Positions 1 through 34,681 of a stretch of 34,681 nucleotides of DNA are shown here, piece by piece. The notes beneath the pieces are model-generated. The model was not told the origin of the DNA, made no database searches, and saw only the letters and a program-made list of their open reading frames with translations. Position 1 is the first letter of the stretch, and each line of letters starts with the position of its first letter. Both the position numbers and the translations under genes were made by a program. This stretch comes from a virus, in IMG/VR virus record IMGVR_UViG_3300034061_000520, positions 1 through 34,681 of that record, one strand, 5' to 3'.

Positions 1-220
1 TTCTTATGTTCTGCGTCATGCGGCAGCCAATGATCCCTATATGTATATCCCTTGTTTTGAAGGATATTTACATAATGATCTATGGTTTTCTGATTGTCTT
101 GATAGAAGTCAATAACTCGTACCTCACCGCCAGGCACAGTCTGTACGAACCAAATACTTGTATTGTCTGCCCAGCCTAAGTCCCAGAATGTAGATACAGG
201 GATAGACTTATCAACTTGTA
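1..220. repeat. Terminal direct repeat, left copy (circular closure)
   Basis: These 220 bases match 34462-34681 except at two positions: 90 (C here, T at 34551) and 93 (A here, G at 34554). Both differences fall in third codon positions of the terminase gene and are synonymous (Asn and Gln codons). The copy lies inside the terminase reading frame, so it reads as a circular or circularly permuted genome cut at an arbitrary point, not as a phage end with its own function. Confidence 0.95.
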
Positions 221-935
221 TATCTCTGATCCGATCTTCCTCTTGCGCCTTGCGTAGCTCATTAGCGTACACAGCGCCATCTAGCACCTGTCTAGTGTTG
301 CCTTCCCATACATTAAGATATGAGTCCATATCTCGTTCTTTCAAGTCCTCTTTCTCATCTTGCAAGACTTTAGGAAACCAAGGGTTGTCAGACCAGTTAA
401 CCTTTACTACTTTTGCCGACTTAGGCGGCATTACTACGAACCGTTTATAGGTTTCGTCTGTATCTAACTCAGGATTAAAGGTAATCCATATCTCTGAGTT
501 TTCTTTACGAATCGTAGGAATCAGCGTATCCCAGCTAGACTTGCTAGTAGTCTGTGCTTCCTCTACCCAGCAGATGTCTACACCCTCAAACGACTTGATC
601 TTGGTAATGTTGTGCTTTAAGCCTGCAAACAGGAACTCTGTGCCATTCTTACCAAAGATGCTGGTGTTCTGTACCGTGTAGAAGTCCTCTAAGCCTAGCG
701 ACTTGATCTGATCTGCAAGCAGAGCGTGTACCGAGTCACTAATGGAGTTCTGGAACTCACGAGCGCATAAGACTCTAATCTTCTTTCTACGGCCTATAGC
801 AAGCAATACCCTAGCTACTGTCCAAGACTTAGATGAGCCACGACCACCGTAAACGACTTTAAAACGGTAGTCCTCCAGCAAGCACTCTAGCTTCTCTGGA
901 ATCTCAAGACTTAACTTTTCTTCTTCTGCGATCAC
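1..935 (-). CDS. terL: Terminase large subunit, N-terminal part (runs off left edge)
   Basis: This is the DNA-packaging motor ATPase, the 5' part of a gene continued at 34681-34131. Translation from a GTG at 933-935 stays open to base 1. Residues 30-37 are a Walker A (GGRGSSKS) and residues 119-127 a Walker B with paired Glu (VDICWVEEA). The start of the nuclease domain (FWDLGWADNT) follows near the left edge. No ATG exists in frame between the upstream stop and this GTG. The GTG overlaps the TGA of the small terminase gene, which fits translational coupling. Joined across the circle the protein is 421 residues, normal for the PBSX/Terminase_3 type. The family call is firm. Confidence 0.93.
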   Translation of the reverse strand, partial: MIAEEEKLSLEIPEKLECLLEDYRFKVVYGGRGSSKSWTVARVLLAIGRRKKIRVLCAREFQNSISDSVHALLADQIKSLGLEDFYTVQNTSIFGKNGTEFLFAGLKHNITKIKSFEGVDICWVEEAQTTSKSSWDTLIPTIRKENSEIWITFNPELDTDETYKRFVVMPPKSAKVVKVNWSDNPWFPKVLQDEKEDLKERDMDSYLNVWEGNTRQVLDGAVYANELRKAQEEDRIRDIQVDKSIPVSTFWDLGWADNTSIWFVQTVPGGEVRVIDFYQDNQKTIDHYVNILQNKGYTYRDHWLPHDAEHK

Positions 936-1252
936 TCTGGGCGCTTGATAATGAACTCAATCTGCTTTAGTTCGATAGCCTCGCCATCTACACCGCTAAT
1001 CTCTGTAGCCTGCACAGCCTTACCGTCTACCCTGTCGATTACTTCCTTGATGGCCCAAGGCTCACCCTGCTCGGCAGCATCTACTAGCTTTTGTGCGATA
1101 GTGCGTAATTTACGGCTATCCTCTTGAACCAATGCTACTCGTAGCTGGTTGTAGAACAGCTTGCCCTTCTTGCCGTTCTGATTGCCTATAGGCGCTCCAC
1201 CCTTATTAGTTGGAGCAACTTCTACATTATTGTTTTCTTTAGCGTTTTCCAT
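932..1252 (-). CDS. terS: Terminase small subunit-like protein
   Basis: A 106-residue protein immediately upstream of, and overlapping, the large terminase gene. Its N-terminal third holds a basic segment (GGAPIGNQNGKKGK) followed by a helical region and the segment EPWAIKEVIDRVDGKA. That arrangement is typical of small proteins encoded beside phage terminases (DUF5681-like). Small terminases recognise phage DNA and load it on the large subunit, and I infer that role from position and this pattern. The start ATG follows a purine-rich GGGAATGG stretch. It could instead be an accessory packaging protein. Confidence 0.75.
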   Translation of the reverse strand: MENAKENNNVEVAPTNKGGAPIGNQNGKKGKLFYNQLRVALVQEDSRKLRTIAQKLVDAAEQGEPWAIKEVIDRVDGKAVQATEISGVDGEAIELKQIEFIIKRPE

Positions 1253-1291
1253 GCCATTCCCTTTGGGTTGATGGTTGATGATGTAGCTATT

Positions 1292-1822
1292 CTACAACAG
1301 TTTCTTTATTCCGTAGAAGTAAAGATCCTTTGTAACATCCCCTACTCCAAACTCATACACAGAAAACATACTGTCTAAGTCAAAGTTCTCTACAAAGTCT
1401 TGCTCTGTTAAGTTCTTGTAGTAGTCACCGCAAAATGGTGCGTCTGCTGGGCTAGTGCGTTTAGTGCCATGTTCTGCTCTGCCGGTAGTGGCGCAGGACA
1501 TAACGATTAGGCCGTCAGGCTTTACCATTCTGTGCATATTGGCGAATGTAGCTACCCAGTCAGGGTTATGCTCAAAGCACTCACAAGAGATTACCGTATC
1601 GAATGTATTGTCTGGAGAATCGTAGTCCTGCCCTTGGCAGACAACATCTACGCCCCTGCCTTGACCTAGATCAATTCCAATGTACTCGCAGCCTGTAAAG
1701 AACTGCCTTACGCTACCGTTAATGTCTAAGCTGCCAACTTCCAATACCTTACAATTTGCAAAGTTATTGGGATAAAAGTGGGCTACACCTCTTACAAAAT
1801 CAAACTGTTGTTGATGGGCCAT
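1292..1822 (-). CDS. Class I SAM-dependent methyltransferase
   Basis: A 176-residue protein with the Rossmann methyltransferase layout. Motif I is VLEVGSLDING (about residues 26-36), motif II ends in YIGIDLGQG, and an acidic strand (DTVISCECFEH) comes before the post-motif segment with MVKPDGLIVMSC. It resembles the Methyltransf_11 group, which acts on small molecules, sugars or proteins; the substrate cannot be read here. It lies between packaging genes and small basic proteins in the late unit, and starts 1 bp after the next upstream gene's stop. It may act with the phage's glycosyltransferases on a surface sugar, which is inference. Confidence 0.8.
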   Translation of the reverse strand: MAHQQQFDFVRGVAHFYPNNFANCKVLEVGSLDINGSVRQFFTGCEYIGIDLGQGRGVDVVCQGQDYDSPDNTFDTVISCECFEHNPDWVATFANMHRMVKPDGLIVMSCATTGRAEHGTKRTSPADAPFCGDYYKNLTEQDFVENFDLDSMFSVYEFGVGDVTKDLYFYGIKKLL

Positions 1823-2113
1823 TTACCATTTAACCTTGTTGGCCCAGAACGCTGCGCTCATCTTGCCTTTAGCTATGTTCTTAGCGTGTCTTGCTTTGAA
1901 ACTCTTGCGTCTAGCTTTGTTAGCCATTGATTCGCCTTCTTTGGCTGGGCTACCGCTTACGCCCTGCTGACCGAATCGGATTGTCTTTACTTTATCGCCT
2001 TCTTTAGCCACCACTACATGGCTTTTAGTGGGATGGTTTGGTGTGCGTTTGGGCTTGTTAAATCCGTCTACGCCCATGCGCTCTAGGATTCCAGCAGCCT
2101 CACGGACTTTCAT
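1823..2113 (-). CDS. Conserved basic phage protein, function unknown
   Basis: A 96-residue, strongly basic protein. It opens with KVREAAGILERMGVDGFNKP, has a central segment (SHVVVAKEGDKVKTIRFGQQ) and ends in a Lys/Arg-rich helix (KARHAKNIAKGKMSAAFW). I recognise the overall pattern from unannotated genes near phage terminases but cannot name a function. Charge and position suggest nucleic-acid contact, perhaps in packaging. The start overlaps the stop of the upstream small gene by ATGA. Confidence 0.75.
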   Translation of the reverse strand: MKVREAAGILERMGVDGFNKPKRTPNHPTKSHVVVAKEGDKVKTIRFGQQGVSGSPAKEGESMANKARRKSFKARHAKNIAKGKMSAAFWANKVKW

Positions 2114-2268
2114 TTTTTATAACGGGCAGACTTTGCGGCTTCGCTAATAGCAATGGCCATAGCTTGCTTTGGTTTGGTTACTTTGCTACCAGAGCTAGAC
2201 TTTAGTTTGCCTTCTTTGTACTCGCCCATTACTTTGCCGATCTTGGCTTGTTTTTTGCTCATCATCAT
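2110..2268 (-). CDS. Small DUF6496-like basic protein
   Basis: A 52-residue protein with the pattern KIGKVMGEYKEGKLKSSSG followed by KVTKPKQAMAIAISEA, characteristic of the DUF6496 family of small phage and bacterial proteins of unknown role. Three consecutive ATG codons (2260-2268) open the frame. The first overlaps the upstream gene's TGA as ATGA, so the exact start is uncertain by up to two residues. The stop overlaps the start of the 96-residue gene the same way, forming a coupled chain of small basic proteins. Confidence 0.75.
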   Translation of the reverse strand: MMMSKKQAKIGKVMGEYKEGKLKSSSGSKVTKPKQAMAIAISEAAKSARYKK

Positions 2269-2423
2269 TTTTTGGCTTTCATTGGTTTGGCTGTCTTGGC
2301 GGCTGCCTTAAATGCGGCTGCGGTTGGTGCGCCTTTAGTGCCTGGCTTACGCATCTTTTCGCCCGATCCTTCGGCAATGCGTTTTTTCTTGGCTGCAATG
2401 TTTCCGTAAAGACTATTCTTCAT
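2265..2423 (-). CDS. Small Lys/Ala-rich basic protein
   Basis: A 52-residue protein beginning MKNSLYGNIAAKKKRIAEGS and continuing with KMRKPGTKGAPTAAAFKAAA. The composition is histone-tail-like (Lys, Ala, Pro, Gly). It overlaps its neighbours by 4 bp downstream and 11 bp upstream, as expected of a tightly packed operon. I recall the pattern from phage genomes near packaging genes but know no function. DNA binding is plausible from charge only. Confidence 0.75.
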   Translation of the reverse strand: MKNSLYGNIAAKKKRIAEGSGEKMRKPGTKGAPTAAAFKAAAKTAKPMKAKK

Positions 2424-2775
2424 CTTCCATCTCCATTTCTTCTTCGCCTACTGCTTCCCATGCCATGCAACCGTTTTCTGAGTCGCATACAAAATCAAAG
2501 ATGTCGCAATGGCCTTTACCTTTAGGTACGCCACAATCAGCCATATCAGTATTGAAATACTCACAAGCCTTACATTTTCCTTCGCCATCTTTCTTAGACC
2601 CATAATCAGCCGTTAAAACAGCCTTTTTCATATTGCCTTTGTTGATGTCGGCATCCATTGTAGATAATGGGCAGGAGCTTTTGTCCTCGGCTAGTAAGCC
2701 GCCATCTTCCTTTTTGCCCATCTTGGGCTTATCGCCAAGCAGACCAATCATAATGGTAGTTTTTTCTGGATTCAT
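2413..2775 (-). CDS. Cys-rich acidic-tailed protein, possible metal binding
   Basis: A 120-residue protein counted from ATG 2775. An upstream TTG at 2799, preceded by AGGA, would add eight residues. The C-terminal half carries spaced cysteines (KCKACEYF, ADCGVPKGKGHC, FVCDSENGC), suggesting a zinc- or iron-binding fold. It ends in a run of Glu and Asp/Met. The N-terminal half is charged and low in structure. Function is unknown. It sits between a glycosyltransferase and small basic proteins in the late unit. Confidence 0.7.
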   Translation of the reverse strand: MNPEKTTIMIGLLGDKPKMGKKEDGGLLAEDKSSCPLSTMDADINKGNMKKAVLTADYGSKKDGEGKCKACEYFNTDMADCGVPKGKGHCDIFDFVCDSENGCMAWEAVGEEEMEMEDEE

Positions 2776-2844
2776 AGCAATCTCACAAATTTTGGGCAAA
2801 GGTTTCCTAGCACAATTTTACCCTATTTTTGATTGTCAAGGAAA

Positions 2845-3543
2845 TTATTTAAACCACACATCGTATAGCTCCGGCATAAATATTTTAATCCATGCTTGTG
2901 CTTCTAGGTCATTCTTTTGGTGATCCATTCCAATGGTCTGGCTGCCCACATGGTGAACATACGAACGACTAACATAGTTTACAAATCCATTTGCTCTCAT
3001 CTCTAGACATTGAATATCGTCTGAGTACCAGTTAATTGGCTTGTAATCTATCCATGCCTCTCGGCTTACCCAACCAAACAAAGGAGAAAGCACATCGTAC
3101 TTAATAACAGCATCTTCCTCTATGTAGCGCACCCCATTACGCTTTGAGCCTTCTCTAATGTTTTGTAGCCCACGCACATAATCCGATCTGCTGCACACCC
3201 AGCCTAGTTTGTGGTTTTTTAACAACACTACATCTTCCATCAATTTAGAGTAGCTACTAGGGGTTAATACTATGTCATCGTTGGCAACAATAATCTCAGG
3301 GAACATAGCAAACGCATACCGCACCGCATCATTGTATGAGTCACCATAGTTTGTGCCGTTATTAGGCAGATTGATGGTTTGGTGTCTAGGAAGCTCTAGA
3401 TCGCTCCCAGAGATGATTACGGTTACATCTAGTGGCACATACTGGTCAATAGACGCAAACAGCACAGGAAGGCATTTAGCCGTCTTGGTGGCTATTACTA
3501 TGGCAGGCTTGGCAGACGAATCGTTGGTATATCCCATTGCCAT
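2845..3543 (-). CDS. Glycosyltransferase-like protein (GT-A type)
   Basis: A 232-residue protein with a GT-A-like layout. Early strands are AIVIATKTAK and VTVIISGSD. A nucleotide-sugar loop follows with NNGTNYGDSYNDAVRYAF, then the acidic metal site VANDDIV (DXD-like) and a later YSDDIQC segment. It would transfer a sugar to an unknown acceptor. The start follows GGAG at good spacing (ATGGAGATATATGG). The first ~11 residues are atypical for the fold and overlap a 60-residue frame with a zinc-ribbon pattern. It is one of three such genes in the window. Confidence 0.75.
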   Translation of the reverse strand: MAMGYTNDSSAKPAIVIATKTAKCLPVLFASIDQYVPLDVTVIISGSDLELPRHQTINLPNNGTNYGDSYNDAVRYAFAMFPEIIVANDDIVLTPSSYSKLMEDVVLLKNHKLGWVCSRSDYVRGLQNIREGSKRNGVRYIEEDAVIKYDVLSPLFGWVSREAWIDYKPINWYSDDIQCLEMRANGFVNYVSRSYVHHVGSQTIGMDHQKNDLEAQAWIKIFMPELYDVWFK

Positions 3544-3658
3544 ATATCTCCATCATTCCATTTTCAGTCGATTTGCTGATCTTGCACCGTGAGCAGGTTC
3601 GTATAGTGATTTGACCTTGCTTTTTTATCCAGCTCGTGCTGGAGTCGTTTTTTTGCAT
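3476..3658 (-). CDS. Possible overlapping small zinc-ribbon protein
   Basis: A 60-residue frame bridges the end of the late-regulator gene and the start of the glycosyltransferase gene. It contains TCSRCKISKSTENG and, 20 residues on, RFVCQACHSN, a CxxC...CxxC pattern as in small phage zinc ribbons. It overlaps the first 23 codons of the glycosyltransferase in another frame. Either this is a true overlapping gene or a chance pattern. The spacing of the two Cys pairs favours a real gene, and the lack of a clear ribosome site argues against it. Confidence 0.4.
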   Translation of the reverse strand: MQKNDSSTSWIKKQGQITIRTCSRCKISKSTENGMMEIYGNGIYQRFVCQACHSNSHQDG

Positions 3659-3968
3659 TTTGTAAATCTGCTTCTATTCTGTGTACTGTCGTTCTTGCTG
3701 CATTAGCAAGCTGGTTAATGGATGCGTAAGGATGGCTTACATATCTCAGTTTAAGAGCTTGCCGCAGATTTAATGGTAAACCCTTAATCGCCTGCTCGAT
3801 TAAATCACCGTCTACGCTATCCGGCTCATAATGCGGCTCTGCTTCTGCATAAAGATTACCTAGCTCTGGAATGTAATTCTTTTCAAACGAGCGACAGGTT
3901 GTTTCTACTTGTGGGCCAATTACCCCATAAGATACATACCAAGCCCAGTTCTGTAATCTAGATTCCAT
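3564..3968 (-). CDS. Late-transcription regulator-like protein (sigma region 4-like helix-turn-helix)
   Basis: A 134-residue protein whose C-terminal half reads like a sigma-factor region 4 or Q/ArpU-type activator: LPLNLRQALKLRYVSHPYAS, then INQLANAARTTVHRIEADLQ as the recognition helices. The N-terminus (WAWYVSYG) is typical of phage antitermination or late-activator proteins. It is the first gene of the long late unit. I infer that it turns on packaging, virion and lysis genes. It is transcribed from the divergent AT-rich gap 3969-4053. Confidence 0.65.
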   Translation of the reverse strand: MESRLQNWAWYVSYGVIGPQVETTCRSFEKNYIPELGNLYAEAEPHYEPDSVDGDLIEQAIKGLPLNLRQALKLRYVSHPYASINQLANAARTTVHRIEADLQNAKKRLQHELDKKARSNHYTNLLTVQDQQID

Positions 3969-4053
3969 ATATCAGTAGTAAAATCCTTATATGTAGAATA
4001 TTATACAACTAGATTTATTGTATTATATTCAATATCTTAAAGCAAAGGTATAT
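3969..4053. promoter_or_regulatory. Divergent promoter region with a 16-bp near-palindrome
   Basis: An 85-bp, very AT-rich gap lies between the minus-strand late regulator and the plus-strand phosphoesterase gene. Bases 3992-4007 (TGTAGAATATTATACA) are palindromic except for one pair and contain a TGTAGA hexamer like those at the early promoters. A minus-strand TATAAT lies at 4005-4000 within it, so a bound protein would cover a -10 box. I see no convincing -35 for either direction. AAAGG at about 4044-4048 is the ribosome site of the rightward gene. Confidence 0.45.
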
Positions 4054-5013
4054 ATGGCTAATTATCACTTAACAGATGATGAGTGGATTGCTTCTTGGAG
4101 AACGATTGGCAGCCCTACCAAGTTTGCTAAAAAACACGGTATTGCAATACGCAATGTTATGGCTAGGCGTAGAGCATTAGAAAATAAGCATGGAATTATT
4201 CTTGATACTTTTGCAAGCGAAAACCCAGCCTACTTTAAGAAGGTAGATCAAACGCCTGGGCATACTCGCAGGGGCATGGATATAGAAAAAGGCAGGGTCA
4301 TTGTATTTAGCGATGCTCACTTCTGGCCTGACGAAACAACTACCGCATTTAAAGCCTTACTTGAAATGATTAAGGAGCATAAACCTACAGCTATTGTCTG
4401 TAATGGCGATGCGCTAGATGGCGCTAATATCAGCCGCTTTCCTAGAGCAGACTGGTCTAAGCTGCCTACGGTTAAAGAGGAACTAGAGGCTTGCCAACAT
4501 TTTCTAGGGGAGATTGAAAAAGTAGCAAAAGGGGCTAAGATGTTTTGGCCTCTTGGTAATCACGATCAACGCTTAGAGATGTCAATAGTCGCTAACTTGC
4601 CTGCTTTTGAAGGTGTGCGTGGGACTACGCTAAAAGAGTATTTTCCATTGTGGCAGCCTTGCTGGTCTTTTTGGATTAACGAGGATACTTGCATCAAGCA
4701 TCGCTGGAAAGGCGGCTGGACTGGCGGTAGGAATAACGCCATGAACTCAGGCGTTAATATGATTACAGGTCATACCCATGTGCTTTCAGCCATCCCAGTA
4801 GCAGACTATAACGGTACTCGATGGGGCGTTCAGACTGGGACATTGGCTGATCCGCACTCCCAGCAGTTTGCTTACACAGAAGATACTCCTAAAGACTGGG
4901 GGCAGGGCTTTGTAATGTTAAGTTTTGAACATAAGAAAATGTTGCAGCCTGAGATCGTGCGAGTTGCCGGAGAAGATTTAGTAGATTTTCGTGGCGCATT
5001 GCACAAAGTTTAG
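4054..5013 (+). CDS. Calcineurin-like metallophosphoesterase
   Basis: A 319-residue enzyme with the full metallophosphoesterase signature: D87xH89 (SDAHF), GD119-xx-D122 (NGDALDG), GNHD at 168-171, and GHTH near residue 237. These ligate two metals in phosphodiesterases and phosphatases. Residues 1-50 look like a helix-turn-helix (PTKFAKKHGIAIRNVMARRR), an unusual extra for this family that hints at DNA targeting. ATG 4054 is chosen over an upstream TTG at 4018 because AAAGG sits just before it. It pairs with the SprT-like gene on an isolated plus-strand segment. Confidence 0.88.
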   Translation: MANYHLTDDEWIASWRTIGSPTKFAKKHGIAIRNVMARRRALENKHGIILDTFASENPAYFKKVDQTPGHTRRGMDIEKGRVIVFSDAHFWPDETTTAFKALLEMIKEHKPTAIVCNGDALDGANISRFPRADWSKLPTVKEELEACQHFLGEIEKVAKGAKMFWPLGNHDQRLEMSIVANLPAFEGVRGTTLKEYFPLWQPCWSFWINEDTCIKHRWKGGWTGGRNNAMNSGVNMITGHTHVLSAIPVADYNGTRWGVQTGTLADPHSQQFAYTEDTPKDWGQGFVMLSFEHKKMLQPEIVRVAGEDLVDFRGALHKV

Positions 5014-5014
5014 C

Positions 5015-5038
5015 GCATGAAGGCATGAAGGCATGAAA
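5015..5038 (+). repeat. Three tandem 8-bp units carrying AAGG and ATG
   Basis: The unit GCATGAAG occurs three times back to back (last base A in copy three) between the phosphoesterase stop and the SprT-like start. Each unit holds an ATG and the first two also supply AAGG. Only the third ATG opens the long frame. The first two give the three-codon frame ATG AAG GCA TGA. Confidence 0.8.
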
Positions 5039-5389
5039 CTGACCCCAGCCGTACTTAGGAACTTATACGCTTCTTTAGCGTGTTGCTATCCGTACAGTCG
5101 TTGGAAGATGCCGCTACCAGAAGAAGTGGATTTTGTAGTTACTGCCGATCCTGAGATTATGGGAACATATCTTTTAGATGCAGGCGAGGATGACTATGAA
5201 CATACCGTTACCGTATCATCAGCTAGGTGCGGTCATTACTACACCGTAATAACTACGCTATGCCATGAGATGATTCACATGAGCTTTCATCGGCAAAAGG
5301 GCGATAGATGGCTACATCATGGAAAAGCATTTAGAGATCGCTGCAAACTTGTAGCTACAGAACTCGGTCTAGATCCCTTGGAACTTTAA
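5033..5389 (+). CDS. SprT-like zinc metalloprotease domain protein
   Basis: A 118-residue protein with HEMIH at residues 78-82 and a further His in LHHGKAF at 95-96, the SprT/Spartan zinc-site arrangement. In cellular relatives such domains cut DNA-crosslinked proteins; the phage role is unknown. The length equals a bare SprT domain with no extra zinc finger. The start is the third ATG of a tandem 8-bp repeat. The stop codon interleaves with that of the convergent nuclease gene at 5386-5389, leaving no intergenic terminator. Confidence 0.82.
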   Translation: MKLTPAVLRNLYASLACCYPYSRWKMPLPEEVDFVVTADPEIMGTYLLDAGEDDYEHTVTVSSARCGHYYTVITTLCHEMIHMSFHRQKGDRWLHHGKAFRDRCKLVATELGLDPLEL

Positions 5390-5667
5390 GCCGACTCTCC
5401 CAGTCTTTTGCTGACCGACTCCAAGAGTTCCGTGAAGGTAATTCCCCATTTAGTTTCAAAACCTTTTGCACCCAATCCGTGAACACCATCGTTTCCCCTA
5501 TGGTGTTCTGGGCATAACGGCAGGACAGGGGATGTAGACCGTTTAGCTCCGTAACGACGCACATGATGGAGTTCTGCCTCAGAGCCTTCAATCCCAAGGA
5601 CTTCGGAACAGAGAATACATCCGAGTCTGGCAATCTTGCTAAGTGCGATCTTTTCATTTTTTGTCAT
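5386..5667 (-). CDS. Ref-like HNH nuclease (RecA-dependent nuclease family)
   Basis: A 93-residue protein from ATG 5667. The zinc/HNH ligands are C17 and C20 (CILC), H34-H35 (ELHHVRRYG), C52 with H55-H56 (LCPEHHRGN) and H63 (GVHGLG). The end resembles GFETKWGITFTELLESV. This matches the Ref family known from phage P1, a nuclease acting with RecA. It is the last gene of the leftward early unit. ATG 5667 overlaps the stop of the upstream 25-residue gene as ATGA. An upstream TTG at 5757 would add 30 residues that do not fit the family. Confidence 0.8.
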   Translation of the reverse strand: MTKNEKIALSKIARLGCILCSEVLGIEGSEAELHHVRRYGAKRSTSPVLPLCPEHHRGNDGVHGLGAKGFETKWGITFTELLESVSKRLGESA

Positions 5668-5741
5668 TTCATCCCAAGCCAAATTGATAAGCCAAAGCAA
5701 ATCATAATATAAACGCCCATGTAGTATGGCAGATCGCTCAT
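5664..5741 (-). CDS. 25-residue single-pass membrane peptide
   Basis: A tiny gene linked by ATGA overlaps on both sides: its ATG overlaps the upstream stop (5738-5741) and its TGA overlaps the Ref-like start (5664-5667). The peptide is nearly all one hydrophobic helix (YYMGVYIMICFGLSIWLGMK). The double coupling argues that it is translated. Its function is unknown. Membrane location is inferred from composition. Confidence 0.6.
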   Translation of the reverse strand: MSDLPYYMGVYIMICFGLSIWLGMK

Positions 5742-6064
5742 TGAGTAGCCCTATCAATAGTACGATTGGTTGCTTCCTGGCTGCGCCATATTTCGATCCT
5801 AGCCTGTGCCGCTATTAGCTGCCACTTTAGTTTTTCCTCTATTTCTACGGCTTCTTTAAGCCCTTTTAGCAAAGTAATGTAATCGTCTGTGGCGTAGGCT
5901 TCCATCTCTTTAGCAGCAATGCTAGAGGCGCTGGACTCCAGCATGAGCTTACTTTTAGCAGATCGCAGATAGTTCTCTATATAAGTTCTATTTGCTTTTG
6001 CTTCGGCAAAGACTCCTGATTGCTTGATGATGAACTCGACTGCTTTGTTCGGGCTAGTGTCCAT
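5738..6064 (-). CDS. Conserved phage protein, helical, unknown function
   Basis: A 108-residue protein from ATG 6064. It is helix-rich with the pattern VEFIIKQSGVFAEAKANRTY near the start, a central SSIAAKEMEAYATDDY, and LKWQLIAAQARIEIWRSQEA near the end. I recognise this arrangement from phage early regions where it is left unnamed. An upstream ATG (6160) would lengthen it, but that extension lies inside the preceding gene and does not fit the pattern. It overlaps the upstream gene by 88 bp in another frame. Confidence 0.7.
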   Translation of the reverse strand: MDTSPNKAVEFIIKQSGVFAEAKANRTYIENYLRSAKSKLMLESSASSIAAKEMEAYATDDYITLLKGLKEAVEIEEKLKWQLIAAQARIEIWRSQEATNRTIDRATQ

Positions 6065-6216
6065 TGCCTTGTCATTTCCTCTGTTAGTTTTTGATACCCA
6101 GCCTCTCCACGCTTTTCGTAGATTAAGGCTAGTTGTTTTCGTCTTTTTGCTAAGGGCCAAGAAAGCAGGTCTTTAGCCTCGCAGATGTTTCTCCATTCCT
6201 CGCTGCTCGTATCCAT
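5977..6216 (-). CDS. Small conserved phage protein with Ser-rich tail
   Basis: A 79-residue protein. The front half (EEWRNICEAKDLLSWPLAKR, then ALIYEKRGEAGYQKLTEEM) follows a recurring pattern of short phage proteins (DUF7696-like). The last ~28 residues are low complexity (six Ser in a row) and overlap the next gene in another frame, so that tail may be shaped by the overlapping gene. It also overlaps the methyltransferase end by 44 bp. Function is unknown. Confidence 0.6.
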   Translation of the reverse strand: MDTSSEEWRNICEAKDLLSWPLAKRRKQLALIYEKRGEAGYQKLTEEMTRQWTLARTKQSSSSSSNQESLPKQKQIELI

Positions 6217-7445
6217 CTATTCTTTGTCCTATCCAACGCATTACTGGTACTGCCATAGAGTTGCCTAATGCTTTGTATCTGTTGCCGTCTGCTGCTTTAG
6301 GAATATTAGTATAGTTATCAGGAAAACCTTGTAGTCTTTCGCACTCTACAGGAGTAAGTCTGCGGACTGCCATATCAAATCTAAACTTATGCGCTTGGGA
6401 GCAGTTTAGAGCAGGCGTAATACCTTCTGTGGAGTAAACCCTGTCCTGACAATATTGATGTGCATAATACTCAGGTATTGGTTGCTGTGAAAACGCAACC
6501 GCAGGCGTTTTACTTTTATCTAAAGTAGGCGTAATGGTATCTATAGACATACTTTGACTTGCACTATTTTGCCAACCAAAAGCAACTGCATGAACATCTG
6601 TTTTTGTAAGGGTATACATAGTATTGCTTTCAGATACGCCAATGCCTTGTGGGCCGCCTGCATCTCTGCCAATAAGATTGCCCTGCATTGCATAAGCAAC
6701 ATAGGTTTCATGCTCAGTAACGGCATTGCCAGGTCTACTAACTCCAGCCATTGATGACAACAAAGTAGGAAATGTACTCACACAATGAGTTACTACTGCG
6801 TTTCCTTCTCCTCTTGCTGGATTGAAGCTACTGTAGCTTGAAGGGCTTTTTGTAAGGCAATTGGCAATATCTTTCCTCTCGCCTCTGCCCTTCTTAATAT
6901 CCCCTCGCAGGCTTTCGGACTCAAATAATACTTCTGCGGCAGGTTTCCAATCTCCAAGATGTCCGACAACAAACACCCTTCTGCGTCTTTGTGCGACTCC
7001 GAAGTTTTGAGCGTCAAGCACCCTATAGGCCCACCCATACCCGAGTTCAGCCAACGCACCGAGGAAGCTGCCAAAATCTCGCCCCCCCCCCAGAACTGAG
7101 TACACCTGGCACATTTTCCCATATGCACCACTTGGGTCTAAATCTGTCAAGAATTCCAACATAGGTAAGAGCAAGGTTGCCTCTTGGATCTTCAAGTCCT
7201 TTGCGTAAGCCTGCAACGCTGAATGATTGGCAGGGAGTTCCTCCGACCAAAAGTCCGATTGGGTCATTTATGTTCCATTCCTTATATTTTGTCATGTCAC
7301 CAAAATTAGTAACATTAGGGTAGTGATGTGCAAGCACTTGGCTAGGAAACTTCTCTATTTCAGAAAAGCCAGCAGGTTTCCATCCTAAATCGTGCCAGGC
7401 TACAGTTGCCGCTTCTATGCCGGAGCATACCGATAAATAGTTCAA
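6173..7445 (-). CDS. dcm: DNA C5-cytosine methyltransferase, frame broken at a G10 tract
   Basis: This Dcm-type DNA methyltransferase is split over two frames. The first part (start 7445) has motif I (LSVCSGIEAA), the catalytic PCQ with Cys72 and the ENV motif at 110-112. The second has QRRRRVFVVG (motif VIII), RRLTPVECERLQGFPDNYT (motif IX) and KALGNSMAVPV (motif X). The frames join at ten G's (coding strand, 7091-7082). With nine G's the text would read SSGGGRDFG, the expected family sequence, and give 423 residues. The total length is 3n+1, consistent with one extra base. It could be a sequencing error, a phase-variable gene or a real mutation. The first ATG overlaps the upstream stop. Confidence 0.88.
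7082..7091 (-). repeat. G10 homopolymer at the methyltransferase frameshift
   Basis: Ten consecutive C on the plus strand (G in the coding sense) sit exactly where the cytosine methyltransferase switches frame. I noticed no longer C or G run in the window. Slippage here would switch between a full-length and a truncated enzyme lacking motifs VIII-X. Confidence 0.9.
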
Positions 7446-7828
7446 GCCTGCTCCTCTAGTTGTTTAATCTTATTACTGATCCTAGCTCTCCATTGCTGCC
7501 ATCCTTCTCCGGCATACGCCTGCACTCCTATCTCTTGTGCTTTTTTTATCGTTAATTCTTCCGAGCTATACCAAGGTAGCTCTGGGCGCTTGTTTACTTT
7601 TGGCGGCTCAATAACAATCTCATCCTCAAACCGATACTGGTTAAGCCAAGTGGCTAAATGCGGTATGTACGCAAGTTGCGTATCTTGCGTTTTCCAATAA
7701 GTAATATGGTTTGGCATTACGGCTACTGCCAATGCCTGCTCTGCTTGCGTAAGGCGCTCAAAACTCTTTTGCGCTACACGCTTTGCTACCTTTCTAGGAT
7801 ACATCCCCCACAACTCATCAAAACTCAT
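7442..7828 (-). CDS. Putative phage replication protein (helicase-loader/initiator type)
   Basis: A 128-residue protein from ATG 7828. The front reads FDELWGMYPRKVAKRVAQKS and the middle YIPHLATWLNQYRFEDE, a pattern I know from small phage proteins labelled replisome organiser or DnaT/O-like. They load the host helicase at the origin. With no polymerase, primase or helicase visible elsewhere, this is the best candidate for recruiting host replication. It is coupled by ATGA to the genes on both sides. The label is family-pattern inference. Confidence 0.55.
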   Translation of the reverse strand: MSFDELWGMYPRKVAKRVAQKSFERLTQAEQALAVAVMPNHITYWKTQDTQLAYIPHLATWLNQYRFEDEIVIEPPKVNKRPELPWYSSEELTIKKAQEIGVQAYAGEGWQQWRARISNKIKQLEEQA

Positions 7829-8064
7829 ATAAGCCCCCACTTAGATAATTGAGTAGTTACAAATAATACAATGCCTGCAAAGTAAAAAGCAACCGCTACG
7901 ATCTCTACAGTAAATAATGCCATATCGTCTTGAGCGTATCCAGCAATGGCCCAAAATGTTGATCCGAGGAAACCTATTACGATGTTTGCTGGGTAAATGT
8001 TAATTGCGGTCAACAATATGCCAAACAAACAAAGTAGAGTACCAGACCACTTTAGGGTTTTCAT
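7825..8064 (-). CDS. Small three-helix membrane protein
   Basis: A 79-residue, very hydrophobic protein with about three membrane helices: WSGTLLCLFGILLTAINIYP, IVIGFLGSTFWAIAGYA, and VEIVAVAFYFAGIVLFVTTQ. A charged loop (QDDM) lies between the second and third. The pattern recalls small inner-membrane proteins found in phage early regions. No lysis gene lies nearby, so a holin role is unlikely. Its start overlaps the upstream stop by 4 bp. Confidence 0.7.
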   Translation of the reverse strand: MKTLKWSGTLLCLFGILLTAINIYPANIVIGFLGSTFWAIAGYAQDDMALFTVEIVAVAFYFAGIVLFVTTQLSKWGLI

Positions 8065-8288
8065 TTTTTCTTGGCTTTCTTTAGGTCTGCCCTATGTAGC
8101 TCCATAACCGCATCGGCTTGCTTGGCAACCTTGTCCTCAATCTGCTCAATCATATCCTTGATGGCCCACAATGCACCGCTATACGGATCTTGCACATCCT
8201 CTGCAACAAGTTCAATCATATCTCGCACATTGGCTAACTTGTACGATAGTTCCTCTATCTCGTTTGCTGCAATCCATAAACTCATCAA
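8061..8288 (-). CDS. Small helical protein, unknown function
   Basis: A 75-residue, mostly helical, acidic protein ending in a Lys run (KKAKKK). Segments such as ANEIEELSYKLANVRDMIEL suggest an amphipathic coiled coil. The frame opens with two ATG codons. ATGA overlaps link it to the genes before and after in the leftward early unit. I do not recognise a family. Confidence 0.65.
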   Translation of the reverse strand: MMSLWIAANEIEELSYKLANVRDMIELVAEDVQDPYSGALWAIKDMIEQIEDKVAKQADAVMELHRADLKKAKKK

Positions 8289-8500
8289 TGACTCCCATAG
8301 TTTGTGTAAACAGTAAGGCTATCTATCCGCATTTGCATCTCACGAATCTTTAGTTCTTGCGCTCTAAGCATCTCGGCGGCTTCTACTAATGCGTAGATGG
8401 CGTTGCTAAACTGCAATGCACTTTCCAGCTCGTCTGCTAGTTCCATAGCTGTTTTGCCGATCTCTACTTCTCCGGCAAACGGAATAAACTCTGTTGGCAT
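8285..8500 (-). CDS. Small helical protein, unknown function
   Basis: A 71-residue protein with an acidic helical core (MELADELESALQFSNAIYAL, then AEMLRAQELKIREMQMRIDS) that reads as a coiled coil. It may pair with the 75-residue helical protein encoded next to it. The start shares one base with the upstream stop (TAATG). No family recognised. Confidence 0.65.
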   Translation of the reverse strand: MPTEFIPFAGEVEIGKTAMELADELESALQFSNAIYALVEAAEMLRAQELKIREMQMRIDSLTVYTNYGSH

Positions 8501-8838
8501 TACGCACCCCCTATTGCTTTAGTGTTTTTAGTTGCCAAAATTACTTCCTCCAGCCCATCTTCGGGCCTAATTTCTAAAAGTTTAAGATGGTCAGAAGTTA
8601 GGCAAGTACCGTTCTCTCGATACAGAGTGCCTGTAATTCCATCCATCATGTATTTTTTCTTAAAATGGTCTGTAGCGATCCAAACTGGAGTAACGACAAT
8701 CTCGCCCTCGTTGGTAACGCCACGCAATAGGATTCGATCAATTAGCCATTCTTTTTTTAGACGCTTGATCTGCCAGGTTGGAAAACACGCAGTAGCATCA
8801 GCGCACATACCAGTAATAGATTTTCTTATAGCTTTCAT
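8500..8838 (-). CDS. First gene of the leftward early unit, unknown function
   Basis: A 112-residue protein of mixed alpha/beta character, with a basic start (MKAIRKSITG), a strand-rich middle (EIVVTPVWIATDHFKKKYMM) and an acidic end. No motif that I can name. The ATG stands only 7 bases after a likely -10 box (TAGTAT, 8851-8846) with no ribosome site between, so the mRNA may be leaderless or transcription may start elsewhere. Confidence 0.65.
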   Translation of the reverse strand: MKAIRKSITGMCADATACFPTWQIKRLKKEWLIDRILLRGVTNEGEIVVTPVWIATDHFKKKYMMDGITGTLYRENGTCLTSDHLKLLEIRPEDGLEEVILATKNTKAIGGA

Positions 8839-8845
8839 AAACTAC

Positions 8846-8875
8846 ATACTAATCTACAAATCTACATTGGCGCAA
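8846..8875 (-). promoter_or_regulatory. Leftward early promoter with two TGTAGA hexamers in the spacer
   Basis: Read on the minus strand: TTGCGC (8875-8870), an 18-bp spacer, then TAGTAT (8851-8846). The spacer holds TGTAGA TT TGTAGA, that is AATCTACA twice in tandem on the plus strand (8851-8866). A 17-bp stretch (ATTTGTAGATTAGTATG) recurs exactly at the rightward promoter (10863-10879). Spacing and boxes fit a sigma-70 promoter. The hexamers look like operator half-sites. Confidence 0.6.
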
Positions 8876-8921
8876 GTGTTTTTTGATGTGTACAAAAAGT
8901 CGGGTTTTCTATACATATCCC

Positions 8922-8947
8922 GACAATGTGTATAGACAATGTATATA
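8922..8947. repeat. Tandem 13-bp repeat
   Basis: GACAATGTGTATA followed directly by GACAATGTATATA, one mismatch between copies. It lies upstream of the leftward early promoter inside the repeat-dense gap and may be a binding site or part of an origin. Confidence 0.75.
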
Positions 8948-9146
8948 CGACCCCATGCGCTTTAGCCAACCACTCAAAGTCAGATAGAGTATTCGCCAAG
9001 GCTGGGGTCACATTTATTGTAGCCACAATGTAGCCCAGCTTTAATATAAATTGTCTTATTAAAATATACAAATATCGGACAACGATGTCCTATTTTTGCA
9101 TGGTTTTTTATTGAAAATTCATGCACTTAACGAGCTTTTTTACACA

Positions 9147-9250
9147 ATAACAAAGTCAATGTTAAATAGATAACAAAGTAAAAAAAAGTTTTCTGATCGG
9201 GTTATTTGTAAAAAAAAGTAGCGTAAATTACACAAAAGTTACTGATCGGG
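9147..9250. repeat. Direct repeats ATAACAAAGT and CTGATCGGG (iteron-like)
   Basis: ATAACAAAGT occurs at 9147-9156 and 9170-9179. CTGATCGGG occurs at 9193-9201 and 9242-9250, each preceded by AAAAGTT and followed by ATTT(T)GTAA and an A-run. Two copies each is few for iterons, but the similar flanks imply duplication of a ~40-bp unit. Confidence 0.6.
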
Positions 9251-9415
9251 ACATTTTGTAAGAAAAAGTAATGCAGTTGCATTGTTGGTCAATAAATCTG
9301 CGTATTCGAGCGTTTTTGACCTGATATTGTCAATAATTCTGTTTAACAGGGAAAATTGTGTCGTTAAACAAGCCTTAACCCATTTGTGTATCTCATTAGA
9401 TACAAAACCGACTGG

Positions 9416-10030
9416 TTATGTCCACTTTGCGTTATAAATTGCCATAGCCTCTGCATAGCCATTTATTTTTGACATATCCATTGGCGTTTGCGTAAAGTGG
9501 GTAATCATACGGTAGCCGTCTTTTATGCAAAAGTTACTCAGGCCTTTAGCTGCCATTTGTTTGCAAATATCTTGGTCGTACAAATGAAAGCCTGGTATAG
9601 ATTCGTCAAACCGTACATCGTGCCAAGTAGCCAGCATAAGACCGTCAAGGTGTAAACAGAATTGTTTGCCATCGCTAAAGTAGAGTATTCCGTTGCGAGA
9701 GTCTACAACGCTGCCAACACATTGCCCTTCCCACCAAGGCGCTGCGTCTGTCTGGCTGCCTACAATGCCTACTATGCCAACATCCTCTATGCAATACGCC
9801 AAAAGGTTCATGCGTAGCAAGATTGGATTAGTAACAATAAGGTCGTGGTGAATAAAACATTTAATTTGATTGTTAGCCTTGTCTATTCCTAAGTTATACC
9901 CTGCCGCAATAGACTTAGCACCTTCTACAACAATTAGCTCATCGTCATTTTGCAAAATAAGCGATTGCACCAAACACTTTTCTAAGATGTTTGTATTGTG
10001 AGTACAGGCAATGTAGCTAATAGATTCCAT
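9416..10030 (-). CDS. Glycosyltransferase-like protein
   Basis: A 204-residue protein with a GT-A-like pattern: SYIACTHNTNILEKCL at the start, a nucleotide-loop-like KSIAAGYNLGIDKANNQIKC, the metal-site equivalent IHHDLIV, and a late YDQDICKQM with an acidic catalytic candidate. It probably modifies a sugar acceptor with its two relatives (2845-3543 and 28888-29514). It is the last gene of the short leftward unit headed by the YdaS/Cro-like gene. Acceptor unknown. Confidence 0.7.
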   Translation of the reverse strand: MESISYIACTHNTNILEKCLVQSLILQNDDELIVVEGAKSIAAGYNLGIDKANNQIKCFIHHDLIVTNPILLRMNLLAYCIEDVGIVGIVGSQTDAAPWWEGQCVGSVVDSRNGILYFSDGKQFCLHLDGLMLATWHDVRFDESIPGFHLYDQDICKQMAAKGLSNFCIKDGYRMITHFTQTPMDMSKINGYAEAMAIYNAKWT

Positions 10031-10034
10031 GTTA

Positions 10035-10112
10035 TTAAAGTCTTATATAAGATACATCTGCTCTTTCGGTGAACGAACCTAGCCTACCTAGGTTCGCCTT
10101 CATCTGCTCCAT
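10035..10112 (-). CDS. Possible 25-residue peptide upstream of the glycosyltransferase
   Basis: A short frame from ATG 10112 to tandem TAA codons, ending 4 bp before the glycosyltransferase ATG. Its text (KANLGRLGSFTERADVSYIR) looks protein-like, and the position suggests a small coupled gene. The hairpin 10074-10096 lies inside it. No ribosome site is convincing, so treat it as tentative. Confidence 0.35.
   Translation of the reverse strand: MEQMKANLGRLGSFTERADVSYIRL
10074..10096. other. Strong hairpin, 9-bp perfect stem
   Basis: CGAACCTAG pairs with CTAGGTTCG around a 5-base loop (CCTAC). No T-run follows on either strand, so it is not a standard intrinsic terminator. It could be an RNA-processing or translation-control element ahead of the glycosyltransferase gene, or a side effect of Leu-Gly-Arg-Leu-Gly codons in a small gene. 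Confidence 0.6.
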
Positions 10113-10206
10113 CGGAGTTACAGAACCCGTCAGTCTTGCGAGGCACAGGCACTAACTTCGCCACCTGTATTGCGCTGTTTCAGCCTCTTACCCTTCTAGT
10201 AACGCT

Positions 10207-10296
10207 TTACTGCTCCTGGGCCGCTACGATGTCGTTAGAGCCGCCAGCACAGGAAACACAACTATACCCTACAACTCCACTTCTTTGCAAGCCCAT
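10207..10296 (-). CDS. Possible 29-residue peptide overlapping the nuclease end
   Basis: A short frame from ATG 10296 with GGAAG directly before it. The peptide ends SCAGGSNDIVAAQEQ and has two Cys three apart (CVSC). It overlaps the nuclease-like gene by 28 bp. The same frame continues past its TAA through two more segments broken by TGA and TAG (to about 10082), so it may instead be the start of a decayed gene. Confidence 0.35.
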   Translation of the reverse strand: MGLQRSGVVGYSCVSCAGGSNDIVAAQEQ

Positions 10297-10583
10297 CTTC
10301 CATTCGGTTGTTTGTACCAGCCCAAAACAAGGATGCGCCACTTGCTGCGTATGAGTTCCGGCAGGTATTCAGACTCGCTAATCTTTTTAACCCTACTGCT
10401 AATGTTGGATTTGCTAGTGATCTGGACACCTACCGTTTCCCCATTGCCTACAGCCAATATATCGAATATATGAAATAGATCCTTTTTGCGCCTGGTGAAA
10501 GCATTGTACGACTCAACTATGTCGCACTTATAGCCCCTAGACTCCAGCAAAGCGACTGTACGGCTGTTTTGGCTATTAGCCAA
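10269..10583 (-). CDS. PD-(D/E)xK-like nuclease family protein
   Basis: A 104-residue protein with a restriction-like core: an early helix (SQNSRTVALLESRGYKCDIV), FDILAV with Asp41 and, 13 residues on, VGVQITSKSN, where Gln54 and Lys58 replace the usual ExK. I recall relatives in other phages with the same QxTS variant. Whether it cuts DNA is unknown. The start is TTG at 10583. The protein has no internal Met, so no ATG alternative exists, and the TTG overlaps the end of the regulator gene by 8 bp. Confidence 0.6.
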   Translation of the reverse strand: MANSQNSRTVALLESRGYKCDIVESYNAFTRRKKDLFHIFDILAVGNGETVGVQITSKSNISSRVKKISESEYLPELIRSKWRILVLGWYKQPNGRWACKEVEL

Positions 10584-10755
10584 GGTCTTGCTCGGTTAGG
10601 CGGCCTTCGGAGGCTTCTACGATCTTCTGATGCCATTTAGCCGGTATGCCGTTACGCATCTTCCAGGCATAGGCCGTTACATACTTAACTTCTATTGCTT
10701 TGCACAAATTCTTGATTGAGCCAAATTCAGCCATAAGTTTTTCAAATGCGGTCAT
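10576..10755 (-). CDS. YdaS/Cro-like DNA-binding regulator
   Basis: A 59-residue protein from ATG 10755, with GGAG at good spacing. It starts FEKLMAEFGSIKNLCKAIEV and carries VTAYAWKMRNGIPAKWHQKI, the compact helix-turn-helix of the Cro/YdaS type (roughly residues 11-45). It faces the rightward operon across a 166-bp gap with hexamer repeats TGTAGA/TCTACA. I infer that it binds them and represses itself and the two early promoters. An upstream TTG frame extension to 10854 is rejected. Confidence 0.75.
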   Translation of the reverse strand: MTAFEKLMAEFGSIKNLCKAIEVKYVTAYAWKMRNGIPAKWHQKIVEASEGRLTEQDLG

Positions 10756-10766
10756 GGTTTCTCCTA

Positions 10767-10785
10767 TGTAGACTTTTATTCTACA
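10767..10785 (-). promoter_or_regulatory. Inverted hexamers over the regulator gene's -10 region
   Basis: TGTAGA (10767-10772) and TCTACA (10780-10785) form an inverted pair 7 bp apart. On the minus strand TAGAAT at 10783-10778 is a plausible -10 box for the YdaS/Cro-like gene, so a bound protein would block it. No clear -35 at 17 bp was found. Confidence 0.45.
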
Positions 10786-10837
10786 CCTTTGCAAAAACGC
10801 AACATAGTGCAAAAAAGCGACATTAGGGTTTGTCCTA

Positions 10838-10853
10838 TGCAAAATAGTTTGCA
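10838..10853. repeat. 16-bp inverted repeat TGCAAA-4-TTTGCA
   Basis: A perfect 6-bp inverted repeat around ATAG. It overlaps the -35 box of the rightward promoter (TTGCAA, 10849-10854). A second element, TTGC-6-GCAA, lies further left near 10789. It may be a second operator or activator site. Confidence 0.55.
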
Positions 10854-10878
10854 AATCTCTACATTTGTAGATTAGTAT
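10849..10878 (+). promoter_or_regulatory. Rightward early promoter with inverted TCTACA/TGTAGA in the spacer
   Basis: TTGCAA (10849-10854), an 18-bp spacer, then TAGTAT (10873-10878). The spacer holds TCTACA TT TGTAGA (10858-10871), a 14-bp operator-like inverted repeat. The 17 bp at 10863-10879 are identical to the leftward promoter's minus strand at 8861-8845. The first gene starts about 44 bases downstream with an AAGGAG ribosome site. Confidence 0.65.
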
Positions 10879-10921
10879 GGATTCATGCAGTACAGATTAA
10901 CCACTCGTGAAGGAGTATGAA

Positions 10922-11011
10922 ATGAAAGAAATTATTTTAGGCGGTATCTTTGGTGCAGTAATCGTGTTCTTTGCTGCAACGGTTTACGGCTTTCGTGTAG
11001 GTGTGCTATGA
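10922..11011 (+). CDS. 29-residue single-pass membrane peptide
   Basis: The first gene of the rightward unit: ATG 10922 after AAGGAG. The peptide is one hydrophobic helix (ILGGIFGAVIVFFAATVYGF) with a charged start (MKE). Its TGA overlaps the next gene's ATG (ATGA). Small leader membrane peptides of this kind are common in phage early operons. The function is unknown. Confidence 0.65.
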   Translation: MKEIILGGIFGAVIVFFAATVYGFRVGVL

Positions 11012-11289
11012 ACTATAACAACAACAACTACTACGAGCCAGAAGATGACACATACTCGCTGGACTTGCAAGAGCGCATCTACGATGCCGTAAAGAACGAT
11101 CCTGAGTACGACCCATCGGATATATTCAAATGGGGCGAGGCTCTACAGCAAAAGTGTAATGATCCCGATTTACAGGCTTTCTTGCGTGATTGCATAGAAA
11201 AGAAAGAGTGGGAGAAGTTAGGTAGAAAGTTATACTACCTGTCGTTTGAGTATCAAGAAGCTGTTGCAGAATATCATTTAACCAAGTGA
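11008..11289 (+). CDS. Acidic early protein, unknown function
   Basis: A 93-residue protein with an Asn/Tyr-rich start (five Asn near residues 2-7), an acidic body (EPEDDTYSLDLQERIYDAVK) and a helical C-terminal half. No family recognised. It is coupled to the upstream peptide by ATGA and sits directly ahead of the recombination gene ERF. Confidence 0.65.
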   Translation: MNYNNNNYYEPEDDTYSLDLQERIYDAVKNDPEYDPSDIFKWGEALQQKCNDPDLQAFLRDCIEKKEWEKLGRKLYYLSFEYQEAVAEYHLTK

Positions 11290-11300
11290 AGGGGAAAACC

Positions 11301-11870
11301 ATGTCAGTATTTACTAAATTAAACCAGGCACGAATCAAGCTACAAAACACCGAGCTTACTAAATCGGGCCATAACAAGTTTGCAGGGTATCGCTACTTTG
11401 AGCTGGGTGATTTCTTGCCTACCGTACAGAACATCTTTGCCGATCTAGGGCTCTGCGGCATTGTGTCTTACGGCACAGAGATAGCCAGCCTTACCATTGT
11501 GGATACGGAAGATAACAGCAATATCGTTATCACTAGCCCAATGGGGTCTGCGGCCTTAAAGGGCTGCCATGAAGTCCAGAATATCGGAGCTGTGGAAACC
11601 TATCAGCGCAGGTATTTATGGGTTACGGCAATGGAGATTGTAGAACACGATGCGCTGGATTCGTCTGAGCCATTAGTTGCAAAGCCTGAGTTTCCAGTAG
11701 ATTACTACATTGGCAATTTGCAGGCAGCAGAAAGCCCTGCCGAACTCCGAACCGCCTACGCTCTATCTTACCCGAAATTTAACAACAATAAGGCAGAACA
11801 GGGAAAATTAGTTGCAGCTTATGAACAGATGAAGGCGATGCTAAATGAAACTAGCACAACAGCAGCCTGA
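11301..11870 (+). CDS. erf: ERF-family single-strand annealing recombinase
   Basis: A 189-residue protein of the Erf annealing family, which pairs complementary single strands in phage recombination and circularisation. The core reads SGHNKFAGYRYFELGDFLPT near residues 22-41 and VETYQRRYLWVTAMEIVEHD before residue 130; the rest is a helical tail. ATG 11301 is chosen over a GTG at 11286 because AAGGGG lies just before it. It pairs with the YqaJ exonuclease (12896) and the SSB-tip protein (13506) as an exonuclease-annealase set. Confidence 0.88.
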   Translation: MSVFTKLNQARIKLQNTELTKSGHNKFAGYRYFELGDFLPTVQNIFADLGLCGIVSYGTEIASLTIVDTEDNSNIVITSPMGSAALKGCHEVQNIGAVETYQRRYLWVTAMEIVEHDALDSSEPLVAKPEFPVDYYIGNLQAAESPAELRTAYALSYPKFNNNKAEQGKLVAAYEQMKAMLNETSTTAA

Positions 11871-12045
11871 TAATGTATGTTCAGAGTGCGGAACAAAATG
11901 GGGAATACACAGACCAAAAGACCACCAGTACAGGATATGGGTGGAAAAGTGCGATGTGTGTTCCGATTTGAGAGCCGTATGCGATGCTTCAGAGTATGGA
12001 TATTTAAAGGAAGGATGGGATGGTGGAGCGGAAATTCTGTACTAG
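11845..12045 (+). CDS. Small zinc-finger protein (two CxxC)
   Basis: A 66-residue protein with Cys12/Cys15 (VCSECGTKWG) and Cys36/Cys39 (EKCDVCSDLR), a four-Cys zinc site, and an acidic, Gly/Tyr-rich end (YLKEGWDGGAEI). It overlaps the end of erf by 26 bp and the next small gene by 26 bp. Two such finger proteins follow each other here. The role is unknown and may be DNA or RNA binding. Confidence 0.65.
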   Translation: MKLAQQQPDNVCSECGTKWGIHRPKDHQYRIWVEKCDVCSDLRAVCDASEYGYLKEGWDGGAEILY

Positions 12046-12175
12046 TTGCCAGGTGGAAAGACCAGCTAGTGATTTTAAGCTGGTAAAGACTGGGCCAGTT
12101 AATCGGTGGAGATGTGGAGTCTGTCTTGCTAGGCAGGCCGAACAAAAATACAAAGGAAAGAAAAATGCAAAATAA
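12020..12175 (+). CDS. 51-residue zinc-ribbon protein
   Basis: A small gene with a strong AAAGGAAGG ahead of ATG 12020. Cys7/Cys10 (FCTSCQVER) and Cys32/Cys35 (RCGVCLARQ) form a CxxC...CxxC ribbon, followed by a Lys-rich tail. The pattern CxxCxxxRPxSDF is shared by many short phage proteins, including the front of HNH nucleases such as the one at 15077-15583. It overlaps genes on both sides. Confidence 0.65.
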   Translation: MVERKFCTSCQVERPASDFKLVKTGPVNRWRCGVCLARQAEQKYKGKKNAK

Positions 12176-12368
12176 TTATGTGTACACAAAATCAGGAACA
12201 GACATTACGATTCGCTGGGCAAAACTGTATAACTATGTTCCGGCTAGTGAGCAGGAGTTTTACAAAAAGAAGTGGGCCGACTTTCGTGCAATCTGCAACC
12301 AGTCTATAGAGGACATTGTTCCAGAGGTAAAGACTAGTAGCGTTGTTTATAAATGGAAAAAGAAATGA
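12165..12368 (+). CDS. Small basic early protein, unknown function
   Basis: A 67-residue protein from ATG 12165 behind AAAGGAAAG. It opens with polar residues (MQNNYVYTKSG), has aromatic-rich middle segments (YNYVPASEQEFYKKKWADFR) and ends in Lys (KWKKK). No family recognised. It overlaps the zinc-ribbon gene before and the next start (ATGA) after. An upstream frame extension to 12114 is not used. Confidence 0.6.
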   Translation: MQNNYVYTKSGTDITIRWAKLYNYVPASEQEFYKKKWADFRAICNQSIEDIVPEVKTSSVVYKWKKK

Positions 12369-12565
12369 TAAACAAACATTGCCTAGAGGCATTTAACAAG
12401 CTAGAGCAATCTCTCTACCATCCGCAGGAATATTTTGCGCTGGGATGGAACGCTGCGATAGATGCCATGTCTGCTGAGTTTGCTAAAAAATGGGAGCTGG
12501 ATGAGCTTTCTGATGTACCATTTATAACCCAGCCAACTAACGAATCAATGGAAGATAAAGAATGA
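12365..12565 (+). CDS. Small early protein, unknown function
   Basis: A 66-residue protein from ATG 12365, which overlaps the upstream TGA. ATG 12353 would add four residues. The segment HPQEYFALGWNAAIDAMSAE is typical of short phage proteins that accompany recombination genes, followed by an acidic end. Function unknown. ATGA links it to the following gene. Confidence 0.6.
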   Translation: MINKHCLEAFNKLEQSLYHPQEYFALGWNAAIDAMSAEFAKKWELDELSDVPFITQPTNESMEDKE

Positions 12566-12714
12566 GCCGAGATTATTCAGAAGTATATTTAGATATTGTC
12601 AAGACCCTTAGAAGTTTCTATAACTACGAAATAAAGGGCAACGCAGAAGCAGCGCACAAGGCAGCAGTACGGACTAATGAATTGGCAAAAGAGTTGCTGG
12701 AGGCGGTAAAATGA
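12562..12714 (+). CDS. 50-residue helical protein, unknown function
   Basis: A short frame bounded by ATGA overlaps at both ends (12562-12565 and 12711-12714), good evidence of a real coupled gene. The product is one or two amphipathic helices (SRDYSEVYLDIVKTLRSF, AEAAHKAAVRTNELAKEL). No family recognised. Confidence 0.6.
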   Translation: MSRDYSEVYLDIVKTLRSFYNYEIKGNAEAAHKAAVRTNELAKELLEAVK

Positions 12715-12899
12715 AAGCATTTCCAACAACAAAACCATTAGATTCATGGGGCGACCCAAACGCAGGAATGGATTTGCGTGATTATTTTGCCGCTAAAGCT
12801 ATGCAAGGATTTCTTACAGAAAGTGGTGATGTCGTATTTGATAGTTTAGCAATCGACTCTTATAGAGTTGCAGATGCAATGATGGAGGCTAGAAAATGA
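12711..12899 (+). CDS. Small conserved phage protein
   Basis: A 62-residue protein with the recurring phage pattern AGMDLRDYFAAKAMQGFL followed by YRVADAMMEAR at the end. Many phages carry this beside recombination genes, without a known function. It overlaps the exonuclease start by ATGA. Confidence 0.7.
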   Translation: MKAFPTTKPLDSWGDPNAGMDLRDYFAAKAMQGFLTESGDVVFDSLAIDSYRVADAMMEARK

Positions 12900-13516
12900 T
12901 CGAGCAGGGAAGTGCTGAATGGTTGGCAATTAGGCTGGGCAAAGTAACCGCTAGTCGGATTACGGATGTCTTGGCTAAAGGTAAGTCGGGCGAGGCCGCT
13001 ACGAGGGAAGATTACCGCACAGAATTGGTAGTCCAAAGGCTCACAAACGAGCCAGGAGAGTCGTTTACCAATGCGGCAATGGAATGGGGTACACAGACCG
13101 AACCAATGGCTAGAATTGCTTATGAGGCCCATGCTAATGTATTTGTAGAACAGGTTGCTTTTGTAGATCATCCTACGATAGAATGGTTTGGTTGTAGCCC
13201 AGACGGACTGGTTGGCGAAACTGGTTTACTGGAGATCAAATGCCCAGCTAGTAAAACGCATATTAAGTATTTATTGGGAGGCAAACCGCCTGCAAAGTAT
13301 GTGCCGCAGATGCAATGCCAAATGGCAGTAACGGGCCGAGAGTGGTGTGATTTTGTAAGCTACGATCCACGCTTGCCGGAAGATTTGCAGTTGTTTGTAG
13401 TGCGCCTTGAGAGGGATGTAAGTTACATCATGGCAATGGAAGAAGAAGTAGATAAGTTTTTAAAAGAAGTGAGTGGGATGTATTCTAAATTAAAGGAAAT
13501 CAATAATGTCTTATGA
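12896..13516 (+). CDS. YqaJ-type (lambda exonuclease family) recombination exonuclease
   Basis: A 206-residue exonuclease of the YqaJ/lambda-exo group, which resects double-stranded ends to give single strands for the annealing protein. The front is [20 protein letters not shown]. Catalytic residues are Asp103 (GCSPDGLVG) and Glu113-x-Lys115 (LLEIKCP), with a Gln-rich helix (QMQCQMAV) after. Length is normal for the family. With erf it forms a Red-like pair, and the SSB-tip gene overlaps its end by 11 bp. Confidence 0.92.
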
Positions 13517-13760
13517 ACCAAAAGAAGGTAGTGGATCACTATTTAAAAATGATCGCAAAGAGAAACCGACCCATCCTGATTACGCTGGAACAATCATGGT
13601 CAATGGCAAAGAGCATTGGCTAAGTGGCTGGATTAAGGAAGGGAAAAATGGCAAGTTCTTTAGCATTGCGATTGGCAAGGAAAAGGAACGCAGCAACTTC
13701 AAGGCCAAGGGCGATGACGAAATGCCCAAGCAAACGATTGATGACGATATTCCGTTCTGA
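13506..13760 (+). CDS. ssDNA-binding-like protein ending in DDDIPF
   Basis: An 84-residue protein. The middle reads as a beta barrel strand set ([29 protein letters not shown]) and the end is an acidic linker closing in DDDIPF. That last hexamer is the same tip that bacterial SSB uses to recruit repair and replication partners. It is far shorter than E. coli SSB (about 178 residues) and I see no classical OB signature. It could coat single strands for the exonuclease and Erf, or mimic the SSB tip to borrow host proteins. Confidence 0.65.
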
Positions 13761-13769
13761 GGAGCTGAT

Positions 13770-13907
13770 ATGAAAAAGATAGCTTTAGCATTGGTAACAT
13801 ATATGTTACTAGGGTCAGTAGCTTATGCCTGCCAAACAACGACAATTATTGTCAATGGCAAGATGACTACTTGTACGGTATGCGGCAACATTGTTACTTG
13901 CTTTTAA
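13770..13907 (+). CDS. Small Cys-rich exported protein
   Basis: A 45-residue protein behind GAGGAG. Residues 1-20 are a signal peptide (KKIALALVTYMLLGSVAYA) with a type-I-like AYA cut site. A mature part of about 25 residues follows with four Cys, including CTVCGN. It would reach the periplasm and could form disulfides or bind metal. No family recognised. An exported early gene suggests action on the cell envelope, perhaps excluding other phages, which is inference only. Confidence 0.65.
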   Translation: MKKIALALVTYMLLGSVAYACQTTTIIVNGKMTTCTVCGNIVTCF

Positions 13908-13908
13908 T

Positions 13909-14061
13909 ATGCAACAACAAGTCACCGACCTAGTATTAAAGTTTCTAAGGCAAGGCTTTACGATTGAGCAGATAGAGAAGGCGTTTGAAGCGGAACTAGA
14001 AACAATCCGTAAATCAGCGCCAATGCTAAAGGCCCAGAAAGAAGCTGCTTTAGCCCCATGA
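13909..14061 (+). CDS. 50-residue helical protein, unknown function
   Basis: The ATG stands one base after the previous stop. The product is a single helical unit (VTDLVLKFLRQGFTIEQIEK, then AFEAELETIRKSAPML). No family recognised. The region between its stop and the next gene (14062-14130) holds only a 15-codon frame (14058-14105) that I do not call. Confidence 0.55.
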   Translation: MQQQVTDLVLKFLRQGFTIEQIEKAFEAELETIRKSAPMLKAQKEAALAP

Positions 14062-14130
14062 ACCCACTAAGAGATAGGCTGCATCCTTCACAAGTTTTTG
14101 GCTAGTTCACTTCCTATCAAACTAGCGCCA

Positions 14131-14457
14131 ATGACCACTAAAGAATTTAACCAGGCACTCCATGACCAATACGATCCCCCAGCAAGAGAGGCGGTGACAA
14201 AATGGTTAAAGATGAAGCGTGGACTAGAGTGTAGGGAAAACCCTAATGTGTATGGAGTAGATTTGCTCGTATATAAACTAGGTAAGCTAGTTGGTTATAT
14301 TGAAGTAGAAGTTCGTGGCTGGGCGTACTGCCACTATCCCACCATTCATGTTGCACAGCGTAAAGACAAGCTATTTCAGCAAGATCGGCCTGTGCTATTT
14401 TTTGCACTAACTCAAGACTTAACCCACGCATACTGGGCAAGGGCCGAGAAGGTGTAG
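14131..14457 (+). CDS. Conserved phage protein, possible PD-(D/E)xK fold
   Basis: A 108-residue protein from ATG 14131. A TTG at 14098 would add 11 residues; neither has a clear ribosome site. The core reads VYGVDLLVYKLGKLVGYIEV with EVEVR after it, an Asp and Glu-x-Glu arrangement like restriction-type nucleases. It then continues PTIHVAQRKDKLF and LFFALTQDLTHAYWARA. I recall similar unnamed proteins in phages. The nuclease activity is inferred from pattern. It is near the end of the rightward early unit. Confidence 0.65.
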   Translation: MTTKEFNQALHDQYDPPAREAVTKWLKMKRGLECRENPNVYGVDLLVYKLGKLVGYIEVEVRGWAYCHYPTIHVAQRKDKLFQQDRPVLFFALTQDLTHAYWARAEKV

Positions 14458-14466
14458 GAGTGTCCA

Positions 14467-14565
14467 TTGATAGAGGTCAGGAATAGTGAGGTTGCTTCCG
14501 GTGAGATGTTTTACGATGTACCAGTCAAGCATTTTAAGTATGTTGACCTTACAGACCCTTTTTAG
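14467..14565 (+). CDS. 32-residue acidic peptide ending the rightward unit
   Basis: A TTG start at 14467 with GGAG six bases upstream. The text (IEVRNSEVASGEMFYDVPVK ... VDLTDPF) is protein-like and net acidic. Its TAG (14563-14565) interleaves with the TAA of the convergent endolysin gene (14562-14564). The small size and TTG start keep confidence moderate. Function unknown. Confidence 0.45.
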   Translation: MIEVRNSEVASGEMFYDVPVKHFKYVDLTDPF

Positions 14566-14579
14566 CCGTTCTTGGCTAA
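14562..14579. terminator. Small hairpin at the convergent gene ends
   Basis: TTAGCC pairs with GGCTAA around GTTCTT, covering both stop codons where the early and late units meet. The plus strand continues TTCTAG, so the T-run is short, and the minus strand has none. It is at best a weak terminator. Confidence 0.3.
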
Positions 14580-15080
14580 TTCTAGCGCTTCTAGGCGTTC
14601 TGATTCTGTGCGACTTAGCCAACCCTTACCAAATACAGGAAATGTCTTTAGACCCTTGTAAAACGATGTACGAGCTTCTGAAAACTTATCTATCAATACT
14701 TCTACATTAGCCTCGTTTATCTTAGCCATTGTATTTGGGCCAATAACCCCATCTGCCACTATACCAATTGCATCTTGAAGTAACTTAACGCTACGCCCTG
14801 CCCCAGCGTTTACCGCCATAGAAAATACTAATAAATCCAAGCCTCTTGGTAGTTTCTCGCAATAGCTAGTGCGCCAGTATTTCATCTCGTACATAGGGCC
14901 TACGAGCGCTGGAGTCAATTCTCGCATTGCTTTCTCGTCTGCCTCATGCCCGATCCATTCTTCCCAAACCTTTTTAGTAACGCCTAGATTGGTCATGCCG
15001 CCTGGGTCTTTAGGATGATTTACAAAACCGCCCTCATGCTTTAAAACCAACTCTAAACAATCTCTAAAGTTTTGGGTCAT
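14562..15080 (-). CDS. Endolysin, GH108 muramidase with peptidoglycan-binding end
   Basis: A 172-residue glycosyl hydrolase 108 enzyme that cuts cell-wall glycan at lysis. Catalytic Glu16 sits in KHEGGFVNHPKDPGGMTNLG, and YWRTSYCEKLPRGLDLLVF follows. The back half (SVKLLQDAIGIVADGVIGPN) is the PG_binding_3 module. No signal peptide is seen, so export would need the holins encoded just upstream. It is the last gene of the late unit, and its start overlaps the HNH stop by ATGA. Confidence 0.93.
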   Translation of the reverse strand: MTQNFRDCLELVLKHEGGFVNHPKDPGGMTNLGVTKKVWEEWIGHEADEKAMRELTPALVGPMYEMKYWRTSYCEKLPRGLDLLVFSMAVNAGAGRSVKLLQDAIGIVADGVIGPNTMAKINEANVEVLIDKFSEARTSFYKGLKTFPVFGKGWLSRTESERLEALELAKNG

Positions 15081-15583
15081 TGATTAGCGCCTTTTCTTAA
15101 ATTATCAATTGCTGGTATTACACGCAAATTGTCGTGGCAATGTTTACCGCCAGCAGCTAATGGGGTTATGTGATCAACATGAAATCTATCGCCTAGTGAC
15201 ATGGCAATATAAAAATCCCTAAGTGCGTAAACCTGATTTATTTCAGGCGTTAGCTTTCCTATTGTTTTTGACCTTCTCATAGCGTTGTCTGCGCTTACCC
15301 TAGCACGATTTACTGTACGGTCTTTTTGTTTCCAAGCAGCCACTTTTTCAGGGTTATTTGCTCTGTAATCGTTGTTTCGTTGTATTTTTTTGGCGTAATG
15401 TCTTTTTGTGCTTTCAGCAACTAATTTTCTAAAATGTTCAGGATTAGCTGCGTGTTGTTGCCGTTTATTTTCTGCAATACAAACTTTGCACCTAGACTGA
15501 CAGCCAGTTGGTACTCTGTTATCTGGGCTAAAACAATCAAACGCTTTTACTTCTTTGCATTTAGAACATTGCTTAGTTGCCAT
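15077..15583 (-). CDS. HNH endonuclease with N-terminal zinc ribbon
   Basis: A 168-residue protein. The front has Cys6/Cys9 and Cys32/Cys35 (QCSKCKEV, RCKVCIAEN), a zinc ribbon. The middle is a Lys/Arg-rich helix. The end is an HNH site: HVDHITPLAAGGKHCHDNLR with His138 and Asn152. It is likely a free-standing homing-type nuclease inserted between the holin and endolysin genes, and may instead serve packaging. It overlaps the holin end by 11 bp, so the insertion is neatly adapted. Confidence 0.85.
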   Translation of the reverse strand: MATKQCSKCKEVKAFDCFSPDNRVPTGCQSRCKVCIAENKRQQHAANPEHFRKLVAESTKRHYAKKIQRNNDYRANNPEKVAAWKQKDRTVNRARVSADNAMRRSKTIGKLTPEINQVYALRDFYIAMSLGDRFHVDHITPLAAGGKHCHDNLRVIPAIDNLRKGANQ

Positions 15584-15980
15584 TTTTCTTTGACCATATT
15601 TCTGCTACTTTTTCCGCACCCCTGCTGCCAAAGTAAAAGCCAAAGGCAAGCATACCCCATTGACCAAGCAGATCAACATAGGCGGTCTTTGTGTCCAAAT
15701 CAAATACCGATGCTAGGGCAAAGCCTACATAAGCTACAAACAACGCTATAAGCATCATAGGTCTTATGTTTTTAGATAGCCAAGAGTCAGAAGCCATATC
15801 TGCTTCATGGCGTTTAGTTAATTCTTGTTGTTCGGCTGTGTCTGCCGCCATCCTAGCCAATTCACCGCTTTGTTGCATTTCTAGCAGTTTTAGTTTTGCC
15901 TGTTCAGCCTGTGCTGGATCAGGAAAGACCTTATCTAGTATCTTGCCACCAATGTCTAGTAGTGCCGTTAATGGAAACAT
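15573..15980 (-). CDS. Holin, 3TM superfamily-like
   Basis: A 135-residue protein with a charged N-terminal amphipathic part (EQAKLKLLEMQQSGELARM), then HEADMASDSWLSKNIRPMML leading into membrane helices (LIALFVAYVGFALASVF and LLGQWGMLAFGFYFGSR). This is the Holin_3TMs pattern known from phages and gene-transfer agents. It would open the inner membrane for lysis. The start shares one base with the upstream stop. Confidence 0.85.
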   Translation of the reverse strand: MFPLTALLDIGGKILDKVFPDPAQAEQAKLKLLEMQQSGELARMAADTAEQQELTKRHEADMASDSWLSKNIRPMMLIALFVAYVGFALASVFDLDTKTAYVDLLGQWGMLAFGFYFGSRGAEKVAEIWSKKNGN

Positions 15981-16336
15981 TATTTTTTCCCCACAGTAGT
16001 TTCGTTGCCGCCCTTTTTTACTGTAACCTTATCGCCCTCAACTTCAACAGACATAGGATCACGGTCAGCCATGCGGTCTAAGCGCTCAATAAGTTGTTTC
16101 ATAATTTCAAACTCAGGCTTGTCTTGTTTAGGAGTAGCGCCAGCAACGCCATTTAGCATGGAGATTAACGCTGTTAAGGATGCGCCAAGCAAACCCATTA
16201 CGGCAGCCATCTTGCCTTCTTCTAGAACTACAGAAGCGCCTACGCCCATTGCCACAATAATTGTGATGTAGATTAGTCCGTGTCTGCCAATCGCCTTACC
16301 AGCGACTTCTTTTGCGGTTTCTATGTATTCGCTCAT
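15980..16336 (-). CDS. Two-helix membrane protein of the lysis region
   Basis: A 118-residue protein with two membrane helices (GLIYITIIVAMGVGASVVLE and MAAVMGLLGASLTALISML), a coiled segment (FEIMKQLIERLDRMADRD) and a Lys/Glu-rich, strand-like C-terminus. It may be a second holin, antiholin or pinholin-type protein. Position beside the 3TM holin supports a lysis role, but no family is firm. It shares single bases (TAATG) with both neighbours. Confidence 0.65.
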   Translation of the reverse strand: MSEYIETAKEVAGKAIGRHGLIYITIIVAMGVGASVVLEEGKMAAVMGLLGASLTALISMLNGVAGATPKQDKPEFEIMKQLIERLDRMADRDPMSVEVEGDKVTVKKGGNETTVGKK

Positions 16337-16791
16337 TAAAATGCTTTCAATATAAATTTAAGCCATAAAGTTACAACAAGTGCAGCAACAAAACAATAAA
16401 ACTGAACCCGTCTTACTGCTTTTAAATCATGCTGGAATTCCTCGTTATTCTTGCGCTCCATGTTTTCAATGTCTAGCTTAATTCTAAGTAACGAATCCCA
16501 CTCTTTAGTGCCGTACTGCTTTACAAACTTAATCTTTAGATCAGCCTCCTCATCGGAGATTTGTTTCTTTCGCTTCCACTCATTAAGCGCTTTAATTAGC
16601 GCTCGTTCCTTTTTTAGTTCTGCCTCACGAGCTGCTCGTACTCTTTCTTGCGCTCTTTCTTTAGCTACATCTGTTGCATCTTTTTGTATGTTCTCAATTT
16701 GCTTAGAAACTGACTTACCAGCTTCTCGAGCAGAATCCAGCCCAGAACTAAGCCCCTTTACTCCTTCTGTTAAACCTAGCGGATCGGACAT
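16336..16791 (-). CDS. Coiled-coil protein with C-terminal membrane anchor
   Basis: A 151-residue protein. The first ~115 residues are a charged coiled coil (ATDVAKERAQERVRAAREAE and onward). A single membrane helix (FYCFVAALVVTLWLKFILKA) lies at the very end. This tail-anchored shape is unlike a signal-anchored Rz spanin. It may regulate holins or cross-link with the 68-residue protein next to it. Function is inferred only from the lysis-cluster position. Confidence 0.6.
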   Translation of the reverse strand: MSDPLGLTEGVKGLSSGLDSAREAGKSVSKQIENIQKDATDVAKERAQERVRAAREAELKKERALIKALNEWKRKKQISDEEADLKIKFVKQYGTKEWDSLLRIKLDIENMERKNNEEFQHDLKAVRRVQFYCFVAALVVTLWLKFILKAF

Positions 16792-16797
16792 AAAGAA

Positions 16798-17004
16798 TCA
16801 TTTTCTAAAAACCATTTCTGAAATATAACTAATAAACGCACCGGCAACCGAGGCAACGCCCATTAACGCCCATAGAGAACCTTTTGAGCGCTCGGCCATA
16901 GATACTAATTTCTTAATATCTATCTCCATTGCATCTACTTTACGCTCTAGGTTTTCTACAGAATTAACTAGCTTTCCGTACTCTATAGGGTCAATATCAC
17001 TCAT
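16798..17004 (-). CDS. XhlA-like small coiled-coil membrane protein
   Basis: A 68-residue protein: a heptad coiled coil ([20 protein letters not shown]) followed by one membrane helix ([19 protein letters not shown]) and a basic end (FRK). That layout resembles XhlA-type proteins that act with holins in lysis. The start overlaps the 47-residue gene's stop by ATGA. Confidence 0.6.
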
Positions 17005-17144
17005 AATTCATCCGCAGGTAATGGTGTGTTGCCTTCGTCAAGCCATTTAAGGTAGGCTTGGTAGTCTATATTGGCTGGGTCAAAAGGTATGCAAGCACCG
17101 TCTGATAGGCGTTGAACAGTATTTTCTTCAATTAATTTAAACAT
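17001..17144 (-). CDS. 47-residue tail-fibre-associated protein (assembly chaperone-like)
   Basis: A small gene directly after the tail-fibre stop (adjacent bases). The text [20 protein letters not shown] followed by NTPLPADEL matches a motif I know from short proteins next to phage tail fibres: YxxWxxEGNxPxPAD. Such proteins are usually taken as fibre assembly helpers. It is far shorter than the Tfa family. It overlaps the next gene by ATGA. Confidence 0.7.
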
Positions 17145-18446
17145 TTATAACTCCGATGAAAAATCAATGTAATCAGTTGCTACGCCCGATGAAGCAAGAA
17201 TTACAGGTCTAATTGCAGTTAGACCGCTCCCACAAGTAGCAACAAAAGAAACATTAGACGTTGATGTACCTATTGTTCCTATAGCTGTAACTGCGTTTTG
17301 AACGCTTGTGTCATTGATTCCAATGCCCGAAAAGTTAATAGACGGTGTTGCTCGTAAAGGACAAGGAATTGAAAAAGGAAATCTAGCTTGCGTTGCTGAT
17401 ATAGATTGTCCACAGCTTAAAAATTGGCTTCCTGAAGGCGTAGCAAATTTAACATAATACCGCTGACACAAAGCCAATTCTTGCTGATACTGTCTGTATT
17501 CAAATGAAGTAGCTTGTGTGCCTACCTCTAGCTGAACTGCAGTAATATAGAAGGTAGCACCGCTTGTGCCGACTACGGATGTTGCGCCTGTGGCTGAAAT
17601 TAACCCACTAGCAGACCACGCTCCAGCAGTTCCGCTAAATGTAGAACCTACACCTAAACCAAACTGAACCAACATACCGATTCCGTTGTTTGTTAGCCAA
17701 GTTCCTGTTGTGTCACCAGCAATAGTTATTGTTTTGTATTCAAATGTGTTTGCGGAGTTAATTGTGTATGTAAAAGGGTATGAACGGTTAAACGCACTAT
17801 TTGTTATAGCACCCCCAAAAGTACCTGTTAGTGATGAGCGAACCCAAAAAGATAAAGTAACTGTTTTAGCGTTAGCAGTTCCCCAACCTAAGTCAGCAAC
17901 ATTAAATCCTTCAATTCTTTGAAATAAAGAATAATAATCTGATGAACTAACACTAGTAGCTGCACTTGATGTAAATAAAAGTGAATTAATAAAACCGCTT
18001 GGAGCTACAGAACTTTGTTGGGCAGTTCCTTTGCTACTTGCCACCATTGTGAATGCAAAACGGTCTACTCCAAACACACCATTATTAGCAGTAACACTAG
18101 CACCAGCGTTCCTTTGGTCAATAACCATCGCACCGTTTATGATGCGATTCTTATTGTTTCCGTAGTTATCTACACCTAGATTTACCCTAGCGTCTGCTGC
18201 TGTAGATGCACCAGTACCACCATCGGCAATAGCTAAATCAGTAATGCCAGAAACAGAACCGCCTGTAATAACAGGAGCAGTCATGGTATATGTACCATCT
18301 CGAACGCCATCGCCAACATCCCTAATTTGGGACATCATATCTCGCATAGTATCGTTTACGCCTGACGGCAACATACCCTCTGGCGCACCGTTTGGCGGTG
18401 CAGCATTATTATCTGCTGGGGTTAGGGAGTATTTTGTATAAGCCAT
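17145..18446 (-). CDS. Tail fibre / receptor-binding protein
   Basis: A 433-residue protein with a virion-attachment-like front (DTMRDMMSQIRDVGDGVRDG), a hinge typical of phage fibres (DLAIADGGTGASTAADARVN) and the recurring NRIINGAMVIDQRNAGASVT that begins a carbohydrate-binding-like beta domain (VTLSFWVRSSLTGTFG). It then has GTQATSFEYRQYQQELALCQ, common in short fibres before the C-terminal tip. It would bind the host surface. The last part (from about residue 345) is Ser/Thr-rich and likely the variable tip. It sits before the lysis genes and is followed by its 47-residue partner. Confidence 0.85.
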   Translation of the reverse strand: MAYTKYSLTPADNNAAPPNGAPEGMLPSGVNDTMRDMMSQIRDVGDGVRDGTYTMTAPVITGGSVSGITDLAIADGGTGASTAADARVNLGVDNYGNNKNRIINGAMVIDQRNAGASVTANNGVFGVDRFAFTMVASSKGTAQQSSVAPSGFINSLLFTSSAATSVSSSDYYSLFQRIEGFNVADLGWGTANAKTVTLSFWVRSSLTGTFGGAITNSAFNRSYPFTYTINSANTFEYKTITIAGDTTGTWLTNNGIGMLVQFGLGVGSTFSGTAGAWSASGLISATGATSVVGTSGATFYITAVQLEVGTQATSFEYRQYQQELALCQRYYVKFATPSGSQFLSCGQSISATQARFPFSIPCPLRATPSINFSGIGINDTSVQNAVTAIGTIGTSTSNVSFVATCGSGLTAIRPVILASSGVATDYIDFSSEL

Positions 18447-18474
18447 GATTTTCCTTAATTATAACTAGATTGCA

Positions 18475-20454
18475 TTATTGTGCGACATTAGCAGGCTGAT
18501 CTTCTGCTTCTGCCGCCTTGATAATCTGCTGTAATTCTGTAAATGCTAAACCAATCTTCTTGCGATCTTTTCCTGCTTTTGCGATATTCTCTAACGCCAT
18601 TACACCGTCAGGGCTGGTCATTGCTTTAGCCATATTCCGATAATCACGAGCAAAGAATATAGATTGGTACAGGTTGCCAACTGCTGATAATGGTTGTTTA
18701 AGGGTTTGGCCTATTGTTCCTACGCTTGCCTCTGCCAACATACCTTTTTCTGCGGTAGGCGATCCAGCAGGAAGTCTACGGCCTTGAGCTTCCAATATAC
18801 GCATCATATTGTTTAAGCCTTTAGCTGCTTGCTTACCTTTATCACCATAAATCTCTACAAAAGCTGCCTCTAGGTTAGCCCGTTGGGTTGTGTTTTTAGC
18901 GATAGTATCTGCAAAGCGTGGGCCTACTGTTCCGGCTTGTGTGCTTGCTGCTCGTTGCACATTCTCTAAAGATGCTCTCATATATTGATTTAAGAACTCT
19001 TTTGGTAGTCCTGGATCAGTCTTAGCCAACGCTCGTACTGCCTTGGTAACCTTGTCAGGGGTTAGGTTAATCTCTGCTGCTTTAGTAGCAAATAACTCAC
19101 CGAACTGCTTAGGCACTTCTGATGTAGCTGCAATAGAAGGAATAGGCGTTTCTGTTATTGGGCCAACAATACGCTCTCTTGCGGCTTGATAGTCTGCCCT
19201 AGCTTTTGCATAGGCTGGAACTTGAATATCTGCTTTATCAAGAAGATTTTCTCGAGCCTTTTGATAAGCCACCATTTCCCCAGTAACTTTGCCTTGTGCT
19301 GCAACAGCCAAATTATCGTATTTATCAGCTAAAAATTGACGCATAGACTCAATACGAGCAATTGAGTTGTCAGGATAGCCCTTTAGCAAGTCTTGGTAAG
19401 CAGGTATGTTATCTACCGCCTTACCTGCTTCTGCAATAACAGCGCTTTCACGCTCTAAGTTAGTCATCCATGACATAGGAATTTTCTTAGATTTGATGGC
19501 CTCATAAGCTGGGCCAGCTTCTTCTACTAATTGTTTATTTAATGCTCGTTGCTCTGCTTGTGCGGCTTGTTGCATCTGCGTACCTAGTTGTGTACGGCTA
19601 GTCTGCGGAAACTGCTCTTGTAGCGTTCTTTGTGTTGCTGCCCCACGCTCTGCCATAAACTCAGCCATCTGCGGTGCTGATGCAGGCATACCCTCTACTT
19701 GGCGCTGTAATGCAGGTAATGTTGTTCTGCCGCCTGCTGCTTGTTGCATTGCTTCAAACGATGTTACTGGCATACCTGCTCGGAAAGACTGTTGTTGCAG
19801 TTGCGATGCTGCTTGCACTTGTGCTGGAGTCATGCGCTGTGTAGATTCAGTATACATACGCTCCATAGGCGATTTAACAGCAAAAGGCAATGCTGCTATT
19901 GGTGTACCTATTGCGCCTACTGCACGAGCAAGAGGCTCTAAGTCTGTGCCTCTAAATGGCAATGCTAGAGTTTCTTCGCCACCAGCAGATAACAAAGATG
20001 GAATGATTGCGCCTGGAACTGGGGCAGAAGCAATATTGCGTACTGCTGTCTGTGCTAATTGACCAGGGAATGACTCAGCCCTTTGTAATGGGATATATTC
20101 ACCAACTGCTCTAGTAATGGATGCTGGAGTAGGTGCTGAGATTACAGGCCGACCTGCGGCAGCTTGTTCTGGTGTACGACCAAACAATTGACTAATCTGC
20201 TCTGCGCCTGCTTGCAATCCTCCTGCTACTGCGCCTGGCAACCCTAAAAGTGCAGATGCGCCCTGCACAATAGGAAGGTTAATCTTAGCCATTGTCGTAT
20301 CTAAATCGCTTCTTTCCGAAAATGGTTTTACTTTAGGATCACGCACCAACCCAACATCTGCTAAACGCTTATCAATGTCAGCTAAGGAGGCTGTAATTTC
20401 AAAAGCTACCTCCGTACCATCTGTCGCTTTAACTATTTTTTTATTTACAGACAT
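18475..20454 (-). CDS. Large internal virion / ejection-type protein
   Basis: A 659-residue protein with alternating Ala/Gln-rich helices (AQVQAASQLQQQSFRAGMPV, TQLGTQMQQAAQAEQRALNK) and a hydrophobic Gly/Ala stretch near residues 60-85 (ASALLGLPGAVAGGLQAGAE). Such composition and its place between nozzle and fibre genes fit podovirus ejection proteins that leave the head with DNA. No enzymatic motif is seen. It is 17 bp downstream of the 415-residue protein gene, with which it likely works. Confidence 0.65.
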   Translation of the reverse strand: MSVNKKIVKATDGTEVAFEITASLADIDKRLADVGLVRDPKVKPFSERSDLDTTMAKINLPIVQGASALLGLPGAVAGGLQAGAEQISQLFGRTPEQAAAGRPVISAPTPASITRAVGEYIPLQRAESFPGQLAQTAVRNIASAPVPGAIIPSLLSAGGEETLALPFRGTDLEPLARAVGAIGTPIAALPFAVKSPMERMYTESTQRMTPAQVQAASQLQQQSFRAGMPVTSFEAMQQAAGGRTTLPALQRQVEGMPASAPQMAEFMAERGAATQRTLQEQFPQTSRTQLGTQMQQAAQAEQRALNKQLVEEAGPAYEAIKSKKIPMSWMTNLERESAVIAEAGKAVDNIPAYQDLLKGYPDNSIARIESMRQFLADKYDNLAVAAQGKVTGEMVAYQKARENLLDKADIQVPAYAKARADYQAARERIVGPITETPIPSIAATSEVPKQFGELFATKAAEINLTPDKVTKAVRALAKTDPGLPKEFLNQYMRASLENVQRAASTQAGTVGPRFADTIAKNTTQRANLEAAFVEIYGDKGKQAAKGLNNMMRILEAQGRRLPAGSPTAEKGMLAEASVGTIGQTLKQPLSAVGNLYQSIFFARDYRNMAKAMTSPDGVMALENIAKAGKDRKKIGLAFTELQQIIKAAEAEDQPANVAQ

Positions 20455-20470
20455 AATTATTCCTGTTTTA

Positions 20471-21718
20471 TTAAGGCTTTGCTGGCTTTGCTGGCTGACT
20501 TAAATCTAATCGTGGAGGTTTAGCTGTGCCGCTAGATGGGGCAAACTTGCTTAAATCACCAAACTTCTTAGGGTCTAATACAGGGCCTAGACTTGCATCG
20601 TATTCAGCAAGAGCGCCTGCGCTATAAGTTTTAGCTTTTAGTAGCTCACGAGCTTTTCTTTCAATTGCTGCATCTCTGTCAGCAAAAGCCTGTAGTCCTT
20701 GTGCCATCAGTTTTCTTCCTTGCTCTGAGTTGCCGAGCGATGGGAATACAGACAAGAAGGATTTAAATTCTAAGTCAGATGTAGAGCCTGATCCAGCAGC
20801 ACGAACCTGTGTAGCCGCATTAACTTGCAATGCTTGTGCCAATGCGTTTGCTGATGCTGTTTCGCTTTGGATGCCCAATGTTTGTGCTAAGTTAGCGCCA
20901 ATCTTAACTACTTCGCCGCCTCCTTTGCCAACTAATAGCGAGTTAATGGAGTTGGCTGTATTTGCTGCTGCTCTAGCCGAGTTTACTCGATCTGAAATAG
21001 CAGATACTTGTTTAGCGTCTAATTTCTCTAGTTCTGTATCGCCTGGGCTTACTGTTACCAATGGGCCTTTGCCCATAGTTTTGAACTCTGGAAAAGACAT
21101 TGTTTCAGGAATTATTCCCAATCTTTTTGCTTCTTGAAACTCACCAACGCTACCTGTAAGTTTGGTTTCTGTTGGTCTCATTAGTTTAGCTGCCTCAATC
21201 GGGTCTACCCCCGAAGCAGCAATAGCTTGCACAAACTTGTCAAAATCAATTCTTGGTGTTGTTGGCAGGTTAGCTCGTAATGCGCCTACCGTTTCTGCGG
21301 CAGCCATATCGCCACCAAACTCAGGGCGAGAAAGCAGATCTAATTGCGATCCTGGTGTAGTAGCCATAGGAATGTTTTGTGGCTGCATTGTTGTTGCACC
21401 TTGCATTGCTTTTTCAAAAGCAGCCTGACGCTCTAACTTACGCTTGTTTTCGCCTAATTGTTGTGCTGTTAGCAATTGCTTGAGCGTATTGTCAAACGAT
21501 GACTGATAGCCGCCAAATCCTGCGCCTAGTGCGCCAGCCAATGCCTGACCTGTGCTGATTGGTCTAGCCTGTGGGCCTGATGCGCCTAATAAAGCGATTA
21601 AAGCGCCAATGCCGCCCTGTGCCAATGCGTTACTTTGCATTTGCTGTGTTTGTTGCGGAGTTAGGGCGCTAGAGTAATCAGGCGGTGCGCCAAATAATGA
21701 GGCAATAAATTCATCCAT
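20471..21718 (-). CDS. Internal virion / ejection-type protein
   Basis: A 415-residue protein. The front is Gln/Ala rich (LTPQQTQQMQSNALAQGGIG) followed by an apolar Gly/Ala stretch (ALIALLGASGPQ, LAGALGAGFGGY). The rest is helical with an Ala-rich coiled part (RVNSARAAANTANSINSLLV). It ends Pro/Lys-rich. I recognise the arrangement from podovirus genomes as unnamed internal virion proteins. The order 301-415-659 residues mirrors the ejection trios of other podoviruses. This is inference from order and composition. Confidence 0.6.
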   Translation of the reverse strand: MDEFIASLFGAPPDYSSALTPQQTQQMQSNALAQGGIGALIALLGASGPQARPISTGQALAGALGAGFGGYQSSFDNTLKQLLTAQQLGENKRKLERQAAFEKAMQGATTMQPQNIPMATTPGSQLDLLSRPEFGGDMAAAETVGALRANLPTTPRIDFDKFVQAIAASGVDPIEAAKLMRPTETKLTGSVGEFQEAKRLGIIPETMSFPEFKTMGKGPLVTVSPGDTELEKLDAKQVSAISDRVNSARAAANTANSINSLLVGKGGGEVVKIGANLAQTLGIQSETASANALAQALQVNAATQVRAAGSGSTSDLEFKSFLSVFPSLGNSEQGRKLMAQGLQAFADRDAAIERKARELLKAKTYSAGALAEYDASLGPVLDPKKFGDLSKFAPSSGTAKPPRLDLSQPAKPAKP

Positions 21719-21722
21719 TTTT

Positions 21723-22628
21723 CTATCCTAGTAAAGAATTTGGGTTTAGCTGTGGCGATCTAGCTTGCAATAAATTAAGTATTCCTGAGTAATCTACTGA
21801 ACCTTGTGGCATTGTGCTACCTCTAAATTGTGCTTGTTGTTGAGGCTGTTGTGGCTGTGGTTGCTGACCTATTAGACTCCTACCTAAACGAGCAATGTCC
21901 AAAGCATCTCTTACGCTTAAAACTCCTGCTGGAACTGCTTGGCCGCCAAAACTAATAGAACTAGCTGGGACTAGTTGTCCAAAAGCATTTACCGCAGGGA
22001 GTCCGTTTGTGCCTAGCATATAGCTAGAACCGATAGCTCCACCACCAGAAAGCCCTGTTCCTAATACCGTTCCTGGAGCAAGCTGAGCAGATAACCCTGC
22101 GCCAGCACCGCCTACTCCGCCAGCCGCAGGTAATGCAGCGCTTAAACTGCCAACGCCGCTTAACCCAGCTCCAGTTGCCCCTAGACCACCAGCTAGGGCA
22201 GAACCGCCCGAAACTCCTAATCCAGCAGCAGCTTGTGTTGCGGCAATTCCAGATGCAGTACCAGCCCCAGTCAGCGCTCCTACTGTGCCACCGCTTGCTA
22301 GTAAACCGCCACTAGCGCCTGCTCCAGCAGTTAATCCTGTTCCAGCAGCAGCACCGCCAGCAGCACCGCCAGCAGCCGTTCCAGCAGAGCCAGCAGCAGC
22401 GCCACCAAAAGCGCCTCCAGCAGCAGCTCCAGCAGTAGCAGCCGCAGCAGCTACAGTTATCCAGCCGCCAGGGATTTCTCTGTTTACAAACTTATCTACC
22501 TCAGCCAATCCGCTACCAATAACAGGGCCAGGGTCAATAGATGCGAAAGCATCTCCTATGGCAGGGCCAGGGTCAATATCAGCCAATGAATCACTAACAT
22601 TGCTTATTTGTTTTTCTACCCAACCCAT
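21723..22628 (-). CDS. Gly/Ala-rich internal virion protein
   Basis: A 301-residue protein. The front carries three DPGP steps (DIDPGP, SIDPGP with spacing ~14), then a long Gly/Ala tract from about residue 60 to 190 (for example AAAAATAGAAAGGAFGGAAA), which could insert in a membrane. The end is a Gln/Pro-rich stretch (QQPQPQQPQQQ) and SPQLNPNSLLG. It is likely an ejection protein that makes a channel in the cell envelope. This role is inferred from similar proteins in podovirus ejection clusters. Confidence 0.6.
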   Translation of the reverse strand: MGWVEKQISNVSDSLADIDPGPAIGDAFASIDPGPVIGSGLAEVDKFVNREIPGGWITVAAAAATAGAAAGGAFGGAAAGSAGTAAGGAAGGAAAGTGLTAGAGASGGLLASGGTVGALTGAGTASGIAATQAAAGLGVSGGSALAGGLGATGAGLSGVGSLSAALPAAGGVGGAGAGLSAQLAPGTVLGTGLSGGGAIGSSYMLGTNGLPAVNAFGQLVPASSISFGGQAVPAGVLSVRDALDIARLGRSLIGQQPQPQQPQQQAQFRGSTMPQGSVDYSGILNLLQARSPQLNPNSLLG

Positions 22629-23014
22629 TATTTACCCCTATTTAAATCCACCATATATTTAAAATCTTGAATATCAGAAGATTTAATAATTAACTTATTT
22701 ATTTCTAATATTCTTTTCATTTTTACATCAGAAAAGTCTTTTACATACATTACTTTAAATCCAGCAGATTTCATTTGGTTTATAAAGTATTTTACTGCTT
22801 TTACTACATAAAATGCTTTATCAATGCTATAAAAATGCGCTTCTACTTTTTGAAACCCAACTATTGTCATAAAACACAAAGAATTTTTTTGCCTTACAAA
22901 TAAGGAATTTCCATCTAAAAGGCGCTCATAAATAATTGGCAAAACTCGCTCTGCCTCTCCATTTTGGCAAGTATGATCTTTTTTAATTATGTCAATAACG
23001 GTTAATTCTTTCAT
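22628..23014 (-). CDS. AT-rich-coded protein of unknown function (GNAT-like guess)
   Basis: A 128-residue protein with alternating helices and strands: IIKKDHTCQNGEAERVLPII, NSLFVRQKNSLCFMTIVGFQ, and a helix (AVKYFINQMKSAGFKVMYVK). The pattern looks a little like a shortened GNAT acetyltransferase but lacks the acetyl-CoA loop, so I give no function. Codons are clearly more AT-rich than flanking virion genes. It forms a two-gene island with the oxygenase-like gene just upstream; the stop shares a base with the next start. Confidence 0.6.
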   Translation of the reverse strand: MKELTVIDIIKKDHTCQNGEAERVLPIIYERLLDGNSLFVRQKNSLCFMTIVGFQKVEAHFYSIDKAFYVVKAVKYFINQMKSAGFKVMYVKDFSDVKMKRILEINKLIIKSSDIQDFKYMVDLNRGK

Positions 23015-23530
23015 TTAATGTATAGCATTTGTTTCTTTAAGCATATTGCAAACCTCATCGTAACTAAAGCTGTCAGAACTTATGCAGACCGCAATTCTTT
23101 CGGTTGGGATTAAATCTAAACAATCAACCCCATGAATTTTGTCTACATTTAAACAGTAAATATCTCCATCTTTAGCAACAAAACTAGATAATGCAGTTAG
23201 CCCACCTTTTTCAAAAACCTTACCGTTTGTTTGATTTTCTACTTGATAACTTTTTGCATAACCATCGTAAAAACTTGTTTTGTAATTTCCAGCCTTAATA
23301 TAAAAATTTATTACAACTTTTGAACCGCTATCCGTATGAGGAGGAACTTCATTATTTATCTTCATCAAAGAAACAGTAAACAAATTATGATATTTTGTTG
23401 GCAATATATCTAATATGTTTTTATTTAAATTATTTAAATCAAGATAGCTAATTATTCCGTCATAAGATACACGCTCTTTTCCTTCTGTGTATGCTAAATT
23501 CTTAAATTTTGTATTTAATTTGCAAAACAT
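23015..23530 (-). CDS. 2OG-Fe(II) oxygenase-like protein
   Basis: A 171-residue protein with the double-stranded beta-helix oxygenase signature: His65-x-Asp67 (VPPHTDSGSKVVINFYI), distal His133 (NVDKIHGVD) and Arg145 (TERIAVCIS) 12 residues later, where 2-oxoglutarate usually binds. Such enzymes hydroxylate proteins, nucleic acids or small molecules. The coding sequence is AT-rich and the 68-bp upstream gap is extremely AT-rich, so it and its neighbour look like late acquisitions inside the virion operon. The substrate is unknown. Confidence 0.65.
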   Translation of the reverse strand: MFCKLNTKFKNLAYTEGKERVSYDGIISYLDLNNLNKNILDILPTKYHNLFTVSLMKINNEVPPHTDSGSKVVINFYIKAGNYKTSFYDGYAKSYQVENQTNGKVFEKGGLTALSSFVAKDGDIYCLNVDKIHGVDCLDLIPTERIAVCISSDSFSYDEVCNMLKETNAIH

Positions 23531-23598
23531 TTTTTATGTTTCCATGCCTTAGCGCTTCAAATTTAATTTAGCTACGACTAATTTTTTTATATTTTTAA
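23531..23598 (-). promoter_or_regulatory. AT-rich gap before the oxygenase-like gene
   Basis: A 68-bp gap, mostly A and T, sits ahead of the two-gene island on the minus strand. It contains a short inverted repeat TTAG-6-CTAA and A-runs. It could be a separate promoter of the kind that accompanies inserted phage genes. I cannot identify convincing -35 and -10 boxes. Confidence 0.3.
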
Positions 23599-24516
23599 TT
23601 ACATAAAATAACCTAACAATCCTCCAGCCCCAGCTCCTATTGCAGAGGAAAGACCTGGTGATCCAAAGTCAAATGCCCTGTTTAGTGCATAGCCGCCTAA
23701 ACCGCCAGCCAAAGCACCGCCCAACACCCCTGTCGTTCTGTTTGTACTCATTGGAGTTTGTGTTGTCTGTGATCCATAGCCACCCATAGGCGAACCATAT
23801 ACCGATGACAAATAACCTTGCAACTGTTGGTATGGCAGTTGTTGGCCAAATGAGAACCTTGCCATTTGCTCTTGTAGCGGCAATCCGGCAATAGCTTCTC
23901 TTTGTGCGCCTACTTCAGCTAAAGTTTGTGATGGCAGGAACTGTTGCCCATAAATAGCTGGGGCTGATTGCGCCAATGCCGCTTGAGCTAATTGAGCCTG
24001 CTGCTGTAATCCACGCTCTGCTTGGAACTGCGATCCGGCAATATTAGATGTTACATCGCCTAATGCACGACCAAAACCTTCTGTAGCTGTGCCTAATGCT
24101 CGTTCCATTGCGCCAGAGCCTAAACGACCAGACTTAGAATAAAGACTAGAAATGCCTGGCAATACCTGTTGGCTAAACTGCTGCTCTAATGGGCGAGTAG
24201 CTGCCTGTATCATTTGTGCTTGATATGGGTTTGCGTTTAAGAATCCACCTGCTGCTGTTTGCCCTACTTGACCTAACGCTGATCCAAAAGCCTGTTGAGC
24301 CTGTTGCAATACAGGGCTTTGCTGTCTTGCCAAGTTTTCCTGCTGTTGCAAAGCAGTCAAAGTTTGCTCAGATGGGTTTACATATGTTTGACCAGGAAAG
24401 AAGGTAGGCTGTTGACCTGTCAAAAATAAGCTCTGCGCCCTTTCTAGCCCTTGTGTAAGGTATGGCAGTAACGCTGGGTCTATGCTTGAGGTCTGTGTTG
24501 TTGTTTGATCGGCCAT
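23599..24516 (-). CDS. Gln-rich internal virion / DNA-transfer-type protein
   Basis: A 305-residue protein: a Gln/Thr-rich front (MADQTTTQTSSIDPALLPYL), a Gln/Ala helical body (QQAQLAQAALAQSAPAIYG), and a Gly-rich apolar end (TTGVLGGALAGGLGGYALNR and AIGAGAGGLLGYFM) that could insert in a membrane. This matches podovirus DNA-transfer proteins in layout. It is separated from the rest of the ejection cluster only by the AT-rich island, which supports a later insertion of that island. Confidence 0.6.
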   Translation of the reverse strand: MADQTTTQTSSIDPALLPYLTQGLERAQSLFLTGQQPTFFPGQTYVNPSEQTLTALQQQENLARQQSPVLQQAQQAFGSALGQVGQTAAGGFLNANPYQAQMIQAATRPLEQQFSQQVLPGISSLYSKSGRLGSGAMERALGTATEGFGRALGDVTSNIAGSQFQAERGLQQQAQLAQAALAQSAPAIYGQQFLPSQTLAEVGAQREAIAGLPLQEQMARFSFGQQLPYQQLQGYLSSVYGSPMGGYGSQTTQTPMSTNRTTGVLGGALAGGLGGYALNRAFDFGSPGLSSAIGAGAGGLLGYFM

Positions 24517-24527
24517 AATATCTTCCT

Positions 24528-25325
24528 TTATCCTACGATTACATATTTATAAGTTTTGCCTGCTACAGTATTAGCTGGATGGCTAATAGTTGCGCTTCCG
24601 TTTGTTTGTGCTGAAATGTATGCTTCTGTAAACAAGTTACTTGTGTATCCATTCGATGACAGATACGATAATGTTGCAATGATTGATGGAGTTACTGGTC
24701 TTGTTGGCGATGATTGGGCTGCAAAATGCTCAATGCTGACATCAACATCGGTTGGTCTCCAAACTAACTCTACATAATCATCTTTTTCTAATGCAATAAA
24801 AAAGTTTAGTGATGCAATAGCTTGGCTTGCTGCACCGCTTGATTTTCTTGGTTTAATACCAAACTCACTATTGCTATTTGCTACATTTGTACCGTTTTTG
24901 CTAAACCAAATGCTGACTGTTTGCACATCGTTTGTAGTATTTACAAGTTGCACACTAAACTGAATGTTGTAGAGTCCTGAGTAATCTACGGTTAGTTTTG
25001 TATTATCTACAAGACTAGCACCTAGCGCATAATCCGTAGTGCTAAACGACATAATATTGGCTGCCGTTGTAGTCGTGGCAGCTTGGTCTGTGTCATCTTG
25101 CACCGCTAAATAGGGAAAAAACAATGCAGTAGATACATCGTCAGAAGGTATCAAGATAATGCTTGATCCTGCTCCGATACGAGCATCCGTAATCGTTGTG
25201 GTTGCTGCACCGCCTGTTGCTAATGTAACTGTGCCGGTATTGTTGGTTTTGCCATCCATAATGCCATTAACGATTTCAGCGACTGCTCGCTGATCTCCAC
25301 CAAAAGGCGGTAATCGTCTAAACAT
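24528..25325 (-). CDS. Virion fibre-like protein with C1q/TNF-like middle
   Basis: A 265-residue protein. The front (RRLPPFGGDQRAVAEIVNGI, DGKTNNTGTVTLATGGAA) recurs in phage head- or tail-fibre proteins as an attachment part. Residues ~95-190 form a beta-rich unit (YSGLYNIQFSVQLVNTTNDV, LEKDDYVELVW) that looks like a C1q/TNF jelly roll. The end (ISAQTNGSATISHPANTVAG) is strand-rich. Decoration or accessory fibre is the likely role. It abuts the nozzle gene with 1-bp overlap. Confidence 0.65.
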   Translation of the reverse strand: MFRRLPPFGGDQRAVAEIVNGIMDGKTNNTGTVTLATGGAATTTITDARIGAGSSIILIPSDDVSTALFFPYLAVQDDTDQAATTTTAANIMSFSTTDYALGASLVDNTKLTVDYSGLYNIQFSVQLVNTTNDVQTVSIWFSKNGTNVANSNSEFGIKPRKSSGAASQAIASLNFFIALEKDDYVELVWRPTDVDVSIEHFAAQSSPTRPVTPSIIATLSYLSSNGYTSNLFTEAYISAQTNGSATISHPANTVAGKTYKYVIVG

Positions 25326-26989
25326 TATCGAGTCCCTAGTCCATTTAAGTCTATATCAGTTCCAACGGCAGAAGTCCACATACCTGTAGGTGTTAATTGT
25401 AACCTATGGTATCTACCTATGCCACGAATACTTACACGGTTTTCTGAGTCTGCTACGACTTGAGAGCCAAATACTACTTGCTCGTTTAACAGTCTGCGAG
25501 AGAACAATGCCACATTAGCAGAGCCATTATCTACAATCGGCTTTGCCATCGTAATAGCTGAAGTAGTGCTTGGTATCTCTACATCTCCTGTTTCTATCGT
25601 AGCCGTCATAGGCGCACCAGAAAATGTAATGATTTTTGCATTTTTAACGCCTGCAAACTGCATCTTACCGCCAAGCCAAACTCGGTCATCAAAGCTAGAC
25701 TGAATCTGCTCTAAAGTACCAAACACATCTAACCCCTCTAAGGTAAAGGCTGGTGATGATGAGGAAGCTACTCTACTTACTGATGTAGTGCCGCTAGACC
25801 AAGCGTTAGTCTGGAAGTTAAAAATCAATAATTTATCTGGAACGGCAGAAGATACAGAGGCATAAGACCAAACAATTAGTTTCCTAAATGGGTCTACTGC
25901 AACGGACATTAAATTTAACAATCCTTCATCTGCATCGCTGTAAAAAAAGCGATTTACCTTCTCATTTCCAATCGGGATAATTTGCTGACCGTCACAAGCA
26001 TAGAAGCCATCACTAGCTAAAAAGAACGATGTGCCGCCATACTGAATAATGGAGTTTGGCTCGTAGCACCCTAAATTACGGCTAATATTGTCAAACTGGA
26101 ATACCAATGGGCTTCCAACATACGACATACGGTGGATTGCTCGATCTAAAAAGACTAGCCCAAACTCGCCACCAGTTACGCCAACTACTGCGCCACCATC
26201 GGGGATGTCTTGAAAATCTGCCTGCGTTGTTGCGCTGTTAGCCCATGAGCTTTCATCGCCTAAAGCAGACCATTGCACCCGATTAGGAAAGGTTGAACCT
26301 ACATAGCCGGAAACAACAAAATCCCGAACTACAGTTACATAACGAGAGGCAGGTGCGTCTGCTGCTAAATCTTGAAATGTAGCAGAAGAATTAAGGTTGT
26401 ATCCTTGTAGACGATTGCCACCGTTTGCAGCAACAATTACATTACCAAACTGAGTAAACCGCCAACGCTGATCTGTTGGTGTTGTGTAAGTAAAGACTAC
26501 TGTGCCTGTGTCTGCGCCACTTACAATATTTGTGCCTGCATCGTCATAAGTAAAAGTCGTAGCCGTAGGTACGGTTAAAATTGTAAATGTGCCGTTAATA
26601 TCAGTATTTCCTACGGCAGTTACCGTTACAACATCCCCAATAGAATACAAGTGATTGGCAGAAGTTGTAATTGTTACTACATTTGTAGTTCTTGCAACAG
26701 TCGTAATACTACGGCCTGCCTTAGACACATTATCTAAAGACAAGTCTGTAGCGTCTAACTTAAATAGCTTTGTTGGCCCACCAGCTAATACTATAGTTGC
26801 TCCTGCTGATGTTTTGCCAGCAACCACATTGTTTAGGTTTTCTGAGGCAGAGTCCGAGTAATCAACTGCTGATTTAATTGGGCCATAACCTACGGCTTGT
26901 GGAAAGACATTTTCTGCCTTTTGCAAACCATTAGTAATGCCAGGCTGGTCAGGAGTCCACTCACCAAACGAAATTCTACTTATTGCCAT
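25325..26989 (-). CDS. Tail nozzle / hub-type beta-propeller protein (gp10 or tubular B-like)
   Basis: A 554-residue, beta-rich protein. The front (ISFGEWTPDQPGITNGLQKA, ENVFPQAVGYGPI) is typical of P22 gp10-like and tail-tubular-B-like nozzle proteins. A small inserted domain near residues 95-165 (TTNVVTITTSANHLYSIGDV, NGTFTILTVPTATTFTY) resembles add-on beta domains of phage tails. Blades follow (GGEFGLVFLDRAIHRMSYVG, SFFLASDGFYACDGQQIIPI). Near residue 415 it holds DVFGTLEQIQSSFDD, repeated in the neighbouring gene. It would close and gate the short tail. Confidence 0.75.
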   Translation of the reverse strand: MAISRISFGEWTPDQPGITNGLQKAENVFPQAVGYGPIKSAVDYSDSASENLNNVVAGKTSAGATIVLAGGPTKLFKLDATDLSLDNVSKAGRSITTVARTTNVVTITTSANHLYSIGDVVTVTAVGNTDINGTFTILTVPTATTFTYDDAGTNIVSGADTGTVVFTYTTPTDQRWRFTQFGNVIVAANGGNRLQGYNLNSSATFQDLAADAPASRYVTVVRDFVVSGYVGSTFPNRVQWSALGDESSWANSATTQADFQDIPDGGAVVGVTGGEFGLVFLDRAIHRMSYVGSPLVFQFDNISRNLGCYEPNSIIQYGGTSFFLASDGFYACDGQQIIPIGNEKVNRFFYSDADEGLLNLMSVAVDPFRKLIVWSYASVSSAVPDKLLIFNFQTNAWSSGTTSVSRVASSSSPAFTLEGLDVFGTLEQIQSSFDDRVWLGGKMQFAGVKNAKIITFSGAPMTATIETGDVEIPSTTSAITMAKPIVDNGSANVALFSRRLLNEQVVFGSQVVADSENRVSIRGIGRYHRLQLTPTGMWTSAVGTDIDLNGLGTR

Positions 26990-27864
26990 GTCTGATTCCC
27001 AATAGATTTATCTGTCCAGTTTGGATTATTTGCAGGTACATTATCCCAGCTTGTTGAGTCGGCACTAGCATCTACCCATACATCTGCGGAAGGTGTTTCT
27101 GGTGTCCAGCTTTCTGAGCCAGGCGTTTCGTCTGTCCATTCATCGCCTAAAATGCGACCTAAACAAACTACTGTAGCGTTACCGTTTATAGAGCCAATCG
27201 CAGAAAATACCGCAATCGCACTAGCATTTACTGTAGCTACACCATTAACCTCTGCTGAACCGCTATATTGCACCCCACCAAGGGCTGTAACCGTTGCTGT
27301 GCCGTTTATTTGACCCGAGCCAAGGCGTAGCCTTATTGCATCTGCAACAACCGTTCCTGAGCCTGTTATAGCGCCCTCAAACAGTCTTATGCGCTGACAA
27401 GCTGCCGTTACTTCTGCCGAGCCTGTTACGCTTGCAACTCCACCTCGTATAGCGTGGCCGTTAGCATTTACTGTGCCAAAGCCTGTAATTGATCCTGTGC
27501 CTACTCGTACTCTTGTGCCGTTAGCCGCTACTGTAGCGCTGCCTGTAATACTGCCGTTAGCGTTGCGAATAGCATGAGCATTAGCCGCTACTGCTGCTGT
27601 GCCGTTTATTGCGCCAGAGTTAGTCCGAGTCCTAATGCTATCGGCTGTTACTGTACCTGTTCCGTTTATTGCGCCTGCTACGGTTCTTGTTCTAATAGCC
27701 TCTGCATTTACATTACCAGTTCCAGCAACAGCGCCATCAGCGTAACGGATACAGGTATCTGCTGAGTTCCAAATTGGGTCATCAAAGCTAACATTTATCT
27801 GCTCCAGCGTTCCAAAGAGATCAATGTCATCTATTGTGAACGGGCCACAATAATCGGCAGGCAT
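26980..27864 (-). CDS. Repeat-rich virion protein (~10 repeats of about 20 residues)
   Basis: A 294-residue protein. Residues ~10-30 carry DLFGTLEQINVSFDD, nearly the same as a segment of the nozzle protein. From about residue 46 to 240 follow about ten units with consensus G-S/A-I-N/T-G-T/S-x-T-V-x-A-N-x-x-x-I-R-x-R, each likely one or two beta strands, suggesting a beta-solenoid fibre. The end is Trp-rich (DEWTDETPGSESWTPETPSA, NPNWTDKSIGNQTW). It could be a tail spike or side fibre, or a measuring rod. It overlaps the nozzle gene by 10 bp. Confidence 0.6.
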   Translation of the reverse strand: MPADYCGPFTIDDIDLFGTLEQINVSFDDPIWNSADTCIRYADGAVAGTGNVNAEAIRTRTVAGAINGTGTVTADSIRTRTNSGAINGTAAVAANAHAIRNANGSITGSATVAANGTRVRVGTGSITGFGTVNANGHAIRGGVASVTGSAEVTAACQRIRLFEGAITGSGTVVADAIRLRLGSGQINGTATVTALGGVQYSGSAEVNGVATVNASAIAVFSAIGSINGNATVVCLGRILGDEWTDETPGSESWTPETPSADVWVDASADSTSWDNVPANNPNWTDKSIGNQTWQ

Positions 27865-27870
27865 TGTCCA

Positions 27871-28257
27871 TTACGCCAAGGTAACGGTAAGACTAGCTGA
27901 TGCAATCTTAAAAATATCGCCTGTATCGATTGCTTTCGATGCGTCTAAGGCTGTGTGATACAGCATATTGCCAGTAGTCTGTGCATCCCAAATACCGATC
28001 CAGCCAATCGTTCCCCAGTTGCCTGTAGCTTGTGGGAAAGTAATATCAGCACTTGTTGCGCTTGCACCGTTAGATGGGGCAGCAAAAGTAGCAGATTGGC
28101 GAATATACGAGCCGCCACTAACTTCTGTACCTGTGCCAGCATCGGTAGGATCAGCAGTATGCAAACTGATATATACGGCTGCTGGAGCAGTAAAGGTAGT
28201 AGCTCGTAATGTGCCGTTAATTAGCGCATCTTCAAGGTAGTTTGAGATTTCAGCCAT
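27871..28257 (-). CDS. Small virion structural protein
   Basis: A 128-residue beta-rich protein: SNYLEDALINGTLRATTFTA, VYISLHTADPTDAGTGTEVS, WGTIGWIGIWDAQTTGNMLY and a final TGDIFKIASASLTVTL. Similar short proteins with VYISLHTADPT and GTIxxIGIxDA are common in phage structural modules and are often called tail-fibre-like. A place between adaptor and nozzle genes fits a tail or connector part. Confidence 0.65.
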   Translation of the reverse strand: MAEISNYLEDALINGTLRATTFTAPAAVYISLHTADPTDAGTGTEVSGGSYIRQSATFAAPSNGASATSADITFPQATGNWGTIGWIGIWDAQTTGNMLYHTALDASKAIDTGDIFKIASASLTVTLA

Positions 28258-28264
28258 GATAGTC

Positions 28265-28885
28265 CTATCGTGAGGTAAGTTTCATTTGTAAGGGAATACC
28301 CGAATACTCGCCACCTTGGTCTGCATCGGAAATGTTTTTAACTGCTCTATCGTACAAAGTTGCCCATGTATTAGAACGAGCATCGTTAATTAAGTAAGGC
28401 TCTGCCTCTATCAATGCGCCATAAAGCAGGGCATCGGGATAATTAGCAAGGAATACATTAGAAGGGTTTGAGCCGGACAATACAGGTGGCCGTGCGTAGT
28501 ACAGAATCTCTAATACATAAGCCGCATCGGGTTCTGGAGCAAACTGAAACTCTGCTGCCAAGACCGTATAAAACACAGGAAGGCCAGACTGATCTGCTCT
28601 AGCATCTCTTGTGAAGGCGCTAGGGGACAGATAAGTAACAGGCATCCGAGGGTTTCCCTGCGTAAACAGGTCACGAATCTCTAAAAAGTCCGTAGGCAGG
28701 GCCACTCGTGAATCTCCGCTAACCATAGGCGCTGTGGCCGACTTTAGCATTAAGCGAGTACGCAACTCTCTTGCTAGGCGAATCTCTGCAAAACGGATAA
28801 AGTCAGGAATCTGCGAGGATAAGTCGCTACGGCCTAAGTAGCCTGCGACTGATGCCTGCAAATCCGTGTAGTTTGTATACGCCAT
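28265..28885 (-). CDS. Head-tail adaptor protein
   Basis: A 206-residue mostly helical protein: MAYTNYTDLQASVAGYLGRS, then IPDFIRFAEIRLARELRTRL, VALPTDFLEIRDLF and YPDALLYGALIEAEPYLIND. This order is typical of the gp4/tubular-A-like adaptors that sit under the portal and recruit the tail nozzle. It lies in the right place between capsid and nozzle genes. It is 2 bp downstream of the glycosyltransferase stop. Confidence 0.8.
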   Translation of the reverse strand: MAYTNYTDLQASVAGYLGRSDLSSQIPDFIRFAEIRLARELRTRLMLKSATAPMVSGDSRVALPTDFLEIRDLFTQGNPRMPVTYLSPSAFTRDARADQSGLPVFYTVLAAEFQFAPEPDAAYVLEILYYARPPVLSGSNPSNVFLANYPDALLYGALIEAEPYLINDARSNTWATLYDRAVKNISDADQGGEYSGIPLQMKLTSR

Positions 28886-28887
28886 AT

Positions 28888-29514
28888 TTAGTCCTTAATG
28901 TCATCCCACCCATAGGTGTATGAACCGACATGGCCTATCTCCATAGATAAGTCATGGTCTACCCATGTGTCTATCCCTGCGTCTTTTGCTTTTATACAAA
29001 AGTAAATATCTTCGCCTAACAACTTGCCTTTCAATAACTGCTCAAAGTAGAAGTACGGCTGGGGTATATCTTTTAAGCACGATGTTTTAATCAACATAAT
29101 GCCGCACCCAATCGCATCTACCTTGCCTATTCCTTTTTCCTTATTGGAAAATATTTCTAGCCAATCTACGCTGCCATCTTCATTTATCTGAATATTCCTA
29201 GCCGTAGGTTTAGGCGGCATCATTCTGGTAGTAGCGTTTACGCCTATTATATCTTTGTTGTGTGCTAAAAGGCGCTCTAATGTAGTCTTTGGAAAGCGCA
29301 TATCTGCGTCTATAAACAAGATGTAATCGCACTTTTCCACTACTGCTGTATGCACTAGGCTATTGCGCTGGTCGAATATCAGCGTACCTTGCGAGGTGTA
29401 TACATTTAAATCTATATTCTTTTTGACAGCCATATAAGCTGCCATTCGTGTTAGGTCAAATGCGGTAGTAACCTCCATCTGACCTCTTGCTGGGATACAA
29501 ATAGCAACTCTCAT
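28888..29514 (-). CDS. Glycosyltransferase-like protein in the virion module
   Basis: A 208-residue GT-A-like protein: MRVAICIPARGQMEVTTAFD, DQRNSLVHTAVVEKCDYILF, and the metal site FIDADMRFP (DAD). It ends with GEDIYFCIKAKDAGIDTWVD, where the acidic pair is a catalytic candidate. It is set between capsid and adaptor genes, an unusual place for an enzyme. It may decorate the virion or the host's surface sugar. Its start overlaps the upstream stop by ATGA. Confidence 0.75.
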   Translation of the reverse strand: MRVAICIPARGQMEVTTAFDLTRMAAYMAVKKNIDLNVYTSQGTLIFDQRNSLVHTAVVEKCDYILFIDADMRFPKTTLERLLAHNKDIIGVNATTRMMPPKPTARNIQINEDGSVDWLEIFSNKEKGIGKVDAIGCGIMLIKTSCLKDIPQPYFYFEQLLKGKLLGEDIYFCIKAKDAGIDTWVDHDLSMEIGHVGSYTYGWDDIKD

Positions 29515-29855
29515 ACATTGCCTCCCCTAGTGCGGAATACCCTGTTGTCAGGGTTATTCAGCCACTTAGCCATCGCTTTAGGGTCAGCAATATAATAGCC
29601 ACGCATGATGCCTAGCTTGTTTAAATCTTCAATTACCAATGGCGGCAGTTCCGCTATCTTATTTCTTGGGTCTAGTGGCTTATCGCCCCACCCAGTCTTT
29701 TCACTACGGTTATTAAACTGCTGTTTTGTATGTTCTACAAACTCAGTCATATCCGTTTCTGAATGAATAATAAGGCCACCCTCGCCATCAGCATGGGCTG
29801 TCTTTATTATTCCATCAACACTACCTAAATTACCTCGTTTACCGAGATCAGACAT
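29511..29855 (-). CDS. Conserved protein downstream of the capsid gene
   Basis: A 114-residue protein: MSDLGKRGNLGSVDGIIKTA, then EGGLIIHSETDMTEFVEHTK and LNKLGIMRGYYIADPKAMAK. I do not know a firm family. Its position behind the capsid gene suggests a head-completion or decoration part. A strong TAGGAG ribosome site precedes it, and the hairpin 29871-29894 lies just upstream. Confidence 0.6.
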   Translation of the reverse strand: MSDLGKRGNLGSVDGIIKTAHADGEGGLIIHSETDMTEFVEHTKQQFNNRSEKTGWGDKPLDPRNKIAELPPLVIEDLNKLGIMRGYYIADPKAMAKWLNNPDNRVFRTRGGNV

Positions 29856-29870
29856 TTATATCTCCTAGAA

Positions 29871-29894
29871 AGGGGGCAGGTTTCCCCACCCCCT
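29871..29894 (-). terminator. GC-rich hairpin after the capsid gene
   Basis: On the minus strand AGGGGG pairs with CCCCCT, with an inner GG/CC pairing in the loop, followed by TTTCTAGGAG. It stands 15 bp after the capsid stop. The T-run is short, so it is probably a partial terminator or an mRNA-stabilising end that lets capsid exceed downstream genes. It also lies close to the next ribosome site. Confidence 0.45.
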
Positions 29895-29908
29895 ATTCTA
29901 CATTACTA

Positions 29909-30859
29909 CTAGGCGTTTAAGTCAAATGCGCCACCATGTGCAGCTTCATTGCGAACTTCCAGCGTCAATTCAGCCAAGATCTGTGTCTTTTCGCTATCGC
30001 CAGCTTTAGCCAGTTCGATAGTTTGGAATGGGCGCAGGTAAGCCAATGCTGCGTACTCAGGATCAAGTACGAGAGCATCACGGGTACGCATGAAACGGTT
30101 AGGAACGATCTGCAATACACCAAAGTCGGACTGATACAGATCAGCGCCAGCTAGGATGGTTGCTTGACCGCTTGTTGGCACTTGATAACGCTGTGCTGCC
30201 AAACCAGAAAAGCCTGATACAACTTGCTTGAGAGCTGGGCTAACAAACAAAGCTGATGGCGTACCGCCAGAAACGAACACTTTAGAGATAACATCCTTGA
30301 GGATGGTTTCTGTGAAAGTGCGTGTTGAGCCGTCTGTACGAGTAGAAACACCGATAGTCGTAGGATCAACGCCAGTTACGGATGTACCGTTTTTGCTGGT
30401 ATTGGTCTTGATGTACGACAGGAGTGAACCCATAACACGAGCAGTTGAACCGCTTGAGCCAACAGCTTGACCTTGGTTAGCGGTGATGATTGTTTCAATA
30501 TCACGCTTGATTTCAGCAGAAGCCTTAGCCAACTGATAAGCCTTTTCAGACTTACGGCCTGCTTTGTCTACAGCTTCCAAAGTACCGGAAACTTGCACAG
30601 TCTTACCAACGATCTGTGTGTAGTTACCAATACGGCTGGTTGGGCTGAGAGTAGCTGAAGCAGCGTCTGCACCTTCTACCAATGCGTTAGCAGTAGTAGA
30701 TGCTGCGAGGCTGTCAGTCTGCCACTCATGGTAAACACCAGTAGCCTTAGTCTTGCCAATAGATGACATGATTGGGGTATCGGTAGGGGAGATGTTATAG
30801 ATAACATCGGATAAATCTTCACGAGCGCCAATAGCGTCGTAGCGATCATAAATAGCCAT
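29909..30859 (-). CDS. Major capsid protein (SU10/DUF5309-like)
   Basis: A 316-residue protein of the HK97-fold SU10/DUF5309 capsid group. The front reads AREDLSDVIYNISPTDTPIM, YHEWQTDSLAASTTANALVE follows with the E-loop region, then TQIVGKTVQVSGTLEAVDKA. The back has FVSPALKQVVSGFSGLAAQR and LVLDPEYAALAYLRPFQTIE. The length and clear order make the call strong. It lies downstream of the scaffold gene (13-bp gap) and is followed by a GC-rich hairpin. Confidence 0.88.
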   Translation of the reverse strand: MAIYDRYDAIGAREDLSDVIYNISPTDTPIMSSIGKTKATGVYHEWQTDSLAASTTANALVEGADAASATLSPTSRIGNYTQIVGKTVQVSGTLEAVDKAGRKSEKAYQLAKASAEIKRDIETIITANQGQAVGSSGSTARVMGSLLSYIKTNTSKNGTSVTGVDPTTIGVSTRTDGSTRTFTETILKDVISKVFVSGGTPSALFVSPALKQVVSGFSGLAAQRYQVPTSGQATILAGADLYQSDFGVLQIVPNRFMRTRDALVLDPEYAALAYLRPFQTIELAKAGDSEKTQILAELTLEVRNEAAHGGAFDLNA

Positions 30860-30872
30860 GATTTAATTCCTT

Positions 30873-31832
30873 TTATAAAAATCGTTCAAATAACCTTGCA
30901 GCGTCTTTCTTATTGCCGGATTGGCGTAAGCGCTCAAAGTCTTTCTTTTTTGCTTCAGATTCGGAACTCTTAGGGTTAGATGTTCCTGGTTTCAATGTCT
31001 TTGGTGCTGACTGCACTTTCTTATGTGCGCCTGGCTTTCCTGCTACCAGCTTGTCATACATCATCGACTTATAGAGCGCTGACACAGCTCGGCTATCGTA
31101 AACTTGGCTTAGTTCTTGATCCGAAAATCCAATGGATTTGGCATAAGACCGAATATCCCTACGGATTACTTCGGCTTTAGCGTCATCCTTAAACTCAGGA
31201 ATCAACTCTACTAGCTTCTGTTGCTCTTGCTGAATGTGCGATTGCAATACTTGGCTATGTTGTTGTGCCTGTTCTTGCTGTACTCGCTGTCTTTCAGCTT
31301 GGATAGCGCTGAGTTGCTTCTCCTTCTCACTACGATCTGCTATGGCTAGTGCATAGGCAATAGGGTCATTTTCCCTGAGTTCCGCTAGGTTCTCAGTTCC
31401 CGACTGCTGCTGTAGCAACTGCTCAATAACTTGGAGTCGTTGTGCATAGGTATCACGCACTCTGGCTGTTTCTTCAATCTTACTGCGCTCTGCCTCTACG
31501 GCTTTGCGTTGTTCCGCTAAAGATTGAGTCTTTTTCTGATAATCGGCAGTCCGACTGTATCCGTTCAGTAGCTCATCAAGGCTTACCTCCAGTTCTTCAC
31601 CGTTAGCTTTCACTCGGTATTTGGGAGATTCCTCTACTGCTTCTTCTTCGTATTCAGTTTCTTCCGCACTTAAATCCGATTGCTCGTACTCGGAGTCCTC
31701 AACGGATTCCTCACGACTTTCTGGGTCAGCTTGCGCTTCCTCGTTTCGTGGTTCAAGAATAGACATAAATGCGTTAGCCGCACCGTTTACAGATGTATCT
31801 ACACTCCCTGATGGGTTGGTGTTGTCGCTCAT
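30873..31832 (-). CDS. Capsid scaffolding protein
   Basis: A 319-residue protein. The front is acidic (ESVEDSEYEQSDLSAEETEY), the middle is a long Gln/Glu coiled coil from about residue 95 to 210 (QSLAEQRKAVEAERSKIEET and later EKEKQLSAIQAERQRVQQEQ), and the end is Lys-rich and helical. Composition and its place directly before the capsid gene are the usual signs of a scaffold, which guides head assembly and then leaves. Confidence 0.8.
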   Translation of the reverse strand: MSDNTNPSGSVDTSVNGAANAFMSILEPRNEEAQADPESREESVEDSEYEQSDLSAEETEYEEEAVEESPKYRVKANGEELEVSLDELLNGYSRTADYQKKTQSLAEQRKAVEAERSKIEETARVRDTYAQRLQVIEQLLQQQSGTENLAELRENDPIAYALAIADRSEKEKQLSAIQAERQRVQQEQAQQHSQVLQSHIQQEQQKLVELIPEFKDDAKAEVIRRDIRSYAKSIGFSDQELSQVYDSRAVSALYKSMMYDKLVAGKPGAHKKVQSAPKTLKPGTSNPKSSESEAKKKDFERLRQSGNKKDAARLFERFL

Positions 31833-31852
31833 GTTATTTACCTTTTAGGTAG

Positions 31853-32083
31853 TTAAAAAAACTTAATACGCCTTTTATCAATTTCGCTTTGTTGCACGAG
31901 TGATTGTAATGACGCTTCAAATTCTTCGATTGCTCTCAGCTTCACTAAGGCTTTTTCTCTGCCTTCTACATCGTGTTCTGCTGATCCAAATATGTAAGAC
32001 TTGTACAAGTCCTTCTGAGCATTTACTAGCTCCATAAAGAACTCATCCATCAAATAGTTGTTAGCTCTTTCTGCTTTGTTCAT
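31853..32083 (-). CDS. Small conserved protein between portal and scaffold
   Basis: A 76-residue, helical protein (ANNYLMDEFFMELVNAQKDL, then GREKALVKLRAIEEFEASLQ). Its ATG overlaps the portal stop by 4 bp. Small proteins at this place are common in short-tailed phages, with no known function. It may help portal assembly. Confidence 0.65.
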   Translation of the reverse strand: MNKAERANNYLMDEFFMELVNAQKDLYKSYIFGSAEHDVEGREKALVKLRAIEEFEASLQSLVQQSEIDKRRIKFF

Positions 32084-34128
32084 TGCATCCCTTTAGCTAC
32101 CATCTCAGCCGTCTTTAGCTGTGTTTCTGCTTGAAACTTTGCAGCTTGTAAGTCTAACTGTGCCGCAGCCTTTTCACGCTCTAGCTGGATCTCAGCAACA
32201 GCCATTTCTCTAGCCAACTGAATGTCTGCCTGTGCCTTAACTTGGTCTGCTTCGATCTTAGCTTGGATCTTAGCCTGATCGCCTTGGATCTGAGCCTGTA
32301 CCTGTTGCATATAAACCATAGTTGCTGGGTCTTGCTGTGGCTGTTGCGGAGGAGGATTAGAAAGCATCTGATCCATCTCAGGTGTAATCTCTTTAAAGAA
32401 CTCGGTAGAGTCGTTAAACCCTGCTGCCTCAATAAAGCGACCTAATGTTTCCCGATACTGGGCTACAGATACCAATGGGTTAGCTGGGCCTTGTGTCTGC
32501 AAAATCTGCTCTTGCTTCTGCAATACCATAGCTGCCATAGCCATCTGCTGATCTTTGTTGCCTGTGCCTAGTCCGACATTAACAGTCATGTCGTAGTGGT
32601 TTGCCCACTCTCTAGGATCAATCGATACATACTTGCCACGCAGACGGATTACACGCTCTTTATCTTGGTACTTGCAAAGCAGGTGGAAAATGCCTGTAAA
32701 CAAGTCCTTTACACCAGTATCAGCAAAGATACGAGCAATCATCTCTATGCGGCCTGCGCCAGACTGTTGCATTGCGGCAATAGCGGTAGCGGTTGTGTTC
32801 TGCAAAATGCTGGGGTCTAAGACTTGACCAGCTTGTGCCACGCCTGAGCGCTTCTGCATTACTGAGTCTAAATACTCTAGCATTGGGAACGACTGTGCTG
32901 CGGTTGCTGGTACGGTTAATGCTTGTACTGCGCCCTGCGACTTCATCCGCACTACTCCATTAGGAGCAACGGTTAGCAGGTCATCCATGTTGACTTGACC
33001 ATCAATAGCCGTCATACGAGGCATATTGGTCAGATACATATTGTCCAGAATCTGACGAGTAATTGTAGATTTAATCAACTGAATATCCATGCTGCGGTCA
33101 GCCAAACTCTGCCCAAAGAACTTATGTGGCATTGGGATTGGGCAAACACTAGCAAACGGAATGTGATCTACTTCCTCGTTATCAAGGATCTCTGAGCCAG
33201 CATAAGTAATCTTACGCAGTTCAGCAATGCCATCCTCATCGTAGTCGGTGCGGATATAGCACTCAAATACTTCTACATCTTGCATCGAGAAGTCTAATGA
33301 TTGTGTTTCATCCGGCATCTCGCCACGATCAAATCGAGCAATGCGCTCTGGAGTGTATGTTAGGTCTGAGTAAGCAGGCAGCTCATCTACTACATCTTTA
33401 GGATAGCCAGCAGCAATCAAGTCCGAGCGAGTCATATTGACACGGTGGGCTACAAATCGTGCATCCTTGATGGTCTTATCCCGCTTGGAGATTAAGAACT
33501 CCTCTGGCGGTACATTGCTAATCTTAACCCTGCCTGACTCTTTCTTTTTCATTACCACTACATCGTATGAGAATGTCGCAGGAATAATCATCCCACTCAT
33601 AGGATCAAGAGTCTCAGGCGTTACTTCTTTAGTATCTTGGCTGACTAACTCCATTGTGCCATCGGAGAACAATAGCTGTACTTCCTCGGCTGACAGGTCT
33701 TTGTACTTCTCTTTTGTAGGATCAGCGCTATCTTCCCAGTAGTATTTGACGATGCCGTTCTTTTGCAACAGAGCGTCTTTAAACCAGTTGTGCATCAGGA
33801 TTACGCCATCATTGTCTTGGAAAAAGACTAGGTTGCAGTATTCCGTAGCTTGTTTAGCACCTTCCTCATCGCCTGGGCCTTTAGGCTCAAAGCGGCATAA
33901 CTCGTCTGATTGGGTAAAGATACGCAGTAATTGTGGCAATGCACCATCAATAACTTCAGCGACCTCACCGGTAACAATGGATGAGCGGCCTTCTACTTCG
34001 TTGCCATACGGCTCACGATTGTAGAAAGTCAAAGCTCGTCTACGAGCCTCAGTTGTTTCGGTATCTACATATCCGATTGAGTTATCAATCTCGGACTCTA
34101 GAATACCTTTTAGCTTGTTGTCATCCAT
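32080..34128 (-). CDS. Portal protein
   Basis: A 682-residue P22-like portal, the ring through which DNA enters the head and meets the tail. The front carries the typical ALTFYNREPYGNEVEGRSSI and NWFKDALLQKNGIVKYYWE. The middle has HKFFGQSLADRSMDIQLIKS, TRQILDNMYLTNMPRMTAID and RSGVAQAGQVLDPSILQNTT. The end is a long Gln/Ala/Lys helix from about residue 590, probably the barrel. ATG 34128 is preferred over a GTG at 34143 because it stands just 2 bp after the terminase stop and the extra residues do not fit the family. Confidence 0.88.
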   Translation of the reverse strand: MDDNKLKGILESEIDNSIGYVDTETTEARRRALTFYNREPYGNEVEGRSSIVTGEVAEVIDGALPQLLRIFTQSDELCRFEPKGPGDEEGAKQATEYCNLVFFQDNDGVILMHNWFKDALLQKNGIVKYYWEDSADPTKEKYKDLSAEEVQLLFSDGTMELVSQDTKEVTPETLDPMSGMIIPATFSYDVVVMKKKESGRVKISNVPPEEFLISKRDKTIKDARFVAHRVNMTRSDLIAAGYPKDVVDELPAYSDLTYTPERIARFDRGEMPDETQSLDFSMQDVEVFECYIRTDYDEDGIAELRKITYAGSEILDNEEVDHIPFASVCPIPMPHKFFGQSLADRSMDIQLIKSTITRQILDNMYLTNMPRMTAIDGQVNMDDLLTVAPNGVVRMKSQGAVQALTVPATAAQSFPMLEYLDSVMQKRSGVAQAGQVLDPSILQNTTATAIAAMQQSGAGRIEMIARIFADTGVKDLFTGIFHLLCKYQDKERVIRLRGKYVSIDPREWANHYDMTVNVGLGTGNKDQQMAMAAMVLQKQEQILQTQGPANPLVSVAQYRETLGRFIEAAGFNDSTEFFKEITPEMDQMLSNPPPQQPQQDPATMVYMQQVQAQIQGDQAKIQAKIEADQVKAQADIQLAREMAVAEIQLEREKAAAQLDLQAAKFQAETQLKTAEMVAKGMQ

Positions 34129-34130
34129 AT

Positions 34131-34681
34131 TTAAACTATCCACTTTGCGTTAATCTTTAATGGCCTGTCCCACATATCGGGCTTCTCATCCAGTCCTACG
34201 GCAACATATCTCCATGCATCTGCTGCGTGGGAATGTTGGTCATGTAAGGGTTTGTCACTAAACATCTTTGTATCTGCGTCTACTGCGTATCTGTAGTGCC
34301 GTAAAGCCTGTAAACCTTCAGCGCATCGGTTGGTATCAAAGTAACACCGATTCATCAACATTCTAGCTGCGTTTATGCCGTCTGAGATAGACAGTTTAGG
34401 GGTAATCCGTACCGGCAGCCCCATGTTTTCAATAATCTCTTTTGTGCTGCGACCAGTCATATTCTTATGTTCTGCGTCATGCGGCAGCCAATGATCCCTA
34501 TATGTATATCCCTTGTTTTGAAGGATATTTACATAATGATCTATGGTTTTTTGGTTGTCTTGATAGAAGTCAATAACTCGTACCTCACCGCCAGGCACAG
34601 TCTGTACGAACCAAATACTTGTATTGTCTGCCCAGCCTAAGTCCCAGAATGTAGATACAGGGATAGACTTATCAACTTGTA
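34131..34681 (-). CDS. terL: Terminase large subunit, C-terminal part (runs off right edge)
   Basis: The rest of the large terminase, entering from the right edge and ending at TAA 34131-34133. It holds the nuclease domain: the frame matches the left part through the 220-bp overlap, then continues MTGRSTKEIIENMGLPVRIT and ends with HSHAADAWRYVAVGL, whose Asp is the usual third metal ligand. Length joined across the circle is 421 residues. The apparent start at 34598 is only a GTG inside the protein. Confidence 0.93.
   Translation of the reverse strand, partial: QVDKSIPVSTFWDLGWADNTSIWFVQTVPGGEVRVIDFYQDNQKTIDHYVNILQNKGYTYRDHWLPHDAEHKNMTGRSTKEIIENMGLPVRITPKLSISDGINAARMLMNRCYFDTNRCAEGLQALRHYRYAVDADTKMFSDKPLHDQHSHAADAWRYVAVGLDEKPDMWDRPLKINAKWIV
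34462..34681. repeat. Terminal direct repeat, right copy
   Basis: A second copy of bases 1-220, equal except T at 34551 and G at 34554. Both copies encode the same terminase residues. It shows that the contig closes into a circle of 34,461 bp. Confidence 0.95.

Follow-up and report, generated by a model that had tools for sequence, protein, structure and literature searches.

In textbook descriptions, a phage operator is a rigid palindrome that takes a symmetric dimer, and phage repressors that sit in the -35/-10 spacer, or cover the -10 and the start, block RNA polymerase. Cro genes normally lie downstream of PR. Among described systems, CP-933P is reported to have both direct and inverted repeats under the YdaS and PaaR2 footprints (PMC8630535), and N15-type operators are 16 bp long with a TA-N10-TA motif (PMC4997575). 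Outside phages, the helix-turn-helix (HTH) repressor ArdK of plasmid R388 binds its promoters at direct repeats but is able to bind an inverted repeat as well; it meets the direct repeats by rotating one HTH, and the spacings vary among its homologues (PMC9723621). ComA of Bacillus subtilis relies on inverted repeats at one set of promoters and on direct ones at another, and its RNA polymerase contacts differ between the two (PMC4797271). We claim no homology to either protein; ArdK belongs to the KorA/ArdK family, has its own dimerisation domain and comes from a plasmid rather than a phage, and ComA is an activator of another HTH family. By analogy, both are precedents for a single regulator working on direct and inverted repeats.

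The window, by which we mean the whole 34,681-nucleotide stretch of viral DNA analysed here, resembles lambda-type immunity regions, including the PaaR2/YdaS region of CP-933P, in having a small HTH gene beside divergent promoters and repeated operator-like words over the rightward early promoter (PR), the regulator promoter and a distant leftward promoter (PL) (Table 1). It differs from those regions in several ways: one HTH gene is seen, encoding 59 amino acids and sitting in the cI slot; its product lacks a separate dimerisation or cleavage domain; and the half-sites are hexamers without fixed spacing. With one HTH gene at the switch and no integrase among the window proteins scanned (a subset of ORFs, against Pfam and PHROGs), a lone Cro-type repressor timing early genes fits as well as a lambda-type lysogeny switch. 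We propose, with a probability of roughly 0.7, that the locus is a minimal early-gene switch, in which the 59-aa protein would read the hexamer TGTAGA/TCTACA at PR, at PL and at its own promoter and repress all three.

Table 1. Features of the early region, with window coordinates
Feature	Position	Strand	Remarks
First gene of PL transcript	8500..8838	-	Directly after PL
PL, leftward early promoter	8846..8875	-	TTGCGC-18 bp-TAGTAT; kept in relatives
PL half-site 2, TGTAGA	8853..8858	-	-10-proximal; turns PL pair direct
PL half-site 1, TGTAGA	8861..8866	-	-35-proximal
104-aa conserved companion, predicted PD-(D/E)XK nuclease-like (Hjc fold)	10269..10583	-	Start overlaps regulator stop
59-aa regulator, predicted all-helical Cro-like	10579..10755	-	Predicted fold, domain searches
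TGTAGA-N7-TCTACA over the regulator's own promoter	10767..10785	-	-10-like TAGAAT overlaps first hexamer
TAGGG-N5-CCTA imperfect palindrome	10823..10837		Between regulator promoter and PR; recurs in relatives
PR, rightward early promoter	10849..10878	+	TTGCAA-18 bp-TAGTAT; kept in relatives
PR half-site 1, TCTACA	10858..10863	+	-35-proximal; constant across relatives
PR half-site 2, TGTAGA	10866..10871	+	-10-proximal; turns PR pair inverted
First gene of PR transcript, short membrane-like peptide	10921..11010	+	
ERF annealing protein	11286-11870	+	Further on in PR transcript

The genome is podovirus-type, and its portal shares 52% identity with that of Methylophilales phage Venkman and is closer to Manatee Spring records. 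The two ends of the record repeat one another over 220 bp (1-220 versus 34462-34681, 218/220 identical), and the record is probably a complete genome, circularly assembled or terminally redundant. After PL and its leftward genes come three more genes read leftward, for a glycosyltransferase-like protein, the Hjc-like nuclease and the regulator in that order; PR and the recombination genes ERF and YqaJ follow. The regulator-nuclease operon is superficially like restriction C-protein operons, and the predicted fold of the companion is like that of the Holliday junction resolvase Hjc. Several other repeats were seen in this genome. A gene-free stretch at about 9195-9275, between PL and the glycosyltransferase-like gene, contains direct repeats (TGATCGGG...TTTGTAA(A/G)AAAAAGTA) and is a possible replication origin; TATACA/TGTATA palindromic segments are repeated upstream of PL, at about 8905-8945, and are kept in many relatives; and a perfect TAGGGAAAACCCTA palindrome lies at 14232-14245 within a PDDEXK-like gene.

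The PR spacer holds the inverted pair TCTACA-TT-TGTAGA (10858-10871, plus strand) and the PL spacer the direct pair TGTAGA-TT-TGTAGA (8853-8866, minus strand), i.e., the same hexamer occurs in both topologies within the promoters of one circuit. The 17-mer ATTTGTAGATTAGTATG is the same at PR and PL and is absent elsewhere in the window, even allowing 3 mismatches. On the minus strand of the regulator promoter, TGTAGA comes first of the two hexamers. The putative operator hexamers lie within the -35/-10 spacer or, at the regulator promoter, over the -10/start region; further hexamers occur upstream of -35 and downstream of -10, and candidate sites overlap both PR and the regulator promoter. All of the promoter and hexamer coordinates given in the initial annotation (PR, PL, 10767-10785 and 3992) were recovered, as were the identity of the 17 bp at the two early promoters and the overlap of a hexamer with the likely -10 of the regulator. 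The TGTAGA at 3992 is present, but it is unpaired and nothing supports an operator role for it.

PL and PR each match the sigma-70 consensus at 8/12 positions only, and a generic promoter scan at 9/12 listed neither; their conservation among relatives supports taking them as promoters. The first ATG follows the PL -10 hexamer after only 7 nt (window 8838-8846), so the PL message is probably leaderless, and this layout recurs in most relatives.

The 17 bp common to PL and PR could reflect chance, or two duplicated promoters that share ancestry without selection. We consider this hardly credible, as it is contradicted by the counts of paired hexamers and by conservation across clades whose regulators are 49% identical. 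The window contains 2 gap-2 hexamer pairs, counting any orientation, whereas among 400 dinucleotide-preserving shuffles, 4 contained a single pair and the other 396 contained no pair. Across 24 whole relative records, most of about 32-40 kb and a few of them fragments, the direct gap-2 pair appeared at most once per record (in 13/24) and the inverted pair likewise (in 8/24), and a reversed-pattern control gave 0 occurrences. Because the shuffle and whole-record counts are low, paired hexamers are not as common in coding DNA, in keeping with the initial annotation, which placed the signal in the paired spacing inside promoters. The same annotation put the chance expectation of a lone TGTAGA at about 17. 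Against 16.5 expected in the window, 51 were observed, so the lone hexamer is itself over-represented. The excess is partly codon context in genes, where we counted 38 hexamers versus 20.8 in synonymous shuffles; density outside genes is three times that within them. One codon phase (xxT GTA GAx) accounts for 25/38 of the TGTAGA in genes, probably a Val-Glu/Asp codon-pair effect. A direct gap-12 pair at 13144/13162 was rejected as coding, inside the YqaJ gene, and a broad scan with TGTAGATTAGTATG returned 118 stretches, mostly from unrelated contigs, and was therefore left out of the evidence.

Viral contigs gave 72 relatives of the regulator, 64-97% identical to it, and further searches found a second clade at about 57-68% identity and a third at about 49%. 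No relative was found among isolated phages, where a distant form gave only chance-level matches, nor in any bacterial genome among 84,980 species genomes searched for prophages. The hexamer layout at both early promoters and the regulator promoter is kept in more than 100 related fragments from freshwater-type phages. Regions upstream of the regulator vary among relatives through insertions, deletions and exchanged modules, and almost every first-clade locus has CTCTACATTT followed by a -10 box near the regulator, the remaining ones having it further upstream. By six-mer enrichment, TCTACA/TGTAGA occurs 277 times in 70 distinct 200-bp regions upstream of the regulator and is present in 70/70. 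This amounts to about 4 hexamers per 200 bp, versus 0.357 per 200 bp elsewhere, an 11-fold enrichment among relatives that are not independent samples. Other strongly enriched words in these regions are mostly single-copy (ribosome-binding region, flanks).

Not all half-sites are equally constant. PR half-site 1 is TCTACA in 35 distinct sequences, a constancy of 100% that is partly by construction, as the search was anchored on half-site 1, and that is likewise visible by eye in an unanchored listing of relatives. PR half-site 2 is exact in 25/35 distinct sequences, with the variants TATGGA, TATCGA, TCTGGA, TGTGGA, TGTGGT and TTCTGT. At PL, counted after spurious automatic matches had been taken out by hand, half-site 1 is TGTAGA in 36/39 distinct sequences and persists when half-site 2 decays; half-site 2 is TGTAGA in 30/39 and TTCTCG-like in one clade, and two loci have the weaker copy at half-site 1. 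A tree of the regulator-nuclease region calls for at least 8 changes of state of half-site 2 at PR and at least 4 at PL, counts that recombination can inflate. This pattern indicates that the invariant unit is the -35-proximal hexamer, with the -10-proximal copy repeatedly lost at both promoters. A pair is not always needed, since the PL of one clade has a single hexamer; in L029, L032 and L061 the single TGTAGA at PL is shifted 2 bp further upstream. The initial annotation's view of paired hexamers in early promoters is borne out in their regulatory look and the flipped half-site, but its emphasis on the pair has to shift to the -35-proximal hexamer.

The unequal decay of the two copies bears on another explanation, in which the shared 17 bp would be a core-promoter element (an extended -10 or a discriminator) for the host polymerase and not an operator. 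The 17 bp adjoin the -10 hexamer at both promoters, and at the regulator promoter a hexamer shares bases with the -10-like TAGAAT. However, the dispensable copy is the -10-proximal one, and hexamers also stand upstream of -35 and downstream of -10, and we regard a core-promoter element as highly improbable.

Context also varies around these sites. PR half-site 2 is lost in 8/24 sequences that have one more hexamer-like site some 20 bp upstream, versus 0/17 sequences that have a TAGGG palindrome there (Fisher p 0.013, uncorrected for relatedness). At the regulator promoter, hexamer spacing ranges over 7-9 bp among relatives, which rules out a rigid palindrome there and, like the single-hexamer PL of one clade, weighs against the proposed switch.

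In the direction of each transcript, the central position holds TCTACA at PR and TGTAGA at PL; the two do not swap, and the word lies on the same absolute genome strand at both. The PL site might instead be an inverted repeat with one weak arm, that is, a degraded palindrome for an ordinary Cro dimer. The half-sites are near-palindromic, as TGTAGA and TCTACA differ at 2/6 positions (T-S-TA-S-A), and PR half-site 2 decays too (e.g., to TATGGA or TCTGGA). We nevertheless consider a degraded palindrome unlikely, given that PL half-site 1 is so often exactly TGTAGA and outlasts half-site 2, and that the second clade has many direct pairs, with centres 8, 10 and 20 bp apart. The missing intermediates also argue against it: because the two words differ at two positions, a flip by point mutation must pass through TGTACA or TCTAGA, and these palindromic one-step forms account for 0/517 sites in regulator regions. 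Across whole loci they make up 494/3288 (15%). Their absence from regulator regions points to one asymmetric hexamer used both ways.

Further evidence for use in both directions comes from the relatives. Second-clade loci typically have four to seven hexamers per 200-bp region, in direct, convergent and divergent arrangements. Preferred centre distances, with the first and second clades pooled, are 8 and 21 bp for convergent pairs, 13-14 and 32-33 bp for divergent pairs, and 8, 10-11 and 20-21 bp for direct pairs. At the homologous site just before TATTAGGG, 46 distinct sequences have TGTAGA and 5 have TCTACA; here the site has flipped in place, perhaps just once. The regulators of L106 and L107 share 49% identity with that of the window; in these two loci PL is AATGTAGAGATGTAGATTATCAT, again a direct gap-2 pair, with GA as the spacer, and PR is CTCTACATTTTAGATTATTGT.

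The predicted structure of the regulator (AlphaFold2, pLDDT 92.8) is a compact all-alpha HTH fold of about 60 residues that superposes on known Cro structures. It matches the all-helical Cro proteins, with TM-scores of about 0.88-0.89 for Xfaso 1 Cro and about 0.78 for N15 Cro and P22 Cro, whereas its score against YdaS, 0.64, is below the Cro matches. With a best E-value of 1.8e-3, this likeness is fold similarity and not proven homology. A PDB sequence search with the regulator gave no meaningful match. Among domain models, Pfam YdaS (PF15943) scored 23.8 bits, below its gathering cut-off of 30, and NCBIfam NF046037 (carph-isopro) narrowly passed at 39.4 against a cut-off of 38; a literature search found no paper on the carph-isopro domain. 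Based on the model, the all-helical Cro proteins are the closest structural matches of the regulator and YdaS is not an especially close one, so the initial label, YdaS/Cro-like, is better supported in its Cro half. The position of the gene differs from that of all-helical Cro genes, as it occupies the cI position, points away from PR and toward PL, and is not the first gene of the PR transcript. Because it is on the minus strand and reads away from PR, we class the protein as Cro-like in fold and not as the Cro of a lambda-type switch.

Does this protein read the hexamers? Its recognition region, K24-P38 (KYVTxYAWxMRNxIP), is almost invariant wherever hexamers are present. L106 and L107, which keep the recognition helix, have 13-14 hexamers in the 2.5 kb upstream of erf, whereas phages whose ERF is 56-74% identical to that of the window, but whose regulator is of another type or in which none of this type is visible, carry 0-3 over at most 2.5 kb upstream of erf, in a comparison of whole regulator families and not of matched helix and base changes. 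Eight ERF phages with another HTH regulator share other words there, e.g., TGTCAA and CTTTAC. The initial annotation had assigned the hexamers to the circuit of the small HTH gene, and their co-occurrence with the regulator across relatives agrees. Because of this co-occurrence, the kept recognition region and the Cro-like model, the 59-aa protein is the leading candidate binder.

A different protein, either a host factor or another phage protein, might bind the hexamers instead, with the 59-aa gene merely linked to them. The candidate role of the 59-aa protein does rest on sequence and a model, and a second conserved palindrome, TAGGG-N5-CCCTA, suggests that another factor may act here. Yet the hexamer clusters go with this regulator, ERF-related phages that have other regulators lack them, and hexamers lie at and around the regulator's own promoter, as autoregulation predicts. 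We therefore judge a different binder to be quite improbable. The TAGGG palindrome itself is possibly the site of a second regulator. In the form TAGGG-N4..6-CCCTA, it is found upstream of PL in L331, L342, L346 and L372 and most second-clade loci have it upstream of PR. In the first clade it alternates with the extra hexamer at that place.

With the 59-aa protein as the binder, we infer that one HTH would contact each asymmetric hexamer, TCTACA or TGTAGA. Protein in the PR and PL spacers and over its own -10/start would block RNA polymerase, and as the regulator accumulates it would switch off its own gene along with the leftward genes and the recombination genes to the right. At PR, the 14-bp inverted pair has the geometry of a small symmetric operator and would probably be bound by a two-fold dimer. 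That dimer cannot hold the direct pair at PL, where binding would have to be head-to-tail, by an asymmetric dimer or by single subunits. The differing pair topology at PR and PL would then set the order or strength of repression. A bolder and doubtful version is that the hexamer is an independent module, read either way at centre distances of 8, 10-11, 13-14 and 20-21 bp by a 59-residue Cro-like protein without a separate dimerisation domain. Which promoter is shut first would then depend on how the central hexamer faces RNA polymerase, and in every clade examined it faces opposite ways at PL and PR.

Tolerance of direct and inverted half-sites has so far been studied in a few plasmid and host regulators. 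Here, more than 100 natural variants keep the half-site word while changing its copy number, spacing and orientation, and one site is found both ways. Evolution has supplied, in this set, a ready series with which to test how a very small repressor copes with half-sites in direct as well as inverted order.
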